NCBI GenBank assembly: GCA_016790075.1
Contig: JAEUPP010000038.1
Coordinates: 62,001-126,000 of the forward strand
From: Rhodanobacteraceae bacterium
GTDB taxonomy: Bacteria > Pseudomonadota > Gammaproteobacteria > Xanthomonadales > Rhodanobacteraceae
Reading direction: 5' to 3'
Length of the DNA: 64,000 bases
The translations under genes and the position numbers were made by a program. Numbering within the stretch: the stretch's first letter is position 1; each line of letters begins with the position of its first letter. Under the pieces are notes generated by a model. It saw nothing but the letters and a program-made list of their open reading frames with translations. It ran no database searches and was not told the origin of the DNA. This document shows positions 1 to 64,000 of this stretch, one piece after another.

Positions 1-1583
1 TCAAATCCGTGAAAACGTGCATCGGCCTGTGACCATTGCCGCAGCGGCAGCTCGTCCTGGATCTCGCCGGTATCGGCGAGGTAGATGTAGTCGCTGAAGC
101 GGTTGACGTAGCCTGATACCTTGGCGTCGACAAAGTCGCTGTGGAAGTGCAAGCCGAGCTCGACCTGATGAGAGGTTTCCTTGTTCGCCTGCGGCAGGCC
201 GACTTCGAATGACTCGGTCGCAACGTGCGGGCCGTTTGCAAACAGTTCCTCTTCTGCCGGTGCGCGTTGCGCACGGTCGAGGTTGAGGTTCAGGTGCCAG
301 CCCTCGGCGAGCCTGAAGGCCGCGCCGGCCGACAGGCTCAGCGGCGAGAAACTGCGTTTGGCCCCGTCACTGGGGTCGCTAACGTGGCGATCAATGCGTG
401 CGCCGAGATCCAGCTTCAAACGGTCCCATTCGCGCTGTTCCATACCAAACAGCCCGTAGCTGCGTGTCTGGGACGGCGGTACGAAGGCTTCTTCACCGAT
501 CGCTCTGAAGTCACGATGCAGGAACTGCAGGCCGAACGCACCGCGCCAGCCGGCGACTTCACGCTGCACGAATTCAACCCGGCTTTCGTTGGACTGGCTC
601 AGAAAGACCGTGCCAATTTCGTCACCTTCAAATTCAGTGTGCCGATAGTCGGTATGGCTTGTGCTGATGCGTACCGCTTCGATCGCACCCGCATCGAGAT
701 TCAGGCCACCCTTGAGGTCATAACGTGTCTGCTGCAGTTGCAGCGTGACAGCGGCTTCATCCTCGGCGGCGTCGCCGGGCTCGGCGGGATTACCGTAGTG
801 GTTGAGGAACCGCGAAACTGCCAGCCCCAGGAATCCCCGATCACCGATCCATGCGCCACCGATTGATCCGGACTTGGTCGTCAGAAAGCTGTTCTCGATC
901 TTGCCGTCGGGGCCATCATAGTCGTCCGTATCGCGATAGGCGCCGTCCGCATGCAGTACGAATTGACCGCTACTGAGATCGAGCCTGGCCATGCCCGTGC
1001 GCTCATTCGCCGCGTCATTGCCACGCAGTTCGGCGCGGCCCGAGAACGGTCGGTCAGGCAACCTGTCGGGGACACGCCCGTCGACAACATTGACGACACC
1101 GCCGATTGCGCCCGAGCCATAGAGCAGGGTGGCAGGCCCCTTGAGCACTTCGATCTGGTCGGCGAGAAACGGTTCTATCGAAACAGCGTGATCCTGGCTA
1201 ACGCTGGAAACATCGCCGGAACTCACCCCGTTGGACAGCACGCCGACACGCGGGCCATCCAGGCCACGAATCACCGGGCGGCCCACACCGGGCCCGAAAT
1301 AGGTGGTTTGTACGCCTGGCTGTTTTGCCACGGTTTCACCCAGCGTGCCGGCTTTGGCATCGTCCAGAGCGGCACCGGCAAGTACGCTGACAGGAGCAAT
1401 GACATCATCGGCACCTTGTTTGATCGGCAGCGCATACACCTGCACCTCATCGAGCTGGTGCGCCTGTTGCGGCGAATTGCGCTCAGCGCCGGTCGTGCTG
1501 CTTGGCGCAGTCTCCGTCGTGGCAGCTGCTGTTGCGGTATTCAGTGCAGCTAGGATGGTCAGCGATAGCACAGCCTGTTTCAT
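1..1583 (-). CDS. TonB-dependent outer-membrane receptor, ZnuD-like (3' end outside window)
   Basis: Outer-membrane active transporter, most likely for zinc or a zinc complex. The start is the ATG complementary to 1581-1583. It opens a signal peptide (MKQAVLSLTILAALNTATA) followed by a plug domain: LDEVQVYALP resembles a TonB box, then GETVAKQPGVQT, RPVIRGLDGPRVGVL and a plug end around VEVLKGPATLLYGSGAIGGVVN-type residues. About 527 codons are visible, and the rest of the barrel runs off the left edge. The plug resembles the ZnuD family of zinc receptors. A Zur-box-like palindrome 36 nt upstream and the divergent MerC/CDF pair support a zinc role. A receptor for another metal chelate cannot be excluded from sequence alone. 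Confidence 0.85.
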   Translation of the reverse strand, partial: MKQAVLSLTILAALNTATAAATTETAPSSTTGAERNSPQQAHQLDEVQVYALPIKQGADDVIAPVSVLAGAALDDAKAGTLGETVAKQPGVQTTYFGPGVGRPVIRGLDGPRVGVLSNGVSSGDVSSVSQDHAVSIEPFLADQIEVLKGPATLLYGSGAIGGVVNVVDGRVPDRLPDRPFSGRAELRGNDAANERTGMARLDLSSGQFVLHADGAYRDTDDYDGPDGKIENSFLTTKSGSIGGAWIGDRGFLGLAVSRFLNHYGNPAEPGDAAEDEAAVTLQLQQTRYDLKGGLNLDAGAIEAVRISTSHTDYRHTEFEGDEIGTVFLSQSNESRVEFVQREVAGWRGAFGLQFLHRDFRAIGEEAFVPPSQTRSYGLFGMEQREWDRLKLDLGARIDRHVSDPSDGAKRSFSPLSLSAGAAFRLAEGWHLNLNLDRAQRAPAEEELFANGPHVATESFEVGLPQANKETSHQVELGLHFHSDFVDAKVSGYVNRFSDYIYLADTGEIQDELPLRQWSQADARFHGF

Positions 1584-1618
1584 GCGTGACTCCGAACGAC
1601 GGCATAGCGAGTGAATTC

Positions 1619-1641
1619 GATATGTTATACTGTATCAAATC
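1619..1641. promoter_or_regulatory. Candidate Zur operator between receptor and merC/CDF genes
   Basis: A 23-bp imperfect palindrome, GATATGTTATA then C then TGTATCAAATC, matches the enterobacterial Zur consensus (half-site GAAATGTTATA) at about 17 of 22 defined positions. It is an AT-rich island in GC-rich DNA, 36 nt upstream of the receptor ATG and 105 nt upstream of the merC ATG, so it could act on both divergent promoters. Function is inferred. Confidence 0.6.
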
Positions 1642-1745
1642 GACCGCTGGCAATGCCTGTCGAAAGTCACGCCTGGATTCCGCGGCAGTCGGCGCGGGTG
1701 GCCATCGGCGTCGTAAGCTGTTCCCCTGCCTGTTGAAGAGTCCAC

Positions 1746-2210
1746 ATGCGTTACGAGGTCTGCGACGTGAATTCAAGCGAGCCTTCCGGTACTGACGCGC
1801 GCCGCCCGCGCGCTGGCGGATTTGCCGCGCTCGCTGACCGTTTTGGTGCGACGGCGTCCTTTCTCTGTGCGATTCACTGCGCCCTGCTGCCGTTTGTGAT
1901 TACGCTGTTACCGGCACTGGGGTTGGCAGTGCTCGCCGATCATGCGTTTGAGCGCGGCTTCGTCGTGTTTGCTTGTTCGCTCGCCGCGCTGATGTTGCTT
2001 CTGGGGTATCGCCGGCATCGACGTGTCAATGCGCTGTTGCTGCTGTTTCCTGCGCTGCTGCTGTTGCTGGCTGGCATCGTCGTGGATTTCGAGCAGTCGG
2101 CCGTTGCCCACGCCTGGTTGGTCAGCACCGGCGGCAGCCTGCTTGCGCTGGCGCATCTGGTGAACCTGCGTCTGTCGCATGTACACGACGCGAACTGTCG
2201 GCACGGGTGA
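1746..2210 (+). CDS. MerC-domain integral membrane protein
   Basis: Small inner-membrane protein of 154 residues with four predicted hydrophobic segments. The first carries the MerC-type motif FLCAIHCALLPF (C-x2-H-C), which in mercury-resistance MerC proteins is part of the metal-binding entry site. The C-terminus is His-rich (LSHVHDANCRHG). A GAAGAG Shine-Dalgarno sits about 7 nt before the ATG; an internal GTG at 1767 is an alternative. No mer operon is present. MerC-domain proteins occur widely outside mercury loci, and here the partner genes are a zinc-type TonB receptor and a CDF exporter, so a role in zinc homeostasis is inferred. The transported ion is not visible from the sequence. 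Confidence 0.8.
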   Translation: MRYEVCDVNSSEPSGTDARRPRAGGFAALADRFGATASFLCAIHCALLPFVITLLPALGLAVLADHAFERGFVVFACSLAALMLLLGYRRHRRVNALLLLFPALLLLLAGIVVDFEQSAVAHAWLVSTGGSLLALAHLVNLRLSHVHDANCRHG

Positions 2211-2238
2211 TTGTGTAACCGCCGCGGCGATTCCTAGC

Positions 2239-3330
2239 ATGGCCACATCTTCAAGCGTGCCAGTTGCCATGAACCATCCGCATTCCCATGCCAGCGCAAC
2301 ATCGTTGCCGCCGCACCATGACCACGGCCATGATTCGGCACATGGTCATAGCCATGTCGAACTCGACGACGAAGCTCGCAGCCATCTAGCCCCCTATGCG
2401 CGAGACGGTGCACGTACGCACAAGCTACTGCTCGCGTTCGCACTGACTTCGCTGATGCTGATCGTTGAGGCGGTCGGCGGTTGGTGGTCGGGTTCGCTTG
2501 CACTCCTGGCGGATGCAGGCCACATGCTGGTCGATGCACTTGCGCTGCTGTTTGCATGGCTCGGTGCGTATTTTGCGCGGCGACCTGCCGACGCGCGGCG
2601 CAGCTTTGGCTATGCCCGGCTCGAAATACTGGTCGGCTATACCAATGCGCTGTCGCAATTTCTGCTTGTGGGCTGGATTCTGCTGGAGGCCTTTCAACGG
2701 TTCTACGCACCGGCGCCGATTCTGTCCGGCACGATGTTGCTCGTTGCGATTGCCGGTCTTGCGGTGAATCTGCTCGTGCTCAACGTGCTGGGTGGCCACG
2801 ACCACGATGACCTGAATACGGCGGGTGCGCGCCTGCACGTGCTGGGTGACCTGCTCGGCTCGCTGGGAGCGGTCAGTGCCGCACTACTCGTGCGCTATTT
2901 TGACTGGCTTTGGGCCGATCCAGCGATCTCGGTGCTGGTGTCATTGTTGATCCTCAATAGTGCCTGGCGCCTGCTGCGCCGTTCCGCACATATTTTGCTG
3001 GAGGGCGTGCCGGAAGATCTGGCGATCGAAGCGCTGGTCGATGATCTGGAGCGGGAAGTGCCGGTCGTGCGCGATGTGCATCACGTGCATATCTGGCAGC
3101 TTGCAGGCGGTGTTCGCGTAGCGACCCTGCACGCGCGACTCAACGAGGGTACGGCGCCGGATCAGGCGATACTTGAGATCGGTCGTACCCTGCGTCACCG
3201 TTTTGGTATCGAGCATGTCACCGTGCAGCTCGATGGCGTGAACTGCCATGCCCCAGCCTGCACGCCATCCCGGCAGGAACGGTCGCATTCCAGCTGCTCG
3301 CACCATGACCATCACGGTCATACGCACTAG
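2239..3330 (+). CDS. Cation diffusion facilitator, zinc/cobalt/cadmium exporter (CzcD/ZitB-like)
   Basis: Proton-coupled exporter of divalent metals across the inner membrane. It has a His-rich N-terminus (HSHA, HHDHGHD, HGHSH), six membrane segments, and the paired HxxxD metal sites of the ZitB/CzcD group: LLADAGHMLVDAL in segment 2 and HVLGDLLGSLG in segment 5. A cytoplasmic C-terminal domain includes VHHVHIWQL, and the tail is also His-rich (HHDHHGHTH). The start is uncertain: ATGs at 2179 (overlapping merC), 2239 and 2269 are all in frame and none has a clear Shine-Dalgarno. I chose 2239 because the His-rich region begins soon after. It is likely co-transcribed with merC. The metal is probably zinc, judging by the neighbouring zinc-type receptor and Zur box. 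Confidence 0.88.
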   Translation: MATSSSVPVAMNHPHSHASATSLPPHHDHGHDSAHGHSHVELDDEARSHLAPYARDGARTHKLLLAFALTSLMLIVEAVGGWWSGSLALLADAGHMLVDALALLFAWLGAYFARRPADARRSFGYARLEILVGYTNALSQFLLVGWILLEAFQRFYAPAPILSGTMLLVAIAGLAVNLLVLNVLGGHDHDDLNTAGARLHVLGDLLGSLGAVSAALLVRYFDWLWADPAISVLVSLLILNSAWRLLRRSAHILLEGVPEDLAIEALVDDLEREVPVVRDVHHVHIWQLAGGVRVATLHARLNEGTAPDQAILEIGRTLRHRFGIEHVTVQLDGVNCHAPACTPSRQERSHSSCSHHDHHGHTH

Positions 3331-3429
3331 CAGGCCTGGCAGCCCGCTGCTGTCGCGCTAGAGCCGCAATGCGCTGGCCGCGGAGGTATGCGCCTCGTGC
3401 CTGTGGCGCCAGCACGGGAGCCCTCGGTT

Positions 3430-3457
3430 TTGCGCACAGCGGTGGCGCTGGTAAGCT
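3430..3457 (+). promoter_or_regulatory. Possible sigma-70 promoter for the THX gene
   Basis: TTGCGC (3430-3435) and TAAGCT (3452-3457) are separated by 16 nt and lie 38 nt before the THX start. The match is moderate. It is plausible because THX is a monocistronic gene with its own terminator. Confidence 0.3.
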
Positions 3458-3494
3458 ACGCGGCCATTGCATGTAATTTCTGGAGTGATTCAAG

Positions 3495-3668
3495 ATGGGT
3501 AAGGGCGATCGCAAGACCCGCAAGGGCAAGACCTATTCCGGCAGCTACGGCAACGTCCGTCCGCACGCCGTCAAGACTGACGCGGCGACGAAGACCGTCA
3601 GCAAGACCGCTGCGAAAAAGGCTGCCCCCGTTGCGAAGAAGCCAGCCGCGAAGAAGCCGGCGGCCTGA
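3495..3668 (+). CDS. Small ribosomal subunit protein THX (bTHX)
   Basis: A 57-residue, very basic protein beginning MGKGDRKTRKGKTYSGSYGN and continuing VRP, which matches the THX family of tiny 30S proteins (MGKGDxKxxxGKxxxGSYGxxRP). THX binds near the top of the 30S head in Thermus, and homologues occur in several proteobacterial and Bacteroidetes lineages. The conserved core is the first ~25 residues. The rest is a low-complexity Lys/Ala/Pro tail (KKAAPVAKKPAAKKPAA) reminiscent of histone-like tails. GGAG lies 9 nt before the ATG, and a strong terminator follows the stop by about 30 nt, so the gene is a complete single-gene unit. Confidence 0.88.
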   Translation: MGKGDRKTRKGKTYSGSYGNVRPHAVKTDAATKTVSKTAAKKAAPVAKKPAAKKPAA

Positions 3669-3699
3669 TCCCGCGATGTTTTGCCGATGAACCTAAAGG

Positions 3700-3723
3700 C
3701 CCCCGCGAAAGCGGGGGTTTTTT
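3700..3723 (+). terminator. Rho-independent terminator of the THX gene
   Basis: A perfect 7-bp stem, CCCCCGC/GCGGGGG, is closed by a GAAA tetraloop and followed directly by six T residues. This is the strongest intrinsic terminator in the window. Confidence 0.92.
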
Positions 3724-3813
3724 ATGGTGCGCCCGGCAGGGGCGCATGCTTGGAGGTGAAAAGCCTCGTGAGCAAATCATGGCTAGCGAAGTGCCGCTCA
3801 TTCTGCAGCCGGA

Positions 3814-4527
3814 GTGCAGCTGGTCGTGCTCCAGGCATGCAGCGTCTGTTTGGCCCGGGCCGGCGCGTCTGCTGCGGTTGCCGGCAGGTCCGGCACGACG
3901 CCACGGCCTTCCCAATTGCTGCCCGTGACGCGATGGACCGGACGTTGCCAGGGTGTGCGGGCCTTGTATGAACTTGATCTCGCGTCCATGCACTGGGTGC
4001 GCATTGGCGTTGGTGCCACGGGGATCGAACAAGTGCTGGCTGACAACAAATGGATTTATTACGTCACGGCCGACGCCGGTGCGCGTCGCCTGTGGCGGCG
4101 CTCGCGCGAAACAGGAGTCGAGCAGATGATCGCGGAAGGACTGGAGCGCGGGCCTGTTGCCGGCGATGGACGCGGTGGGGTCTGGTATATCGACGCGCAA
4201 CGCAAGACCTTGGTACGCCGTGATGCCGACGGCCAGGTCGAGCCCTGGCTGGAAGACATGGGCTATTGGACAGCGTATTCCTGGACCGTGACAGAGGAGG
4301 GTGTCTACGCGTTGCTGGAGCCGGCAGGAAAAGCGCTCGGTCTGTATTTCATGCCAGCAGGCCATGCGCCGGTTCTGGTTGCGCCCATAGACGGCATTCC
4401 CGCACTGGGTCTTGCCGTACGTAAGGACGGGCATGAGCTGATCCTCGCCCGTCCGCCGCCGGCAGCGCATGACCTGGTCTGGTTGCGCCTGCCGGCGCCA
4501 ACAGGCACGCCTGTTTCTGGGCCGTGA
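3814..4527 (+). pseudogene. Remnant of a beta-propeller protein, probably the C-terminal part of a CadC-like regulator
   Basis: The recognisable protein begins near 3960 (VRALYELDLASMHWVRIG) and continues as propeller-like strands: NKWIYYVT, RRLWRRSRETG, DGRGGVWYIDAQRKTLVRRDADGQ, EGVYALLEP and DGHELILAR. This resembles the periplasmic propeller half of CadC-like winged-helix regulators common in Xanthomonadales. No DNA-binding domain, signal sequence or transmembrane helix is encoded upstream in any frame. The first ~50 codons of the open frame (GTG at 3814) look like non-coding translation, with no Shine-Dalgarno. I read it as a 5'-truncated relic between the THX terminator and hutI. A short expressed gene starting later is possible but unlikely. 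Confidence 0.5.
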
Positions 4528-4594
4528 CAGCTGCCGCGACATCTCCCTAGCGGACCGACCTCAGTCCGGGCCAGGGAAACAATGGCCAATCCAG

Positions 4595-5821
4595 TCACAC
4601 GAGCCGGCGTCCACCGGCGTAGACGCGCACGGCTGCGTCGGCGCCGAGCCAGTAGCAGAGTTCCGCAGGCTCTGCGATGTTCCAGACGGCCAGATCTGCA
4701 CGCAGCCCAGCAGCTAGTCGGCCGCGGTCGCCAAGACCCAGGGCGCGTGCTGCATGCACGGTAGTACCGCGCAGCGCCTCTTCGGGGGTAAGCCGGAACA
4801 GGGTGCAGGCCAGACTCATGGCCATGCGCAGGGACAGCAAGGGCGAGGTTCCGGGATTGAGATCGGTTGATACGGCGATGGCGACGCCGTGCTCGCGCAG
4901 CGCGTCGATGGGCGGCAGCTTGGTTTCGCGCAGCACGTGGAAGGCGCCGGGCAGCAGCACCGCGACAGTGCCGGCTTCAGCCATCGCCTGGACGCCGGCT
5001 GCGCTGGTGTACTCGATGTGATCGGCGGAAAGGCCGCGGAATTCCGCCACCAGTGCAGCACCCTGCAGATCGCTGAGCTGGTCCGCATGGAGCTTCACCG
5101 CAAGGCCGAGTCCACGCGCGGTTTCAAATACGCGCCGTATTTCACTGGGGGTGAAGGCGATTTTCTCGCAGAACGCGTCGACCGCATCGACCAGCCCCTC
5201 AGCGGCCAGCGCTGGCATCATGTGGATGCAGACTTCGTCGATATAGGCCGACTGGTTGCCCGCGAATTCCGGCGGCAACGCATGGGCGCCGAGGAAGGTA
5301 GTGCAGATGCCGACGCCGAGTTCGTGACCGATGCGCTTTGCCACCTGCAGCATCTTGCGTTCGCTGGCGAGATCCAGGCCGTAACCCGATTTGATCTCTA
5401 GCGTCGTGACGCCGTCGGCACGCAGCAGGCGGGCACGCGCCAGCGACTGGGCGAACAATTCCTCGGCACTGGCGCTCCGGGTCTGGCGCACCGTGGAATT
5501 GATACCGCCGCCAGCGCGTGAAATTTCCTCGTAGCTGACACCGTTGAGGCGCTGCTCGAACTCGTGTGCGCGGTTGCCGGCGAAAACAAGGTGAGTATGG
5601 CAATCGATCAGGCCCGGCGTGACCCAGGCGCCTTGCAATGATTCGACCTGACGTGCGAGTGCTGGCGCGGCGTCCGGTAGTTCCGCACGCGGCCCCGCAT
5701 AGGTGATGAGGCCATTGCGCCAGGCTATGGCGGCGTCGTCGATGCGGCCATAAGCGCGTCCGTTGTCGACGAAGCTCGCGAGCTGGCAGTCCAGCAACAG
5801 GCAATCCCAGATCGTATCCAT
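4595..5821 (-). CDS. hutI: Imidazolonepropionase
   Basis: Third enzyme of histidine catabolism: a cytosolic amidohydrolase-fold enzyme that opens 4-imidazolone-5-propanoate to N-formimino-L-glutamate. The protein is 408 residues, the family's normal length, from ATG 5821 (MDTIWDCLL). Metal and catalytic motifs are clear: [38 protein letters not shown] and [10 protein letters not shown]. It is divergent from hutF, with 99 nt between the starts, so the two genes may share a promoter region. hutH is not in the window. Confidence 0.97.
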
Positions 5822-5920
5822 GCGCCGATGGTAACAGCCAGGCACTACTTGGCGTCGGCGTTGCGAACGCTCACTATGCAGGGCTTGGTTGCCGAAGTGG
5901 CCAAGCACTTGGGAGGTTTC

Positions 5921-7273
<1,353 letters not shown>

Positions 7274-7291
7274 TCGGCCTCGCCCGCGCCT

Positions 7292-8569
7292 TTAATCCGT
7301 ATCGCGCAACAGAAGGCGCAGGGTTCGTGCATCACCGTCATTGCGCGCGGGTTTGACCTGCAGCAGGTGTGCGAGCAGCGGATACACGTCGACATTGTCG
7401 AAGACGGGCACGCGTGCCCCTGGTCGGAATGCCGGCCCGTTCGCGACGAACAGCGCGCCCATGTCGGGCAGGGTGTTGTCGTAGCCGTGTTCGCCAAGGG
7501 AAGGCGGGCTCGTGCGCGCGGCGAGCGCGCTGGTCGTCGTCATGATCCAGCCTTGCTGCGCGAGGCAGACTATAGGTGGAATGCGGGCATGCGTGCCGTA
7601 GTGGAAATGCGCCGGCATTTGCCCGCGGCGCCAGCATTGCATGTGCGGATGCGGCCGCAGCAGCGCAGACTCCGCGTAGCGCCGTTGTCCGGGTTCCGGT
7701 GCGAAGCCGGCGACGACGCCCAGGTTGACCGCCTGCACGCGTTCCAGGTCGACCACTGTGTCGACCAGCACCAGCTTTTCGGCGCCTGCCGGGGTCTGGC
7801 CATGGTCCGACAGTACGATCAGATTCAGCGACCGGCGCAGGCCGCGTGCCTCCAGGCCGTCGAGCAGGCGGCCCAGCGTTGCGTCGATTTGCGCCAGCAC
7901 TGCATTCACTTCGGCTGAGTCAGGGCCGTAGTCGTGACCGGCGCGGTCGACCTGCTCGAAGTACAGCGTAATGAAACGCGGCCGCTGCGCCAGCGGCAAG
8001 TCCAGCCAGTCCAGCACCGTATCGACGCGTGCATCAGCCCCGAGGTTGCGGTCAAACGGTTTCCAGTAGCTGGGCCGCACACCACCGATGGCCGTGTCCG
8101 AGCCTGGCCAGAACATCGTTGCGCTGCGCAGGCCATGGCGTTCAGCGGCGACCCAGATCGGTTCACCGCCCCACCAGTGGGCTTCCCTTGTCGTGCGTGC
8201 GTCGTTGTATACGAAACTTATTTTTCCGTCGTTGCCCTGAATGCGGTTGTGCACTATGCCGTGATGATCCGGGCGCAGGCCTGTCACCAAGGTGTAGTGA
8301 TTCGGAAAGGTCAGCGAGGGAAACGAGGGGCGTAGCGCGTCGGCGCGTACCCCGCCGGCGGCGAGTGCGGACAGGCGTGGGGTTACGCCGCGATCCAGGT
8401 AATCGGCGCGGAAACCGTCGATCGACACGAGCAGCAGATAGCTTTCCGCGGCCGAATGCGACGCCGCTACGGGGATGTGGGAGCGCGTCGCACAGGCGCT
8501 GGTCAGGGCAAATAACGCAAGCGAAACCAGACGCAGCCACGGCGTCAAGCGGCTAGGGAAATTGGGCAT
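7292..8569 (-). CDS. Nucleotide pyrophosphatase/phosphodiesterase-family lipoprotein
   Basis: Alkaline-phosphatase-superfamily enzyme related to ectonucleotide pyrophosphatases (ENPP). The ATG at 8569 opens a lipoprotein signal, LVSLALFALTSAC, whose Cys would be lipidated; longer frames lack this logic. Active-site signatures are present: VSIDGFRADY (first metal Asp), PSLTFPNHYTLVTG (Thr nucleophile and Asn), EQVDRAGHDYGP, LSDHGQTP, and a GEHGYDN segment with the last His. At 425 residues it is close to bacterial NPP length. It sits between hutF and hutU on the opposite strand with no evident metabolic link. Substrate preference (nucleotides versus phospho- or phosphonate diesters) cannot be read. 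Confidence 0.88.
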   Translation of the reverse strand: MPNFPSRLTPWLRLVSLALFALTSACATRSHIPVAASHSAAESYLLLVSIDGFRADYLDRGVTPRLSALAAGGVRADALRPSFPSLTFPNHYTLVTGLRPDHHGIVHNRIQGNDGKISFVYNDARTTREAHWWGGEPIWVAAERHGLRSATMFWPGSDTAIGGVRPSYWKPFDRNLGADARVDTVLDWLDLPLAQRPRFITLYFEQVDRAGHDYGPDSAEVNAVLAQIDATLGRLLDGLEARGLRRSLNLIVLSDHGQTPAGAEKLVLVDTVVDLERVQAVNLGVVAGFAPEPGQRRYAESALLRPHPHMQCWRRGQMPAHFHYGTHARIPPIVCLAQQGWIMTTTSALAARTSPPSLGEHGYDNTLPDMGALFVANGPAFRPGARVPVFDNVDVYPLLAHLLQVKPARNDGDARTLRLLLRDTD

Positions 8570-8639
8570 GTGCGGAATTATGCCAGCCGGCGCAGCGGGC
8601 TGGGCCCTCCGGGTGCACCAACGCGCTAGCACAGTGCGA

Positions 8640-8667
8640 TTGGAAGCGGCCGGCAGCCCCCTATAAT
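8640..8667 (+). promoter_or_regulatory. Probable sigma-70 promoter of hutU
   Basis: TTGGAA (8640-8645), a 16-nt spacer and a perfect TATAAT (8662-8667) lie 26 nt before the hutU ATG. It overlaps the upstream region of the divergent phosphodiesterase gene. I could not recognise a HutC operator here. Confidence 0.65.
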
Positions 8668-8693
8668 CGTCGACTCGCCTTACGGAGCTGGCC

Positions 8694-10364
8694 ATGAACG
8701 CCCCCACTCGCATCGACACGTCGCGCGTGATACGCGCACCGCGCGGCAATACGCTCACGTGCAGGAGCTGGTTGACCGAGGCGGCCTTCCGCATGTTGCA
8801 GAACAATCTGGATCCCGAGGTTGCGGAAAATCCGGCCGAGCTCGTGGTCTACGGCGGCATAGGCCGTGCGGCGCGCAACTGGGAGTGTTTTGATGCGATC
8901 CTGCGTTCGCTACGCGAGCTCGGCGACGAAGAAACCTTGCTGATCCAGTCGGGCAAGCCGGTCGGTATTTTCCCCACCCATGCCGACGCGCCGCGGGTGC
9001 TGCTCGCCAATTCCAATCTGGTGCCGGCCTGGTCCACCTGGGAACATTTCAACGAATTGGACCGCAAGGGGCTGATGATGTACGGCCAGATGACGGCCGG
9101 ATCGTGGATCTACATCGGCAGTCAGGGCATAGTCCAGGGTACCTACGAAACCTTCGTCGAAATGGGCCGCCAGCACTACGGCGGCAGTCTGCGTGGTCGA
9201 TGGATACTGACGGCGGGGCTGGGGGGCATGGGCGGCGCGCAGCCGCTGGCCGCGTCGCTGGCAGGGGCCTGCTCGCTCTCGATTGAGTGCCAGCAGAGCC
9301 GTATCGATTTCCGCCTAAAGACACGTTATGTCGACGAGCAGGCTACCGACCTCGACGACGCACTCGCACGTATTGCCCGGTACACCGCGGCGGGCGAGGC
9401 CAAATCCATTGCGCTGCTCGGCAACGCCGCCGAGGTGCTGCCCGAACTCGTTCGCCGTGGCGTGCGCCCCGACGCTGTCACCGATCAGACCAGTGCGCAC
9501 GACCCGGTCAACGGTTATCTGCCGACGGGCTGGAGCGTCGAGCAATGGGTCGAGCGGCGCAAGTCCGACCCGCAGGGTACGCGTGACGCTGCCAAACGTT
9601 CGATGAAGATCCATGTCGAGGCGATGCTCGCCTTCCACGCTCAGGGCGTGCCGACCTTCGACTACGGCAACAATATCCGCCAGATGGCCAAGGACGAAGG
9701 CTGTGCCAACGCCTTCGATTTCCCGGGTTTTGTGCCCGCGTTCGTGCGTCCGCTGTTCTGCCGCGGCATAGGGCCGTTCCGCTGGGTAGCCCTGTCCGGT
9801 GATCCGGAAGATATCTACCGGACCGATGCCAAGGTCAAGGAACTGATTCCCGACGACGCCCATTTGCATAACTGGCTCGACATGGCGAAGTCGCGCATCA
9901 GCTTTCAGGGCCTGCCGGCGCGCATCTGCTGGGTTGGCCTGGGGCTGCGCCACAAGCTCGGCCTTGCCTTCAACGAGATGGTACGCACGGGCGAACTCAA
10001 GGCACCTGTCGTGATCGGGCGTGATCATCTCGACTCCGGCTCGGTGGCAAGTCCCAACCGCGAAACCGAGTCCATGCGTGATGGCAGTGATGCCGTGTCC
10101 GACTGGCCCCTGCTCAATGCCTTGCTGAACACGGCTGGCGGCGCGACCTGGGTCTCGCTGCATCACGGCGGTGGAGTCGGCATGGGCTATAGCCAGCATT
10201 CCGGGGTCGTCATCGTCTGCGACGGCAGTGCCGCAGCGGATCGGCGCCTGGCACGTGTGCTGTGGAACGATCCAGGCAGCGGTGTCATGCGCCACGCGGA
10301 CGCGGGCTACGCGATTGCGCAGGATTGTGCACGTGAGCAGGGGCTCAAGTTGCCTATGCTGTAA
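8694..10364 (+). CDS. hutU: Urocanate hydratase
   Basis: Second step of histidine catabolism: NAD+-dependent hydration of urocanate to imidazolonepropionate. The protein is 556 residues, the standard length. Family signatures include [31 protein letters not shown] (a near-invariant block), the NAD-binding [37 protein letters not shown] and a C-terminal [16 protein letters not shown]. The start follows GGAG by 7 nt and lies just downstream of a good promoter. It is separated from hutF/hutI by the phosphodiesterase gene, so the hut genes here do not form one operon. Confidence 0.98.
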
Positions 10365-10441
10365 GTACCCTGCCTGACTCGCCACTGGCTTTGTCCACCC
10401 CCCCTCGGCACGGCAGTGCCCGCCACAACGGAGCAGTAGAC

Positions 10442-10810
10442 ATGATTGGATACATCACCCTCGGTACCAAGGATCTCGCCCGCGCCGCCGCGTTTTACGA
10501 TGCGCTGTTTGCCGAGATCGGTGCGTCACGTCTGATGGAGTCGGACCGGTTTGTCGCCTGGGCGGTCGACCCGAACAAGCCCGGATTTGGTGTGATCCTG
10601 CCCTACGACGGCAAGCCGGCGACGGTTGGCAACGGTTCGATGGTGGCGCTTGCCGTCGACAGTCCGGCCAAGGTCGACGCGCTCTATGCTCGCGCGCTGG
10701 AACTCGGCGCCACCGACGAAGGCCCTGCCGGGCCGCGCGGCGATCGTTTCTACGCCGGTTATTTCCGCGATCTCGACGGCAACAAGCTCAACTTCTTCTG
10801 CAACACCTGA
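10442..10810 (+). CDS. VOC-family (glyoxalase/bleomycin-resistance fold) protein
   Basis: A single-domain protein of 122 residues with the vicinal-oxygen-chelate pattern: GYITLGTKDLARAAAFYDALF at the N-terminus and FYAGYFRDLDGNKLNFFC at the C-terminus, where the terminal Glu that often binds metal is replaced by Asn (NKLNFF). The start at 10442 puts the domain at residue 2, as usual in this family; an upstream in-frame start at 10391 would add unrelated residues. It is 77 nt after hutU and may be read through from it. The substrate is unknown; this VOC subgroup is often annotated only as lactoylglutathione-lyase-like. Confidence 0.88.
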   Translation: MIGYITLGTKDLARAAAFYDALFAEIGASRLMESDRFVAWAVDPNKPGFGVILPYDGKPATVGNGSMVALAVDSPAKVDALYARALELGATDEGPAGPRGDRFYAGYFRDLDGNKLNFFCNT

Positions 10811-10887
10811 GGTTCCCCATTCCCGGGGCAGGGCCGAACGGGTGCGCGCCGCGGCGCGGGAATACCCGGCTGCCCGTTTTCGGTGCC

Positions 10888-10920
10888 TGGCCATGCGCTT
10901 GTCTTGCAAGCGTATGGCCA
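10888..10920. terminator. Long hairpin after the VOC gene
   Basis: A 14-bp stem with one G-T wobble: TGGCCATGCGCTTG pairs with CAAGCGTATGGCCA across a TCTTG loop. There is no following T-run of note (CTTCTTT comes about 14 nt later). It sits between convergent genes and is probably a transcript end or a dispersed palindromic element. Confidence 0.5.
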
Positions 10921-10959
10921 CGCGGAGCGTGATGCTTCTTTAGGCGGCAGCTACATAGG

Positions 10960-10986
10960 TTCCCCGCAGCGAATAGCTGCGGGGAA
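10960..10986. terminator. Second hairpin between convergent genes
   Basis: A perfect 11-bp stem, TTCCCCGCAGC/GCTGCGGGGAA, has a 5-nt loop and lies 39 nt after the previous hairpin. It has no T-tract on either side. It is likely a transcript-end structure for the convergent VOC and propeller genes. Confidence 0.5.
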
Positions 10987-11069
10987 TCTGCACAGTCCTG
11001 GTGGCATGAGAAGAGCCGTCCATGCGTTGTCACGCCTGGCGGCGTGCAGCGGCTCACCATGGCAATCGC

Positions 11070-13505
11070 TCAGAACGTGTCGTAGCCGTTGGAGAAAATA
11101 GTGTCACTCGGGTTGGCGCAGACAGCGGCGCTGAATGTGCTGATACCCAGCGTGTTTTCCGCCCCGACCTGATAACAGGGCTGCGCGCCCTGTGGCAGAC
11201 GGGTATCCCGGAAGCGGGTGGCGCTGCCCCGATAGACCTGGCGATCGCCGCGGAATGCAAAGTAGTTCGTGGCACCGCTGACTGGCGTCCAGGAAACCGT
11301 AAAACCACTGGCGGCATTGCCGGCCGCGCTGGGGGCAGGCACGGCGGGTTGGCCGTAGCTGCCGCTGCGAAGCTCCCAGACGGCCTGCGAATTGCCGACA
11401 TAGAGCCTGCCGTCACGGAGGCGCATTTCACTGCCGCTGCTGCCAGGGAGCATGGCTCCTATCCGCTGCCAGCTCTGGCCGCTGTTGCGGCTGACGAAGG
11501 CACCGCCTTCGCTGCCCAGACCGTAAATGCGACCCGGGCTCGTCGCGTCGTAAATCACCCGGTTTAGCCGTACATCAGCGGGTGGGCCGAGATTGGCGCG
11601 GTTGTTGGTGCAGGTGGCCCCATAGTTGGCACAGTACCTGAGGTCAAACGGGCCGCTGACCAGGAGTTTGGATGGATCGGCCGGATCTGCCGCGATATCG
11701 GAGATGTAGGGAACGCCGCTGTCGAAGCTGTTCCACGAGGTGCCGCTGTTGCGGGTAAAGAAAATTCGGGTTGAACCAAAATCGCCGCTGACATAGATGA
11801 CCCGGTTGTCGCCGGGTGCAACGGCCATCCTGCGCAGATTGACGTTCCCCGTGGTTGCGGCCGGCGGTCCCAGGGAAGTCCAGCTTCCGGCAGCGCCTTT
11901 CTGTGCAGAACGCCAGACTTGCTTGTCCGCCATGAAGACGAGATTGGCGTTGCTGCTGTCGAACGCAATCGGCGGTCCATATTCGCGCGACACGTCCCCG
12001 CTGCGGAAATCCACGTCGATCCAGCTCTGGCCGCGATCGGTACTGCGCGAAAGGCGCATGCCGCCACCTACCGTGAGCATCAGTTGCGGATCGAGCGGGC
12101 TTGCGGCCACCGCCATGTATTCATAGCCCTCTGCCTCGCGCCAGTTGCTCAGTGCGGCGCTGACGTCGCCGATAAAATTCAAATAGTCGCCGGTATTGGC
12201 AATGGCGATCCGCTGTCCGGCCGAGCTCGAAATATCGAACGAGAATACATGCGAGGTGAGTACTCCCACGTCATAACGCGTATAGCTGTCAGCTCGGACG
12301 CCACCCGTGGTGCTTACAAACACGCCCTGATCGGAGCCGACGTAGACCCGTGCCGCATTGCCCGGTGCGAAGGCGACGCTGGAGTGGTCGACGTGATCGC
12401 AACAATAGTCGTGTGTATGGTTGGCCATGCCGTCAGTGCTGTAGCTGTAGCCGGCGTTGGCGACGATCAGCGTGTCGGGGTTGGCCGGGTTTACCGCTAT
12501 GGACATGTCGTAGCGGCCTTGGGTGAATTCCGTGAGCACCGCGTGCCTTGTCCAGTTCTCACCATAGTCCACAGACTTCCAGACCTCGTGGTCTGCGCCC
12601 ACGTCCCAGGTTTCCAGCCACACGATATTCGGATGCGAGCGTGACCAGGAAAACTGCGGAACCGCACGAGGGCCGTTGACCGGGTGCCACTGTGCACCGC
12701 CGTTGTCGCTCTTCACGATACCGGCTATCGCGTGCCCGAGCAGAATCTGGTTGAAGTTGGACGGGTTTACCGCCAGATCCGGCCAGCGCCTTCCTTCGTC
12801 TCCTATTGAACTGTTGTCAAAAGTATAAATTGTTCTCCAGGTGGTGCCGCCGTCGTCGCTGCGAAATGCATTGCTGTCACCCACGACGTATAGGCGTCGC
12901 CAGTCAGCTGGATCGATTTCCAGCGCGGTGATCTGGTTGGTTCCGGCGTTCGGCGGAGTGATATCGCGGAAGGTGTGACCGCCGTCATGACTTAGCAGGA
13001 CGCTGGTCGTCATATCGCCGACCGTGCTCCAGAGCGAGCCGCTGCCGATGACGACGGTGTTGTCGTTGCCAGCCCAGACCGCGACCTGATTCCAGGAGCG
13101 ATCCAGTCCTTCGTGCTGGGTCAGTCGGGCCGGAGGGTTGCTGCCGTCCATACGCCAGACGCCGCCGCTTCCATAACAGGCGTAAATCGTGTTCGGCGAC
13201 TGGGCGCTTACCGCTATGTCATAGACCTTGCCGGCAAAATTGTGAGGCCCCAGCGGACGCCATTCGCCCAGCGTGGTGTCGATGGGAATTCCGCTGATAT
13301 CCGACAGCGGCAGCCCGGGTACATCTGGCTGCGTGCGGCGGATCTTGCCACCGGCTTCCCGCTCGGCGTGTGGGTTGGAATCGCTGGAAGTTTCCCGTTC
13401 GATGTGGCAGCCGTGCAGCAGGAGTACTAGCGCCGCACAGCACGAAATCAGCCCTGAACGCACCTTGCGGGAGGCATGAGCAAGATTCGCTAGCGTGTGG
13501 TTCAT
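11070..13505 (-). CDS. Secreted Asp-box beta-propeller lipoprotein with fibronectin-like C-terminus
   Basis: An 811-residue surface or periplasmic protein. The N-terminus has a lipoprotein signal ending LLLHGC (Cys33). Residues ~75-720 carry many sialidase/VPS10-type Asp-box repeats (SHDGGHTF, SDDGGTTW, SDNGGAQW, SVDYGENW, STDRGQSW, TRNSGTSW, SRNSGQSW), implying one or two multi-blade propellers. A fibronectin-III-like module follows (~725-800: FTVSWTPVSGATNYFAF). The protein ends SDTIFSNGYDTF, a tail shared with the repeat protein at 62744-63724. GAGG precedes the ATG. No glycosidase catalytic residues are evident to me, so function (binding or exo-enzyme) is open. Confidence 0.8.
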   Translation of the reverse strand: MNHTLANLAHASRKVRSGLISCCAALVLLLHGCHIERETSSDSNPHAEREAGGKIRRTQPDVPGLPLSDISGIPIDTTLGEWRPLGPHNFAGKVYDIAVSAQSPNTIYACYGSGGVWRMDGSNPPARLTQHEGLDRSWNQVAVWAGNDNTVVIGSGSLWSTVGDMTTSVLLSHDGGHTFRDITPPNAGTNQITALEIDPADWRRLYVVGDSNAFRSDDGGTTWRTIYTFDNSSIGDEGRRWPDLAVNPSNFNQILLGHAIAGIVKSDNGGAQWHPVNGPRAVPQFSWSRSHPNIVWLETWDVGADHEVWKSVDYGENWTRHAVLTEFTQGRYDMSIAVNPANPDTLIVANAGYSYSTDGMANHTHDYCCDHVDHSSVAFAPGNAARVYVGSDQGVFVSTTGGVRADSYTRYDVGVLTSHVFSFDISSSAGQRIAIANTGDYLNFIGDVSAALSNWREAEGYEYMAVAASPLDPQLMLTVGGGMRLSRSTDRGQSWIDVDFRSGDVSREYGPPIAFDSSNANLVFMADKQVWRSAQKGAAGSWTSLGPPAATTGNVNLRRMAVAPGDNRVIYVSGDFGSTRIFFTRNSGTSWNSFDSGVPYISDIAADPADPSKLLVSGPFDLRYCANYGATCTNNRANLGPPADVRLNRVIYDATSPGRIYGLGSEGGAFVSRNSGQSWQRIGAMLPGSSGSEMRLRDGRLYVGNSQAVWELRSGSYGQPAVPAPSAAGNAASGFTVSWTPVSGATNYFAFRGDRQVYRGSATRFRDTRLPQGAQPCYQVGAENTLGISTFSAAVCANPSDTIFSNGYDTF

Positions 13506-14111
13506 ACACCCTCACTTTCCACCGTGTTGTATCACCCGCGGGTGTTTGGACGGGGTTGACCGAATGTTCATGGTTGAGTATCCGCAGCCAGGCCCGGCGA
13601 CCAGTAGTGTCTCTTCGTAATCTGCAAAATCCGACAGCGCAATGCTGGTTACGGAAATTGACTCACTGCCCGGTCCAGCCATCAAAGCCGTACTTCTGCT
13701 TGTTCAGCTTGCCTGATCGGGAAACGTCGGTTTCGTTGCCCTGGATGGCGAAGCGGAGGTTGGCACAGGCAAGCCAGTCGAGGCTGGCTAGTTCGTCACG
13801 CTTAGGGCGGCTTTTGGTGTACGCGAGTGCAGTGGTCGGCCGCATTGATAGTAGGGCTGAAGCGCAAGACGCTGCTTCGCAAGCATTGCATGGCTGCAAA
13901 TCAAGCTTGCAAGAATTTACGCTCATCTTGCAGTGATGCAACCCTATACTGTTGCCAGCGCTGCGGTGTCGGTGCAGCGGGTTACTGCTGACAAGGCAAG
14001 TCCTGGGGCGGTTGCAGTAACCGGATCGTTCCAGCCTTGCAGGGTGAGTTTGTGCGGTGAGCTGCGCGCGCACGGAGTTGGCTGCCGCACTCCGTCTGTC
14101 GGCAACTACGG
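13506..14111. other. Intergenic region, no convincing gene
   Basis: About 600 nt between divergent genes. One minus-strand frame (13663-14073) ends in a somewhat protein-like stretch (RDELASLDWLACANLRFAIQ), but it has no Shine-Dalgarno and I do not recognise it. It may be a gene relic. A 7-bp hairpin, ACGGAGT/ACTCCGT (14072-14095), lies just before the amidohydrolase start. TATACT at 13945-13950 could be a -10 element but lacks a properly spaced -35. Confidence 0.4.
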
Positions 14112-15914
14112 ATGATGAGTATGAAACTTCTGCTGAACGCGGTTATCGGGTTTGCGTGTATGGCAGCCGGTATGGGGAGCGCTGCTGGGTCAGATGGCGC
14201 CGGGGTTGCTGATCTGATAGTTTACAATGCATCAATTACCACATTTAGCGAATCGCAGCCTGATGCTGAGGCGATTGCAGTACGCAGCGGCAAGATCGTT
14301 GCTGTCGGCAGCAATGAGGCGATTCTGAAGCAGAAAGGTCCGGCTACGACTGTGGTCGATGCGAAGGGGCGCCGCCTGATTCCCGGCCTCAATGACTCGC
14401 ATTCTCACTATCTGCGCGGCGGTCTATCGTTCAACTACGAGTTGCGCTGGGACGGTGTATCGACTCTGCGAAAGGCCCTGGCGCTGATCCGCCAGCAGGC
14501 AGCCAGGACACCGGCCGATCAGTGGGTGCGTGTGGTAGGCGGGTTTACCCCATGGCAGTTCAAGGAACGCCGCATGCCTACGCCGGATGAGCTGACCGCT
14601 GCCTCGCCGCAGCGCCCGGTCTTCGTCCAGTACTTTTACAGCGTGATCGTTCTTAACCGCAAAGGTCTGGAAGCACTCGGCATCGACCGCAACACGCCGG
14701 TGCCTGACGGCACCACGATAGAAAAGGACGCCGCTGGCAATCCGACCGGAAACATTTATGCAACGCCGAGCCCGACGCTGTTCTACAGCCTGCTGGGCCG
14801 CTTGCCGAAAGCCACGCAAGCCGAGGCGGAAAACGGCACCCGACAGTTGTTCAACACTCTGGCCCGGTACGGCCTGACGAGCGTGATCGACGCCGGTGGC
14901 GGCAGTTTTAACTACCCGGACGACTACGGCGTGCCCGTTGCAATGATGAAGGCGGGACAGCTGCCGTTGCGAGTCTCGTTCAATTTGTTCACGCAGCATC
15001 CGGGAAAGGAACTGGAAGACTACGAAAACTGGATTCGGGACAACCAGGCCGGCACCAACCTGGACACTCATCGTGAGCATGGCTTCGAGCTGGAGGGGGC
15101 GGGTGAGTGGGTCTTGTGGAAGGCAGGCGACTACGAAAACTTCCGCGCGGCGCGTCCCAGCCAGGATGCCGGTATGGAGCAGAGTCTCGAGCCGATTCTC
15201 TCGCTGTTCGTCAAAAATCGCTGGCCGTTCCGCATCCACGCCACCTATGACGAGTCCATCTCGCGGCTACTGACGGTGATAGAAACGGTCAATACAACCA
15301 GCCCGCTCAACGGCCTGCGCTGGTCGTTTGAGCACGCGGAAACTCTTCGGCCGGCCAACATCACGCGAATCAAAGCCCTGGGCGGCGGTGTTGCGGTGCA
15401 GGATCGTCTGTACTTCCTCGGTGATGATTTCATTCAGCGTTATGGGGCGGATCAGGCTGGGCATTCACCACCATTGCGCCAACTGCTCGATGCCGGAGTT
15501 CCTCTGGGCATGGGAACGGATGCGACACGGTCTTCGTTCAATCCCTGGCTGGGACTGTACTTCCTCGTGACGGGCCGGACGGCTTCGGGCGCTACCCTGC
15601 TGGCGGCCGACAACCGGTTATCCCGGGAAGAGGCGTTGAAGATCTATTCCCTGGGTAGCGCCTGGTTCTCACAGGAGGAGAACAAGAAAGGACGCATACA
15701 GCCCGGGCAGTTCGCCGATTTCGCGCTGCTGAGCAAAGACTACCTGCGTGTGCCAGCTGAGCAGATCAAGTCCATCGAGTCGGTACTGACAGTCGTTGGC
15801 GGCAAGCCGGTCTATGCGTCGGGTCCTTACAAAAAACTCGCAGCCGACACGCCGCCTGAAGTGATTCCGTCGTGGTCACCGCTGAAGTCCACTCCAGGCT
15901 TTCACACGCAATGA
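14112..15914 (+). CDS. Secreted amidohydrolase family protein (YtcJ-like)
   Basis: A 600-residue metal-dependent hydrolase of the YtcJ/amidohydrolase-3 group. A Sec signal peptide (MKLLLNAVIGFACMAAGMGSAAG) places it in the periplasm, and the start could be this Met (14121) rather than the ATG at 14112. The composite beta-domain opens with ADLIVYNASITTFSES, and metal-site motifs follow: PGLNDSHSHYLRGG, RIHATYDES, SFEHAETL and GMGTDATRS. C-terminal urease-like motifs include GRIQPGQFADFALLSKDYL. Members of this family act on exocyclic or cyclic amides, and the substrate is not predictable here. No neighbour gives a pathway. Confidence 0.88.
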   Translation: MMSMKLLLNAVIGFACMAAGMGSAAGSDGAGVADLIVYNASITTFSESQPDAEAIAVRSGKIVAVGSNEAILKQKGPATTVVDAKGRRLIPGLNDSHSHYLRGGLSFNYELRWDGVSTLRKALALIRQQAARTPADQWVRVVGGFTPWQFKERRMPTPDELTAASPQRPVFVQYFYSVIVLNRKGLEALGIDRNTPVPDGTTIEKDAAGNPTGNIYATPSPTLFYSLLGRLPKATQAEAENGTRQLFNTLARYGLTSVIDAGGGSFNYPDDYGVPVAMMKAGQLPLRVSFNLFTQHPGKELEDYENWIRDNQAGTNLDTHREHGFELEGAGEWVLWKAGDYENFRAARPSQDAGMEQSLEPILSLFVKNRWPFRIHATYDESISRLLTVIETVNTTSPLNGLRWSFEHAETLRPANITRIKALGGGVAVQDRLYFLGDDFIQRYGADQAGHSPPLRQLLDAGVPLGMGTDATRSSFNPWLGLYFLVTGRTASGATLLAADNRLSREEALKIYSLGSAWFSQEENKKGRIQPGQFADFALLSKDYLRVPAEQIKSIESVLTVVGGKPVYASGPYKKLAADTPPEVIPSWSPLKSTPGFHTQ

Positions 15915-15954
15915 CCAGCGGCAGCGTGGTGGAACTGCGTGGTGGCGAATGGCT

Positions 15955-15990
15955 GCTCTGGCGCAAGCGTATAGCAGCGCGCGCCAGAGC
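15955..15990. terminator. Hairpin between convergent amidohydrolase and aminotransferase genes
   Basis: A perfect 10-bp inverted repeat, GCTCTGGCGC/GCGCCAGAGC, has a 16-nt loop and no T-run. It is probably a bidirectional transcript end. Confidence 0.45.
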
Positions 15991-16024
15991 TTGAGCCTAT
16001 GCAACCGATCGAGCTCCGCCGCAG

Positions 16025-17155
16025 TTAGCGTGTGAGGAAGCCTTCCCAGGCGGCGAGGCCAGCCTCAATGCCATCGCGGCCGAAGCCGACACGGAATCGA
16101 TCGGTAGCGACGGGCAGCAACGCAGACTCGAACAGGCTGGCGGGGAGCAGCAACACCCCGGCTTCCTCAACCAGCCGTCGGCAATGCGTTTCAACGCCGT
16201 CGGCACCGGAATAACGCGCGAAACCGACACAACCGCCGTCGGGTTCACACCATTCGTATTGTTCCGAGTAGGCCGCGAAAAACGCACCAAGTCTGGCCAG
16301 GTTTGCGCGGCAGCGGGCGCGATTGCGCGCCAGCAGGGTTTCCGCGGCTTTCAATGCGATTGTCGCCAGCACTTCCGACGGTTTGGCATTGCAGATCGAG
16401 AGATAGTGCTTGTAGCGCTCCATGCGCGCCAGCAGCGCGCGATCGCGGCAGGCGATCCAGCCGATGCGCAGTCCGGGCAGGCCATAGGCCTTGGACATCA
16501 CGCCGAGCGACAGGCCGGTCGCACAGATTGCCGCCGCCGGCGGCAGGCGCAGCGCATCGTCACGCTCCAGGCCGCGATAAACCTCGTCGGAGAACAGGTA
16601 AATATTGCGCTCGGCGCAGATTGCGGCGATGGCGGCAAACGTGTCGCTGCGCGCGATCACCCCAGTGGGGTTATTTGGAAAATTCAGCGCAACGACGCGC
16701 GTGTTTGGCTGCAGCAAGGCCTTGAATTCGTCGATATCAGGCTGCCAGCCGTTCGATGCCTGCAACGCAAGGCCGCTGACCGAGCCGGCGCAGTCCAGTG
16801 CCAGCGTTTCCATCGACTGGTAGTTGGGCACGCTGACGATCGCGTGATGACTCTTGTCGAGCAGCACGCGCAGCGCGCAATAGATGCCTTCCTCGGCACC
16901 GGCGAAGGTGAGTATGTCGGCGGCATCGAGTCCGTCGTAGCCCGCCGCAATCGCTGCGCGCAATGGTTCCGAACCCCAGGTCTCGCTGTAGCCGAGACTC
17001 AGCTGTTCCCAGCGCTCGCGCTCCGCATCGCCCGCAAGCGCAAGCAGCTCGGTCAGCTGCACGGTCTGCGCGTCGCTGGCGGTCATATGGTGCCGGGCGT
17101 TGAATTCCCAGCGCGAGAAATACGATTCAAGGCGGAAATCGGGCAATACGCTCAT
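16025..17155 (-). CDS. PLP-dependent aminotransferase, class I/II
   Basis: A fold-type I aminotransferase of 376 residues. The PLP lysine lies in GVMSKAYGLPGLRIGW, with NFPNNPTG before it and FSDEVYRG supplying the conserved Asp and Tyr. AGAEEGIY stands where the phosphate-binding loop is expected. AGGAG lies 7 nt before the ATG at 17155. The sequence resembles the uncharacterised aminotransferases near capreomycidine-synthase and aspartate-aminotransferase groups, and I cannot name its substrate. It is monocistronic or loosely linked to the DUF2461 gene, which lies 116 nt upstream on the same strand. Confidence 0.88.
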   Translation of the reverse strand: MSVLPDFRLESYFSRWEFNARHHMTASDAQTVQLTELLALAGDAERERWEQLSLGYSETWGSEPLRAAIAAGYDGLDAADILTFAGAEEGIYCALRVLLDKSHHAIVSVPNYQSMETLALDCAGSVSGLALQASNGWQPDIDEFKALLQPNTRVVALNFPNNPTGVIARSDTFAAIAAICAERNIYLFSDEVYRGLERDDALRLPPAAAICATGLSLGVMSKAYGLPGLRIGWIACRDRALLARMERYKHYLSICNAKPSEVLATIALKAAETLLARNRARCRANLARLGAFFAAYSEQYEWCEPDGGCVGFARYSGADGVETHCRRLVEEAGVLLLPASLFESALLPVATDRFRVGFGRDGIEAGLAAWEGFLTR

Positions 17156-17271
17156 TGCGGGCTCCTGCGGTAGACGAGGACACGAATCTCAGCCGTCGCG
17201 AAGGCAGCGAGAGCAAGCGAAGGTCCATGCCGGGAAAACGATGTGCTACGAAACGAGCGGGGCCTGGTCCA

Positions 17272-17955
17272 CTAGAATTCAAGTTCCAGCGCCGCGCAGA
17301 GGTAGTCGATCAGCGGGGCGACCTGCTTGAACTTGTCGAGCAGATACGGCTTGAACTCGGCCGATGTCGCCAATGCATCGTCGAAGTTCGCGGACGCGAC
17401 GTAGTCCTTGCGCTGTATGTCGCTGATCAGTTCGTGGTTGGGGTCAAAGCCGCGTGGCGGGCGAGTCAGTGAATCACCGCCCAGGGCCATGTGCGCGCGG
17501 AAGGACTTGCTTTGCGTCGCTTTCTTCCAGGCCGCTGGATTATTGGCGAGAAAATCGCGCACTTTTTTCAACGAATCCGGCTGCGGATGCCACAGTCCGC
17601 CGCCGACGAAGCATTCCCCCGGCTGAATATGCAGGTAGAACACCGGTGCCTCGATGCCCTTGCTGCGCTCATGGAACAGACGTGCACCGGTCCAGGTCTT
17701 GTACGGCGTCTTGTCGCTGGCAAAACGGGTATCGCGATGCTGGCGGAACAGTGAGCCGCCCTGGCTGCGCGGATCGGCGCGGTAGTGGGAACTGATCTTG
17801 GCCAGTGGCGCCTGCAGGTCAGCGATGAGGCGCAGGAACGGCTCGCGCAGCTGCTCCTCGTAGCGTGTCTTGTTGGCGAGAAACCACTCCCGGTTATTGT
17901 TGCGCGCGAGATCACGCAGGAATGCAAAACTTGCCGCGGTGAAATAGGTGCTCAT
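17272..17955 (-). CDS. DUF2461 (TIGR02453) family protein
   Basis: A 227-residue conserved protein. Family blocks are visible: FLRDLARNNNREWFLANKTRYEE at the N-terminus, FRQHRDTRFASDKTPYKTW in the centre, and FYLHIQPGECFVGGGLWHP. The ATG at 17955 is preferred over 17967 because the family begins just before the Phe-x-x-Phe-Leu block. The function of the family is unknown. It is 42 nt downstream of the exonuclease I gene (which ends at 17998) on the same strand, so the two may be co-transcribed. No motif indicates an enzymatic activity. Confidence 0.9.
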   Translation of the reverse strand: MSTYFTAASFAFLRDLARNNNREWFLANKTRYEEQLREPFLRLIADLQAPLAKISSHYRADPRSQGGSLFRQHRDTRFASDKTPYKTWTGARLFHERSKGIEAPVFYLHIQPGECFVGGGLWHPQPDSLKKVRDFLANNPAAWKKATQSKSFRAHMALGGDSLTRPPRGFDPNHELISDIQRKDYVASANFDDALATSAEFKPYLLDKFKQVAPLIDYLCAALELEF

Positions 17956-17997
17956 GGTGGGCTCCACAATTGGCAGGTCGGTGCAGACAGTTCCGGG

Positions 17998-19440
17998 TCA
18001 ATCGGCCAGTGCGCGGCGACGCTCCAGGCCATAGGCCTGCAGCGCATCGAGCAGAGCAGTCTGTGCGGCGTGGGTCGGATCGGCGCGCAGGTTGTCGATC
18101 AGCACGAAGTACTCGTCAAAGGTCAGCGTCGTAAGTTCGGTCTTGTGTTCGAGGCGTTCGCGGCAGAACGCCTGCCAGCGGGCGGTTTCGTCATGCGACA
18201 GATGTTCTGGCCAATTGCGTGCGCGATAGCGCCACAGCAGCTCGGTCAGGCGCGGATCGCGGAACGTGAAGCCACGTCTCGCGAGTTGTTCGGGCGGCGT
18301 TGCGCGCACCTCGCGCAGCAGGCGCTTGTCGCTATCGCCGATGAAACCGCGGTACAGCGCAAGCTCGGGATCGGGTATTGCCTCGTCGTACGACCGGGCA
18401 AAGACCTGCTGCAATTTCGCCGCCAGATCGGGCTGATTGCGCAGGCGTTCCAGATGCGCGAGACAACGCGCCGGATCCAGGCCTATGCGGGTGAGGTCGA
18501 CACCGGTCAGCGCCGACAACGGCGCCAGTGCGGGTGAGCGATTGGCGTGCACCAGCTTCAGCGGAATGCGCTCCACGTCCTCGGGCAGATCGGCGCGGGC
18601 GCTGAATACGCGGTCGGCGATTGCGTCTGCGTCGAGGTCGATCAGCGCGGTCGGGTCGGTGTCCAGATCGTAGACGATGACAGCGTTGGGCTGGGTTGCA
18701 TGCACGGCCAGCGGTGCTACCAGCGCAAGACAGCCGCGGCTGGCCGGAAATCGCGATGATACGTGCAGCACCGGTGTGCGTCGCGCGACATCGAGCAGTT
18801 CAAACGCACGCTGCTTGCGGCGCAGCGCGAAATAGAACTCGAACAGGCGTGGCTGACGCGTGCGCAGCAGGCGGGCCAGACCGATCAGCGCCTGAACATC
18901 CGACAGAGCGTCATGAGCGCGTAGCTGCTGCAGGTGGTTGGCAAGGGCGAGGTCCTCGAGGCGGAAGCTGGGTGTCCCGTCATCACGCTGCGGCCATTCC
19001 AGGCCTTGTGGCCGCAGGGCATAGGCCATGCGCACGAGGTCGATCAGATCCCAGCGCGAATTGCCATTCTCCCATTCCCGTGCATAGGGCTCGTAGAAGT
19101 TGCGGTAGAGCAGGTTGCGGGTGAACTCATCGTCAAAACGCAGTGAGTTGTAACCCACGGTGCAGGTGCCCGGCAGCGCCATCGCCTCGTGCACCTGTGC
19201 GGCGAACGTGGCCTCGGACAGACCGTCTCGCAGCTGTTGCTGCGGGGTGATGCCGGTGATCAACGCTGCTTGAGGATGTGGCAACACATCGGGCGCAGGC
19301 GCGCAGAACAGTTCAATCGGTTCGCCGACGGGTTCGAGTTCGGTAGTCGTACGCAGCGCAGCGAACTGGCAGGGGCGATCGCGGCGCGGATCGGCGCCGG
19401 TGGTCTCGTAGTCGTGCCAGAGAAAGGTGGTACCGGTCAT
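17998..19440 (-). CDS. sbcB: Exodeoxyribonuclease I
   Basis: 3'-5' single-strand DNA exonuclease that takes part in recombination and mismatch repair. The protein is 480 residues from ATG 19440, matching E. coli SbcB in length. DEDDh catalytic residues are visible: WHDYETTGADPRRDRPCQFA (Asp, Glu), GYNSLRFDDEFTRNLLYRNFYEPYA (Asp) and AHDALSDVQALIGLARLL (His, Asp). The SH3-like and C-terminal helical regions follow, with RYRARNWPEHLS near the end. A 9-bp inverted repeat (19441-19449 with 19481-19489) separates it from cobT, so it probably is not part of the cobalamin operon despite sharing the strand. Confidence 0.96.
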   Translation of the reverse strand: MTGTTFLWHDYETTGADPRRDRPCQFAALRTTTELEPVGEPIELFCAPAPDVLPHPQAALITGITPQQQLRDGLSEATFAAQVHEAMALPGTCTVGYNSLRFDDEFTRNLLYRNFYEPYAREWENGNSRWDLIDLVRMAYALRPQGLEWPQRDDGTPSFRLEDLALANHLQQLRAHDALSDVQALIGLARLLRTRQPRLFEFYFALRRKQRAFELLDVARRTPVLHVSSRFPASRGCLALVAPLAVHATQPNAVIVYDLDTDPTALIDLDADAIADRVFSARADLPEDVERIPLKLVHANRSPALAPLSALTGVDLTRIGLDPARCLAHLERLRNQPDLAAKLQQVFARSYDEAIPDPELALYRGFIGDSDKRLLREVRATPPEQLARRGFTFRDPRLTELLWRYRARNWPEHLSHDETARWQAFCRERLEHKTELTTLTFDEYFVLIDNLRADPTHAAQTALLDALQAYGLERRRALAD

Positions 19441-19513
19441 GCGGGCTCGCGGAGCTTTGCGCGCTGCATGATGCCGGAGTCGAGCCCGCGGCGACCAGCG
19501 GCAGCGGGCCGGG

Positions 19514-20566
19514 TTATGCCTTGTCCGGCACGCCTGCTTCGGCGAACGTGGCCATTTGCGCATGCAGCGCGCAGGCCAGTCGCAGCAGCGGCACGGCGAT
19601 ACCGGCGCCGCTGCCTTCGCCCAGGCGCAGGCCGAGATCGAGCAGGGGTTTCGCCTCCAGCGCCTCCAGTACGCGTGCGTGGCCGTTTTCGGCCGAACGG
19701 TGCGCAAACAGCAGCCACGCGCGGCAGTCCGGCCGGATCGCGACCGCGGCCAGTGCGGCGACCGAGGCGATGAAACCATCGACGAGCACCGCCAGTCCGT
19801 GCTGCGCGGCAGCGATATACGCGCCGGCCAGTGCGGCGATTTCAAAGCCGCCTAGCCGACGTAGAGTCTCAAGCGGGTCGTGCGCGAAGGCGCGGTGATA
19901 GGCGACGGCCTGAGCGACCACATCGGCCTTGTGGCGAATGCCCGCCGCATCGAGCCCGCTGCCGGCGCCGGCGAGTTCGACCGGGCTTGCGTCAATGAGC
20001 GCGCAGGCCAGCGCGGTTGCTGCGGTGGTATTGGCTATGCCCATTTCGCCGCCGACCCACAGTTCGGCGCCGGCTTCTGCGGCGGTGACAATGCTGTCGC
20101 GGCCGGCCTGCAGCGCGTGCGCGAGTTGTCCGGCGTCCATCGCCGCCGCATGCAGGAAATTGGTACTCGCGGCGGCGATCCAGGCGCGCCGTACGCCGGG
20201 CAGGGATCCGGGATCGTTGACCGTGCCCAGATGCACGACTTCAAGCGCCGCACCTAAGGTGCGCGCGATGACGCTGATGGCTGCTCCGCCGTTGGCGAAG
20301 TTGCGCACCATTTCACCGGTTACGGCCTGGGGATAAGCGGATACGCCGGCTTCGGCAATGCCGTGGTCGGCAGCGAACACACTGAAATGTATGCGGGTTA
20401 GCGTGGGCAAGGGTTTACCTTGCAGCCCTGCCAGCGTGACCGCCAGCTGTTCGAGTTCACCGAGTGAACCGCGGGGTTTGGTCAGCACCTGCTGCCGCTC
20501 AAGTGCGGTCTGGCGGGCGGCGGAATCGACGGGGCGGGCAGGGTGCTGCAGCCATGCAAGCGACAC
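19514..20566 (-). CDS. cobT: Nicotinate-nucleotide-dimethylbenzimidazole phosphoribosyltransferase
   Basis: Makes alpha-ribazole phosphate, the lower-ligand nucleotide of cobalamin, from nicotinate mononucleotide and dimethylbenzimidazole. The protein is 350 residues, of normal length. Signatures are [46 protein letters not shown], and the catalytic Glu in [13 protein letters not shown]. Translation starts at a GTG (20566) preceded by GGAGGA, which decides the start. It is the last gene of the cobalamin operon, 80 nt after cobU. Confidence 0.96.
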
Positions 20567-20646
20567 GGAAGTCCTCCAGGCAAATCAGTCGGCGCTGCGC
20601 TTGGAGTAGGCTTCCAGGCGCCGCGTAGTGGTAAATGATAATTGTA

Positions 20647-21162
20647 TTAAAGTGTTCCTTTGATCAGCTGCGGCAGCCCGGCGGTCATGAAGATGACGCG
20701 ATCACAGCGGGCGGCAATATCCTGGTGCAGCCGGCCCGCTTCGTCGACAAAGCGACGCGACAGCGCGCCCAGCGGGACCACGCCTTGACCCACTTCGTTG
20801 CTGACCAGCACGAGTTTTCCGGGACAGCTGGAGACGGCGTCCAGCAGCGCGGCGCGCTCCTGCTCGAACAGGGTTTCGTCGCCACTGCACAGAAGATTGC
20901 TGAGCCATAGCGTGAGGCAGTCGACCAGCAGGCAGCGCGCCACATGGGCCTCCTTGCGCAGGGTCGCGGCCAGATGCAGCGGTGTTTCGCTGAGCTGCCA
21001 ATGCTCGGGCCGGCGCCGGCGATGATGATCGATACGCGCGGCCATCTCGTCGTCGCCGGCTGCGGCGGTCGCGATATAGAGCACGGCGTCGTATTCGGCG
21101 GCCAGACGTTCGGCTTGCGCGCTTTTTCCCGAGCGCGCTCCGCCAAGAATCAAGGTACGCAT
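20647..21162 (-). CDS. cobU: Bifunctional adenosylcobinamide kinase / adenosylcobinamide-phosphate guanylyltransferase
   Basis: Phosphorylates adenosylcobinamide and then activates it to adenosylcobinamide-GDP in nucleotide-loop assembly. The protein is 171 residues. It has the P-loop GGARSGKS at residues 7-14, the [14 protein letters not shown] block holding the guanylylated His, [14 protein letters not shown], and the guanine-site motif [11 protein letters not shown]. Its start overlaps the end of the cobD/cobQ fusion by 13 nt, so translation is probably coupled. Confidence 0.96.
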
Positions 21163-23777
21163 GCAGCCTCCGCTGTCGTGGCCAATCCGAGCAGGCGCTG
21201 GAGTGTAGCGAGATCAAGCTGCTGCTCTACTGCGTCAGCCAGCCTGTCCAGCGCCTGCTCACGCAATGCAGCGCGATCCAATGGCTGTGCATCGGCCAGG
21301 CCGGCCCAGCGCAGCAGTTCGGCGCAGGCTTGCGGGGTATCGAACAGGCCGTGGAGATAGGTGGCGGCGATGCAGGCGTCGGCGGAAAGCGCGCCGTCGT
21401 CGCGACCGTCGCTCAGGGTCGCGAACGGGCGCCGCAGTGCTTCCCCAGCGCTGATGCCGCAGTGGATCTCATAGCCTTCCACGTGGGTCGGGCGGGTGCT
21501 GATACGGAGCTGGCCGGTGGCGCTGCGCAACTGCTTTTCCGCTTCCAGCGTGGTGACCAGATCCAGCAGTCCCAGTCCTTCACTGGCGCCGGCCTCGCCT
21601 TCGATGGCCAGCGGATCGTCAATGCGCCGGCCCAGCATCTGCAAGCCGCCGCAGATGCCCAGCACTTTTCCCCCATAGCGCAGATGCCGGGCGAGCGCGG
21701 TTTCCCAGCCCTGCTGACGCAGCCAGGCAAGATCGGCGCGGACCGACTTGGATCCTGGCAGCACGACGAGGTCGGCGGGTGGAATCGGTTCGCCAGGCCC
21801 TACGTAGCGCAGGGCGACATCGGGATGCTGCCTCAGTACTTCAAAATCGGTGTGATTGCTGATGCGCGGCAGGGCCGGAACGATGATGCGCAGTTTGCCG
21901 CTGCCGTGTTCCGTATCGCGCGGCAGTGCGTCCTCCGCATCGAGATGCAGGCCCTGCAGGTAGGGCAGCACGCCCAGCACGGGTTTTCCGGTTTCGTGTT
22001 CCAGCCAGTCCAGGCCCGGCTGCAGCAGGGCGAGGTCGCCGCGAAAGCGGTTGATGACGAAGCCTTTGATGCGTGCCCGTTCGCTGGGCGAGAGCAGGGC
22101 CAGCGTGCCCACCAGGTGGGCGAATACGCCGCCCCGGTCGATATCGGCAATCAGGATCACGGCACAGTCGACGGCTTCGGCATAGCCCATGTTGGCGATG
22201 TCGTTCGCCCGCAGGTTGATTTCTGCGGGACTGCCGGCGCCTTCCACAATAAGGGCGTCATAACGCGCGCAAAGCCGTGCGTGGGACGCCAGTACGGCGT
22301 CCATCGCGACGCGCTTGTAGTCGTGGTAGGCGGCAGCCTGCATGTTGCCCACCGCGCGCCCGTGCAGGATGACCTGCGCGCCGACATCGCTGTTGGGCTT
22401 GAGCAGGACTGGATTGAAATCGGTATGCGGCAGCAGTCCGGCGGCTTGTGCCTGCAGCGCCTGCGCCCGGCCGATTTCACCGCCGTCAACGGTGACCGCC
22501 GAATTCAGCGCCATGTTCTGTGGCTTGAAGGGGGCGACTGCTACCTGGCGGCGGTGCAGCCAGCGGCAGAGGCCGGCTACCAGGGTGCTCTTGCCGGCGT
22601 CGGAGGTCGTGCCTTGCACCATCAGGACACGGGCCTGGCGGGTGGAGCCAGCCAGTCGCGCGTTGTGTGGCGGGCCGGTGTCGGCGTGCGCCGGAATGAG
22701 TGCGTCGGCGTGGCGAGGCGCCGGACGTCGCCCTTCCGGCGCAGGTGTCAGGGTGCTACCGGAATATTTCAGCCGCTCCGCTGCCTGAGCGTGTTGTCTC
22801 GATGCGGCCGCACGCGACAGGGCCTGGTCCAGCCGGAGCCAGGCTGTTTCGTTCGCCGGCAACCCGAAGCGCAGGCTCGGCGGTGTGTCAAATCGGCGGG
22901 TCAGCACCGCCTCGCGGGCCAGTGCCTCGTGCCAAGCCTCCGCGTCAGGCAGCTGTACCCATTGGAACAAGTCCGTGCCGCCCGATAAGTCCAGGCCGTG
23001 GCGTTGCAGCAGGTCGCGCAGGCGCGCGCTGGCCGCTGCGAGCTGAGCACGTGCCTGCGTCTGCCAGGCGCGGTCGGCAAACGCGCGTTGCAGCAGCCAG
23101 CGCGACGGCGAGGGAACAGTCCACGGCCCGAGCCGCTCACGCAGGCGGGCAAGCAGCGGGGCTGCCGCGAGCACGAAGCCGGCGCGTGCGCCGGCAAGGC
23201 CGAAGAATTTTCCGGGTGAGCGCAATACGATGAGGCCCTCGTGTCCGGTATGGGCGGCGAGACTTGATCCAGGGCTCATGTCGGCGAACGCTTCATCGAC
23301 CACGAGCCAGCCGCCCTGGGCGACAAGGCGTGCATGCAGGGCAAGCAACTCCTCAGGATTGAATCGCGCTCCGGTAGGGTTGTTCGGGCTGACCACGACA
23401 ACGACCTCGGCGTCGGTGGTGCACAGCGTTGCCGCACAGACCGCAACCACATGGTGGCCTGCGGCTCGCCACGCCTGCGCGTGTTCGGCATAGGCGGGTG
23501 CAAGTACGGCGACGCGCGAGGCTTCACGCAGCCGCGGCAATATCTGTATCGCGGCCTGTGTGCCCGCGGTGGGCAGCAGCGAGTGGCAGCCGTAGTAGCT
23601 GCAGGCCGCTGCATTCAGGCCATCCTCCTCCTCCGGCAGCCGCGTCCAGACTTCGCGTGGAATCGGTGGCAGCGGCCAGCCCTGCGGGTTGATGCCCGTC
23701 GAGAGGTCGGTCCACTCGGCGAGTGGTATGCCGTACTGTGCTGCGGCGCGGCGCAGCCGTCCTCCGTGTTCAAGCAT
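21150..23777 (-). CDS. Fused L-threonine-O-3-phosphate decarboxylase (CobD) and cobyric acid synthase (CobQ)
   Basis: One 875-residue reading frame holds two cobalamin enzymes. Residues ~1-325 are a PLP enzyme of the CobD/CobC type ([36 protein letters not shown] lysine in [14 protein letters not shown]), which makes aminopropanol phosphate. After a ~50-residue Pro/Ala-rich linker, residues ~378-875 are Cob[38 protein letters not shown], and a class I amidotransferase domain with its Cys in [11 protein letters not shown] and His in VEGYEIHCG. The fusion pairs the enzyme making aminopropanol phosphate with the one making its acceptor, cobyric acid; CbiB joins the two. GGAG 8 nt before ATG 23777 supports that start over 23816. 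There is no internal stop or frameshift. Confidence 0.93.
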
Positions 23778-23844
23778 GAACGGTCTCCGTGTGGTGCTGC
23801 GGTGCCGGTGGCGCATCTTTCCGCAGCGCGGCCTGCCGGCTCAT

Positions 23845-24756
23845 TCAAAAAATCTCGAACAGAAGGACGGCGCCCAGCCAGAGCGCAACTGACCGGTAGA
23901 CCAGACGCAGGGCGCGCCGTATCGCTCCGGCGTCTGGGGATGTGCCGCATCCGAGCTGGGGACGCTCATGCCATTGACCGTGATACGGGGCGGCGCCACC
24001 AAGACGTACGCCGAGCGCGCCGGCACCGGCAGCCATGACTGGCCCTGCATTGGGGCTGTCCCAGGCATGAGCCTGCGCGCGCCAGCACGCGAGGGCGTGC
24101 CGCAACTGTCCGGTCAGGGCGTAGCTCAGCGCGGTCAGCCGTGCCGGAATCAGGTTGAGGGCGTCGTCCAGGCGCGCTGCGGCCCAGCCAAAGCGGCGAT
24201 AGCGCGGCGTACGGTAGCCCCACATCGCATCCAGTGTATTCACCAACCGATAGGCAACCACGCCGGCCGCGCCACCGAGCAGGAACCAGAGCAATGCACC
24301 GAATACGGCGTCATTGCCATTCTCAAGCACCGATTCCGTGGCAGCAGCGGCAACACGTTCCGCGTCAAGCGCCGCCGTGTCGCGGCTGACCATGCGTGAA
24401 ACGGCCCCGCGGGCAGCGCCGAGGTCGCCCGCCTCCAGGTAGCGCGCGACCGGCTCAGCGTGTTCGCGCAGGCTGCGCAGGCCGATCGCCAGATACAGCG
24501 CGGTGATGTCAATCAGTTGGCTCAGCAGATCGACGCGGCTGAGGGCAAAAGTGAGCAGTGTGGGCGGCAGCACGGCCGCGGCGACGGCCAGCGGAGCGCG
24601 GTCCCAGCGGTCGGCGTAGAAGCGGGCTTCTATCCACTGCGCGTAGCGGCCGAAGGCGACCAGCGGATGCGCCCGGCGCGGCTCGCCGAGCAGGTGATCG
24701 AGCAGCAGCGCACAGGCGAGGGTGGACCACACAGTCGGCAAGTTCAGCGAGTCCAC
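23845..24756 (-). CDS. cbiB: Adenosylcobinamide-phosphate synthase
   Basis: Membrane enzyme joining cobyric acid with aminopropanol (or its phosphate) to give adenosylcobinamide (phosphate). The protein is 303 residues with several hydrophobic segments. Family motifs are [103 protein letters not shown] and [20 protein letters not shown]. It is 12 nt downstream of cobO and 67 nt upstream of the fusion gene. Confidence 0.95.
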
Positions 24757-24768
24757 GGGGCGGGGGAA

Positions 24769-25386
24769 CTACAGCTCGATACCTTTCTGTGCCTTGATGC
24801 CGGCCTGGTACGCATGCTTGACCACGTTCATCTCGGTCACTGTGTCGGCGACCTCGATCAGTGCCTGCGGCGCGGCGCGGCCGGTTATCACGACATGCTG
24901 CCGCGGCGGGCGTGCGGCCAATGCAGCGAGCACACCGGCGATGTCGACGTACTGGTACTTCAGCGCGATATTGAGCTCGTCGAGCAGCACCAGATCGAAC
25001 TCCGGATCAGCCAGCAGGGCGCAGGCCTTGTCCCAGGCCGCCGCCGCGGCACGCAGGTCGCGTTCGCGGTCCTGCGTTTCCCAGGTAAAGCCTTCGCCCA
25101 TAACGTGGTAGCTGACTTCCGCCGGAAAGCGGCGGAAAAAAGCTTCCTCACCGGTCGCGAAGCTGCCCTTGATGAACTGCACGACGCCGACGCGCAGGCC
25201 ATGCCCCAGAGCACGGGCGACCATTCCGAAGCCGGACGAGCTCTTGCCCTTGCCATTGCCCGTCGTGACAACGACGACACCACGCTCGATCGTCGCGCGG
25301 GCAATGCCCGCGTCAACGACCGCCTTCTTGCGCTGCATGCGTTCGCGGTGGCGTCTGGCCAGGGCGTCGCTGTCGTCGGCTTGCAT
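24769..25386 (-). CDS. cobO: Corrinoid adenosyltransferase (CobO/BtuR type)
   Basis: Transfers the 5'-deoxyadenosyl group of ATP to cob(I)alamin or cob(I)inamide. The protein is 205 residues with the inverted-orientation P-loop GNGKGKSSSGFGMVARALGHG, VGVVQFIKGSFATGEEAFF, the LVLLDELNIALKYQYV block and a C-terminal KHAYQAGIKAQKGIE that is diagnostic of the CobA/CobO family. It starts 2 nt after the btuM stop, showing tight operon packing. It adenosylates imported corrinoids before the cobU/cobS steps. Confidence 0.96.
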   Translation of the reverse strand: MQADDSDALARRHRERMQRKKAVVDAGIARATIERGVVVVTTGNGKGKSSSGFGMVARALGHGLRVGVVQFIKGSFATGEEAFFRRFPAEVSYHVMGEGFTWETQDRERDLRAAAAAWDKACALLADPEFDLVLLDELNIALKYQYVDIAGVLAALAARPPRQHVVITGRAAPQALIEVADTVTEMNVVKHAYQAGIKAQKGIEL

Positions 25387-25388
25387 GA

Positions 25389-25970
25389 TCAGGCGCTTGC
25401 CGTGCCCGAATGCTTGCCGTTCAGGGCGATCACGCCCATTGCATGTACCGCGCCGAACGCCGCGATATAGGCGAGTGCGACGCCGACGAAGCTCGGCATG
25501 TACTGCATGAAGCGCGCGACGAACTCTGCAAAATGCGGTTCGGCGTAGCGGCCGCCCATCCAGTAGAACGAACCGTTGGAAACCAGGAACGACAGCAGGC
25601 AGCTCGTCAGTGCCATCAGTCCGGCCGGCAGTGCCGAGGACAACTGCGGCTTGTAGAAGGCCCGGGCGTAAAGCGCGCCGCCGTACCAGAGCACACCGTA
25701 GGCGATTACAAGCATGGAGTAGGCCGGCGTGACGCAGAAATCGCTGACGCCGGCCATGGTGATGGCGATGTAGTCGATGAGTCCGGCCTCAAGCATCAGC
25801 AGCGGTAGAGCGACGGTACCGGCAAGGTAGAAACCGGCAACGAAGAAGATCGCCATGGATGCGTCGGGCAAATGCAGCACGGTACCGAAATGGTGGTAGC
25901 GCGTAGCCAGCATCAACAGCATCAGGGCGAGCAGGATCAGTGACTGCTTGGCGGTGGGCAGGAACTTCAT
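25389..25970 (-). CDS. btuM: BtuM-like vitamin B12 inner-membrane transporter
   Basis: A 193-residue protein with about six hydrophobic segments. Position and size fit BtuM, the small ECF-S-like B12 carrier described in Thiobacillus denitrificans, where a cysteine (Cys80) binds cobalt and decyanates the vitamin. Here the only cysteine in the equivalent loop is Cys79, in MAGVSDFCVTPAYSML. It lies between btuB and cobO in a riboswitch-controlled operon that lacks btuCDF, so it plausibly provides inner-membrane uptake. The assignment rests on context, length and the cysteine position. Genuine alignment would settle it. Confidence 0.8.
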   Translation of the reverse strand: MKFLPTAKQSLILLALMLLMLATRYHHFGTVLHLPDASMAIFFVAGFYLAGTVALPLLMLEAGLIDYIAITMAGVSDFCVTPAYSMLVIAYGVLWYGGALYARAFYKPQLSSALPAGLMALTSCLLSFLVSNGSFYWMGGRYAEPHFAEFVARFMQYMPSFVGVALAYIAAFGAVHAMGVIALNGKHSGTASA

Positions 25971-26040
25971 GGGTTAACTCCTGGCGACTAGAGGAATGCG
26001 CAGCAGCGGCAGCGTCAACGCTGCCGCTGATCTGCCGGTA

Positions 26041-27894
26041 TCAGTGATCCGGACGATAGCGCAGAGTGAGGTAATAGCTGCGACCGGCCTGATTGTAGAA
26101 CGCAGCGGTTTCATAGTTGCGGTCGGTAAGGTTGGCGACACGCGCCTGGACCAGCCATTCCGGTGTCACGGCGTATTCGGCGCGAAGATCCAGCGTCGCA
26201 TAACCGCCGAGACGGCGTCGGTTGCCGAGGTCGTCATAGCGTTCGCCCTGGACATCCACGGTCGTGCCGACTGCGAAGGCGCCGTAGCGGCGGTCCAGGT
26301 CCACGCGTGCGGACTGGCGCGCGCGGCGCGGCAGGTAGTTGCCGTTGTTCGCACCCTGGGAATCGTTCCGGGGATCGAGCAGGGTCAGGCTGCTGTCGAC
26401 CGCCCAGCCCGCAATGTCGGTGGCCCAGCTCGCTTCGAGCCCACGTATGCGCGCCTGATCGATATTGCCTGGCGCGAAGGTCGCTGCGTCGAAGGCAATG
26501 AGTTCATCAACACGCGTATGGAAGGCGTGCAGCTCCCAACGGCCGGCCTGGGTCATGCCGCGCAGGCCGATCTCGGCGCTGCGCGATTCCTCAGGCTTGA
26601 GGTTGGCATTGCCAAAGCCGGGGAAGTACAGCTCGTTGAAGGTCGGCGCCTTGAAGGCCGTGCCGTAGTTCGCGATCAGGCGCAAGCCTTCGCTCAGGGC
26701 ATAACCCCAGGCCAGGCCGCCGGTGGTATGCGTACCGAACTGTTCGTTGTCGTCGTTGCGCAGGCTGGCCTCGATATCATGTGCCCCGGCCTGGCCCTGG
26801 TATTGCGCGAACACGCCGGTCACTCGGCGCGAGCGCTCGACATAAGCCGTCGTGCTGTCGACCTCGTCATTGGCATAGTCGGCACCGATGCTGAGCAGCT
26901 GCTGTTGCGCAAGGCCGATATCGCCCTGCAGTGAGTAGCTGTCGCGCTGAGTGTCGAACCGGGTCTTGAATACGCCGGCGCCAAAATTGTCCGAGTAGTC
27001 CTGGCTCTGGCCGGCGCTGGCGCTGAGCACCAGTCGCTCGTGCGCCTGCAGTCGCAGCTTGGCGCCCACGGCCTGTTCGCGATAGTGCGACTCATCGACA
27101 AAGCTGCCGTCATAGGTGTTGCGGCCTTCGGCACGCAAGGCATGTGCCTGCAGGTCGCCGGCTTCACCGAAACGCCAGCCGCCGTTCAGTGTCAGCGAGG
27201 AGTTGCGATAGGGGTCGTTGTCGGGCTGGTCGGCAAAGCAACCAGCCCCGGGTGTGGCCTGGCCACGGCAGGAATTGAATCCGTCGGTATCGGCATGGGC
27301 CAGTGTCGCGTTGAGCCAACCGGCAGTGCCGTTGAAACCGATGCCAGCGGTGGCTTCGCGTGTGGCGTAGCTGCCCAGGGTTGCGCTGAAACTTGCGTTA
27401 AGCCCCTGGCCCGCGCCGCGGCGCGTGAAGATCTGGATCACACCGCCCAGCGCGTCGGAGCCGTACAGGCTGGAACGCGGGCCGCGCACGATCTCGATGC
27501 GTTCGATCTGTTCGAGCGGCAGGTCCTGGAACGCAACGCTGCCGGTGGTAGCCGAGCCCACGCGCACGCCGTCGATGAGAACCAGCAGGTGGTCGGACTC
27601 GGTGCCGCGCAGGAACAGCGAGGTTTGCTTGCCGGCGCCGCCGTTGCTGGACACGGTCACACCTGGCAGACCGCGCAGCAGATCATGCAGGGAGCGCGCC
27701 TGCAGTCGCTCTATGTCCTGGCGCGTGATCACGCTGACCGGAGCCAGGTTGGCGTCGGCGGTTACGGCCGTGCGCGTAGCCGTGACGATGATGTCGTCGA
27801 GTTCCGGGGTATGCGGCGCGGGTTCGGCACGGGTTGCGGCGGCGGGCAGGGTCAACAGCGCGGCAACGGCCGCGCAAAGCAAGGTTCGGTGCAT
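26041..27894 (-). CDS. btuB: TonB-dependent vitamin B12 receptor
   Basis: Outer-membrane cobalamin/cobinamide receptor of 617 residues. The ATG at 27894 is fixed by GGAGGA upstream and a clean signal peptide (LLCAAVAALLTLPAAATRA). The TonB box is ELDDIIVTATR, and the plug carries LRGLPGVTVSSNGGAG, LFLRGTESDHLLVLIDGVR and EIVRGPRSSLYGSDALGGVI. The barrel ends in the TonB-receptor signature NLTDRNYETAAFYNQAGRSYYLTLRYR, with a terminal aromatic-rich strand. It is the first gene after the cobalamin riboswitch, so high adenosylcobalamin should switch it off. Confidence 0.96.
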   Translation of the reverse strand: MHRTLLCAAVAALLTLPAAATRAEPAPHTPELDDIIVTATRTAVTADANLAPVSVITRQDIERLQARSLHDLLRGLPGVTVSSNGGAGKQTSLFLRGTESDHLLVLIDGVRVGSATTGSVAFQDLPLEQIERIEIVRGPRSSLYGSDALGGVIQIFTRRGAGQGLNASFSATLGSYATREATAGIGFNGTAGWLNATLAHADTDGFNSCRGQATPGAGCFADQPDNDPYRNSSLTLNGGWRFGEAGDLQAHALRAEGRNTYDGSFVDESHYREQAVGAKLRLQAHERLVLSASAGQSQDYSDNFGAGVFKTRFDTQRDSYSLQGDIGLAQQQLLSIGADYANDEVDSTTAYVERSRRVTGVFAQYQGQAGAHDIEASLRNDDNEQFGTHTTGGLAWGYALSEGLRLIANYGTAFKAPTFNELYFPGFGNANLKPEESRSAEIGLRGMTQAGRWELHAFHTRVDELIAFDAATFAPGNIDQARIRGLEASWATDIAGWAVDSSLTLLDPRNDSQGANNGNYLPRRARQSARVDLDRRYGAFAVGTTVDVQGERYDDLGNRRRLGGYATLDLRAEYAVTPEWLVQARVANLTDRNYETAAFYNQAGRSYYLTLRYRPDH

Positions 27895-28044
27895 AAGTCT
27901 TCCTCCGCGCTCACCCGCGCGGTCGAACAGCGAGAGATCGGCGCGCGAAAGGAAGCAGCGGAAACAGGCCCAGGGCACGTTCACCGCGACGCCGCCCTCC
28001 GCAGCACCACCAGGCCCGACTCGCGTCGCGAGTGAACCGCTCTA

Positions 28045-28226
28045 GGCCGGTCTCCGGACTCACAAGTGGAGATGAACTCCGACGCGGCGCCTTCCCAGAT
28101 TGCTCCAGTGGCTGCAAGAGTGCTGTGCCGCGCTGTACTCGTTTACCGTTGCGGGGGCAGTGCCGGGTTACTCACCGGCTTCCCGTTTAAGCGTCTGGAC
28201 GTCTGACGGCCAGTCGCCACCTGAAG
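28045..28226 (-). ncRNA. Cobalamin riboswitch
   Basis: Reading the minus strand from 28226: CTTCAGGTGGC, then CGGGAAGCCGGTGAG, CCCGGCACTGCCCCCGCAAC followed by GGTAA, the B12-box region AGCCACTG with GGGAAGG (about 28091-28113), and the closing GAGTCCGGAGACCGGCC. These are the hallmark conserved segments of the class I cobalamin aptamer in the right order and spacing. It ends 150 nt before the btuB ATG. I do not see a T-tract terminator in that leader, so control may act on translation initiation, but this is inference. Confidence 0.96.
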
Positions 28227-28407
28227 CGGCGCGGATGGTAGCAGGCAAAGGCGTTGGCCGCCAATGCGAATGCGGCCGATACGAAGGGGCCTGAATCCCG
28301 GGCTTCCGGTAGGCTCCATGCATATCTGGTTTTGTGCACACGGCCTGATCGACTACCCGGCGAAAAAACGTGTTATAGCCAAGCACACACATGGAGGAAG
28401 TCTGGTC

Positions 28408-30171
28408 ATGGTATCTGATGACGGCACTGCTGCGCCCCGTCCGGCGAGCATTTCTAGCGACCTATCGTCGCCACCGGCCCGGTTGCTGCGCATGGCTCCG
28501 AGACCGGCGGGGCCGCATCCGGGGCGTGGCCTGGGAGTGACGCAGGGCTGGCTGTCGCTGGCTGGTGACTACAGTGCGGCCGTTGTGCGCAAGGCCGATG
28601 AGCTGTCGACGCTGCGTCCTGAGTCGCTGACGATCCTCGTCGACATAGTGAACAAGTGCAATTTGCGCTGCATCATGTGTCATTTCACTTTCGATGAAGT
28701 GTTCTATCAGCGCTCGCAGCTATTGTCGCCGGATACGTTCGCGTCGATTGCGCGTGCAATCCGGCCCTACACACACAAACTGACCTTGTCAGCGGCATAC
28801 GAGCCGACCACGTCGCCGCATTTTGCCGAGATCCTGCGCATCGCGGGAACGCACAGGTTTCCGGAGCTCAGCTTTCTGACCAATGGCAACCTGCTCAACG
28901 CAGCCTTGATCGAGGCGGTTCTGGACGCCGGGGTGACTGAGGTCTGTGTGTCCGTGCACGCGGCGCGTGCCGCGACCTATGCCCACATCCTGCGTGGCGG
29001 CAGCATCGAGAAAGCAATTGGCAATGTTGAAAAACTGATCGCGCGACGAAGGGAGCGAGGTAGCACGCTGCCCCGTGTCCAGTTCAACATTGCGCTGATG
29101 CGCAGCAATCTTTCCGAGCTTGTGGAGATCGTGGAGCTCGCTGCCCGTCTGGGCGTTGATGCAGTTGCGTTCCGCCACCTGATCGTGTTTGAAGGCCTGA
29201 GCATGGAACAGGAAAGTCTGTCGCATCAGGACAGGACGCAGGTGAATCGCCACATCCGTCGGGCGTTGCTGCGTGCCCGCGAACTCGGGGTCACGATCAC
29301 AAATGCGGCGGATTTCTTTGACACCGATGAATTTCCCGCACACGCACAGCGTGTCGACTCGGAGCCGTTTGCCGCTGAGCCGCCGCGTGAGCCCTCTCTT
29401 GGCAAGAAAATGGCGGACATGCTGACCCGGCTTGGTTTGCGGCGACCACAGCCGCAGCAGCCGCAGCCGCAGCCGAATCCGGTAATTGGATTTTTCGATA
29501 CGCCGGCTGATGACGTGTACTTCTATGCGCCAGAGGTCGAACTGCGAGGCTGGGCGCTGGCGCCATCGGGGATTACTGAGGTGGCTGTCAGCCGCGAGCC
29601 GCTACCCCACGACCCGCCGTCGGCGATCGGGCGTTACGGGTTTGTCGAAATCGGCCTGGCGCGTTTTCACAACGGCACGCGGCCGGATGTGGTTCGGGCA
29701 TACCCCGATCACACGCACAGTTACCGTGCTGGGTGGTCGTTCATGCTTCAACGGCAGCAGCTACCCATGGCGGCTGCTGATGGAACGCTGCGAATTCAGG
29801 CGGTCGCGCGCGATGCAGCGGGGAATGCATTGATGATTGGCGAGAGGCGCGTTCATCTGAACAGCTCGCTCGCGGAGGGAGCCTGCCACCTGCGCTGCAG
29901 CAAGCCCTTCGATTCGCTGTATATCGATGCGCGTGCGAATGTGTTTCCGTATTCCGACTGCCATACCGATCAGCCCTTCGGGCAGATGCGCGAAGGCCAT
30001 ACGTTTGAAGACGTGTGGCACGATCCGCGGCTGGCCGCCTTGCGCCTGGACATGGTCGCGGGCAACGCGCCCGGCATGTGCGTTCGCTGTCCGTTGTTCA
30101 TCAACCGGGCGGTCGATGATGCGGCGACGTTCGCGCCGCATGTGGATTTCTCGACGGAAACCGTGCGCTGA
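28408..30171 (+). CDS. Radical SAM protein with inserted beta-sandwich domain and SPASM-like C-terminus
   Basis: A 587-residue radical SAM enzyme. The [4Fe-4S] motif CNLRCIMC gives C84, C88 and C91 (CxxxCxxC). A TIM-barrel core follows to about residue 300 (LSFLTNGNLL, VCVSVHAARAATYAHILRG, FNIALMRSN). A Gln/Pro-rich linker (~345-357) leads to a ~125-residue Ig-like module (VELRGWALAPSGITEVAVS; RPDVVRAYPDHTHSYRAGWSF). The C-terminus carries SPASM-like cysteines (CHLRCSKPFDSLYIDARANVFPYSDC, CVRCPLF), suggesting an auxiliary cluster. GGAGGAAG before ATG 28408 sets the start. No precursor peptide or maturation gene sits nearby; the substrate is unknown. It is divergent from the riboswitch. Confidence 0.85.
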   Translation: MVSDDGTAAPRPASISSDLSSPPARLLRMAPRPAGPHPGRGLGVTQGWLSLAGDYSAAVVRKADELSTLRPESLTILVDIVNKCNLRCIMCHFTFDEVFYQRSQLLSPDTFASIARAIRPYTHKLTLSAAYEPTTSPHFAEILRIAGTHRFPELSFLTNGNLLNAALIEAVLDAGVTEVCVSVHAARAATYAHILRGGSIEKAIGNVEKLIARRRERGSTLPRVQFNIALMRSNLSELVEIVELAARLGVDAVAFRHLIVFEGLSMEQESLSHQDRTQVNRHIRRALLRARELGVTITNAADFFDTDEFPAHAQRVDSEPFAAEPPREPSLGKKMADMLTRLGLRRPQPQQPQPQPNPVIGFFDTPADDVYFYAPEVELRGWALAPSGITEVAVSREPLPHDPPSAIGRYGFVEIGLARFHNGTRPDVVRAYPDHTHSYRAGWSFMLQRQQLPMAAADGTLRIQAVARDAAGNALMIGERRVHLNSSLAEGACHLRCSKPFDSLYIDARANVFPYSDCHTDQPFGQMREGHTFEDVWHDPRLAALRLDMVAGNAPGMCVRCPLFINRAVDDAATFAPHVDFSTETVR

Positions 30172-30261
30172 GTGCCTTGCGGATACCTGTTGGAGCAGCA
30201 TGGTTGATGCCTGCGCCATCCCGTAGACAGGGCGACCGGCCGTTCCCGCTGGCAGCGGCAT

Positions 30262-31935
30262 TTATTCGCGAGCGGCGCGTTCCAGCATCTGCCGGGCGTG
30301 TGCCAGCGATTCCTTGGTGATTTCGATGCCGCCCAGCATGCGCGCGATCTCCTCGCAGCGTGTCTGGTCATTCAGCCCTTCGATGCGGGTCAGGGTCTGG
30401 CCGTCGATGCTGCGTTTGCTGACACGGAAATGCTGGTGGCCCTGGGCGGCGACCTGCGGCAAGTGTGTGACGCAGAGCGCCTGGCGCGTACCGCCAAGAC
30501 GCCGCAGCTTCTGCCCGACCACTTCAGCCACAGCGCCGCCTATGCCGGAATCGACTTCGTCAAACACCATGGTGCCGACTTCGTCCAGGCCCAGGGCTGC
30601 CACCTCGATGGCGAGGCTGATGCGCGAGAGTTCACCGCCGGAGGCGACCTTGCGCAGCGGGCGCGGCGGCTGGCCTGGGTTCGCACTGACGAGAAACTCA
30701 CAGCGTTCAATGCCCAGCGGGTCGGGTTCGGATTTGCCGGCGGTTTCAAGCGCAACCTCGAAACGGCCGCCGCTCATGCCCAGTTCGCCCATCAGGGCCG
30801 AGATCTCCGTCGCCAGCCTTGTAGCGGTTTCACCACGGCGCCGGCTCAGGGCCGCCGCCGCTTGGGCGTAGTCGGCCAGCGCGGCGCCGCGTTCGCGTTC
30901 CAGCGTCTGCAGCAGGGTTCCGGCGTTGCGCAGGGTGTCGACTTCAGCGCGGATTTCTTCGGCACGCGCGGCGAGCTCCTGCATGGGTAGCCGGTGGCGG
31001 CGCGACAGCTCATGCAGTTTCGACAGCTGGGCTTCGGTCTCCGCCAGGCGTTCCGGATCCAGTTCCAGCCCGTCCTGATAACGTGACAGTCCGTCTGCCA
31101 GGTCGCCGAGCTGGATTTCAAGGCTTTCTATGCTCTCGGCAGCCGCTGCAAGCGAGGGATCGAGTTCGGCCAGCCGGCTCAGCTCCTGGCGCGCGCGGGC
31201 CAGTGAGCGGCGCAGCGCGAACTCGCTATCGCCGTCGACGAGTTCAGCAACGGCAGCGCTGCCGCTCACCAGCTGGCCGGCATTGGCCAGGCGCTTGTGC
31301 CGTTCGTTGAGTTCGGTGAGCTGGGCTTCGCTCAGTGCGTAGCGGTCCAGCTCAGCCAGCTGGCGCTCCAGCAGCTCGAGTTGCTGGCCGTGGTCGGCGG
31401 CGGCGCCAAGTGCTTTCATGCGTTGGCCGAGTTCGCGCCAGCGCTGGGCTGGCTCGCGCACCGCGGCGCGCTCGGCCGAGTGGTCGCCGTAGGCGTCGAG
31501 CAACTGCAGCTGATGACCGCGGTCGAGCAGGGCCTGATGTTCGTGCTGGCCGTGGATCTCGATCAGGTGTTCCGTCAGGGCCGAGAGCTGGGCCAGCGTG
31601 ACGGGGCGTCCGTTGATCCAGGCGCGCGAGCTGCCTTCGGCGCGGATCACGCGGCGCAGCTGGCAGGCACCGCCGTCGTCAAGCTCTTCCTGCACCAGCC
31701 AGCTGCGGGCTGCAGCGGCCTGGTCCAGGTCGAACTCCGCCGCGAGTTCGGCGCGCTCGCAGCCCGCACGGATCACGCCGGCGTCGGCGCGGCCGCCGCT
31801 GAGCAGCAGGAGTGCATCAACGAGCAGGGATTTGCCGGCACCGGTCTCGCCGGTGACGACGCTGAGACCGGCCTGGAAGGCGATATCGGCCTCGCCGACG
31901 ATGGCAAAGTCCTTGACGTACAGCGAGCGCAGCAT
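30262..31935 (-). CDS. recN: DNA repair protein RecN
   Basis: SMC-like ATPase that helps repair double-strand breaks. The protein is 557 residues from ATG 31935 (MLRSLYVKDFAIV), the conserved N-terminus of the family. It has the Walker A motif GETGAGKSLL, a long central coiled coil (~160-370), the signature motif KVASGGELSRISLA, and Walker B VFDEVDSGIGG followed by CVTHLPQVAAQGHQHF. It is divergent from hrcA, with 95 nt between starts, which is the usual arrangement in Xanthomonadales. An SOS (LexA) box was not evident to me in that gap. Confidence 0.97.
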   Translation of the reverse strand: MLRSLYVKDFAIVGEADIAFQAGLSVVTGETGAGKSLLVDALLLLSGGRADAGVIRAGCERAELAAEFDLDQAAAARSWLVQEELDDGGACQLRRVIRAEGSSRAWINGRPVTLAQLSALTEHLIEIHGQHEHQALLDRGHQLQLLDAYGDHSAERAAVREPAQRWRELGQRMKALGAAADHGQQLELLERQLAELDRYALSEAQLTELNERHKRLANAGQLVSGSAAVAELVDGDSEFALRRSLARARQELSRLAELDPSLAAAAESIESLEIQLGDLADGLSRYQDGLELDPERLAETEAQLSKLHELSRRHRLPMQELAARAEEIRAEVDTLRNAGTLLQTLERERGAALADYAQAAAALSRRRGETATRLATEISALMGELGMSGGRFEVALETAGKSEPDPLGIERCEFLVSANPGQPPRPLRKVASGGELSRISLAIEVAALGLDEVGTMVFDEVDSGIGGAVAEVVGQKLRRLGGTRQALCVTHLPQVAAQGHQHFRVSKRSIDGQTLTRIEGLNDQTRCEEIARMLGGIEITKESLAHARQMLERAARE

Positions 31936-32030
31936 CGCGTGTCCTGGGCACAGGGCGAGGGCGCGCACTCTAGCGCGAAGGCGTCTCAAGCCCCAAGACC
32001 AGGGCTGCGCTCCTGTTATGCTGCCGGCCC

Positions 32031-33089
32031 ATGTCGCGACACGTACCTCGCCTTCCGCTCGATCCGCGCGCCCGCCAATTGCTGCGTGCGCTCGTCTCCC
32101 AATACGTCGCCGACGGCCAGCCCGTCGGCTCGCGTGCGCTGGCCAAGACCTCGGGTCTGGACGTCAGCGCGGCGACGATCCGCAATGTCATGTCCGACCT
32201 GGAGGATCTGGGTCTGGTCGCCGCGCCGCATACCTCGGCCGGCCGTGTACCGACGGTGCAGGGTTATCGCCTGTTCGTGGACTCCCTGCTGGAAGTGACG
32301 CCGCTGGGTCAGGTTCAGGTCGAAGAGCTACGGCGCGAGCTGCCCGCCGGCGCAACGACTCCGGACCTTCTCAACAGCGCGTCGGCCCTGCTGTCGCAGG
32401 TCACTCATTTCGTTGGCGTGGTGACCGTGCCGCGGCACCAGGAAGTGCCGTTCCGGCACATCGATTTCGTACCTCTGGATCAGCGCCGCACCCTGGTGAT
32501 CCTGGTGTTTACCGATGGCCAGGTGCAGAACCGTGTGATTGAGCTGGAGCGCGCCTATACGGCCAGCGAGCTGGAGCAGGTTGCGAATTTCCTCAATCTC
32601 CAGTTTTCCGGACAGCGTCTGGACGAGATTCGCCTGCGCCTGCTGCGAGACATGCAGGAAACCAGCAACCAGATGAACCGGCTCATGGCCAGCTCGGTGG
32701 AGCTGGCCCAGGCAGCCTTCCAGAGCGCTCCGCAGCCGGACATGTTTGTTGCCGGCCAGACCAACCTCATGGGCATGCACGACCTGTCCAATCTCGAACG
32801 CCTGCGGGAACTGTTTGAGGCCTTCCAGCGCAAACGCGACCTGCTGGCCGTGCTCGAACGCTGTGCGCGGGCCGAAGGCGTGCGCCTGTTCATTGGCGAA
32901 GAATCGGGGTTTGCGGCCCTGGACAATTACAGCCTGATCACCGCGCCCTATGGCGTGGAAGGCCGGGTGCTCGGGGTGCTCGGCGTGATCGGGCCTACAC
33001 GCATGGCTTACGAGCGGGTGATTCCCGTCGTGCAGGCCACGGCACAGATTCTGTCGGGTGCCTTGAACCGTCACCAGCCGCCCCAATAG
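32031..33089 (+). CDS. hrcA: Heat-inducible transcription repressor HrcA
   Basis: Repressor of class I heat-shock genes through the CIRCE operator. The protein is 352 residues with the N-terminal winged helix LDPRARQLLRALVSQYVADGQPVGS and SAATIRNVMSDLEDLGLVAAPHTSAGRVPT, followed by a GAF-like dimerisation domain ending ITAPYGVEGRVLGVLGVIGPTRMAYERVIPVV, which is diagnostic. It is the first gene of hrcA-grpE-dnaK-dnaJ. I could not find a CIRCE element (TTAGCACTC-N9-GAGTGCTAA) before it or before dnaK. Confidence 0.97.
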   Translation: MSRHVPRLPLDPRARQLLRALVSQYVADGQPVGSRALAKTSGLDVSAATIRNVMSDLEDLGLVAAPHTSAGRVPTVQGYRLFVDSLLEVTPLGQVQVEELRRELPAGATTPDLLNSASALLSQVTHFVGVVTVPRHQEVPFRHIDFVPLDQRRTLVILVFTDGQVQNRVIELERAYTASELEQVANFLNLQFSGQRLDEIRLRLLRDMQETSNQMNRLMASSVELAQAAFQSAPQPDMFVAGQTNLMGMHDLSNLERLRELFEAFQRKRDLLAVLERCARAEGVRLFIGEESGFAALDNYSLITAPYGVEGRVLGVLGVIGPTRMAYERVIPVVQATAQILSGALNRHQPPQ

Positions 33090-33126
33090 CAAGCCGGTCT
33101 GTCTATCCGTATCATGCCGCCCCCCG

Positions 33127-33157
33127 CGGGATGAGCGGATTTCGTCCGACCATCCCG
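33127..33157 (+). other. Bipartite hairpin between hrcA and grpE
   Basis: CGGGATG (33127-33133) pairs with CATCCCG (33151-33157), and inside it CGGA pairs with TCCG around a TTTCG loop. There is no T-tract. It may be an RNA-processing or attenuation point separating hrcA from the chaperone genes, but the role is inferred. Confidence 0.5.
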
Positions 33158-33194
33158 CTCCCGTGGGGACGGGAAGCCAATCGCCGGAGCTTGA

Positions 33195-33734
33195 ATGCAA
33201 AACACGGAATCCACCGAGCCCGCAGGGGCAGAGGGCGGTGAAGGCATGTCCGCCGCCGAAGCGGCTATCAATGCCGATATGGAGGCGCTGAGCCAGCAGC
33301 TGGCCCAGGCCGAAACCGCCGTCGCTGAAATGCGCGACACGCTGTTGCGGGAGCGCGCCGAACTCGAAAACCAGCGCCGCCGCCTGCAGCGTGATCTGGA
33401 GCAGGCACGTAAATTCGCCAACGAGCGCCTGTTGTCGGACCTGCTGCCCGTCTGTGACGGCCTGGAAAGCGGGCTCGCGGTCGAAACAGCCGATGTCGCG
33501 GCGATGCGCCAAGGCATGGACCTGACCTTCAAGGCCCTGCTCAAGGCCGCTGAAGCGAATGGCCTCAAGGCGGTCAGGCCGACCAATCAACCGTTCAACC
33601 CGGAACTGCACCAGGCGGTCAGCATGATCGACAGCCCGGCGCACGCCTCCGGCACCGTGGTCAACACGCTGCAGACCGGCTATGTCCTCAATGACCGCCT
33701 GCTGCGGCCTGCCATGGTCGTCGTCGCGAACTGA
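33195..33734 (+). CDS. grpE: Nucleotide exchange factor GrpE
   Basis: Releases ADP from DnaK. The protein is 179 residues with an acidic disordered N-terminus, a long coiled coil (~30-85; LLRERAELENQRRRLQRDLEQARKFANE) and the C-terminal beta-wing with the GrpE signature (FNPELHQAVSMIDS, GTVVNTLQTGYVLNDRLLRPAMVVVA). GGAG lies about 8 nt before the ATG. It is 105 nt after hrcA and 119 nt before dnaK. Confidence 0.97.
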   Translation: MQNTESTEPAGAEGGEGMSAAEAAINADMEALSQQLAQAETAVAEMRDTLLRERAELENQRRRLQRDLEQARKFANERLLSDLLPVCDGLESGLAVETADVAAMRQGMDLTFKALLKAAEANGLKAVRPTNQPFNPELHQAVSMIDSPAHASGTVVNTLQTGYVLNDRLLRPAMVVVAN

Positions 33735-33853
33735 GCCAGTTTCCAGGTCCGCCAGAACACCCGGAAACCATCTTGAATAACCGCTGTGCGACTACAGATA
33801 CCGCCGCAGCAGCGATCCGGCAGGATCGAAGAATCAATTCGAGGAGCTAAGCA

Positions 33854-35773
<1,920 letters not shown>

Positions 35774-35797
35774 ACCGTTATCCAGCTGAGAAGCAAG

Positions 35798-35830
35798 ACG
35801 GACAGTCCAAACGGCTGTCCGTTTTGTTTA
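35798..35830 (+). terminator. Terminator or attenuator between dnaK and dnaJ
   Basis: ACGGACAG (35798-35805) pairs with CTGTCCGT (35815-35822), followed by TTTGTTTA. An alternative stem, AAACGG/CCGTTT (35809-35824), overlaps it, so two conformations are possible. It probably reduces dnaJ expression relative to dnaK. Confidence 0.7.
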
Positions 35831-35885
35831 TGAGGCCGGCCGTACTGAACCCGGGGGACTTGCCGGCATTGCCGCAGCGATCAAC

Positions 35886-37010
35886 ATGAGCAAGCGCGAC
35901 TACTACGAAATTCTCGGTGTAGAGAAAAATGCAGGCGAGGAAGACCTGAAGAAGGCCTTCCGCCGCCTTGCGATGAAATACCACCCGGACCGCAATCCGG
36001 ATGCCGATGCCCAGGAGAAATTCAAGGAGGCCAAGGAGGCCTACGAGATTCTCGGTGACAAGCAGAAGCGCGCTCTGTACGACCAGTACGGCCACGCGGC
36101 GTTCGAGCAGGGTGGCATGGGTGGCGGTCGTGGCGGGTTCCACGGTGCCGATGTAGGCGATATCTTCGGCGACATCTTTGGCGATATCTTCGGTGGCGGC
36201 CGTTCCAACCGCCCGCGGCGCGGCTCGGATCTGCGCTACATACTCGAACTCGATCTCGAAGAGGCGGTATTCGGTGTCGAGCGCACGATCGAAGTGCCAA
36301 CCCTGATCGGCTGCAAGACCTGTGCAGGTTCCGGCAGCAAGGACGGCAAGACCTCGGCCTGTGCGACTTGCCGCGGCCACGGTCGCGTACGCATGCAGCA
36401 GGGCATATTCTCGGTGCAGCAGGTCTGCCCGCATTGCGCCGGTACGGGCAAGACCGTAGCCAACCCCTGCAAGGATTGCCGTGGTGAGGGTCGGGTCGAA
36501 GACGCGCGTACCTTGCAGGTCAAGATTCCGTCCGGCGTCGATTCGGGTGACCGCATTCGTCTTGCTGCCCAGGGGGAAGCCGGTCCTGCGGGTAGCGAAC
36601 CGGGAGACCTTTACGTCGAAGTGCGCGTGCGCGAGCACGCCATTTTCCAGCGTGAAGGGGACGACCTCTACTGCGAATTGCCGATCCGCTTCACCCAGGC
36701 CGTGCTAGGTGCCGATCTGAAGGTGCCTACTCTGGATGGCGAGGCGGTGATTACGCTGCCGGCCGAGACGCAAACAGGCAAGTTGTTCCGGCTTCGCGGC
36801 AAGGGCGTGAAGAACGTGCGCTCGGGCCGTGTCGGTGACCTGCATTGTCGCGTGGTCGTCGAAACGCCGGTCAAGCTCACTCGGCGCCAACGCGAATTGC
36901 TGGAAGAACTCGAAAGCACCTTTGAAGGCGCTGAACCGGGTGCACATACACCGCGGGCAAGCTCCTGGTTCGACGGTGTCAAGCAGTTCTGGGAGCGAAT
37001 GACCTCATAG
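35886..37010 (+). CDS. dnaJ: Chaperone protein DnaJ (Hsp40)
   Basis: Co-chaperone delivering clients to DnaK. The protein is 374 residues: a J domain (residues 1-70) with the HPD motif in [10 protein letters not shown], a Gly/Phe-rich stretch with a short repeat ([14 protein letters not shown]), four CxxCxGxG-type zinc motifs ([36 protein letters not shown]) and the C-terminal substrate domains. It completes the recN/hrcA/grpE/dnaK/dnaJ cluster. The Shine-Dalgarno is weak. Confidence 0.98.
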
Positions 37011-37125
37011 CGAGGCGACGGCCACGGCCGGTGAATCGAGAACGATTCGCCAGTCCGATTCGGCCGGCGTCCAAGCCACAGTCGTGCGATGCGGCGGATG
37101 CGAACCGCGGCTGTATCGCACGCAC

Positions 37126-37186
37126 AAAAAACCCGTCAATCAGAGACCAGGGGGAGGGGTCCTGGTGCCGTTGGTAATTGACGGGT
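37126..37186 (-). terminator. Nested terminator of the phasin gene
   Basis: The outer stem ACCCGTCAAT/ATTGACGGGT (37131-37140 and 37177-37186) encloses an inner ACCAGG/CCTGGT stem (about 37146-37165). On the minus strand the structure is followed by six T residues, so it terminates the phasin transcript. It may also stop dnaJ read-through structurally. Confidence 0.8.
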
Positions 37187-37239
37187 CAAAAAGTAATCGG
37201 TCGCTGCGCGGCCGATGGTGTGATGAAACGGATACTGCC

Positions 37240-37794
37240 TTATTCGGCGCTGGCCGGGGCTGGCTTGACCTTGGGCTGGCGCTTGGCCTTGGGGGCGGCT
37301 TCGGACTTGTTGGCGGTATCTGATTTGCTGACCGTGTCCGGCTTGGCGGTAGCACGGGCCGGTTTCGGATTCAGCTTACGGATTTCTCGTGACAGCTCTT
37401 CGACGCGGTGTGCTATTTCGTTGAGCTCCTTGCGGCCCGGGACACCGAGCTTGCCGAGTGCACGGGAAACGCGATCCTCAAACACCTTCTCCAGCTTGTC
37501 CCAGGTTTCCTGAGTGCGTTCCTTGACCTGGCTGACACCGGTTTCTACCGCGCCGCGCACTTCATCAGCCTTGCCCAGCGCCAGCTTGCGTGTCTTCTGC
37601 TCCAGGCTTACGCCTTCACGCACCAGGGTGTCGAACAGGCGGGTGCCTTCTTCCTGTGCCTTGGCGAAGGCACCGAGACCGGCCAGCCAGATCTGCTGCG
37701 CAGACTCCATGATCGATTTGCCGAGGTTGTTGTTGTCCGCCGACTTCGGCGCCGACTTGCCCTTGGCTTTGGCTTTCAATTTCGGTTTGCTCAT
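37240..37794 (-). CDS. Phasin family protein (polyhydroxyalkanoate granule-associated)
   Basis: A 184-residue protein that coats PHA storage granules. The N-terminal phasin helix block is SIMESAQQIWLAGLGAFAKAQEEGTRLFDTLVREG. Coiled-coil heptads follow to about residue 135, then a Lys/Ala/Pro-rich tail (PKAKRQPKVKPAPASAE) of the PhaF type, which in Pseudomonas binds DNA and helps segregate granules. The start at ATG 37794 is set by GAGGAG; the earlier in-frame start at 37887 adds non-conserved residues. A perfect palindrome 123 nt upstream may control it. Confidence 0.9.
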   Translation of the reverse strand: MSKPKLKAKAKGKSAPKSADNNNLGKSIMESAQQIWLAGLGAFAKAQEEGTRLFDTLVREGVSLEQKTRKLALGKADEVRGAVETGVSQVKERTQETWDKLEKVFEDRVSRALGKLGVPGRKELNEIAHRVEELSREIRKLNPKPARATAKPDTVSKSDTANKSEAAPKAKRQPKVKPAPASAE

Positions 37795-37916
37795 ACGACG
37801 CTCCTCAACGGGGACTCCTGGTACGTCACTGCGCCCAAGATTGCGCGGCAGTCTCGGTGCGAGGGCTAGAATAATCACACTATGCACGCTGCTCGCTCCG
37901 AGGTTGTGTCAGCGTG

Positions 37917-37938
37917 ATTCGTAATAAAAATTACGAAT
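37917..37938. promoter_or_regulatory. Perfect AT-rich palindrome upstream of the phasin gene
   Basis: ATTCGTAAT, a 4-nt AAAA spacer and ATTACGAAT form a perfect 9-bp inverted repeat inside an AT-rich block (37914-37965) that stands out from the surrounding GC-rich DNA. It lies between the patatin gene end and the phasin start. An operator for a PHA regulator (PhaR-like) or a promoter UP-type region is inferred. Confidence 0.5.
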
Positions 37939-37958
37939 TACAAATTGTAAAAATTTTC

Positions 37959-39200
37959 CTATTGTTGCTTGTGTGTTTTTCGAGGTGTCAGCGCCAGCGC
38001 TTCGAGTTCATCCAGTGCTTCGCGCAGCCGTGCCGTGGCTGGAGTGTGCGGCGCCGGTGCCGGCCCCAATCCGGAGCGCAGGGTGCGCCTGTCGTCATCG
38101 AGTACGCTCATGTCGAGTGCAAGCCCGTGGCGTGCAAGCAGCGGCTCGAGCTCGGAACGGCGCGAGCGCAGATCAGTCAAGGTTGAACGGTAGGCGTGTT
38201 CGGCGACCTGCAGGCGATTGTCGTAGCTGAACACGTTGCTGAAGAACATGCGTACGTCATCGGCGTTGGGCTCGAACAGCACTACATCGGCATTGGCGTA
38301 ATGACTGCGGTATTTTGACAGGCTGGCCTGCACCCGCGATTGCAGCAAGGTGCGGAAGGTCTGCGACAGTACGGCTGGCAGGCCGCGTTCGACCAGGCTT
38401 GCGGCTGCGTCGCCACTCTGTGTTGCGTCGAACGGAACCAGTGGGTTGATGCCCAGGACCAGGTCGGCGCCGGCGTCCAGCGCTACCGATGCATGCAAGG
38501 TGCGCTGCAGCGCGCCGTCGACGTAGTAGCGGTCTGCGATGCGGACCGGCGGGTACAGACCGGGTAGCGCCGAACTCGCCTGGATCGCGCGCGAGATCGG
38601 CACGTCGTCATATCCCGGCGAGCCAAAACGTATGGCTTTGCCGCTGTCGAGTTCGACCGCGATCACGTAGAGCTTGCGCGAAAGCGTGCGGAAATCGTTG
38701 CTGCGGCCATTGCGGGTGAATACGCCGCGCAGAAAAACCTCGATCTGTTCGTTGTCGAACAGGCCGGTCGGCAGCAAGCTGCCAAGGCGTACCAGCGTAT
38801 CGGTCAGGCTTTGCTGCAGTGGGTGGCGCACCACATCGGTCAACCAGTCGAGCAGCAACCCGGGTGCACGCCAACTGCGCCGCAGGTATTCCCACAGCGC
38901 CGGCTGAACGAACAGCTCGGGCCGGAAACGCGTCTCGTGCGATTCGCTGGTCAGGAAAATGCGGCACATTTCGGCCGGGCTTAGCTGGTTCGCCAGTCCA
39001 GCGCTGATAAAGGCGCCGGAGCTTACGCCGACGTAGACGTCGAGGGTTCTGGTGTCGAGTCCGTGTATCGCGTCCTGGATCGCGCACAAGGCGCCGAGTT
39101 CGTAAATTCCGCCTAGTGGTCCGCCGCCGGCAACAGCCAGGCCTATACGCGGCCTGCGGCGTGGCTTGGGCGGTTGACTGGCGGCCTGGATGACGAGCAT
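37959..39200 (-). CDS. Patatin-like phospholipase/esterase
   Basis: A 413-residue serine hydrolase with the patatin catalytic dyad: oxyanion-loop AGGGPLGGIYELGAL, nucleophile VYVGVSSGAFISAG (GxSxG) and the Asp in YYVDGALQRTLH. There is no signal peptide, so it is probably cytosolic. A C-terminal helical region (~300-400) extends beyond the patatin core. It lies between a small PHA-system protein and a phasin on the same strand, which makes a lipid or polyester granule surface a plausible site of action. This is inference from context. Confidence 0.88.
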   Translation of the reverse strand: MLVIQAASQPPKPRRRPRIGLAVAGGGPLGGIYELGALCAIQDAIHGLDTRTLDVYVGVSSGAFISAGLANQLSPAEMCRIFLTSESHETRFRPELFVQPALWEYLRRSWRAPGLLLDWLTDVVRHPLQQSLTDTLVRLGSLLPTGLFDNEQIEVFLRGVFTRNGRSNDFRTLSRKLYVIAVELDSGKAIRFGSPGYDDVPISRAIQASSALPGLYPPVRIADRYYVDGALQRTLHASVALDAGADLVLGINPLVPFDATQSGDAAASLVERGLPAVLSQTFRTLLQSRVQASLSKYRSHYANADVVLFEPNADDVRMFFSNVFSYDNRLQVAEHAYRSTLTDLRSRRSELEPLLARHGLALDMSVLDDDRRTLRSGLGPAPAPHTPATARLREALDELEALALTPRKTHKQQ

Positions 39201-39320
39201 GGCGATCTGCTATCGGAGGATTCGGCCGACTGTATCGGTCGATGAAATGAGGTTGACTGTAGCCGCTCAGTTGCTGTCGCTCCCGGTCGGCAATCCGGCC
39301 GGTTTTGCTGGTGGCGCGGC

Positions 39321-39602
39321 TCAGGCGGTGCCGAAGTGTTGCACAAGGCGCTTCTGGATTTCCTTCTCCACGGCGGGCTTGAGCATCGTCAGCAGAAACC
39401 CGAGTTCGGCGGTCACGTGTACCAGTCCCTTCTCCAGGGCAATCTTGCCGTTCACGCCGGAGCGCTCAAAGTGCAGCACGTTGCCTTTCCACCCCCAGGT
39501 CAGGTCGAATTTCCTGGAGATTTCTTCAGCCACTTCCGTCACGGCAATCTTGGCTTCCTTGACGGGCTTGGCATGCTTGTGGCGGATATCGATCGAGGGC
39601 AT
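39321..39602 (-). CDS. Polyhydroxyalkanoic acid system family protein
   Basis: A 93-residue conserved protein of the PHA_gran_rgn (TIGR02610) type: PSIDIRHKHAKPVKEAKIAVTEVAEEISRKFDL, WKGNVLHFERSGVNGKIAL and LVHVTAELGFLLTML, ending with VEKEIQKRLVQHFG. The family is found near phasin and PHA synthase genes; its molecular role is unclear. Here it precedes the patatin and phasin genes on the same strand, giving a small PHA granule group. No phaC synthase is in the window. Confidence 0.88.
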   Translation of the reverse strand: MPSIDIRHKHAKPVKEAKIAVTEVAEEISRKFDLTWGWKGNVLHFERSGVNGKIALEKGLVHVTAELGFLLTMLKPAVEKEIQKRLVQHFGTA

Positions 39603-39778
39603 TGCTGGTTTCCGCTATGAAGAATAAACAAGGCTTGTGGCCGGGGAGCTTTGCACTATGATGCCCGAGGCCGCGTAGTCGGCGTGATGCAGTGCCGCAT
39701 GCGGCCACGATTGCGGCGAGGGCGCGCATTTCAAGCCGGCGACCGCAAGACCGTCAACAGGCAGGGGGTGGGGCTGAC

Positions 39779-40444
39779 GTGCATTCGAGATTGCTGTTGT
39801 GGGCGGTTATGTCGATACCCTGCGTCGCCGGCGCTGCGACGATAGAAGGGCGGATCACGCTGACGCTCGACGGCAAGGAGCTCCGGCCTGAAGAAGCGGC
39901 CGAAGCCGTCGTCTATTTCCGGCCTGCGACTCCGATTCCAGTTGCCGCGGCCAAGCGGCCGATCGAGATGGTCACGCTGCGCAAGCAGTTCGCTCCGCGC
40001 ATCTTGCCGATCACCGTGGGCACGGAGGTTCGCTTCCCGAACCAGGATCCTATCCTGCACAACGCCTTCTCGACCTCGAAAGATAACGGCTTCGACATCG
40101 GTCTGTACGGCCAGGGCGAGGGCAAGGCGCAGCGCTTCGACCATGCGGGCTATGTCCGTGTCTACTGCAACGTACATCACTCGATGGTCGGCCACATCCT
40201 CGTTCTTGATACGCCTTTTTTTGTACGGCCCGATGCGTCGGGAAAGTTCCGCCTCAAGGATCTGCCTGCGGGCAAGGGAGATCTCGTGATCTGGCTGGAT
40301 CGCGCGACGCCATGGCATGCCGAGGTGGTTGCCGGCAAGGCCGAGCCGGTGGCGATCAGGCTTGAACTTGCGCAAAAAAAGATTCCGCCACACATGAACA
40401 AGTTCGGCAAGCCCTATGGCAGGAGCAGCGATGGCGGCTATTGA
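39779..40444 (+). CDS. Periplasmic cupredoxin-like protein (methylamine-utilisation-type)
   Basis: A 221-residue secreted protein. GTG 39779 is preferred because it opens a signal peptide (MHSRLLLWAVMSIPCVAGA); the earlier ATG at 39692 gives a long Arg-rich leader. A plastocyanin-like core follows: VTLRKQFAPRILPITVGTEVRFPNQDP, then the type 1 copper ligands His94 (LHNAF), Cys130, His133 and Met136 (YCNVHHSMVGHILV). A C-terminal beta region (GKFRLKDLPAGKGDLVIW) resembles a carboxypeptidase-regulatory-like fold. It is the first gene of a four-gene run; its end overlaps the kinase start by 14 nt. Likely a copper-binding electron carrier or sensor partner. Confidence 0.8.
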   Translation: MHSRLLLWAVMSIPCVAGAATIEGRITLTLDGKELRPEEAAEAVVYFRPATPIPVAAAKRPIEMVTLRKQFAPRILPITVGTEVRFPNQDPILHNAFSTSKDNGFDIGLYGQGEGKAQRFDHAGYVRVYCNVHHSMVGHILVLDTPFFVRPDASGKFRLKDLPAGKGDLVIWLDRATPWHAEVVAGKAEPVAIRLELAQKKIPPHMNKFGKPYGRSSDGGY

Positions 40445-43145
40445 GCGGCAGCGGCGTCAAGGCGGATTCGCGCTGCCGCTGGCAATTCGCTTTTTTCTCG
40501 CGATGGCGCTGATGATCGTACTCGCCGTCAGTGCGGCGATCGTGGTGACCTATGTGCAGGGCAAGCGCATCGCGGATAGGGCCATCGGCAAGACACTCGC
40601 GACCAGCCAGGCGGCCCAGCGCGAGTTTGAACAGCATCGCCTGGAGCAGCTGGAACTGAGCCTGCGTCTGGTGGCCTCCGATGCGAGCTTCGTCAAGTAC
40701 ATCGCTGACGCCAACAGCACGAGCAATCTACCGGGGCTCGGCGGTGATGCTGCGCCCGACACGGTGTCGATGCGTGATCTTCTCGGCGACCGGCAGAAAG
40801 ACATAGGCTTCAGCCTCGGCATACTGCTCGATGGCAAGGGCGAGGTGCTCGCTCGCACCGATCAGACCGAGGCGTTTACCGAATCTCTGGCGGCTGACCC
40901 GCTGGTCGCGCCGGCGCTGGCCGAAGTCCGGCCGCTCAGCGGCTACTGGCGGCTCGACGGCAAGCTCTATCAGGCCGCAATCGTGCCGCTGGCGCAGGAC
41001 CAGAACGTGGCAGGCTTTCTGCTGCTCGCTCAGGCCGTGGACGACACGCTGGCAAGAAAAGTAGCCCAGGTCAGTGGCGCCGAGATCGCGTTCTGGATGC
41101 CGCTGGGCGGCAAGCCGGCCCTGGTTGCGACCTCGCTGGATGCACCGCTGGCGGCCGCACTGCGCGAGCGCATTGGCGCCAGCGGCAGCCTGCCGGCGAC
41201 AGGTGCTGGCGCAGAGGACACGCATCTTGACCTGACCGGCCAGGACTGGGTCACACGTGCATCACCGACGGCGGCGGCCGATGCCGCTGATCTGGGCAAG
41301 GTCATGGTGCTGGCTTCGTCAGAACAGGTCATTGCGAGCTACCGGGCGATCCTCAACAGCGTGCTGCTGGGCGGGTTGATAACGATGCTGCTCGCGCTGC
41401 CGCTGTCGTACCTGATATCCAAGGGCATATTGCGGCCTGTTTCGGCCATGGCTGCTGCGGCGGAGCAGGCGGCCGCCGGCAATTTCCAGACCCGTCTGGG
41501 CATGCAGGGCCAAGGCCAGGACGAGCTTGCGCGGCTTGCCCGTGCTTTTGATTCGCTGCTGTCGGATCTGCGTGAAAAGAGCGACATGGAAGGTTATGTC
41601 GGCAATCTCGCACGCTTCCTGCCCGAGCCCGGACAGGAAGGCTCTGGCCTGAGTGTGCACACTCAACCGCTGTCGACCGTGATTCCCGCCCGCCGCGAGT
41701 CGGCTGTGTTGCTCGGTCTGGAGTACCGGCATCTGCTGACTGTTCCGGCGCAGACACCGCCGGAACAGGTTGTCGACGACAACACCCAGGTGCATGCCCG
41801 CCTCAGCGCCGCCGCGGCGCAGCGCGGCGCCCTGTGCCTGCGCGGGCCCGGTGCGCGCTGGACGCTGGCCTTCAGTGGCCTGGGACGTCTGAACGATGCG
41901 CTGAGCGTGCTGCGTGACGAGCTCGCAGCCACGCCGGCGCCGGCGGCGGCGCTGGCCGATGGTCCTGTGGTATTGGCAGATTCCGGCAGCGGCGCGCAGC
42001 TGATTGGTGCCGTCCAGGTGCAGATCGACAGGTTGCTCTGTGATGCCGCTCCGGGTCAGGTCCTTGCCGGCCGCAGTAGCGGTGAGTCCCTGCGCAGTGA
42101 ATTTGGTGCGGATGCGGTCAGCGTTGCGACCGGAGGTTTCAGCAGCAAGCAGTACTACGCGCCGGCCAGGGAACTGTTGCAGCGTCTGCCCGCGCCGGTT
42201 GCGCCGGCGTCACCGGCAGATGAGGACAATGCCACCGTGCCGCGGGGCGTTGCCGCGATCACGCCGCGTGCGTCCGGTTCCGCCGCCGCGCCGATGCGTG
42301 CTGGGCGTGACAGCGGTGAACTCGCGCCAGGGGCGACCCTGGGCGGACGTTATCGCGTGCTGTCGGTGCTCGGTGCCGGCGGCATGGGCGTGGTCTACAA
42401 GGCGCACGACCTTGAACTCGACGATGTGGTCGCACTCAAGATGCTCAAGCCCGGCGCATTGCTTGACGCCGAGCAGTTGGACCGCCTCAAGAGCGAGATC
42501 AAGCTCGCGCGCCGCATTACCCATCCGAATGTGTTGCGCACGTTCGACTTCGGCGAGGTCAACGGCTTGCCCTATATCTCGATGGAATATGTGCGTGGCA
42601 TGACTTTGCGTTATCTGCTGCGGGAGGCCAAGCGCGTGCCTTACTCCGCCGGCTTGCGCATTGCACGCCAGCTTGCTGCGGGCCTGGCAGCCGCGCATGA
42701 AGTGGGCGTGCTGCACCGGGACATAAAACCTGAAAACCTGATTCTCGAAGCCAATGGCAACGCCAAGCTCATGGATTTTGGCATCGCACGGCCTGCCCGC
42801 CGAGCGACTCCCGGACATACCCAGCCCGGCACCTTCCTGGGCACTCCTAACTATTGCGCGCCTGAGCAACTGGCAGGCGAGGAAGTTGACGAGCGGGCGG
42901 ACATCTATTCCTGCGGTGTTCTGATGACCGAAATGTTTTGCGGCGCGTTGCCGTTCAGTGGTTCAAACACCATGGAGATCTATATGGCGCAGATGCAAGC
43001 CGAGCCCGCACGGCCGTCGACACTGTGGCCGGAGATCCGGCCCGAACTGGAAACGCTGATCCTCAAGTGCCTGCAGCGTAATCGCAACGACCGGCCCGCC
43101 AGCGCCGCCGAGCTGGCCGTAGCTCTGGCACAGCTGAGGGCCTGA
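40431..43145 (+). CDS. Membrane Ser/Thr protein kinase with periplasmic sensor, HAMP and degenerate cyclase domain
   Basis: A 904-residue kinase with an unusual layout: TM1 (~18-42), a ~265-residue periplasmic sensor (CACHE-like), TM2 (~306-330), HAMP (~331-383), a region (~422-583) that aligns by eye with class III nucleotide cyclases but lacks their metal-binding residues (AVLLGLEYR...; GPVVLADSGSGAQLIG; DAAPGQVLAGRSSGESL), and a C-terminal Hanks kinase (~636-904). The kinase core looks active: GAGGMGVV, VALKMLK, HRDIKPENLIL, DFGIARP, NYCAPEQ and DIYSCGVLM. AGGAG before ATG 40431 sets the start. It is translationally coupled to the cupredoxin and followed 2 nt later by a porin. The tandem FHA protein at 44326 is a likely phospho-target. 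Confidence 0.88.
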   Translation: MAAIERQRRQGGFALPLAIRFFLAMALMIVLAVSAAIVVTYVQGKRIADRAIGKTLATSQAAQREFEQHRLEQLELSLRLVASDASFVKYIADANSTSNLPGLGGDAAPDTVSMRDLLGDRQKDIGFSLGILLDGKGEVLARTDQTEAFTESLAADPLVAPALAEVRPLSGYWRLDGKLYQAAIVPLAQDQNVAGFLLLAQAVDDTLARKVAQVSGAEIAFWMPLGGKPALVATSLDAPLAAALRERIGASGSLPATGAGAEDTHLDLTGQDWVTRASPTAAADAADLGKVMVLASSEQVIASYRAILNSVLLGGLITMLLALPLSYLISKGILRPVSAMAAAAEQAAAGNFQTRLGMQGQGQDELARLARAFDSLLSDLREKSDMEGYVGNLARFLPEPGQEGSGLSVHTQPLSTVIPARRESAVLLGLEYRHLLTVPAQTPPEQVVDDNTQVHARLSAAAAQRGALCLRGPGARWTLAFSGLGRLNDALSVLRDELAATPAPAAALADGPVVLADSGSGAQLIGAVQVQIDRLLCDAAPGQVLAGRSSGESLRSEFGADAVSVATGGFSSKQYYAPARELLQRLPAPVAPASPADEDNATVPRGVAAITPRASGSAAAPMRAGRDSGELAPGATLGGRYRVLSVLGAGGMGVVYKAHDLELDDVVALKMLKPGALLDAEQLDRLKSEIKLARRITHPNVLRTFDFGEVNGLPYISMEYVRGMTLRYLLREAKRVPYSAGLRIARQLAAGLAAAHEVGVLHRDIKPENLILEANGNAKLMDFGIARPARRATPGHTQPGTFLGTPNYCAPEQLAGEEVDERADIYSCGVLMTEMFCGALPFSGSNTMEIYMAQMQAEPARPSTLWPEIRPELETLILKCLQRNRNDRPASAAELAVALAQLRA

Positions 43146-43147
43146 TC

Positions 43148-44263
43148 ATGCGCGCAATCAAGCTCGACATCGTTTGCCTGGCGTTTGCAGCGATTGCGCT
43201 GACAGCAGCCATTGCCGGTGCTGCGCACGCCCAGGACAGCATTCTTGATGCCAGCACAGAAGAGGCAGAGCCGGCTTCACACTGGAGCTGGTTTGGCGAC
43301 CTTCAGCTGCGTTATGACCATGTCGAGGGATTGCCCAACGACCGCATCGTGAACCGCTGGCGTGGGCGAGGGCACCTCGGGGGCGAGTTCGTTGCCATGC
43401 CAGAACTCAGTTTCGGCGCAGCGATTGAGCTTGCGCAGGGTAGCGATGACAACGCGGACAACGTCATCAACAACGATAATGCGCGTAGCAACCATGCCGC
43501 TGCGAATCAGCTCTGGATGCGCTGGCAGCCGTCGGAAAACACCCGCGTGCAGCTCGGCAAAGCGGCGTTTCCGCTCGAACTGACGCCACTGACCTGGGAT
43601 GCCGACCTGCGCCCGGTTGGCATCAGCCTGCGCCAGTCCATCGCGCTGGGGGACTACAGCCGTATCCAGTTCGATGTTGGTGGTTTTGCACCGCAGCACT
43701 ATTTTGGCGATGAGTCGCGGCTGGCGGCGGCGCAGCTTTCCTGGCGCTGGCATGAAGGCGCGCCGACGAATGCGGCAGTGATGCTGAGTTACCTCAACTT
43801 CTCGGACTTGGATGAACTCACCCGACGAGGGCTGACACGAACGAATCGGCGCCTCCCCCAGCAGGGCCCGCTGCTCAGCGACTACCGCTTGCTCGACTTG
43901 CTGGTCGTCGGGCGCACAGCGCTTGGCGACTGGCCGCTCGAAGCGCGCCTGGATCTGGTGCGTAACCTTGGCGCTGACGATCAGCGTGACGGCGCGCGCT
44001 TTAGTCTCGTGCTCGGTAGCCGCCTGCTGCCGCGCGGCTGGGAGTTGGGCTACTCCATTCAACGCATACAGCGTGATGCAGTGCTGGCTGCATTCAACGA
44101 GGACGACTGGTGGTTCCACAGCTACGTACGTGGCGTCATGCCCTGGGTCGGTTACGGAATCAACGAGCGCTGGAACCTGAGGCTGGCGCTGTTTCACGAG
44201 CAGCGTGGCGGCTTGCCTCGATATACGGACCGTATTCTGTTCGACATCGGCGCACGCTGGTAA
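43148..44263 (+). CDS. Outer-membrane beta-barrel protein (porin-like)
   Basis: A 371-residue protein with a Sec signal peptide ending AGAAHA. Alternating amphipathic strands run through the mature protein (GDLQLRYDHVEG, NQLWMRWQPSENTRVQLGKAAFPLEL, SRIQFDVGGFAPQHYFG, GWELGYSIQRIQ, WNLRLALFHEQRG), and it ends in an outer-membrane sorting sequence with terminal Trp (DRILFDIGARW). The family is not certain; alginate-export-like or phosphate-selective porin-like barrels are closest in style. It starts 2 nt after the kinase stop, so it is certainly in the same transcript. Its cargo is unknown. Confidence 0.8.
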   Translation: MRAIKLDIVCLAFAAIALTAAIAGAAHAQDSILDASTEEAEPASHWSWFGDLQLRYDHVEGLPNDRIVNRWRGRGHLGGEFVAMPELSFGAAIELAQGSDDNADNVINNDNARSNHAAANQLWMRWQPSENTRVQLGKAAFPLELTPLTWDADLRPVGISLRQSIALGDYSRIQFDVGGFAPQHYFGDESRLAAAQLSWRWHEGAPTNAAVMLSYLNFSDLDELTRRGLTRTNRRLPQQGPLLSDYRLLDLLVVGRTALGDWPLEARLDLVRNLGADDQRDGARFSLVLGSRLLPRGWELGYSIQRIQRDAVLAAFNEDDWWFHSYVRGVMPWVGYGINERWNLRLALFHEQRGGLPRYTDRILFDIGARW

Positions 44264-44325
44264 TCCCCCGGGGACCTCGTGCTAAATTGCCACCGCGTTA
44301 TTCAACGGAGTGGGCCGGTTAGCTG

Positions 44326-45213
44326 ATGGAAATTCGCGCGCGCTTGAGCTTTCCCAACGGCGAGCACCCGGACTTCGTGCTGGCGCCTGGCGTTTGTGGA
44401 ATAGGCTCCGATAGGAACAACCAGGTCGTGCTCGAAGGCGGCGGCGTCGCACCGCACCACGTGCGCCTGGAGGTCGACGGGCGAGGCCTGACGCTCAGCG
44501 TGCTCGACTCACGTGCCCACACGCACTTGAATGCGCGTCCGGTGCGCGAGAAAGGGATTGTCCGGCTCGGCGATATACTCAGTGTCGATACCGTGCAGAT
44601 TATCGTGAAGCCCGAGCGTGACGAAGTCATCCGCACTTCGGTGCCCAGTGAAAGCACGTTCCCGGCCGATGCCGAAACACGTGCACGAACGGTACCGCCC
44701 AAGGTCGTGCTGCGCGGTGTTTCCGGCGCCCAGTTCGGCCGCATTGTGCCGGTGCGCGGCCGGCTCACGATAGGTCGCGGCGGCGAATGTGACCTCGTGC
44801 TTGACGAGCCTGAAATGTCGCGTCGCCACGCGATGATCGAGAACAACGGCGACGGAATCTATCTGCGCGATCTCGGCTCATCCAACGGCACCTTCGTCAA
44901 TGGCGTGCAGGTGCGAGACGCGGTGCTGCATCCCGGTGATCAGATCGCATTCGACCGCACCCGCTTCCTGCTCGAAGCGCCAGGCCTGCCGCTGCGGGGC
45001 GAACTCGTCGAAGAACGCAATCCGGGTTTTGCACCAGCGATTACGCAGACCATGCAGGCGGTGACCTTGCCCGAGCCAGCGGCCAACAAGCCCAAGCCTG
45101 AAGCGGTGCAGGCCGTCGAAGTTGACGTGAACCGCAACGAGATCTGGTGGCTTATTGGCGCTGCTGCTGCTATCGGCAGTGCTATCGCGCTGTTGCTGCT
45201 GTTTGGGTTTTAG
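44326..45213 (+). CDS. Tail-anchored protein with two FHA domains
   Basis: A 295-residue cytosolic protein. FHA1 (~20-90) is variant (GIGSDRNNQVVLEGGGVAPHHVRL). FHA2 (~140-215) is canonical, with all phosphothreonine-binding positions (IGRGGECDLVLDEPEMSRRHAMI, LRDLGSSNGTFVNG). A flexible linker leads to one C-terminal membrane helix (IWWLIGAAAAIGSAIALLLLFGF) that would anchor it in the inner membrane facing the cytosol. It lies 62 nt after the porin gene, so it can read phosphothreonine on the kinase encoded upstream or on its substrates. Confidence 0.9.
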   Translation: MEIRARLSFPNGEHPDFVLAPGVCGIGSDRNNQVVLEGGGVAPHHVRLEVDGRGLTLSVLDSRAHTHLNARPVREKGIVRLGDILSVDTVQIIVKPERDEVIRTSVPSESTFPADAETRARTVPPKVVLRGVSGAQFGRIVPVRGRLTIGRGGECDLVLDEPEMSRRHAMIENNGDGIYLRDLGSSNGTFVNGVQVRDAVLHPGDQIAFDRTRFLLEAPGLPLRGELVEERNPGFAPAITQTMQAVTLPEPAANKPKPEAVQAVEVDVNRNEIWWLIGAAAAIGSAIALLLLFGF

Positions 45214-45274
45214 CAAGCCGGCTCAGCGCGCTGGCGATCGGCGCAGATTCGATCAGTACGCAGCCGTGCGGCAC

Positions 45275-45922
45275 TTACTGAGGTCTGCGCGTCGGCAAGG
45301 TCCCGGTGCGTAGCCGTCGGGCGAGTGCACTCCACGGCAAGCGCAGTGCCATCAGGACCAGGTAGATCACGCCATAGAGCAAGGGCTCCTGGTTGGCGAA
45401 CTTCTGGCCCGACTTGACCAGCCAGAGATAGTGCAGCACGGCGCAAAGACCGACGAGATAGACCGTCTTGTGCAATGACGACCAGTGGCGGCCGAGACGG
45501 CGCATCATGGCCTGGGTTGAAGTCAGGGCCAGAGGCACCAGCATGAGCCAGGCGAGGAAACCCATCGTGATATAGGGGCGTTTGACGATTTCGTCGAACA
45601 ACTGCCGCCAGAAGCCGCCGAGATCGATAACGAGATAAATACCCAGATGCAGGCTTGCGTAAAAGAACGCGAACAGCCCGAGCATGCGGCGAAAGCGCAA
45701 CAGCACCGGTAGGCCGGTGATCTGACGCAACGGTGTCACGGTCAGTGTTGCCAACAGCAGGCGTAGCGCCCAGTCGCCGCTGCGCCGTTCGAGTACCGCA
45801 ACGGGATCAGGGCCCAGTGTCTGCCGGTATACATCCCAGACCAGCAGTGCGAACGGCAGCAGGCACAGGCTGAATAGCGTGAGCTTGGCCAGGGCGATGC
45901 GTGGATCCTTAGGGCGTTTCAT
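45275..45922 (-). CDS. msrQ: Protein-methionine-sulfoxide reductase haem-binding subunit
   Basis: Inner-membrane b-haem protein that passes electrons from the quinone pool to MsrP. The protein is 215 residues from ATG 45922. It has about six membrane helices and conserved haem-ligand histidines (FFYASLHLGIYL, RRLGRHWSSLHKTVYLVGLCAVLHYLWLV). It pairs with msrP directly upstream on the same strand, with an 84-nt gap; its stop faces the FHA gene. Confidence 0.95.
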   Translation of the reverse strand: MKRPKDPRIALAKLTLFSLCLLPFALLVWDVYRQTLGPDPVAVLERRSGDWALRLLLATLTVTPLRQITGLPVLLRFRRMLGLFAFFYASLHLGIYLVIDLGGFWRQLFDEIVKRPYITMGFLAWLMLVPLALTSTQAMMRRLGRHWSSLHKTVYLVGLCAVLHYLWLVKSGQKFANQEPLLYGVIYLVLMALRLPWSALARRLRTGTLPTRRPQ

Positions 45923-46006
45923 TGCTCTCCCTGGCGGCGCAGAACAATCATTGCAAAGTGAGTTCGCTACTTGCACTCGTGGTGAAACGCCGCATTAGCG
46001 AGCTGC

Positions 46007-46996
46007 TCAGAAGTTTGCGCGCAGATCCATGCCCGCGTAGAGCGCGGCAACATCCTCGGCATAACCGTTGAACGGCAAGGTGGCAATGCGTTGCGAAAAC
46101 AGACTGCTTCCGTTTCCCGCGATACGCCGTTCGCTGGCCTGGGTCCAGCGCGGATGATCGACAGCGGGATTCACGTTCGAGTAGAAACCGTATTCATTCG
46201 CTGCGGCGAGATTCCATGAGGTCGCCGGCTGCCGCTCCCAGAACTCTATGCGCACTATCGATTTGGCCCCCTTGAAACCATATTTCCATGGCACGACCAG
46301 CCGTAGCGGCGCGCCGTTCTGATTGGGTAGCTCGCGACCATACAGGCCGACCGCAAGCAAGCTCAGCGGATGCATGGCTTCGTCAATGCGCAGCGCCTCA
46401 CGATAGGGCCAGTCAAGCACCGGATAGGCCAGGCCGGGCATCTCCGAGGGGCGATTCACGGTAGTGAACGCGACATATTTTGCGCGCGAAGTAGGGCGGA
46501 AGCGCGCAAGGCATTCACCTAGCGGTATTCCTATCCACGGAATCACCATCGACCAGGCCTCAACACAGCGATGACGATAGACGCGTTCTTCGAGGGTATG
46601 TGGCTTCAACAGGTCTTCGAGCGTGAATTGACCGATGAGTTCGGCATGTCCTGCAACCTCTATCGTCCAGGGCTTGGGTCTGAAGCGGCCCGAATGGCGC
46701 GCCGGTGAACTCTTGTCGGTGCCGAATTCATAGTAATTGTTGTAGCTGGTCGCGTCGTTCCAGCTAGTGAGTGCTTCGGCTGTCTGCCAGCGCTCGTTGC
46801 GTTTGGCCTGCAGTGGCTTGCCGGCCGCAGTATCGGAGGCCGGCGCAGCGGCCTGGCCTGGTTCGCTGTCACCGCAGCCGGTAACCAGCAGTGGTGCGGC
46901 CAGACCCAGCGTGTGCAAAAACTCGCGCCGCCGCCAGTACACGGACTCGGGCGTGATTTCGGAGCTGGCAATCGGTTTGCTGCGGAATCGTTGCAT
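46007..46996 (-). CDS. msrP: Protein-methionine-sulfoxide reductase catalytic subunit
   Basis: Periplasmic molybdenum enzyme that repairs methionine sulfoxide in exported proteins. The protein is 329 residues from ATG 46996. A Tat signal is visible (RRREFLHTLGLAAPLLVTGC). The molybdopterin-ligating Cys lies in YRHRCVEAWSMVIPWIGIPLG, with LPNQNGAPLRLVVPWKYGFKGAKSIV and SNVNPAVDHPRWTQASERRI typical of the family. The signal ends in a lipobox-like LVTGC, which would make it a Tat-exported lipoprotein, unusual for MsrP. It is divergent from the five-PAS protein. Confidence 0.95.
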   Translation of the reverse strand: MQRFRSKPIASSEITPESVYWRRREFLHTLGLAAPLLVTGCGDSEPGQAAAPASDTAAGKPLQAKRNERWQTAEALTSWNDATSYNNYYEFGTDKSSPARHSGRFRPKPWTIEVAGHAELIGQFTLEDLLKPHTLEERVYRHRCVEAWSMVIPWIGIPLGECLARFRPTSRAKYVAFTTVNRPSEMPGLAYPVLDWPYREALRIDEAMHPLSLLAVGLYGRELPNQNGAPLRLVVPWKYGFKGAKSIVRIEFWERQPATSWNLAAANEYGFYSNVNPAVDHPRWTQASERRIAGNGSSLFSQRIATLPFNGYAEDVAALYAGMDLRANF

Positions 46997-47062
46997 AAGG
47001 TGATTGGACTCGGAATTTGGTTTCTTGATTGATGTGGTCCGCTTGCGCCAATGACTGCGCCA

Positions 47063-47098
47063 AGAGTGATTGCCCAATCCCCCGGTATTGATCACTCT
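47063..47098. promoter_or_regulatory. Inverted repeat in the msrP / PAS-GGDEF-EAL divergent region
   Basis: AGAGTGAT (47063-47070) and ATCACTCT (47091-47098) form a perfect 8-bp inverted repeat with a 20-nt spacer, in the 315-nt region 46997-47311 between divergent genes. No other gene is seen in that region. It may be an operator for msrP; no known regulator consensus was recognised. Confidence 0.35.
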
Positions 47099-47311
47099 GA
47101 ACGCCGCGGCGACCGGAGCGCCAGCATTTCACCGATCTGCACAAGCCGCCGTCAGGGCTGCAACGCCCTACCGCGGATAGGGGCTTTGACCTCTTCCGGC
47201 CGGGCCCGTTTTGCGAGCAGACCGGCCAGGCCGCCGGGATCTTTCAAAGGGCTCTGGCGATGCGGACTGCCCTCGCTATACTGGCGCGAAATTGGTCGAT
47301 GTCGAGTGACG

Positions 47312-50300
47312 GTGCACGGGGAACCTCACATTGCCGCGGCGTTTCGCTATTCGGCCAGCCTGATCGTCGTGTTGGATGCGAGCGATGGCTGCATAGTCGA
47401 TGTGAGTCCGTCTGTCGAAACGACGCTCGACTACCCGCGCGACGAGCTTGTTGGCAGGCGCCCGATTGATGTTGGCCTGTGGCGCAACCTCGATGAACGC
47501 GCCCTGCTCTGGGCGAATCTGCGCAGCCAGGGGCGTCTTTGCGACCAGCCGCTCGAGTTTATTGCCCGGGACGGCAGCACATTTCGCGTGCTGTGCAACT
47601 GCGAGATGTTCAATCTCGATCGACGCATGTACGTCATCTGTATTGGTCGTGGCATCAACGAACCGTCGATGGCCGCGAGCGAGGCAGCGGACGTGTCGAG
47701 CTACCGCTCGCTGTTTCTTGCCGCGGCCGAAGGCATTTATCGCAGCCTGCCGCTCGGGGGGCTTATCGACGTGAATCCGGCGATGGCGCAGATATTCGGC
47801 TACGACTCGCCGGAGCAGATGCTGCGCGATTTCGCTTGCTCCTCGCGCGATGTCTATGTCGATGCCGAGGATTACGAGCGCATGCTGGAGGAAATCCGCC
47901 GCGACGGCGTGCTGAGCAACCGCCGTTCGCGTGTACGCCGCCGCGACGGCAGCACGATCTGGATCAGTGAGAACTTGCGTTCGGTTCGCGACAGCGATGG
48001 CCGGCTGCTGTTTTACGAAGGTTCTGCGATCGACATTACGCGACAGGAGGCTGCCGAGAGCGCGCTGCGCCAATCTGAGGAGCTTTACCGCATCCTCGTC
48101 GACAACTGCCGCGACGGCGTATTCCTTATCCAGCGCGGCAGGGTCGTCTTTCTCAACGAGGCAATGTCCCGCATGCTCGGTTATACCGTCGCCGAGCTTA
48201 CCGACCATGACTATATGGAGCTGGTAGCGCCCGAATCGCGCGATGCTCAGCAACAGCGCCGCCTGTCGCGCGAAAGCGGATCGCTTGAAGTGCAGGGCTA
48301 TGAGATCTACATGCTGTGCAAGGACGGTTCGCGCCGGCTGGTGCAGGTGCGCGCCGATCCCGTGGTCTACAACAGCGATATCGCCAGCATCGGCACAGCG
48401 CGCGACATCACCGAGGAACGCCTGCAGCAACAGGCCTTGAGCGAGGCCGAGCGCAGATATCGAGAGCTATTTCGCCATTCGGTAGTCGGGCTGTTTCAGA
48501 CCCGGGCTGACGGCAGCGTCGTCGAAGCCAATGCTGCGCTGGCACAGCTGCTTGGATACGGCTCGCGTCGCGAGCTGCTGCAGCAGCTCCGCCACCTCAA
48601 CGATATTGATGTCGATGCCGAAGTGCCCCAGCGTATCTCGGCTCTGCTGCGAGCCAATGGTTATCTCACTGACGAGGAAGTGCGGTTGCGGCGCAGGGAT
48701 GGGAGAAACATATGGGCTTTGGTAAATATCCACACTGTCCGCGATGAGCAAGGTCACGTACAGAGCCTTGAGGGATCGGTGCAGGACATCACCGCACGCC
48801 GCGACGCCGAACGCGCTCTGCTGAGCTCTGAGGAGCGTTACCGCATTCTGGTCGAACATGCGCAGATCGGCGTCTACGTGATGCGTGAGGGCCGCTACAT
48901 CTACGTAAACCAGCGTTTTGCCGCATTGACCGGTTACGACGAGCGAGAGCTGATCGGCATGCATTGGGCTGAGCTCACCAGTGAAGCGGGGCGGCGCATC
49001 GTTGACGACAGGCTAGCCGCGCGCGCGCGCGGAGAATCGTTGGCGCCAGAGTATGAAACCGTGCTGCGACGCAAGGACGGCCGTGAGCTGCGTATCAGCG
49101 TCAGTGCGGGTCTGATCCGGCTTGAGGACGGTGACTGTTTCAGCGGCACGGTGCGCGATGTCACCGAACGTCATCGCTTCGAGAGCGAGCTCGAACACAA
49201 TGCGACCCACGATGCCCTGACCGAGTTGCCGAACCGCGTGCTGTTTGAGCGGCACCTCGTCGCTCGCCTGCGCGACGCGCACGAGGCCGACAATTTCAAC
49301 TATGCCATCCTGTTTCTGGATCTCGATGGCTTCAAGCTCGTCAATGACAGCCTGGGGCATGCAACCGGCGACCGCTTGCTGGTCGAAATTACTGCGCGGC
49401 TGCGTGCGGCCGTGCCGCCGGGTTCGGTGCTGGCCCGTTACGGTGGCGATGAATTTACTGTGCTGCCGCCTGCTAGTTCGGCGGCCGATGCGGAACAGCT
49501 TGCGCAGCGGCTCCTGCTCGTGCTCGGTGAGCCATTCGTATTTGATGGGCATCGCGTCTATTCCGGCGCTAGCATCGGCATCGTCATGGGGCGACCAGGT
49601 TACGCGACACCTGAACACGTGCTGCGCGATGCGGATACGGCGATGTATCGCGCGAAGGCGCGGGGCAAGTCGGCCTACGTCGTGTTTGATGAAGCCATGC
49701 ACCAGGCTGCGCGCGAACGATTGCGACTGGAAACGGATCTGCGCGAGGGCATCGAACGTGCCGAGTTCCGCGTGCACTATCAGCCGGTGGTCGATCTGCG
49801 CAGTGGCGCCATCGTCGGATGCGAGGCGCTGTTGCGCTGGGCCCATCCGCAGCGCGGTCTGCTGCATCCGCCGCAGTTCCTGGGGGTTGCCGAGGAAACG
49901 GGGCTGATCGTCCCTATTGACTGGTGGGGGCTGGAAGAAGCCTGCCGCCAGCTGTGTACCTGGCAGCGGCGCTACCCCGCCTATTCGCGGCTGCGTATCA
50001 ACGTGAATGTCGACGAGCGCCAGTTCGCCGAGCGTGACGTCGCCGCCGGAATTGGCCGCGTGCTCGCCCGCACCGAATTGGCTGCGGCTTCGCTGGCTAT
50101 CGAAGTCACCGAGACGGTGTTTCGTGCCGGACGCGGCCAGGCCGAGGCGATACTGGCCGAGGTCAAACGGCTGGGCGTGAGTCTTGTCGTCGACGATTTC
50201 GGTACAGGTTATTCCTCGCTGGATTCGTTTGCGTCCTCGCCGTTTGACGCGCTGAAGATCGATCGCAGCTTCGTGCGTGATATGGAATCCAACCGGCGCC

Positions 50301-50509
50301 ATCGCGCTATCGTGCGCACGATCTCGGGTTTTGCCGAGGATCTTGGTCTGTCCCTGACTGCCGAGGGTGTGGAGACGCAGGCTCAGGCCGAGCTGCTCAT
50401 GGCCATGGGGTGCGGCACGGCGCAGGGATTTCTGTATGCGCCAGCACTCGCGGCCGAGGCTATGGAGCAGGTGCTCGCGTCGGGCTCGGTACTCCGCCGC
50501 CGCGCCTGA
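47312..50509 (+). CDS. Five-PAS, GGDEF and EAL cyclic-di-GMP enzyme
   Basis: A 1065-residue cytosolic protein with no membrane segment. Five PAS units fill residues ~1-630; each of the later units ends in a PAC-type strand such as GSAIDITRQ, GTARDITEE, GSVQDITAR or GTVRDVTER. A GGDEF domain (~640-800) has the intact RYGGDEF signature, so diguanylate cyclase activity is likely. An EAL domain (~815-1060) keeps GCEALLRWAHP, VDDFGTGYSSL, LKIDRSFV and LTAEGVETQAQ, so phosphodiesterase activity is likely too. The GTG at 47312 is chosen as the last start before PAS1; the Shine-Dalgarno is weak, so the start is uncertain. It is divergent from msrP. Confidence 0.92.
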   Translation: MHGEPHIAAAFRYSASLIVVLDASDGCIVDVSPSVETTLDYPRDELVGRRPIDVGLWRNLDERALLWANLRSQGRLCDQPLEFIARDGSTFRVLCNCEMFNLDRRMYVICIGRGINEPSMAASEAADVSSYRSLFLAAAEGIYRSLPLGGLIDVNPAMAQIFGYDSPEQMLRDFACSSRDVYVDAEDYERMLEEIRRDGVLSNRRSRVRRRDGSTIWISENLRSVRDSDGRLLFYEGSAIDITRQEAAESALRQSEELYRILVDNCRDGVFLIQRGRVVFLNEAMSRMLGYTVAELTDHDYMELVAPESRDAQQQRRLSRESGSLEVQGYEIYMLCKDGSRRLVQVRADPVVYNSDIASIGTARDITEERLQQQALSEAERRYRELFRHSVVGLFQTRADGSVVEANAALAQLLGYGSRRELLQQLRHLNDIDVDAEVPQRISALLRANGYLTDEEVRLRRRDGRNIWALVNIHTVRDEQGHVQSLEGSVQDITARRDAERALLSSEERYRILVEHAQIGVYVMREGRYIYVNQRFAALTGYDERELIGMHWAELTSEAGRRIVDDRLAARARGESLAPEYETVLRRKDGRELRISVSAGLIRLEDGDCFSGTVRDVTERHRFESELEHNATHDALTELPNRVLFERHLVARLRDAHEADNFNYAILFLDLDGFKLVNDSLGHATGDRLLVEITARLRAAVPPGSVLARYGGDEFTVLPPASSAADAEQLAQRLLLVLGEPFVFDGHRVYSGASIGIVMGRPGYATPEHVLRDADTAMYRAKARGKSAYVVFDEAMHQAARERLRLETDLREGIERAEFRVHYQPVVDLRSGAIVGCEALLRWAHPQRGLLHPPQFLGVAEETGLIVPIDWWGLEEACRQLCTWQRRYPAYSRLRINVNVDERQFAERDVAAGIGRVLARTELAAASLAIEVTETVFRAGRGQAEAILAEVKRLGVSLVVDDFGTGYSSLDSFASSPFDALKIDRSFVRDMESNRRHRAIVRTISGFAEDLGLSLTAEGVETQAQAELLMAMGCGTAQGFLYAPALAAEAMEQVLASGSVLRRRA

Positions 50510-50606
50510 GATGGACCGGGTCTGGCCGCGTGATATGACGGAATTGCCCTGGCAAGGGCACTGCTGCAGGGCATAATGCCGGACTCGCCCTCGCGGAGTT
50601 GCTGCC

Positions 50607-51689
50607 TTGAGTCGTGGTCATAATTTCAGCGCCGGCCCGGCCGCGCTGCCCGAAGCCGTGCTGCGCCGCGCGCAGGCTGAGATGCTGGAATGGGGTGCTA
50701 GCGGCGCATCGGTGATGGAGGTCAGTCACCGGGGCAAGGACTTTATCGCGATGGCCGAACAGGCTGAAGCTGACCTGCGCGAATTGCTCGCGGTGCCCGC
50801 CAACTACAAGGTGCTGTTTCTGCAAGGCGGAGCGACCCAGCAGTTCGCGCAGATTCCGATGAACCTGGCCCGGCGCGAACAGCGCGTCGACTACATCGTG
50901 ACCGGCGACTGGGGCGAGAAAGCCGTGCGCGAAGCCAGCTCGCTGGCCCGCGTCCATGTGGCGGCGACTTCGGCCGGCAACCGTCATACCGCAATTCCAC
51001 CGTTGGCGAGCTGGGATCTCGATCCGCAGGCGGCGTATCTGCACTACACGCCGAACGAAACCATCCGTGGCGTGGAGTTTCACGACGTACCCGATGCCGG
51101 CGATGTGCCGCTGATCGCCGACATGTCCTCGACTATCCTGTCACGACCCATCGATGTGTCGCGCTTCGGTCTGATCTATGCCGGTGCACAAAAGAACATA
51201 GGGCCATCCGGCATCGTCGTGGTCATCGTGCGCGAGGATCTGCTGGCGCGCTGTCCGGCGGATCTGCCCAAGATCTTCAGTTTTGCCGAACAGGCCGCGC
51301 AGGGTTCGATGCTGAATACGCCGAATACCTTTGGCTGGTATCTTGCCGGCCTGATCTTCCAGTGGCTCAAGCAGGAAGGCGGTCTCGCTGCGATGGCGCT
51401 GCGCAACCGGCGCAAGGCCGAAACGCTTTATCGCTATATCGATGCATCAGGTTTCTACAGCAACCCGGTCGACCCCGCCGCACGTTCCTGGATGAATGTG
51501 CCGTTTACATTGCCGCGCAGCGAACTGGATGCGATTTTCCTGCAGGAGTCCAAGGACGCCGGCCTGCTGGCTCTCAAGGGTCACAAGCTTGTCGGCGGTA
51601 TGCGTGCATCGCTGTACAACGCCGTCACGCAAGACAGCGTCGATGCTCTGGTTGCATTCATGCAGGACTTCGCCCAGCGCAAGGGCTGA
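50607..51689 (+). CDS. serC: Phosphoserine aminotransferase
   Basis: Makes O-phosphoserine in serine biosynthesis and also serves pyridoxal phosphate synthesis. The protein is 360 residues, of normal length. It opens with the family N-terminus RGHNFSAGPAALPEAVL from a TTG start (50607), which is fixed by GGAG 8 nt upstream. Other blocks: VSHRGKDFI, LFLQGGATQQFAQIPMNL, and the PLP lysine in IYAGAQKNIGPSGIVVVIV; KGHKLVGGMRASLYNAV lies near the end. Its pathway partner serA lies 1.8 kb away on the other strand. Confidence 0.97.
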   Translation: MSRGHNFSAGPAALPEAVLRRAQAEMLEWGASGASVMEVSHRGKDFIAMAEQAEADLRELLAVPANYKVLFLQGGATQQFAQIPMNLARREQRVDYIVTGDWGEKAVREASSLARVHVAATSAGNRHTAIPPLASWDLDPQAAYLHYTPNETIRGVEFHDVPDAGDVPLIADMSSTILSRPIDVSRFGLIYAGAQKNIGPSGIVVVIVREDLLARCPADLPKIFSFAEQAAQGSMLNTPNTFGWYLAGLIFQWLKQEGGLAAMALRNRRKAETLYRYIDASGFYSNPVDPAARSWMNVPFTLPRSELDAIFLQESKDAGLLALKGHKLVGGMRASLYNAVTQDSVDALVAFMQDFAQRKG

Positions 51690-51836
51690 GCACAAATCCG
51701 CAGTCGCTAACCTGATACACCCGTACTGAGGCGCGCTGCTCCCCTGTGTCGGCGGGACCCTCGCCGTCACTGGAGTCGGCGGCGCGCATCAGGACGGCTT
51801 TGTGATGGTCTCGCTGCGGACGGGGGACGAATGTTC

Positions 51837-53432
51837 CTAGGCGGCCTTGCTTGCCGGCTTGCTGCCGCGCGAACGCAGCCAGGCGGCGTATTCGTCAAGG
51901 TCGCCGTCGAAGGCCTCGACCAGGCCATCGGCGACACGCCAGTAGCTGTCGCAGACCAGGCCGGTCAAATGGCGGTCATGCGACACCAGCACGATGGCTC
52001 CGTCAAAATCGCTGAGCGCTTCGGCCAATGCCTCGCGCATTTCAAGGTCGAGATGGTTGGTCGGTTCGTCCAGCAGCAGCACGTTGGGCCGGCGCCAGGC
52101 AATCAGCGCGAGTGCAAGCCGCGCGCGTTCGCCGCCGGAGAAATTGTCGATCACCTCGAACGCGCGATTGCCCGGGAAGTTCCAGCGCGCCAGGAAGTCG
52201 CGGAACTCCTGCGTCGCCACGCCCGGTGCGATTTCCTTGAGGTGATCGATAGGGCTCAGACCTTCGTGCAGCGACTCGACGGTATGCTGTGCGAAATAGC
52301 CAAGCTGCATGTCCTTGTGCGCCATACGGTCACCGGCAAGCAAGGCGAGTTCCCCGACCAGCGTCTTCACCAGCGTAGATTTGCCGGCACCGTTGGGGCC
52401 TAGCAGGCCGACGCGATCACCGGCCTCAAGTCCGAAGCCCACCTTGCGCAGAATGCAGACCTCACCATACCCGGCATTCGTATCGTTAAGGCGCAGCAGC
52501 GAATGCGGCAATTTCGCCGGTGCATCGAAGTTGATGCGGATCTGGCGCTCGGCGCGTACCGCCTCGGTGCCGCTGAGCTTGGCCAGACGCTTGACCCGAG
52601 ATTGCGCCTGACGCGCCTTGCTGGCTTTTGCCTTGAACCGGGCGATGAAGGCCTGCAGATGTGCGCGTTCGGCCTGTTCTTTCTCAAAGGCGATCTGCTG
52701 CTGGCGCAACTGTTCGGCGCGTTGCCGCTCGAAACTTGTGTAGTCCCCGCTGTAGAGCTTGGCGCGGCCTTCATGCAGATGCAGCGTATGTGTGCTGAGG
52801 CCGTCGAGGAATTCGCGATCGTGCGAAATCATCAGCAGCATGCCGGGATACTTGAGCAACCACTGCTCCAGCCAGAGCACGGCATCAAGATCAAGATGAT
52901 TGGTCGGTTCGTCCAGCAGCAGCAAGTCACTGGGCATCATCAGTGCCCGCGCCAGGTTAAGGCGTACACGCCAGCCTCCGGAGAAATCCGATACCGGCAT
53001 CTGATGCGTGTCGGGATGGAAGCCCAGGCCATGCAGCAGGCGGCCTGCGCGTGCGTTGGCATCGTAGCCGTTGATCGCGGCGAGTTCCTGATGCGCCTGA
53101 GCGACAGCGTCCCAGTCCTCGCGCGCCGTCGCTGCTGCCTCGGCGCGCAGGATGGCGTGTACTTCGGTGTCACCCGACAGCACGAAGTCGATGGCGGCGT
53201 CGGGCAGCGACGGTGTTTCCTGGGCGACGCTGGCGATGCGCAGCCGAGTGGGGCGGTCCAGGTCGCCACTGTCGGGTTCGACTTCGCCCTGGATTGCCGC
53301 AAAGAGGCTGGATTTGCCGCAGCCATTGCGGCCAACGACGCCGACACGCGAGCCAGCATGCAGGGTAAGGTCAACCTCCGACAGCAGCAGGCGTTCGCCA
53401 CGGCGCAGGGCGAAATTACGAAAGGCAATCAT
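51837..53432 (-). CDS. ABC-F family ATPase (YheS-like)
   Basis: A soluble ribosome-associated ATPase with two ABC domains and no membrane part. The protein is 531 residues from ATG 53432 (MIAFRNFALRRGERLLL). Walker A motifs are GRNGCGKSSL and GPNGAGKSTL; signatures are SDFSGGWRVRLNLA and NFSGGERARLALA; both Walker B motifs are followed by LLLDEPTNHLDL. The inter-domain linker (~220-310, rich in Arg/Gln/Lys) is the P-site tRNA interaction motif region. The short C-terminal end (RSRGSKPASKAA) lacks the long Uup coiled coil, so YheS is the better match. Confidence 0.93.
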   Translation of the reverse strand: MIAFRNFALRRGERLLLSEVDLTLHAGSRVGVVGRNGCGKSSLFAAIQGEVEPDSGDLDRPTRLRIASVAQETPSLPDAAIDFVLSGDTEVHAILRAEAAATAREDWDAVAQAHQELAAINGYDANARAGRLLHGLGFHPDTHQMPVSDFSGGWRVRLNLARALMMPSDLLLLDEPTNHLDLDAVLWLEQWLLKYPGMLLMISHDREFLDGLSTHTLHLHEGRAKLYSGDYTSFERQRAEQLRQQQIAFEKEQAERAHLQAFIARFKAKASKARQAQSRVKRLAKLSGTEAVRAERQIRINFDAPAKLPHSLLRLNDTNAGYGEVCILRKVGFGLEAGDRVGLLGPNGAGKSTLVKTLVGELALLAGDRMAHKDMQLGYFAQHTVESLHEGLSPIDHLKEIAPGVATQEFRDFLARWNFPGNRAFEVIDNFSGGERARLALALIAWRRPNVLLLDEPTNHLDLEMREALAEALSDFDGAIVLVSHDRHLTGLVCDSYWRVADGLVEAFDGDLDEYAAWLRSRGSKPASKAA

Positions 53433-53512
53433 GAAGCGGACCGGAGGGCGGAAAACCGGCAATGATAGCCTGCTCAGGGTCGGGCCGTCCGCTGCGGACG
53501 GTCCGGCCGCTA

Positions 53513-54748
53513 TCAGTACAGCACGCGGGCGCGCAGCGTGCCGGGAATCGCTGCCAGCGCGTCCTTGAGTTCGGCGGCGCGCTCTTCGGGCATGGATACA
53601 TCGATGACGACGTAACCGACCTGGGGATCGGTCTGCAGATACTGGCCGTCGATGTTGACGTTCTCGCGCGAAAACAGATCGTTGATGCGCGACAGCATGC
53701 CCGGCACATTTTTGTGGATGTGCAGCAGGCGGCGGCTATGCGGATGCTCGGGCAGCGAGGCTTCGGGGAAGTTGACTGCCGACAGCGTGGAGCCGTTGTC
53801 GCTGTAGCGCACCAGCTTGCTCGCGACTTCGATCCCGATATTGTCCTGTGCTTCGAGTGTGCTGCCGCCGACATGCGGGGTCAGGATCACGTTGTCCATG
53901 CCAATCAAGGGCGAGGTGAACACATCGTCATTGCCCTTGGGCTCAACCGGAAACACGTCGACGGCAGCGCCGGACAGATGCCCGCTACGCAATGCCGCCG
54001 CGAGTGCATCGATATCCACTACCGTGCCGCGCGAGGCATTGATAAGTGCGGCACCCGGACGCATGCGCGAAATCTGTTCGGCACTCATCATCATCTGGGT
54101 AGCCGGAGTTTCGGGGACATGCAGCGATACCACGTCGGCCCGACCCAGCAGATCATTCAGGCTCAGCGCCGGGCGTGCATTGCCCAGCGCCAGCTTGGTC
54201 TCGATGTCGTGATAGATCACGCGCATGCCCAGCGCTTCGGCAAGCAGGCCAACCTGGGTGCCGATATGGCCGTAGCCGACTATGCCCAGCACCTTGTCGC
54301 GGACTTCAAAACTGCCAGCGGCCGATTTGGACCAGCCGCCGCGATGGCATTCGGCGTTCTTCTGTGGGATGCGCCGCATCAGCAGTATGGTCTCGGCGAT
54401 GACGAGTTCGGCCACACTGCGCGTATTGGAATAGGGCGCATTGAATACCGGAATCCCCGCTGCCTTGGCGCCGGCCAGATCCACCTGATTCGTGCCTATG
54501 CAAAAGCAGCCGATCGCGATCAGGCGCTTGGCCTGTTCCAGCACATCCGCCGTGAGCTGAGTGCGTGAGCGTATGCCGATCAGGTGGGCGTCGGCGATGC
54601 GGCGCTTGAGCTCGTCCTCGGGCAGCGACTTGTCATGAAATTCGATCTGCGAATAACCCGCGTTCTGGAAGGTCTCGACCGCACTGCGGCTGACACCTTC
54701 GAGCAACAACACGCGGATGTCCTGTTTGGGGTAAGACGTCTTCTTCAT
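53513..54748 (-). CDS. serA: D-3-phosphoglycerate dehydrogenase
   Basis: First step of serine biosynthesis. The protein is 411 residues, like the E. coli type. Its NAD-binding motif is GIVGYGHIGTQVG, with catalytic Arg/Glu/His regions in NASRGTVVDIDAL, DVFPVEP and LTPHVGGSTLEAQ. A C-terminal ACT domain (~335-411: LLHIHKNVPGMLSRINDLF) is expected to bind serine for feedback inhibition. It is divergent from the D-2-hydroxyglutarate dehydrogenase gene, with 156 nt between starts. SerA enzymes of this type reduce 2-oxoglutarate to D-2-hydroxyglutarate, which explains that neighbour. Confidence 0.97.
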   Translation of the reverse strand: MKKTSYPKQDIRVLLLEGVSRSAVETFQNAGYSQIEFHDKSLPEDELKRRIADAHLIGIRSRTQLTADVLEQAKRLIAIGCFCIGTNQVDLAGAKAAGIPVFNAPYSNTRSVAELVIAETILLMRRIPQKNAECHRGGWSKSAAGSFEVRDKVLGIVGYGHIGTQVGLLAEALGMRVIYHDIETKLALGNARPALSLNDLLGRADVVSLHVPETPATQMMMSAEQISRMRPGAALINASRGTVVDIDALAAALRSGHLSGAAVDVFPVEPKGNDDVFTSPLIGMDNVILTPHVGGSTLEAQDNIGIEVASKLVRYSDNGSTLSAVNFPEASLPEHPHSRRLLHIHKNVPGMLSRINDLFSRENVNIDGQYLQTDPQVGYVVIDVSMPEERAAELKDALAAIPGTLRARVLY

Positions 54749-54904
54749 GGTTTGATCGCGTCAGGGAATTGATGTAAGCGGCGCAGCCATGCGGTGCTGC
54801 GGCGAAACGCCACTATGCCCGTTCGCGCCAGTCTGCCGCAATGCAACACTGGACGACTAATGACATCGCTGGCAGGCTCGGCCGACCCCCTGAGACGAGC
54901 CTGT

Positions 54905-56287
54905 ATGAACACGTCCGCCCTTGCTGCGTTGCGCCAGTCCCTGCCGGCGCTGAAACTGACTACCGAAGCCAGCGAACTTGAGCACTACGGTCGTGACTGG
55001 ACCCGGCGCTGGACACCGGCGCCGCTCGCGATCGCCTGGCCGACAGATACGGCCCAGGTGCAGGGCATAGTGCAGTGGGCCAACGCACAGGCGGTCGCGC
55101 TCGTGCCTTCTGGCGGCCGCACGGGTTTGTCCGGTGGTGCGGTCGCGGCAAATGGTGAACTCGTTGTGAGCCTGGAGCGCATGAACCGGGTGCTCGCCTT
55201 CGATGCCATTGACCGCACCCTGACCGTGCAGCCGGGCATCGCACTGCAGACGGTGCAGAATGCAGCGATTGAGCACGGACTGATCTATCCCGTCGATTTC
55301 GGCGCACGCGGTTCCTGCCAGATCGGCGGCAACGTCGCGACCAATGCCGGGGGCATTCGCGTTATTCGCTATGGCAATACGCGCAACTGGATAGCCGGCC
55401 TCAAGGTCGTCACTGGTGCGGGCGATGTGCTGGATCTGAATCGCGGCCTGGTCAAGAACGCGAGCGGTTATGACCTGCGCCACCTGTTCATCGGCTCCGA
55501 AGGCACGCTCGGTATTGTGGTGGAGGCGACGCTGGCCCTGACCGACGCGCCGCCGCCTTCACAAGTGCTGCTGTTCGCGGTGCCGCATATGGATGCACTG
55601 ATGCAGGTCTTCGGCGCCTGCCGCGCGCGTCTGAGCCTCAGCGCCTTTGAGTTCTTCACGGACCGCGCCCTGCATCACGTCATGGCACACGGTGCGCAGA
55701 ATCCATTCGCGGAGATCGCGCCGTATTACGTGGTCACCGAATTCGATGCAGGCGACGAGGCACAGCAGAACGCAGCGCTCGCGCTGTTCGAGCATTGCCT
55801 GGAGCAGGGGTGGGTCACGGACGGTGTCGTAAGCCAGAGCGAGGCGCAGGCGCGCAGCCTTTGGCGCTTGCGTGAAGGCATTACCGAGAGCCTTGCACCG
55901 CACAAGCCCTACAAGAACGATATATCGGTACGCATCGCCGCCGTGCCGGCTTTCCTGCACGATATGCAGGCGCTGCTGAGCCGTGAATACCCGGAATTTG
56001 ATGTGATCTGGTTTGGCCACATCGGCGACGGCAATCTGCACATCAACATCGTCAAACCCGAAGGCATGGACTATGCAGCGTTCATCGCCGAGTGCGAGCG
56101 TGTCACCGAGCTGCTCTGCGAGGTGCTGGTGCATCACGCCGGCAGTATCTCGGCCGAACACGGCATAGGTCTGGTCAAGAAACCGTATCTCGGCAGCGCG
56201 CGCAGCGCCGAGGAAATTGCGCTGATGCGCGGTATCCGTGCGGTCCTTGATCCCAACGGGATCATGAATCCGGGCAAGTTGTTCTAG
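54905..56287 (+). CDS. FAD-linked D-2-hydroxyglutarate dehydrogenase
   Basis: A 460-residue flavoprotein of the VAO/PCMH-fold D-lactate/D-2-hydroxyacid dehydrogenase family. The FAD-binding part has VPSGGRTGLSGGAV, RGSCQIGGNVATNAGGIRVIRYGNTRNW and GSEGTLGIV. The FAD-oxidase C-terminal part has metal/substrate residues in FGHIGDGNLHINIV and SAEHGIGLVKKPYL. ATG 54905 is chosen; in-frame starts at 54794 and about 54860 add unconserved residues. Divergent placement from serA matches the reported coupling in Pseudomonas, where this enzyme reoxidises the D-2-hydroxyglutarate made by SerA. D-lactate or glycolate specificity remains possible. Confidence 0.9.
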   Translation: MNTSALAALRQSLPALKLTTEASELEHYGRDWTRRWTPAPLAIAWPTDTAQVQGIVQWANAQAVALVPSGGRTGLSGGAVAANGELVVSLERMNRVLAFDAIDRTLTVQPGIALQTVQNAAIEHGLIYPVDFGARGSCQIGGNVATNAGGIRVIRYGNTRNWIAGLKVVTGAGDVLDLNRGLVKNASGYDLRHLFIGSEGTLGIVVEATLALTDAPPPSQVLLFAVPHMDALMQVFGACRARLSLSAFEFFTDRALHHVMAHGAQNPFAEIAPYYVVTEFDAGDEAQQNAALALFEHCLEQGWVTDGVVSQSEAQARSLWRLREGITESLAPHKPYKNDISVRIAAVPAFLHDMQALLSREYPEFDVIWFGHIGDGNLHINIVKPEGMDYAAFIAECERVTELLCEVLVHHAGSISAEHGIGLVKKPYLGSARSAEEIALMRGIRAVLDPNGIMNPGKLF

Positions 56288-56376
56288 CCAGACCGCACGC
56301 GCCATATCGCGCAATCACATATCCGTCCTGGCCTGGAACTCGCGTATAAGCTTGGCTGTTGGACTACGGAATCGCG

Positions 56377-57477
56377 ATGAATACTGAGCAACCCCCACCG
56401 TCGCTGGACCTCGCACAGACTCGATTGCGCATCGACGCGATCGACAGGGAAATCCAGCAACTGATCGCCGAGCGTGCGCGCTGGGCCCAGCAGGTCGGCA
56501 AGGCCAAGGGCGAACTCAAGGCGGCTGTTGACTATTACCGGCCCGAGCGCGAAGCGCAGGTATTGCGCATGGTCGTGGACCGCAACGCCGGCCCACTCAG
56601 CAACGAGGAAATGGTGCGGTTGTTCCGCGAGATCATGTCCGCCTGCCTCGCGCAGCAGGAGCCCCTGAAGATCGGGTTTCTTGGTCCGGAAGGCACCTTC
56701 AGCCAGCAGGCTGTGCTCAAGCACTTCGGCCATTCGATCAAGGGTCTACCGCTGGCGACGATCGATGAGGTATTCCAGGAAGTTGCCGCGGGTAACGCCG
56801 ATTTCGGCGTGGTGCCTATCGAGAACTCCAGCGAAGGCACGGTGAATTCCTCGCTGGACCTTTTTGTCACTTCGCCGCTGAAAATCTGCGGCGAAATCGA
56901 ACTGCGCGTGCACCAGCATCTGTTGTCGCGCACGACACGGCTGGAGGAGATCGAACGCGTCTATTCGCATCCGCAATCGCTGGGCCAGTGCAAGGCCTGG
57001 CTGCGGGCAAACCTGCCCAGAGCCGAACGCATTCCGGTATCGAGCAATGCCGAAGCCGCACGCCGTGCGCGCAACGCGGACGATGCTGCGGCAATCGCCG
57101 GCGAAACTGCGGCGCATATTTACGGCCTCAAGGTTCTCGCGCGGCAGATCGAGGACCGTCCTGACAATACCACGCGCTTTTTTGTGATCGGCCGGGAGCT
57201 GTTTCCCGCCTCGGGTCACGACAAGACTTCGCTGCTGATGTCGGTCAGAGACAGGCCCGGCGCGCTGTACGAACTGCTGACACCGTTTGCTGATCAGGGG
57301 CTGTCCATGACCAAGATCGAGTCGCGGCCGGCACGGACGGGAAAATGGGAATATGTATTCTTTATCGAGATTGAGGGGCATGTGGAAGATCCGCGCATCA
57401 GTGCGGCGATAGACCAGGCGAGGGTGCGGGCGGCCGAAGTGAAGGTGCTGGGCTCCTATCCGGTGGCCTTGTTATGA
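56377..57477 (+). CDS. pheA: Bifunctional chorismate mutase / prephenate dehydratase
   Basis: Converts chorismate to prephenate and then phenylpyruvate for phenylalanine synthesis. The protein is 366 residues from ATG 56377; the upstream TTG at 56359 is less likely. The AroQ mutase domain (~10-95) has LRIDAIDREIQQLIAERARWAQQVGKAKG. The dehydratase domain follows (IGFLGPEGTFSQQA, VVPIENSSEGTVNSSLD, DNTTRFFVIG), then an ACT domain (SLLMSVRDRPGALYELL; ESRPARTGKWEYVFFIE), which is the likely phenylalanine sensor. Its end overlaps hisC by 4 nt. Confidence 0.98.
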   Translation: MNTEQPPPSLDLAQTRLRIDAIDREIQQLIAERARWAQQVGKAKGELKAAVDYYRPEREAQVLRMVVDRNAGPLSNEEMVRLFREIMSACLAQQEPLKIGFLGPEGTFSQQAVLKHFGHSIKGLPLATIDEVFQEVAAGNADFGVVPIENSSEGTVNSSLDLFVTSPLKICGEIELRVHQHLLSRTTRLEEIERVYSHPQSLGQCKAWLRANLPRAERIPVSSNAEAARRARNADDAAAIAGETAAHIYGLKVLARQIEDRPDNTTRFFVIGRELFPASGHDKTSLLMSVRDRPGALYELLTPFADQGLSMTKIESRPARTGKWEYVFFIEIEGHVEDPRISAAIDQARVRAAEVKVLGSYPVALL

Positions 57478-58592
57478 GCTGGGATATCGCTGGCCTCGCC
57501 AATGCCGCAACGGCGAAATTGCGGGCTTATGATCCGGGTCACGACTTGCCGGCGTTGCGGCATCAGCATGGCGAGCGCCTGATCGAGCTCGGTTCCAACG
57601 AAACCTCGCTGGGTGCGAGTCCTGCCGTTGCGGCGGCCATCACCGCAGCACTGCCGGATATTTATCGCTATCCCGATCCCAAGGGCGGTGCACTCAAGTG
57701 CGCGCTGGCCGCACACCTCGCCGTCGAGCCGGCGCAGATCGCGCTCGGCAATGGTTCGCATGAGCTGCTCATGCTGCTCGCGCAGTGTTTCGCCGATGCC
57801 AAGACCTCGGTGGTCTATTCGCAATATGGCTTCGCGGTTTTTTCCATTGCTACCGCAGCGGCTGGCGCACAAGCGGTGTGTGTGCCCGCCTTGCCGGCAG
57901 ATCATCCCAGCGCGCCGCTGGGGCATGACCTCGATGCGATGGCCGCTGCGGTAAGGCCTGATACGCGGCTGTTATACGTCGCCAATCCGAACAATCCGAC
58001 CGGAACCTGGTTCGATGACGCGGCGCTGGACCGCTTCCTGCAGCGACTGCCGGCACATCTTGTCGTCGTCGTCGACGAGGCGTATGCGGAATACGTGACG
58101 ACGCCCGGTACCGGTTCGGCCGTGCGCCTGTTGCGCAATGGCGGACGACAGCAGCCGAATCTGATCGTCACTCGTACGTTTTCCAAAGCCTATGCGCTGG
58201 CTGGATTGCGCGTTGGTTATGCAGTGGGCTCGGTTGGGGCCATCGCCGTGGTCGAGCGCCTGCGAGAGTCGTTCAATGTCAACAGCCTCGCTCTGGTTGC
58301 TGCCGAAGCGGCCCTGGCCGACGTGGCGCATGCGCAGCGTATTCGGGATCACACGGCGATCGAGCGCGAGTGGCTGGCGGATCGGCTACGCGCGCTTGGC
58401 TTGCGTGTGTTTCCGTCGCAGACCAATTTTCTGCTGGTCGATTTCGGGCGCGAAGCAGGCGAAATCGAAACCCAGCTGTTCCGCCACGCCGTCGTGGTAA
58501 GGCCCATGGCCGGCTACGGTCTGCCGACCTGTCTGCGTATCAGTATCGGCACGCGTGCGGAAAGTGAACGCCTGCTGGAGGCGCTGGCATGA
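57474..58592 (+). CDS. hisC: Histidinol-phosphate aminotransferase family enzyme
   Basis: A 372-residue PLP aminotransferase. Blocks: LGSNETSLGASP, YRYPDPKGGALKCALA, LGNGSHELLMLL, VANPNNPTGTW, VDEAYAEY and the PLP lysine in TRTFSKAYALAGLRVGYAVG; a C-terminal VRPMAGYGLPTCLRISIGT completes the family. In this position between pheA and aroA, with 4-nt overlaps on both sides, the enzyme commonly serves aromatic amino-acid transamination, so it may act on phenylpyruvate as well as, or instead of, imidazole acetol phosphate. A separate hisC in a his operon is expected elsewhere. Confidence 0.93.
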   Translation: MSWDIAGLANAATAKLRAYDPGHDLPALRHQHGERLIELGSNETSLGASPAVAAAITAALPDIYRYPDPKGGALKCALAAHLAVEPAQIALGNGSHELLMLLAQCFADAKTSVVYSQYGFAVFSIATAAAGAQAVCVPALPADHPSAPLGHDLDAMAAAVRPDTRLLYVANPNNPTGTWFDDAALDRFLQRLPAHLVVVVDEAYAEYVTTPGTGSAVRLLRNGGRQQPNLIVTRTFSKAYALAGLRVGYAVGSVGAIAVVERLRESFNVNSLALVAAEAALADVAHAQRIRDHTAIEREWLADRLRALGLRVFPSQTNFLLVDFGREAGEIETQLFRHAVVVRPMAGYGLPTCLRISIGTRAESERLLEALA

Positions 58593-59896
58593 GCGGCAGT
58601 AACGAAACCTGGCTCAGTACACGCGGCACTGCGCTGGCGGGTGAATTGCGCGTACCTGGCGACAAGTCGATCTCGCATCGCGCAGTGATGTTCGCCGCGT
58701 TGGCCGATGGCACTTCAAGCGTCAGCGGCTTTCTTGAAGGTGAAGACACGCGCGCGACCGTCCGCGCCTTCGCGACCATGGGCGTGCGCATCGAGCAACC
58801 CAGTGCCAGCGAGCGCATCGTGCATGGTGTTGGCCTGCACGGACTCAGCCCACCCGCTACGCTGATCGATTGTGGCAATGCGGGCACGGGCATGCGCTTG
58901 CTTACGGGCATTCTGGCGGGGCAGCGCTTCGACAGCCGGTTGACCGGTGACGAATCCCTGTCACGCCGGCCCATGCGCCGTGTCATCGAGCCGCTGGCGC
59001 GCATGGGCGCGCAGATCGACGCCCAGGAAGGTGGGCTGCCACCGCTGCAAGTGCATGGCGGGCGAATCCTGAGCGGCGTTGATTATGCGTTGCCGATTGC
59101 CAGTGCCCAGGTCAAATCCGCCGTGCTGCTTGCCGGTCTCTACGCGCGCGGCGAGACGGTCGTGCGTGAGCCGCATCCGACGCGCGACTATACCGAGCGC
59201 ATGCTCGCCGCATTTGGATGGCCAATTGCATTCTCCGCGGGGCAGGCGAGGCTTTCGGGCGGCCATCAGATGTGTGCGACGAATGTCGTCGTGCCGGCGG
59301 ATTTCTCATCGGCCGCGTTCTTTCTCGTTGCCGCGAGCCTGGTGCCGGGTTCGGACCTGCTGCTGCGCGAGGTCGGCATCAATCCGCGGCGCACCGGTTT
59401 GCTGGCGGCGCTCAGGCTGATGGGCGCCGACATCACGCTGGAATCTCCGCGTGAACTGGGTGGTGAAGCGGTCGCCGATCTGCGTGTCCGCCATGCGCGG
59501 CTGCAGGGTATCGCGGTGCCGGAGGCCCTGGTTCCGGACATGATCGACGAGTTTCCCATTTTGTTCGTGGCCGCTGCAGCGGCAGCGGGAACGACCCGCG
59601 TGACCGGTGTTGCCGAGCTGCGCGTCAAGGAATCCGACCGTATCGCAGTCATGGCACGTGGTCTGCGCCGACTTGGTATTGCGATCGAGGAAACACCCGA
59701 TGGTGCCATCATCGAAGGCGGTCGCCTTGGGGCAGGCACGGTGGACAGTGCGGGGGACCACCGCTGCGCCATGAGTTTCGCCGTCGCCGGCCTCGTTGCT
59801 GACGGCGAGATCCAAATCGGCGACTGCGCCAATGTGGCGACTTCATTCCCGGGTTTTGTCGAACTTGCCAACAGCTGCGGATTTCGCCTGAGCTGA
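58589..59896 (+). CDS. aroA: 3-phosphoshikimate 1-carboxyvinyltransferase (EPSP synthase)
   Basis: Sixth step of the shikimate pathway. The protein is 435 residues with the two-domain EPSP-synthase signatures: LRVPGDKSISHRAVMFAALADGTS, DCGNAGTGMRLLTGILAG with the PEP-loop region, LTGDESLSRRPMRRVI, SAQVKSAVLLAGLYA and RVKESDRIAVMARGLRRLG. The motif NAGTGMR with Ala and no Pro at the usual positions resembles the glyphosate-tolerant class II enzymes (NAGTGxR in place of NAGTAMRP). That subclass call is by eye. The start overlaps the hisC stop as ATGA. cmk and rpsA, often next in gammaproteobacteria, do not follow here. Confidence 0.97.
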   Translation: MSGSNETWLSTRGTALAGELRVPGDKSISHRAVMFAALADGTSSVSGFLEGEDTRATVRAFATMGVRIEQPSASERIVHGVGLHGLSPPATLIDCGNAGTGMRLLTGILAGQRFDSRLTGDESLSRRPMRRVIEPLARMGAQIDAQEGGLPPLQVHGGRILSGVDYALPIASAQVKSAVLLAGLYARGETVVREPHPTRDYTERMLAAFGWPIAFSAGQARLSGGHQMCATNVVVPADFSSAAFFLVAASLVPGSDLLLREVGINPRRTGLLAALRLMGADITLESPRELGGEAVADLRVRHARLQGIAVPEALVPDMIDEFPILFVAAAAAAGTTRVTGVAELRVKESDRIAVMARGLRRLGIAIEETPDGAIIEGGRLGAGTVDSAGDHRCAMSFAVAGLVADGEIQIGDCANVATSFPGFVELANSCGFRLS

Positions 59897-60238
59897 CGGC
59901 GTGCCTACAGATCCTGGACGTCTTTCAGCGATCTGAGCTGTTTCGCTGGGCCAGCCGATAAGCGTGGACTTTGCCCGGAATGCGAGGTGCGGCGGCATCC
60001 TCGCCGGGCACGCGGTCTGCCGTTCTTGCTGGTGGCCGATGGACAGCGGGTCCGGACAACCGGTAGCTGCCGGAACGGACCCCATTGCCGGCTCGTCGCT
60101 TGGTTGCACAGCTTGCGCACTATCGACCGTCTCATGATCCGCTACAGCGGCCTGTCACCATTGAATGGCCTTATGAGGCGCGCTTGCGAGTCCTCGTACA
60201 GGCACTCAATCAGGCTTTCCTTCGAAAAGGAATACTGC
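59897..60238. other. Intergenic region without recognisable features
   Basis: About 340 nt after aroA. I see no tRNA, terminator with T-tract or convincing promoter. AAGGA at about 60227 is the Shine-Dalgarno for the next gene. Confidence 0.4.
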
Positions 60239-61408
60239 ATGAAAAAAATGATCATGCTTTGCATGGCAGCGGCGGCCGTGGGCGTCGTTACGGCCAACGC
60301 GGCGACCTATGTGGATCTGCCTATCACCAACGCCAGGGACCACGCATTCAACGGCAATCTGCTCTACGTCACCAGCGGCAACCAGCTGCATCGCTTCGAC
60401 CTTTCCACTTGTACGCATTATTCACCGTTGACACTGGGGCAGCGCCTGCTCGGAGTGGAAGCATCGCCGGATGGACGCTATTTGGCTGTTGCAAACGGTG
60501 CCGTCATCAACGGAAACGTTCAGGTATTTCTGTTTGACAGGTTCGGCCAGCGCGCACCTCGCACGATTTCCTATCCTGCCGCGTTCGGCGAAAGCGGTAG
60601 CTACATGGTGTCCTGGGAAGGCAGTTCGAGCCTGTTGATCAGCGGTACCTACGCGGGTTCAGGTTGGACCCCGCTGCGACGCTACAATGTTCTGACCGGT
60701 GCGCTGGCTCAGGTTCGCTCCGTGACCCAGAACACGATGCTCGCCGCCAGCGCCAACGGTCAGGCAACAGCGCTGGCGGAATCAAACATCAGCAGTGGCC
60801 CTGTACATGTACTGGATGCAGCCAGCAGCACTGTCGGTGCATCGGTCAACACGAACTGGTTTGTGTTCGAGGTCGCGGTGAACAGCGACGCAAGCCGTCT
60901 GATCGTGCCTACCTACAGCGGCACGTTTGTCTACCAGCGCCAGGGCACCAGTCTGTCCCAAACCGGAACGATAGGTGCGTATGCGGACTATGGCCCGGTG
61001 GCCGCTGCATTTTCGCCCGACGGTAGCCGTATCGTTACCGCGAGTTATGCCTGGACTCCAAACCCCACGCGGCAGGGAATTCTTCTGTACGACGCACAGA
61101 CGCTTGCGCGAATTTCGACTATCGACCCTTACCCGTTCAGCTGGACCGGAAACTACGCGCTGGGTGCCGGGCGGCTGACCTTGTCGCACGACGGCAACTG
61201 GCTGGCCGCCACGCTCAATGATCGCGTTCGCCTTTACGACGTCCATGCCGAACTTGGTGACCCCGGTCGCGCACCTTCGGGCTGCACCAGGGCCGTACCC
61301 AGCTTCGACGATTACGCCGACGAGCGCGCGCTGCAGCAGCAGGTCGATCGTGCTGCACCGCGTACGGTAGACGCGTATGGCCGTTTCGTGGATCCAGCGG
61401 CGAAGTAG
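60239..61408 (+). CDS. Secreted YVTN-like beta-propeller protein of unknown function
   Basis: A 389-residue exported protein. ATG 60239 follows AAGGA and opens a Sec signal peptide (MIMLCMAAAAVGVVTANA). The mature part has seven or so repeated propeller strands (LLGVEASPDGRYLAVANG, MVSWEGSSSLLISGTY, VAVNSDASRLIVPTYSG, AAAFSPDGSRIVTASY, RLTLSHDGNWLAATLND), typical of WD40/YVTN-like blades. The C-terminal ~45 residues after SGCTRAVPSFDDYADERAL look helical and carry no sorting tail. No catalytic motif is visible; no functional neighbour is apparent. Confidence 0.8.
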   Translation: MKKMIMLCMAAAAVGVVTANAATYVDLPITNARDHAFNGNLLYVTSGNQLHRFDLSTCTHYSPLTLGQRLLGVEASPDGRYLAVANGAVINGNVQVFLFDRFGQRAPRTISYPAAFGESGSYMVSWEGSSSLLISGTYAGSGWTPLRRYNVLTGALAQVRSVTQNTMLAASANGQATALAESNISSGPVHVLDAASSTVGASVNTNWFVFEVAVNSDASRLIVPTYSGTFVYQRQGTSLSQTGTIGAYADYGPVAAAFSPDGSRIVTASYAWTPNPTRQGILLYDAQTLARISTIDPYPFSWTGNYALGAGRLTLSHDGNWLAATLNDRVRLYDVHAELGDPGRAPSGCTRAVPSFDDYADERALQQQVDRAAPRTVDAYGRFVDPAAK

Positions 61409-61771
61409 AACTGGTCAGTGCCCAGTAGAACGCGGCGACGGCGCTTGCCGTCGCCGCTGCCCCACCGGTCGTGCGTGTACGGATGCAGGAAAAGGGGTGG
61501 ATGTAGTCGGTTAGGGGATCTGAACGCGGCTTCCCGGCCAATCCGGCCTGATCTTGCCGCCTCGAAATCCGCAGAAACGCACCATCCGAGCGTGGTGCAG
61601 CCGCTGTCATCGGGGCACTATCGTGTCGTGACCGATGCGTCGAGGACGTAACTCCTCGGCGCAGTGCAAAACGCGAGTACCTGTCGACAGGCCTTGGCTG
61701 TGGCTGATCTTCGGACAGGATAGATCGCTTGCGAGCACGGTCGGTATCGGCGGCCACGAGGTGATTGGGAC
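61409..61771. other. Intergenic region with a strong hairpin
   Basis: About 360 nt between co-directional genes. It contains a perfect 11-bp stem, GCGGCGACGGC/GCCGTCGCCGC, with a GCTT loop at 61432-61457, 24 nt after the propeller stop. The hairpin has no T-run and is probably a transcript end or stabiliser. The long minus-strand frame crossing this region (61215-61817) has no protein features I recognise. Confidence 0.5.
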
Positions 61772-62530
61772 ATGAGTTTGCTACGCATCGGGGCGCTGAT
61801 CCTCGCACTGTCGGCAACGCTGCGTTCGCCGGCCCCGGCCGCGAAGGAAATCAGCGGCATCCTGTCAGCCCGGCCGGCGACATCGGTCGCGACGCCGGTG
61901 TCTGCAGGCCGGCATCACCTCAAGGCAGGAACGACGCTGTATGTACCGGAGACGATTCCGGCCGATGCAGCGGCGCCCTTCCTGCTGCTGCTCCATGGCG
62001 GCGGCGGCACGGGCGAGAACATGATCCGCAAGTTCAAACGCCAGGCGGACCGTCACGGCATCATCCTGCTGGCACCTGATGCGGCAGGGCCTACCTGGGA
62101 CGTGGCACTGTCGATGACGGGCAATCCCTGGACGCAACCAAGTTTCGGTAGGGACGTGCTGCGTATCGATGCCGTACTCAAGGACGCATTCGCGCGCGTG
62201 AATGTGGATCCACAGCGTGTCGCGGTCGCCGGCTTTTCCGACGGCGCCAGCAATGCCTTGTCGATAGGTGTTCACAATGCTGCATTGTTCCATGACACGC
62301 TGGCTTTTTCCGCCGGTGGCATGGTTCCACACCGGGGCGGGCCGCCGGGCCGGGTATTGTTCATCCATGGAGCCAAGGATCCGGTTTTGCCGATAACAAC
62401 CATGCGCGACTCGCTGGCACCTACGCTGCGCGCGGCAGGTTTTGCTGTGACGTTCGTGACCTTCGATGGTGGGCACGAACTGCCGGACCGGGTGGTGGAG
62501 CAGGCCATAGCCTGGTGGCTGGGACTGTAG
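61772..62530 (+). CDS. Secreted alpha/beta-hydrolase esterase (phospholipase/carboxylesterase or PHB-depolymerase-like)
   Basis: A 252-residue exported serine hydrolase. The signal peptide is LLRIGALILALSATLRSPAPA. Catalytic elements: oxyanion loop LLLLHGGGGTGENMI, nucleophile elbow VAVAGFSDGASNALSIG (GFSDG), acid in FIHGAKDPVLPI and His in FDGGHELPDRV. The layout matches the short-chain esterase group that includes polyhydroxybutyrate-depolymerase-like and dienelactone-hydrolase-like enzymes; substrate not determinable. It is a short, complete gene. Confidence 0.85.
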   Translation: MSLLRIGALILALSATLRSPAPAAKEISGILSARPATSVATPVSAGRHHLKAGTTLYVPETIPADAAAPFLLLLHGGGGTGENMIRKFKRQADRHGIILLAPDAAGPTWDVALSMTGNPWTQPSFGRDVLRIDAVLKDAFARVNVDPQRVAVAGFSDGASNALSIGVHNAALFHDTLAFSAGGMVPHRGGPPGRVLFIHGAKDPVLPITTMRDSLAPTLRAAGFAVTFVTFDGGHELPDRVVEQAIAWWLGL

Positions 62531-62743
62531 CCTTGTCGGGAGTGCGGACAGCCCATTCTCCGGCCCGCTCGATCAATCATGCGGCCGCAGTAGAAGGGGT
62601 GTGAGAAATGCAGGCTAGCGAACACCCTGGCTGACGAACACGGTCACGGGGTCAATACCCCTCAAGCGCTACCAATCGAAAGTAGAGATTGGCATTCCTG
62701 CCACCGATGTTGGAGGCCGCCGGCGGCAGCCTGGCGGAAGTTA

Positions 62744-63724
62744 TCAGTCAAAGCCAGCCCGAAAAAGCACGTCGCTCAGGGAAACGTAGATCGACGCAAA
62801 CTGCGTGGCGGGTGTGCCGAACCCCATGTTGCTGTAGTAAAGGTATTTCCGCGTTCCCATGGCATTGGCTTGCGCAAGGAAATCTGGTGCCGAGTTGGCC
62901 ACGCCCAATGCTTCGTAGTAGAAACGGTCGGAGCGTGCGTTGTTTTTCACGTACAGGGATCTGCTGGCGAGTGAGGGAGAATTGAAGATCAGGTCTCCAC
63001 TGTAGCGATAGCCCAAGCGGCCTTGCGTGCCCGCCTGCGAGAGAAATGCAGTCACATCCGGCGATGTGTTGCGGGTTTCGTACTGAAACGTCTCACTGAC
63101 GGCGCTGTTCTTCACGAACAGCGACGAGAATACGAAGCTGCCGCCGACGGCTGGAAATCCGACATTTCCCATGAAGGCGTAGCCTTGCGCTCCCTGCGTG
63201 TTCACTTGAGTCAGGAAATCTGCCTCAGTCAAAGCTGTCGGCAGCTCACGATAGGCAAAGGTATCGTTGCCGCTGTAATTGACGAGCAGGGAATCGCTCA
63301 CGCTGTAGTCGCCGAGGTAGAGGAATCCGGCCGCACCTTGGGTATTGAGCTGGGTGACTAGCGCCGCGGCTGATGCAGGTCTTGCGATCGACTGATAGGT
63401 AGCAGTCACATTGGACGAAACCGCACGCCCATAGATAGAGACGGTGCTCGAGAATACGTAGTTGCCGCCGTACAAGAAGCGCTGGGCGCCTTCGGAGTTG
63501 GCCTGATTGATCAGCCCTGCGACAGTTGGTTCGTAGGGCAACACCCGATAGTCATAGGTGCTGTCTTGCAGAGGGACGTGATTGGTCAGTGATTGGGCTT
63601 GGGCGATAGTCGCAAAAAAGGTCAATGCCAACGATACGGCGCATGACCGGATGATGCCTCGCCCTGAACATACTGGGCTTGCCACTTCGTAAGCTCTTTT
63701 GCCCAACGATCCAAATTCTTTCAC
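62744..63724 (-). CDS. Secreted five-repeat protein with C-terminal F-x-x-GFD tail
   Basis: A 326-residue exported protein I cannot assign to a family. GTG 63724, with GAGG upstream, opens a long-n-region signal peptide (IIRSCAVSLALTFFATIAQA). Residues 54-318 are five tandem repeats of 48-57 residues with the pattern FxY, then FLxQxNxQGxxGYxYxG, then a strand ending SLYVKN (for example ADFLTQVNTQGAQGYAFMG and TAFLSQAGTQGRLGYRYSG). The protein ends SDVLFRAGFD. Repeats 3-5 are the most regular. The start is uncertain, since a longer frame to 63886 exists but would bury the signal. Confidence 0.7.
   Translation of the reverse strand: MKEFGSLGKRAYEVASPVCSGRGIIRSCAVSLALTFFATIAQAQSLTNHVPLQDSTYDYRVLPYEPTVAGLINQANSEGAQRFLYGGNYVFSSTVSIYGRAVSSNVTATYQSIARPASAAALVTQLNTQGAAGFLYLGDYSVSDSLLVNYSGNDTFAYRELPTALTEADFLTQVNTQGAQGYAFMGNVGFPAVGGSFVFSSLFVKNSAVSETFQYETRNTSPDVTAFLSQAGTQGRLGYRYSGDLIFNSPSLASRSLYVKNNARSDRFYYEALGVANSAPDFLAQANAMGTRKYLYYSNMGFGTPATQFASIYVSLSDVLFRAGFD
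62771..63565 (-). repeat. Five tandem protein-coding repeats
   Basis: Repeat units span residues 54-105, 106-153, 154-210, 211-265 and 266-318 of the protein. The conserved core is an aromatic start ([FY]xY), a Gln-x-[Asn/Gly] turn (QANSEG, QLNTQG, QVNTQG, QAGTQG, QANAMG) and an aromatic YxYxG-type strand. Unit lengths differ by up to nine residues, so they have diverged and are not recent duplications. Confidence 0.75.
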
Positions 63725-63938
63725 TGCGAGATCCTCTACCACTTCATCGAATGCACTCCTTTCTGGAGAGCGAGCCGGGATGGTACCCAAAGGCACTGCA
63801 GCAATCGCCACCGCTTGGTAACGGATCGATAACGAACCGGATTCCGCGATGCTCTTTGCAGCGCAAGAAAGGGTGTCGCAGCGCACGCGGCCATCTCGAA
63901 GCTGTCATTGTAGCCGTGCCAGTTCTTAAACCCGGAAA

Positions 63939-63967
63939 GGCCGCCAGAAACTGGAATTCTGGCGGCC
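63939..63967 (-). terminator. Hairpin terminator near right edge
   Basis: GGCCGCCAGAA (63939-63949) pairs perfectly with TTCTGGCGGCC (63957-63967) around a 7-nt loop. On the minus strand it is followed by TTTCC, so it probably ends a gene transcribed leftward from beyond the window. The T-run is short. Confidence 0.55.
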
Positions 63968-64000
63968 CCTGCACCATGGTTGGCTGGAGCTGGGTTCAAT

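Follow-up and report, generated by a model that had tools for sequence, protein, structure and literature searches.

Organization of the locus

The window, that is, the whole stretch of 64,000 nucleotides that was analysed, comes from a Rhodanobacteraceae bacterium (contig JAEUPP010000038.1, positions 62,001 to 126,000 of the forward strand), and between positions 39779 and 45213 it carries a unit of four genes with the following features.

From 39692, + strand: longer GTG frame, an alternative start of the cupredoxin
39779-40444, + strand: cupredoxin, first gene of the unit, with a GTG start and, by eye, a signal-peptide-like start
40058-40186, + strand: predicted type 1 copper ligands His94, Cys130, His133 and Met136 (codons at 40058, 40166, 40175 and 40184)
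40431-43145, + strand: sensor kinase of the inner membrane (alternative in-frame ATG at 40416)
40548-41315, + strand: periplasmic Cache/CHASE4-type domain of the kinase, shared between output classes by profile
41415-41576, + strand: HAMP domain (Pfam, 2.4e-9)
41616-42233, + strand: degenerate class III cyclase (pseudo-cyclase) domain (hhalign, 96.8%, E 2.8e-10)
42351-43100, + strand: PknB-like Ser/Thr kinase domain (Pfam Pkinase, 8.7e-54; best Foldseek match PknB)
43148-44263, + strand: predicted outer-membrane barrel of 16 strands with a signal-peptide-like start (AlphaFold2 model, Foldseek)
44326-45213, + strand: tandem FHA protein, accessory, with a C-terminal membrane helix at about 45145-45213
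44401-44583, + strand: FHA1, degenerate, without the phosphothreonine Arg
44767-44952, + strand: FHA2, canonical by alignment

The first-pass annotation had described four co-directional and tightly packed genes, and this description holds: all four frames are open on the + strand, the cupredoxin and kinase genes overlap by 14 nt (29 nt if the kinase began at the ATG at 40416), and gaps of 2 nt and 62 nt separate kinase from barrel and barrel from FHA gene. The 14-nt overlap was also seen in four of the five same-genus loci with a complete gene (L039, L040, L041 and L043, not L042), and a promoter and terminator scan returned no promoter-like sites (1.0 expected) and five terminator-like sites (4.1 expected).

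The first gene is predicted to encode a type 1 copper protein on the grounds of its ligands and profile similarity. The ligands are invariant among 18 relatives and were present in all 184 aligned cupredoxin rows, a count which includes duplicate assemblies (168 rows went into the tree) and derives from profile searches that favour ligand-bearing rows. The window protein scores 18.1 bits with Pfam Copper-bind, below the cut-off of 21.2, and its relative in L091 passes with 23.9 bits. A profile built from the 18 relatives matched copper nitrite reductase best in the PDB (4.4e-9), followed by the blue-copper domain protein 5fc9 (1.8e-6), with plastocyanins and amicyanins also among the matches. 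The C-x2-H-x2-M spacing presumably corresponds to an amicyanin-like loop length, and the extra C-terminal part of the protein is CarboxypepD_reg-like.

Public plasmid records call the cupredoxin a 'methylamine utilization protein' in 9 of the 20 rows listed, a name which misleads, because the methylamine dehydrogenase light chain (PF02975) was detected in only 1 of the 40 genomes tested and not in the window's own; an amicyanin dedicated to methylamine oxidation was rejected on the same basis. In both of the plasmid records opened an 'EAL domain-containing protein' adjoins the cupredoxin, and in the Caballeronia record a 'DUF3034 family protein' lies nearby. A rough lipobox scan of the cupredoxins made 15 pattern calls, 11 of which were counted as likely (linker of 65-171 residues; two of them, L057 and L207, from one assembly) and 4 of which were dropped as ordinary signal peptides (linker of 18-25). 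Short cupredoxin matches, a large share of them in reading frames some 105-145 aa long, were also recorded in 63 of 274 genomes in the class survey and were taken for ordinary small copper proteins.

The second gene product has two transmembrane helices, a HAMP domain and a Ser/Thr kinase domain; in its periplasmic part CHASE4 and dCache_3 remain under the Pfam cut-offs, at 22.7 and 19.1 bits. The Hanks-type catalytic Lys, HRD Asp and DFG Asp are invariant in 20 aligned kinases and retained in 94, 92 and 93 of 94 rows, respectively (gaps counted, with one partial row among the exceptions), and the kinase is thus active-looking by its residues. The domain between HAMP and kinase, overlooked in the earlier reading, aligns with the class III cyclases of module loci (six rows), four controls giving 0.1-0.3%. 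Its first metal-binding Asp is kept in 21 of 69 rows and the second in none of the 69, for which reason the domain is predicted to be inactive and an active cyclase was rejected. Shorter kinases (L057, L058 and L091) do not have this domain, and it is plausible that a cupredoxin-coupled cyclase gained a kinase while the cyclase decayed. A PDB search for the pseudo-cyclase fold with the kinase model, the overall confidence of which is low (pTM 0.44), returned only kinase domains among the 50 matches listed.

The third gene product was modelled as a 16-strand barrel (pLDDT 85.3, pTM 0.81) with the porin OmpM1 as its best Foldseek match (6.8e-13), and as modelled it fits the class of outer-membrane porins. 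In the fourth, Pfam FHA matches two stretches (1.8e-31). Both the GR-motif Arg and the SxxH Ser are found in FHA2 in 9 of 10 aligned proteins; in FHA1 none of the 10 has the Arg and one has the Ser. That FHA1 is missing its usual phosphothreonine-binding Arg had also escaped the earlier reading.

Conservation of the module in relatives and in GTDB

A set of 61 genomes from the genus, family and order was searched, in which a kinase ortholog was scored where sensor and kinase both matched, and strong matches were defined as E ≤5e-70 for the cupredoxin and E ≤2.2e-133 for the barrel. Cupredoxin and kinase were found in the same 21 genomes, and a strong barrel match in 19 of these 21, the exceptions being G045 and G055; the other 40 gave no strong barrel match, the best being 1.4e-29. 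The same-genus genome G002 (87% complete, 830 contigs) holds no cupredoxin, kinase or barrel. In the 20 module-bearing relatives a sensor match lies no more than 700 nt after the cupredoxin, the gap in G047 being 545 nt; in G005 and G046 a contig end falls inside the kinase gene.

A scan of GTDB gave 102 confirmed loci, partly from the same assemblies as the 61 relatives, with titles including Tahibacter, Dokdonella, Rudaea, Chiayiivirga, Wenzhouxiangella and Acidobacteria. Within the best 80 of the 102, from which the counts were made, a sensor follows the cupredoxin within 700 nt in 78 (with a gap above 100 nt in 5), and in the two exceptions the contig stops 79 nt (L164) and 2 nt (L196) after the cupredoxin. 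Of these 78 sensors 71 show a kinase domain, and the remaining 7 are cut by contig ends. Linkage of barrel and FHA genes was counted in the 56 loci with at least 6.9 kb downstream, namely 43 from Pseudomonadota and 13 from Acidobacteriota/Myxococcota: the barrel profile matches 40 of the former and none of the latter, and the FHA profile is linked in 21 and none. The module is real, conserved and wider than first described, and cupredoxin, sensor kinase and barrel belong together. The proposal that all four genes co-occur, for which this neighbourhood search was run, stands for these three and only in part for the FHA gene, and the opposite prospect, of a cupredoxin exchanged at random while kinase and FHA stay, is contradicted by the cupredoxin being the most faithful member.

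FHA family matches (E ≤1e-25) occur in 53 of the 61 relatives, many of them without the kinase. One kinase genome without a linked FHA gene (G039) has a related copy elsewhere (54% identity), and linked and unlinked copies intermix in a 38-row tree made by a quick method. The FHA gene does come after the barrel in every one of the six same-genus genomes able to show it, the window's included. Given the limited linkage and the presence of the family in kinase-less genomes, the FHA protein was rejected as a core member and retained as an accessory one. In L188 and L212, both outside the Pseudomonadota, an ECF sigma factor takes the place of the FHA gene after the kinase, and in L213 a GAF-HD protein and an FHA-GAF-cyclase protein are found.

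A shared sensor half with exchangeable outputs

Sensors with Cache/CHASE4 and HAMP domains by Pfam also come after less closely related cupredoxins of the class and phylum, and these sensors carry various outputs: GGDEF-EAL in L095, L102, L104 and L107, class III cyclase in L094 and L100, histidine kinase in L101, with hybrid kinases in L299 (one gene further on) and L300 (HAMP not scored by Pfam), and Ser/Thr kinase in L058, L089 and L091. Across the surveyed loci, outputs were classed with small profiles built in this analysis. Among the 20 loci fetched in the class survey, a sensor lies within 700 nt in 15 (8 GGDEF or GGDEF-EAL, 3 kinase, 3 cyclase and 1 histidine kinase); L092 has a kinase-type sensor some 1.8 kb downstream, L097 has a GGDEF-EAL sensor upstream, and L090, L105 and L108 have no sensor at the locus. 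Second-tier loci in the relatives have a sensor in 8 of 9 cases (not L122), five of these without a classed output.

At the level of the phylum, a cupredoxin match of E ≤1e-15 was obtained in 62 of 398 Pseudomonadota genomes, and the 55 stronger places were fetched, 11 of the 70 listed places, weaker than 1.1e-33, being left out. A sensor stands next to the cupredoxin in 43 of the 55, comprising 38 GGDEF-EAL, 2 EAL, 2 cyclase and the unclassed L300; the other 12 have no sensor within the downstream limit. In four of these twelve (L267, L272, L273 and L278) the next gene encodes a related protein, 403-420 residues long, which looks barrel-like by its signal peptide and C-terminal aromatic residue and has no Pfam match in L267 and L272. 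L291 continues with DUF3034, in L299 a MauG-type peroxidase comes first and the sensor after it, and in L303 the contig ends. Three loci underlie the histidine-kinase output and five the cyclase output.

The periplasmic half is homologous across the output classes, as judged from profile comparisons. The periplasmic profile of the kinase type finds 46 of 48 GGDEF-EAL sensors at E<1e-3 and all three cyclase types; it does not find the one histidine kinase, which is matched by the GGDEF-EAL profile. Aligned directly, the kinase-type and GGDEF-EAL profiles give 99.5% (E 3.2e-23), two controls giving 0.1%. On the cupredoxin tree the four output classes show strong clustering and call for no fewer than 4 changes, with the reservation that the tree was made by a quick method with SH-aLRT only and that the histidine-kinase class is a single row. 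The window alone could not reveal that GGDEF-EAL, cyclase and histidine-kinase proteins have this sensor half in common with the kinase.

Genomes with a cupredoxin account for nearly all strong matches of the sensor domain. In 20 genomes, 10 with and 10 without a cupredoxin match, each of the 13 strong sensor-domain hits has a cupredoxin as its neighbour, and the group selected for lacking a cupredoxin match yielded one weak hit (1.8e-5). With thresholds of E ≤1e-33 for a strong cupredoxin and E ≤1e-14 for a strong sensor domain, 53 and 50 of the 398 genomes, respectively, contain them and 49 contain both (49 of the 54 with either). The corresponding Fisher p of 8e-57 should be considered with caution; it is overstated, given the relatedness of the genomes and the origin of the profile, which was built on cupredoxin-linked sensors drawn in part from those genomes. 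A same-strand cupredoxin lies no more than 4 kb from 48 of the 57 strong sensor matches; of the nine remaining, eight come from genomes which hold a cupredoxin at another place. The partnership persists without linkage, and chance neighbourhood therefore does not account for the pairing. The genomes with a cupredoxin only are G166, G374 (with a weak sensor match), G548 (73% complete) and G602 (with an adjacent sensor just under the cut); G532, like G166, has a cupredoxin and no sensor match, and the one genome with a sensor only is G437, with no listed cupredoxin. Weaker sensor-domain matches in 36 further genomes, down to E 0.001, were taken for general Cache similarity.

Among 92 kinase-type periplasmic domains no His, Cys or Met column reaches 40%; the 48 GGDEF-EAL domains have one His column (31) and one Met column (22). 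As the kinase-type domains have no such column and the cupredoxin ligands are complete in every row, the metal chemistry probably resides in the cupredoxin, and it is likely the cupredoxin that reads copper or redox state, if either is read.

Outer-membrane partners

DUF3034, presumably an outer-membrane protein, follows GGDEF-EAL sensors in 21 of 38 loci. It was found in 38 of the 398 Pseudomonadota genomes, 37 of which also hold a cupredoxin (the exception is G400), and for 32 of the 38 copies the nearest cupredoxin is no more than 5 kb away, one of these cupredoxins being a weak match. In G444 DUF3034 adjoins an unlinked sensor rather than a cupredoxin. Comparison by hhalign of the window barrel with DUF3034 and with the third family gave 0.7% and 0.3%, and of DUF3034 with the third family 27.8%; with no convincing similarity, a single sequence family for the outer-membrane partners is not supported. 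The outer-membrane partner thus belongs to the module but changes family. A second locus of a same-genus genome (L119) consists of a cupredoxin, a kinase-type sensor, the kinase of which lacks the HRD Asp, and DUF3034; since a kinase-type sensor is here joined with DUF3034, output and outer-membrane partner assort separately.

Proposed mechanism and alternatives

A trans-envelope arrangement, as the first-pass annotation had suggested, is a fair reading of these data, and copper or redox sensing by the cupredoxin is, we infer, the best-supported mechanism. On balance we favour the view that the cupredoxin is the receptor of its own Cache-HAMP sensor, passing its copper-loaded or redox state to the output. 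The core would be a two-protein input unit of periplasmic cupredoxin and inner-membrane sensor, in which the copper-loaded form or one redox state of the cupredoxin would bind directly to, or be released from, the periplasmic domain of the sensor, much as YfiR acts with YfiN. HAMP would relay this change to the output, which in the window is a PknB-like kinase preceded by a pseudo-cyclase and at other loci is of the GGDEF-EAL, class III cyclase or histidine-kinase type, and the outer-membrane partner, be it barrel, DUF3034 or third family, may tune the cupredoxin by sequestering it or by admitting copper or a ligand. In the genus of the window the FHA protein may be the receiver of the kinase signal, FHA2 of this tail-anchored protein reading the phosphorylated kinase at the membrane. 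The general form of this idea claims more, and we put it at slightly below an even chance: a type 1 copper protein would serve as dedicated receptor of a widespread sensor family, its copper or redox state feeding through the conserved Cache-HAMP half into four or more interchangeable outputs (Ser/Thr kinase, c-di-GMP turnover, cyclic nucleotide synthesis and histidine kinase), accompanied by an outer-membrane partner (DUF3034 or barrel).

Cache/CHASE4 domains commonly bind small ligands, and this speaks for a different account in which the Cache sensor binds a small molecule itself and the cupredoxin is an effector, an electron carrier or copper buffer, co-regulated with the sensor without touching it; the MauG-type di-haem peroxidase that sits between cupredoxin and hybrid histidine kinase sensor in L299 points the same way. 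Co-regulation, however, leaves unexplained the near-confinement of strong domain matches to cupredoxin genomes, the unlinked ones included, as well as a pairing which outlasts the change of output, and an unsystematic look noticed no oxidoreductase recurring at module loci, to which may be added the lack of a methylamine dehydrogenase light chain match in 39 of 40 genomes. We consider this account unlikely. Still less probable, in our view, is a module centred on the outer-membrane pore, with the cupredoxin handling the cargo (a copper complex or other compound) and the kinase or c-di-GMP enzyme regulating it: the loci in which a barrel-like or DUF3034 gene stands beside the cupredoxin with no intervening sensor (L267, L272, L273, L278 and L291) would suit it, as would the 37 of 38 DUF3034 genomes with a cupredoxin, but the outer-membrane gene is the very part which switches family, and it was not found in the 13 Acidobacteriota/Myxococcota loci or in G045 and G055, where cupredoxin and sensor remain.

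An ordinary kinase and FHA pair as the functional core, with cupredoxin and barrel incidental, would be in keeping with the active-looking kinase, the canonical FHA2 and the constant position of the FHA gene in the six informative same-genus genomes; yet the FHA gene is linked in about half of the pseudomonadotal loci and in none of the others, its family is found in kinase-less genomes and it is the cupredoxin which is retained, so that this explanation appears highly improbable. Returning to the receptor reading, the combination of cupredoxin and membrane sensor looks, from its genes, like a means of copper or redox sensing that has so far gone undescribed. The open-licence literature yielded no account of the pairing, and absence elsewhere is not proven by this. 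Blue copper proteins are familiar chiefly as carriers of electrons and as domains of enzymes; if the reading is true, they would gain a second job as partners of signalling proteins, and bacterial Ser/Thr phosphorylation and c-di-GMP would gain a periplasmic copper or redox input. The module also offers a functional setting for DUF3034, a family of unknown function, and corrects the annotation of the cupredoxin in the plasmid records.

Comparison with known systems

With amicyanin, plastocyanin and other type 1 copper proteins the cupredoxin shares the His-Cys-His-Met ligands, the C-x2-H-x2-M spacing and profile similarity, and it differs from them in its extra C-terminal part and its coupling to a sensor gene. 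PknB-like kinases with FHA partners are alike in the kinase fold, the catalytic residues and the canonical FHA2. PknB itself carries PASTA repeats as input; the input here is instead Cache plus HAMP followed by a pseudo-cyclase, paired with a cupredoxin.

In the tripartite c-di-GMP control system HmsCDE, as summarized in its abstract, the periplasmic HmsC responds to the redox environment (PMC5550408). The likeness lies in a periplasmic partner able to report redox state; HmsC relies on disulphide bonds, with no copper site of its own mentioned in that abstract, whereas the cupredoxin is predicted to carry one.

The YfiBNR system of Pseudomonas aeruginosa differs in several respects, going by the part of the published account used here (PMC3375315). 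No match of the YfiR Pfam family to the window cupredoxin was obtained at E up to 0.1, and the cupredoxin is set apart from YfiR by this and by its copper site; the outer-membrane part is the lipoprotein YfiB in the one and a modelled 16-strand barrel, DUF3034 or another family in the other; and the Ser/Thr kinase and class III cyclase outputs are additional in the cupredoxin module. With neither a YfiR family match nor a YfiB-type lipoprotein, membership in YfiBNR was rejected. In that same account the periplasmic YfiR acts on the periplasmic domain of the inner-membrane HAMP protein YfiN, with an outer-membrane partner and a core joined to different outputs (PMC3375315), and the two systems thus have in common a periplasmic protein, an inner-membrane HAMP protein with a periplasmic domain, a variable output and an outer-membrane partner. 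YfiR-YfiN is the nearest known design.

Genes flanking the operon

In the window, the operon is met head-on by two genes of the opposite strand, and further frames lie to either side:

39321..39602, (-), open reading frame of 93 aa, divergent from the cupredoxin gene
45275..45976, (-), Ferric_reduct membrane protein (Pfam)
46007..47095, (-), molybdopterin oxidoreductase (Pfam)
47051..50509, (+), large frame carrying both GGDEF and EAL motifs, following the molybdopterin oxidoreductase gene

The Ferric_reduct protein and the molybdopterin oxidoreductase are presumed here to be MsrQ-like and MsrP-like, respectively, and genes of both kinds were found close by in five same-genus loci and in the cupredoxin locus L047. 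That a Met-ligated copper protein adjoins a periplasmic methionine repair system may be coincidence. The large GGDEF/EAL frame is also present in five same-genus loci. On the other side, the 93-aa frame presumably resembles polyhydroxyalkanoate granule regulators, and beyond it, away from the cupredoxin, lie patatin and phasin genes (Pfam). The methylamine dehydrogenase light chain was found in one of the 40 genomes tested (G051, C29:26543-26872).

Variant cupredoxin loci

A rough pattern scan picked out 11 loci (L057, L058, L091-L093, L120-L123, L205, and L207) whose cupredoxins are longer, begin with a lipobox-like stretch and have a linker of 65-171 residues; a sensor adjoins in nine of these, and neither the barrel nor DUF3034 was found after it. 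Judged by eye, the cupredoxins of L119 (the second locus of a same-genus genome) and L124 are also lipobox-like, although L119, unlike those nine loci, does contain DUF3034. In L299 the cupredoxin is followed consecutively by a MauG-type di-haem peroxidase and a hybrid histidine kinase with HAMP (2421-7029).

Outside the Pseudomonadota, a Holophagales locus has genes for a GAF-HD protein and for an FHA-GAF-cyclase protein after the module (L213:10324-13136). In two further loci, one titled Deltaproteobacteria and the other Acidobacteria, the cupredoxin-coupled kinase is followed by an ECF sigma factor (L188:10402-11013 and L212:10320-10952), which is possibly another receiver.
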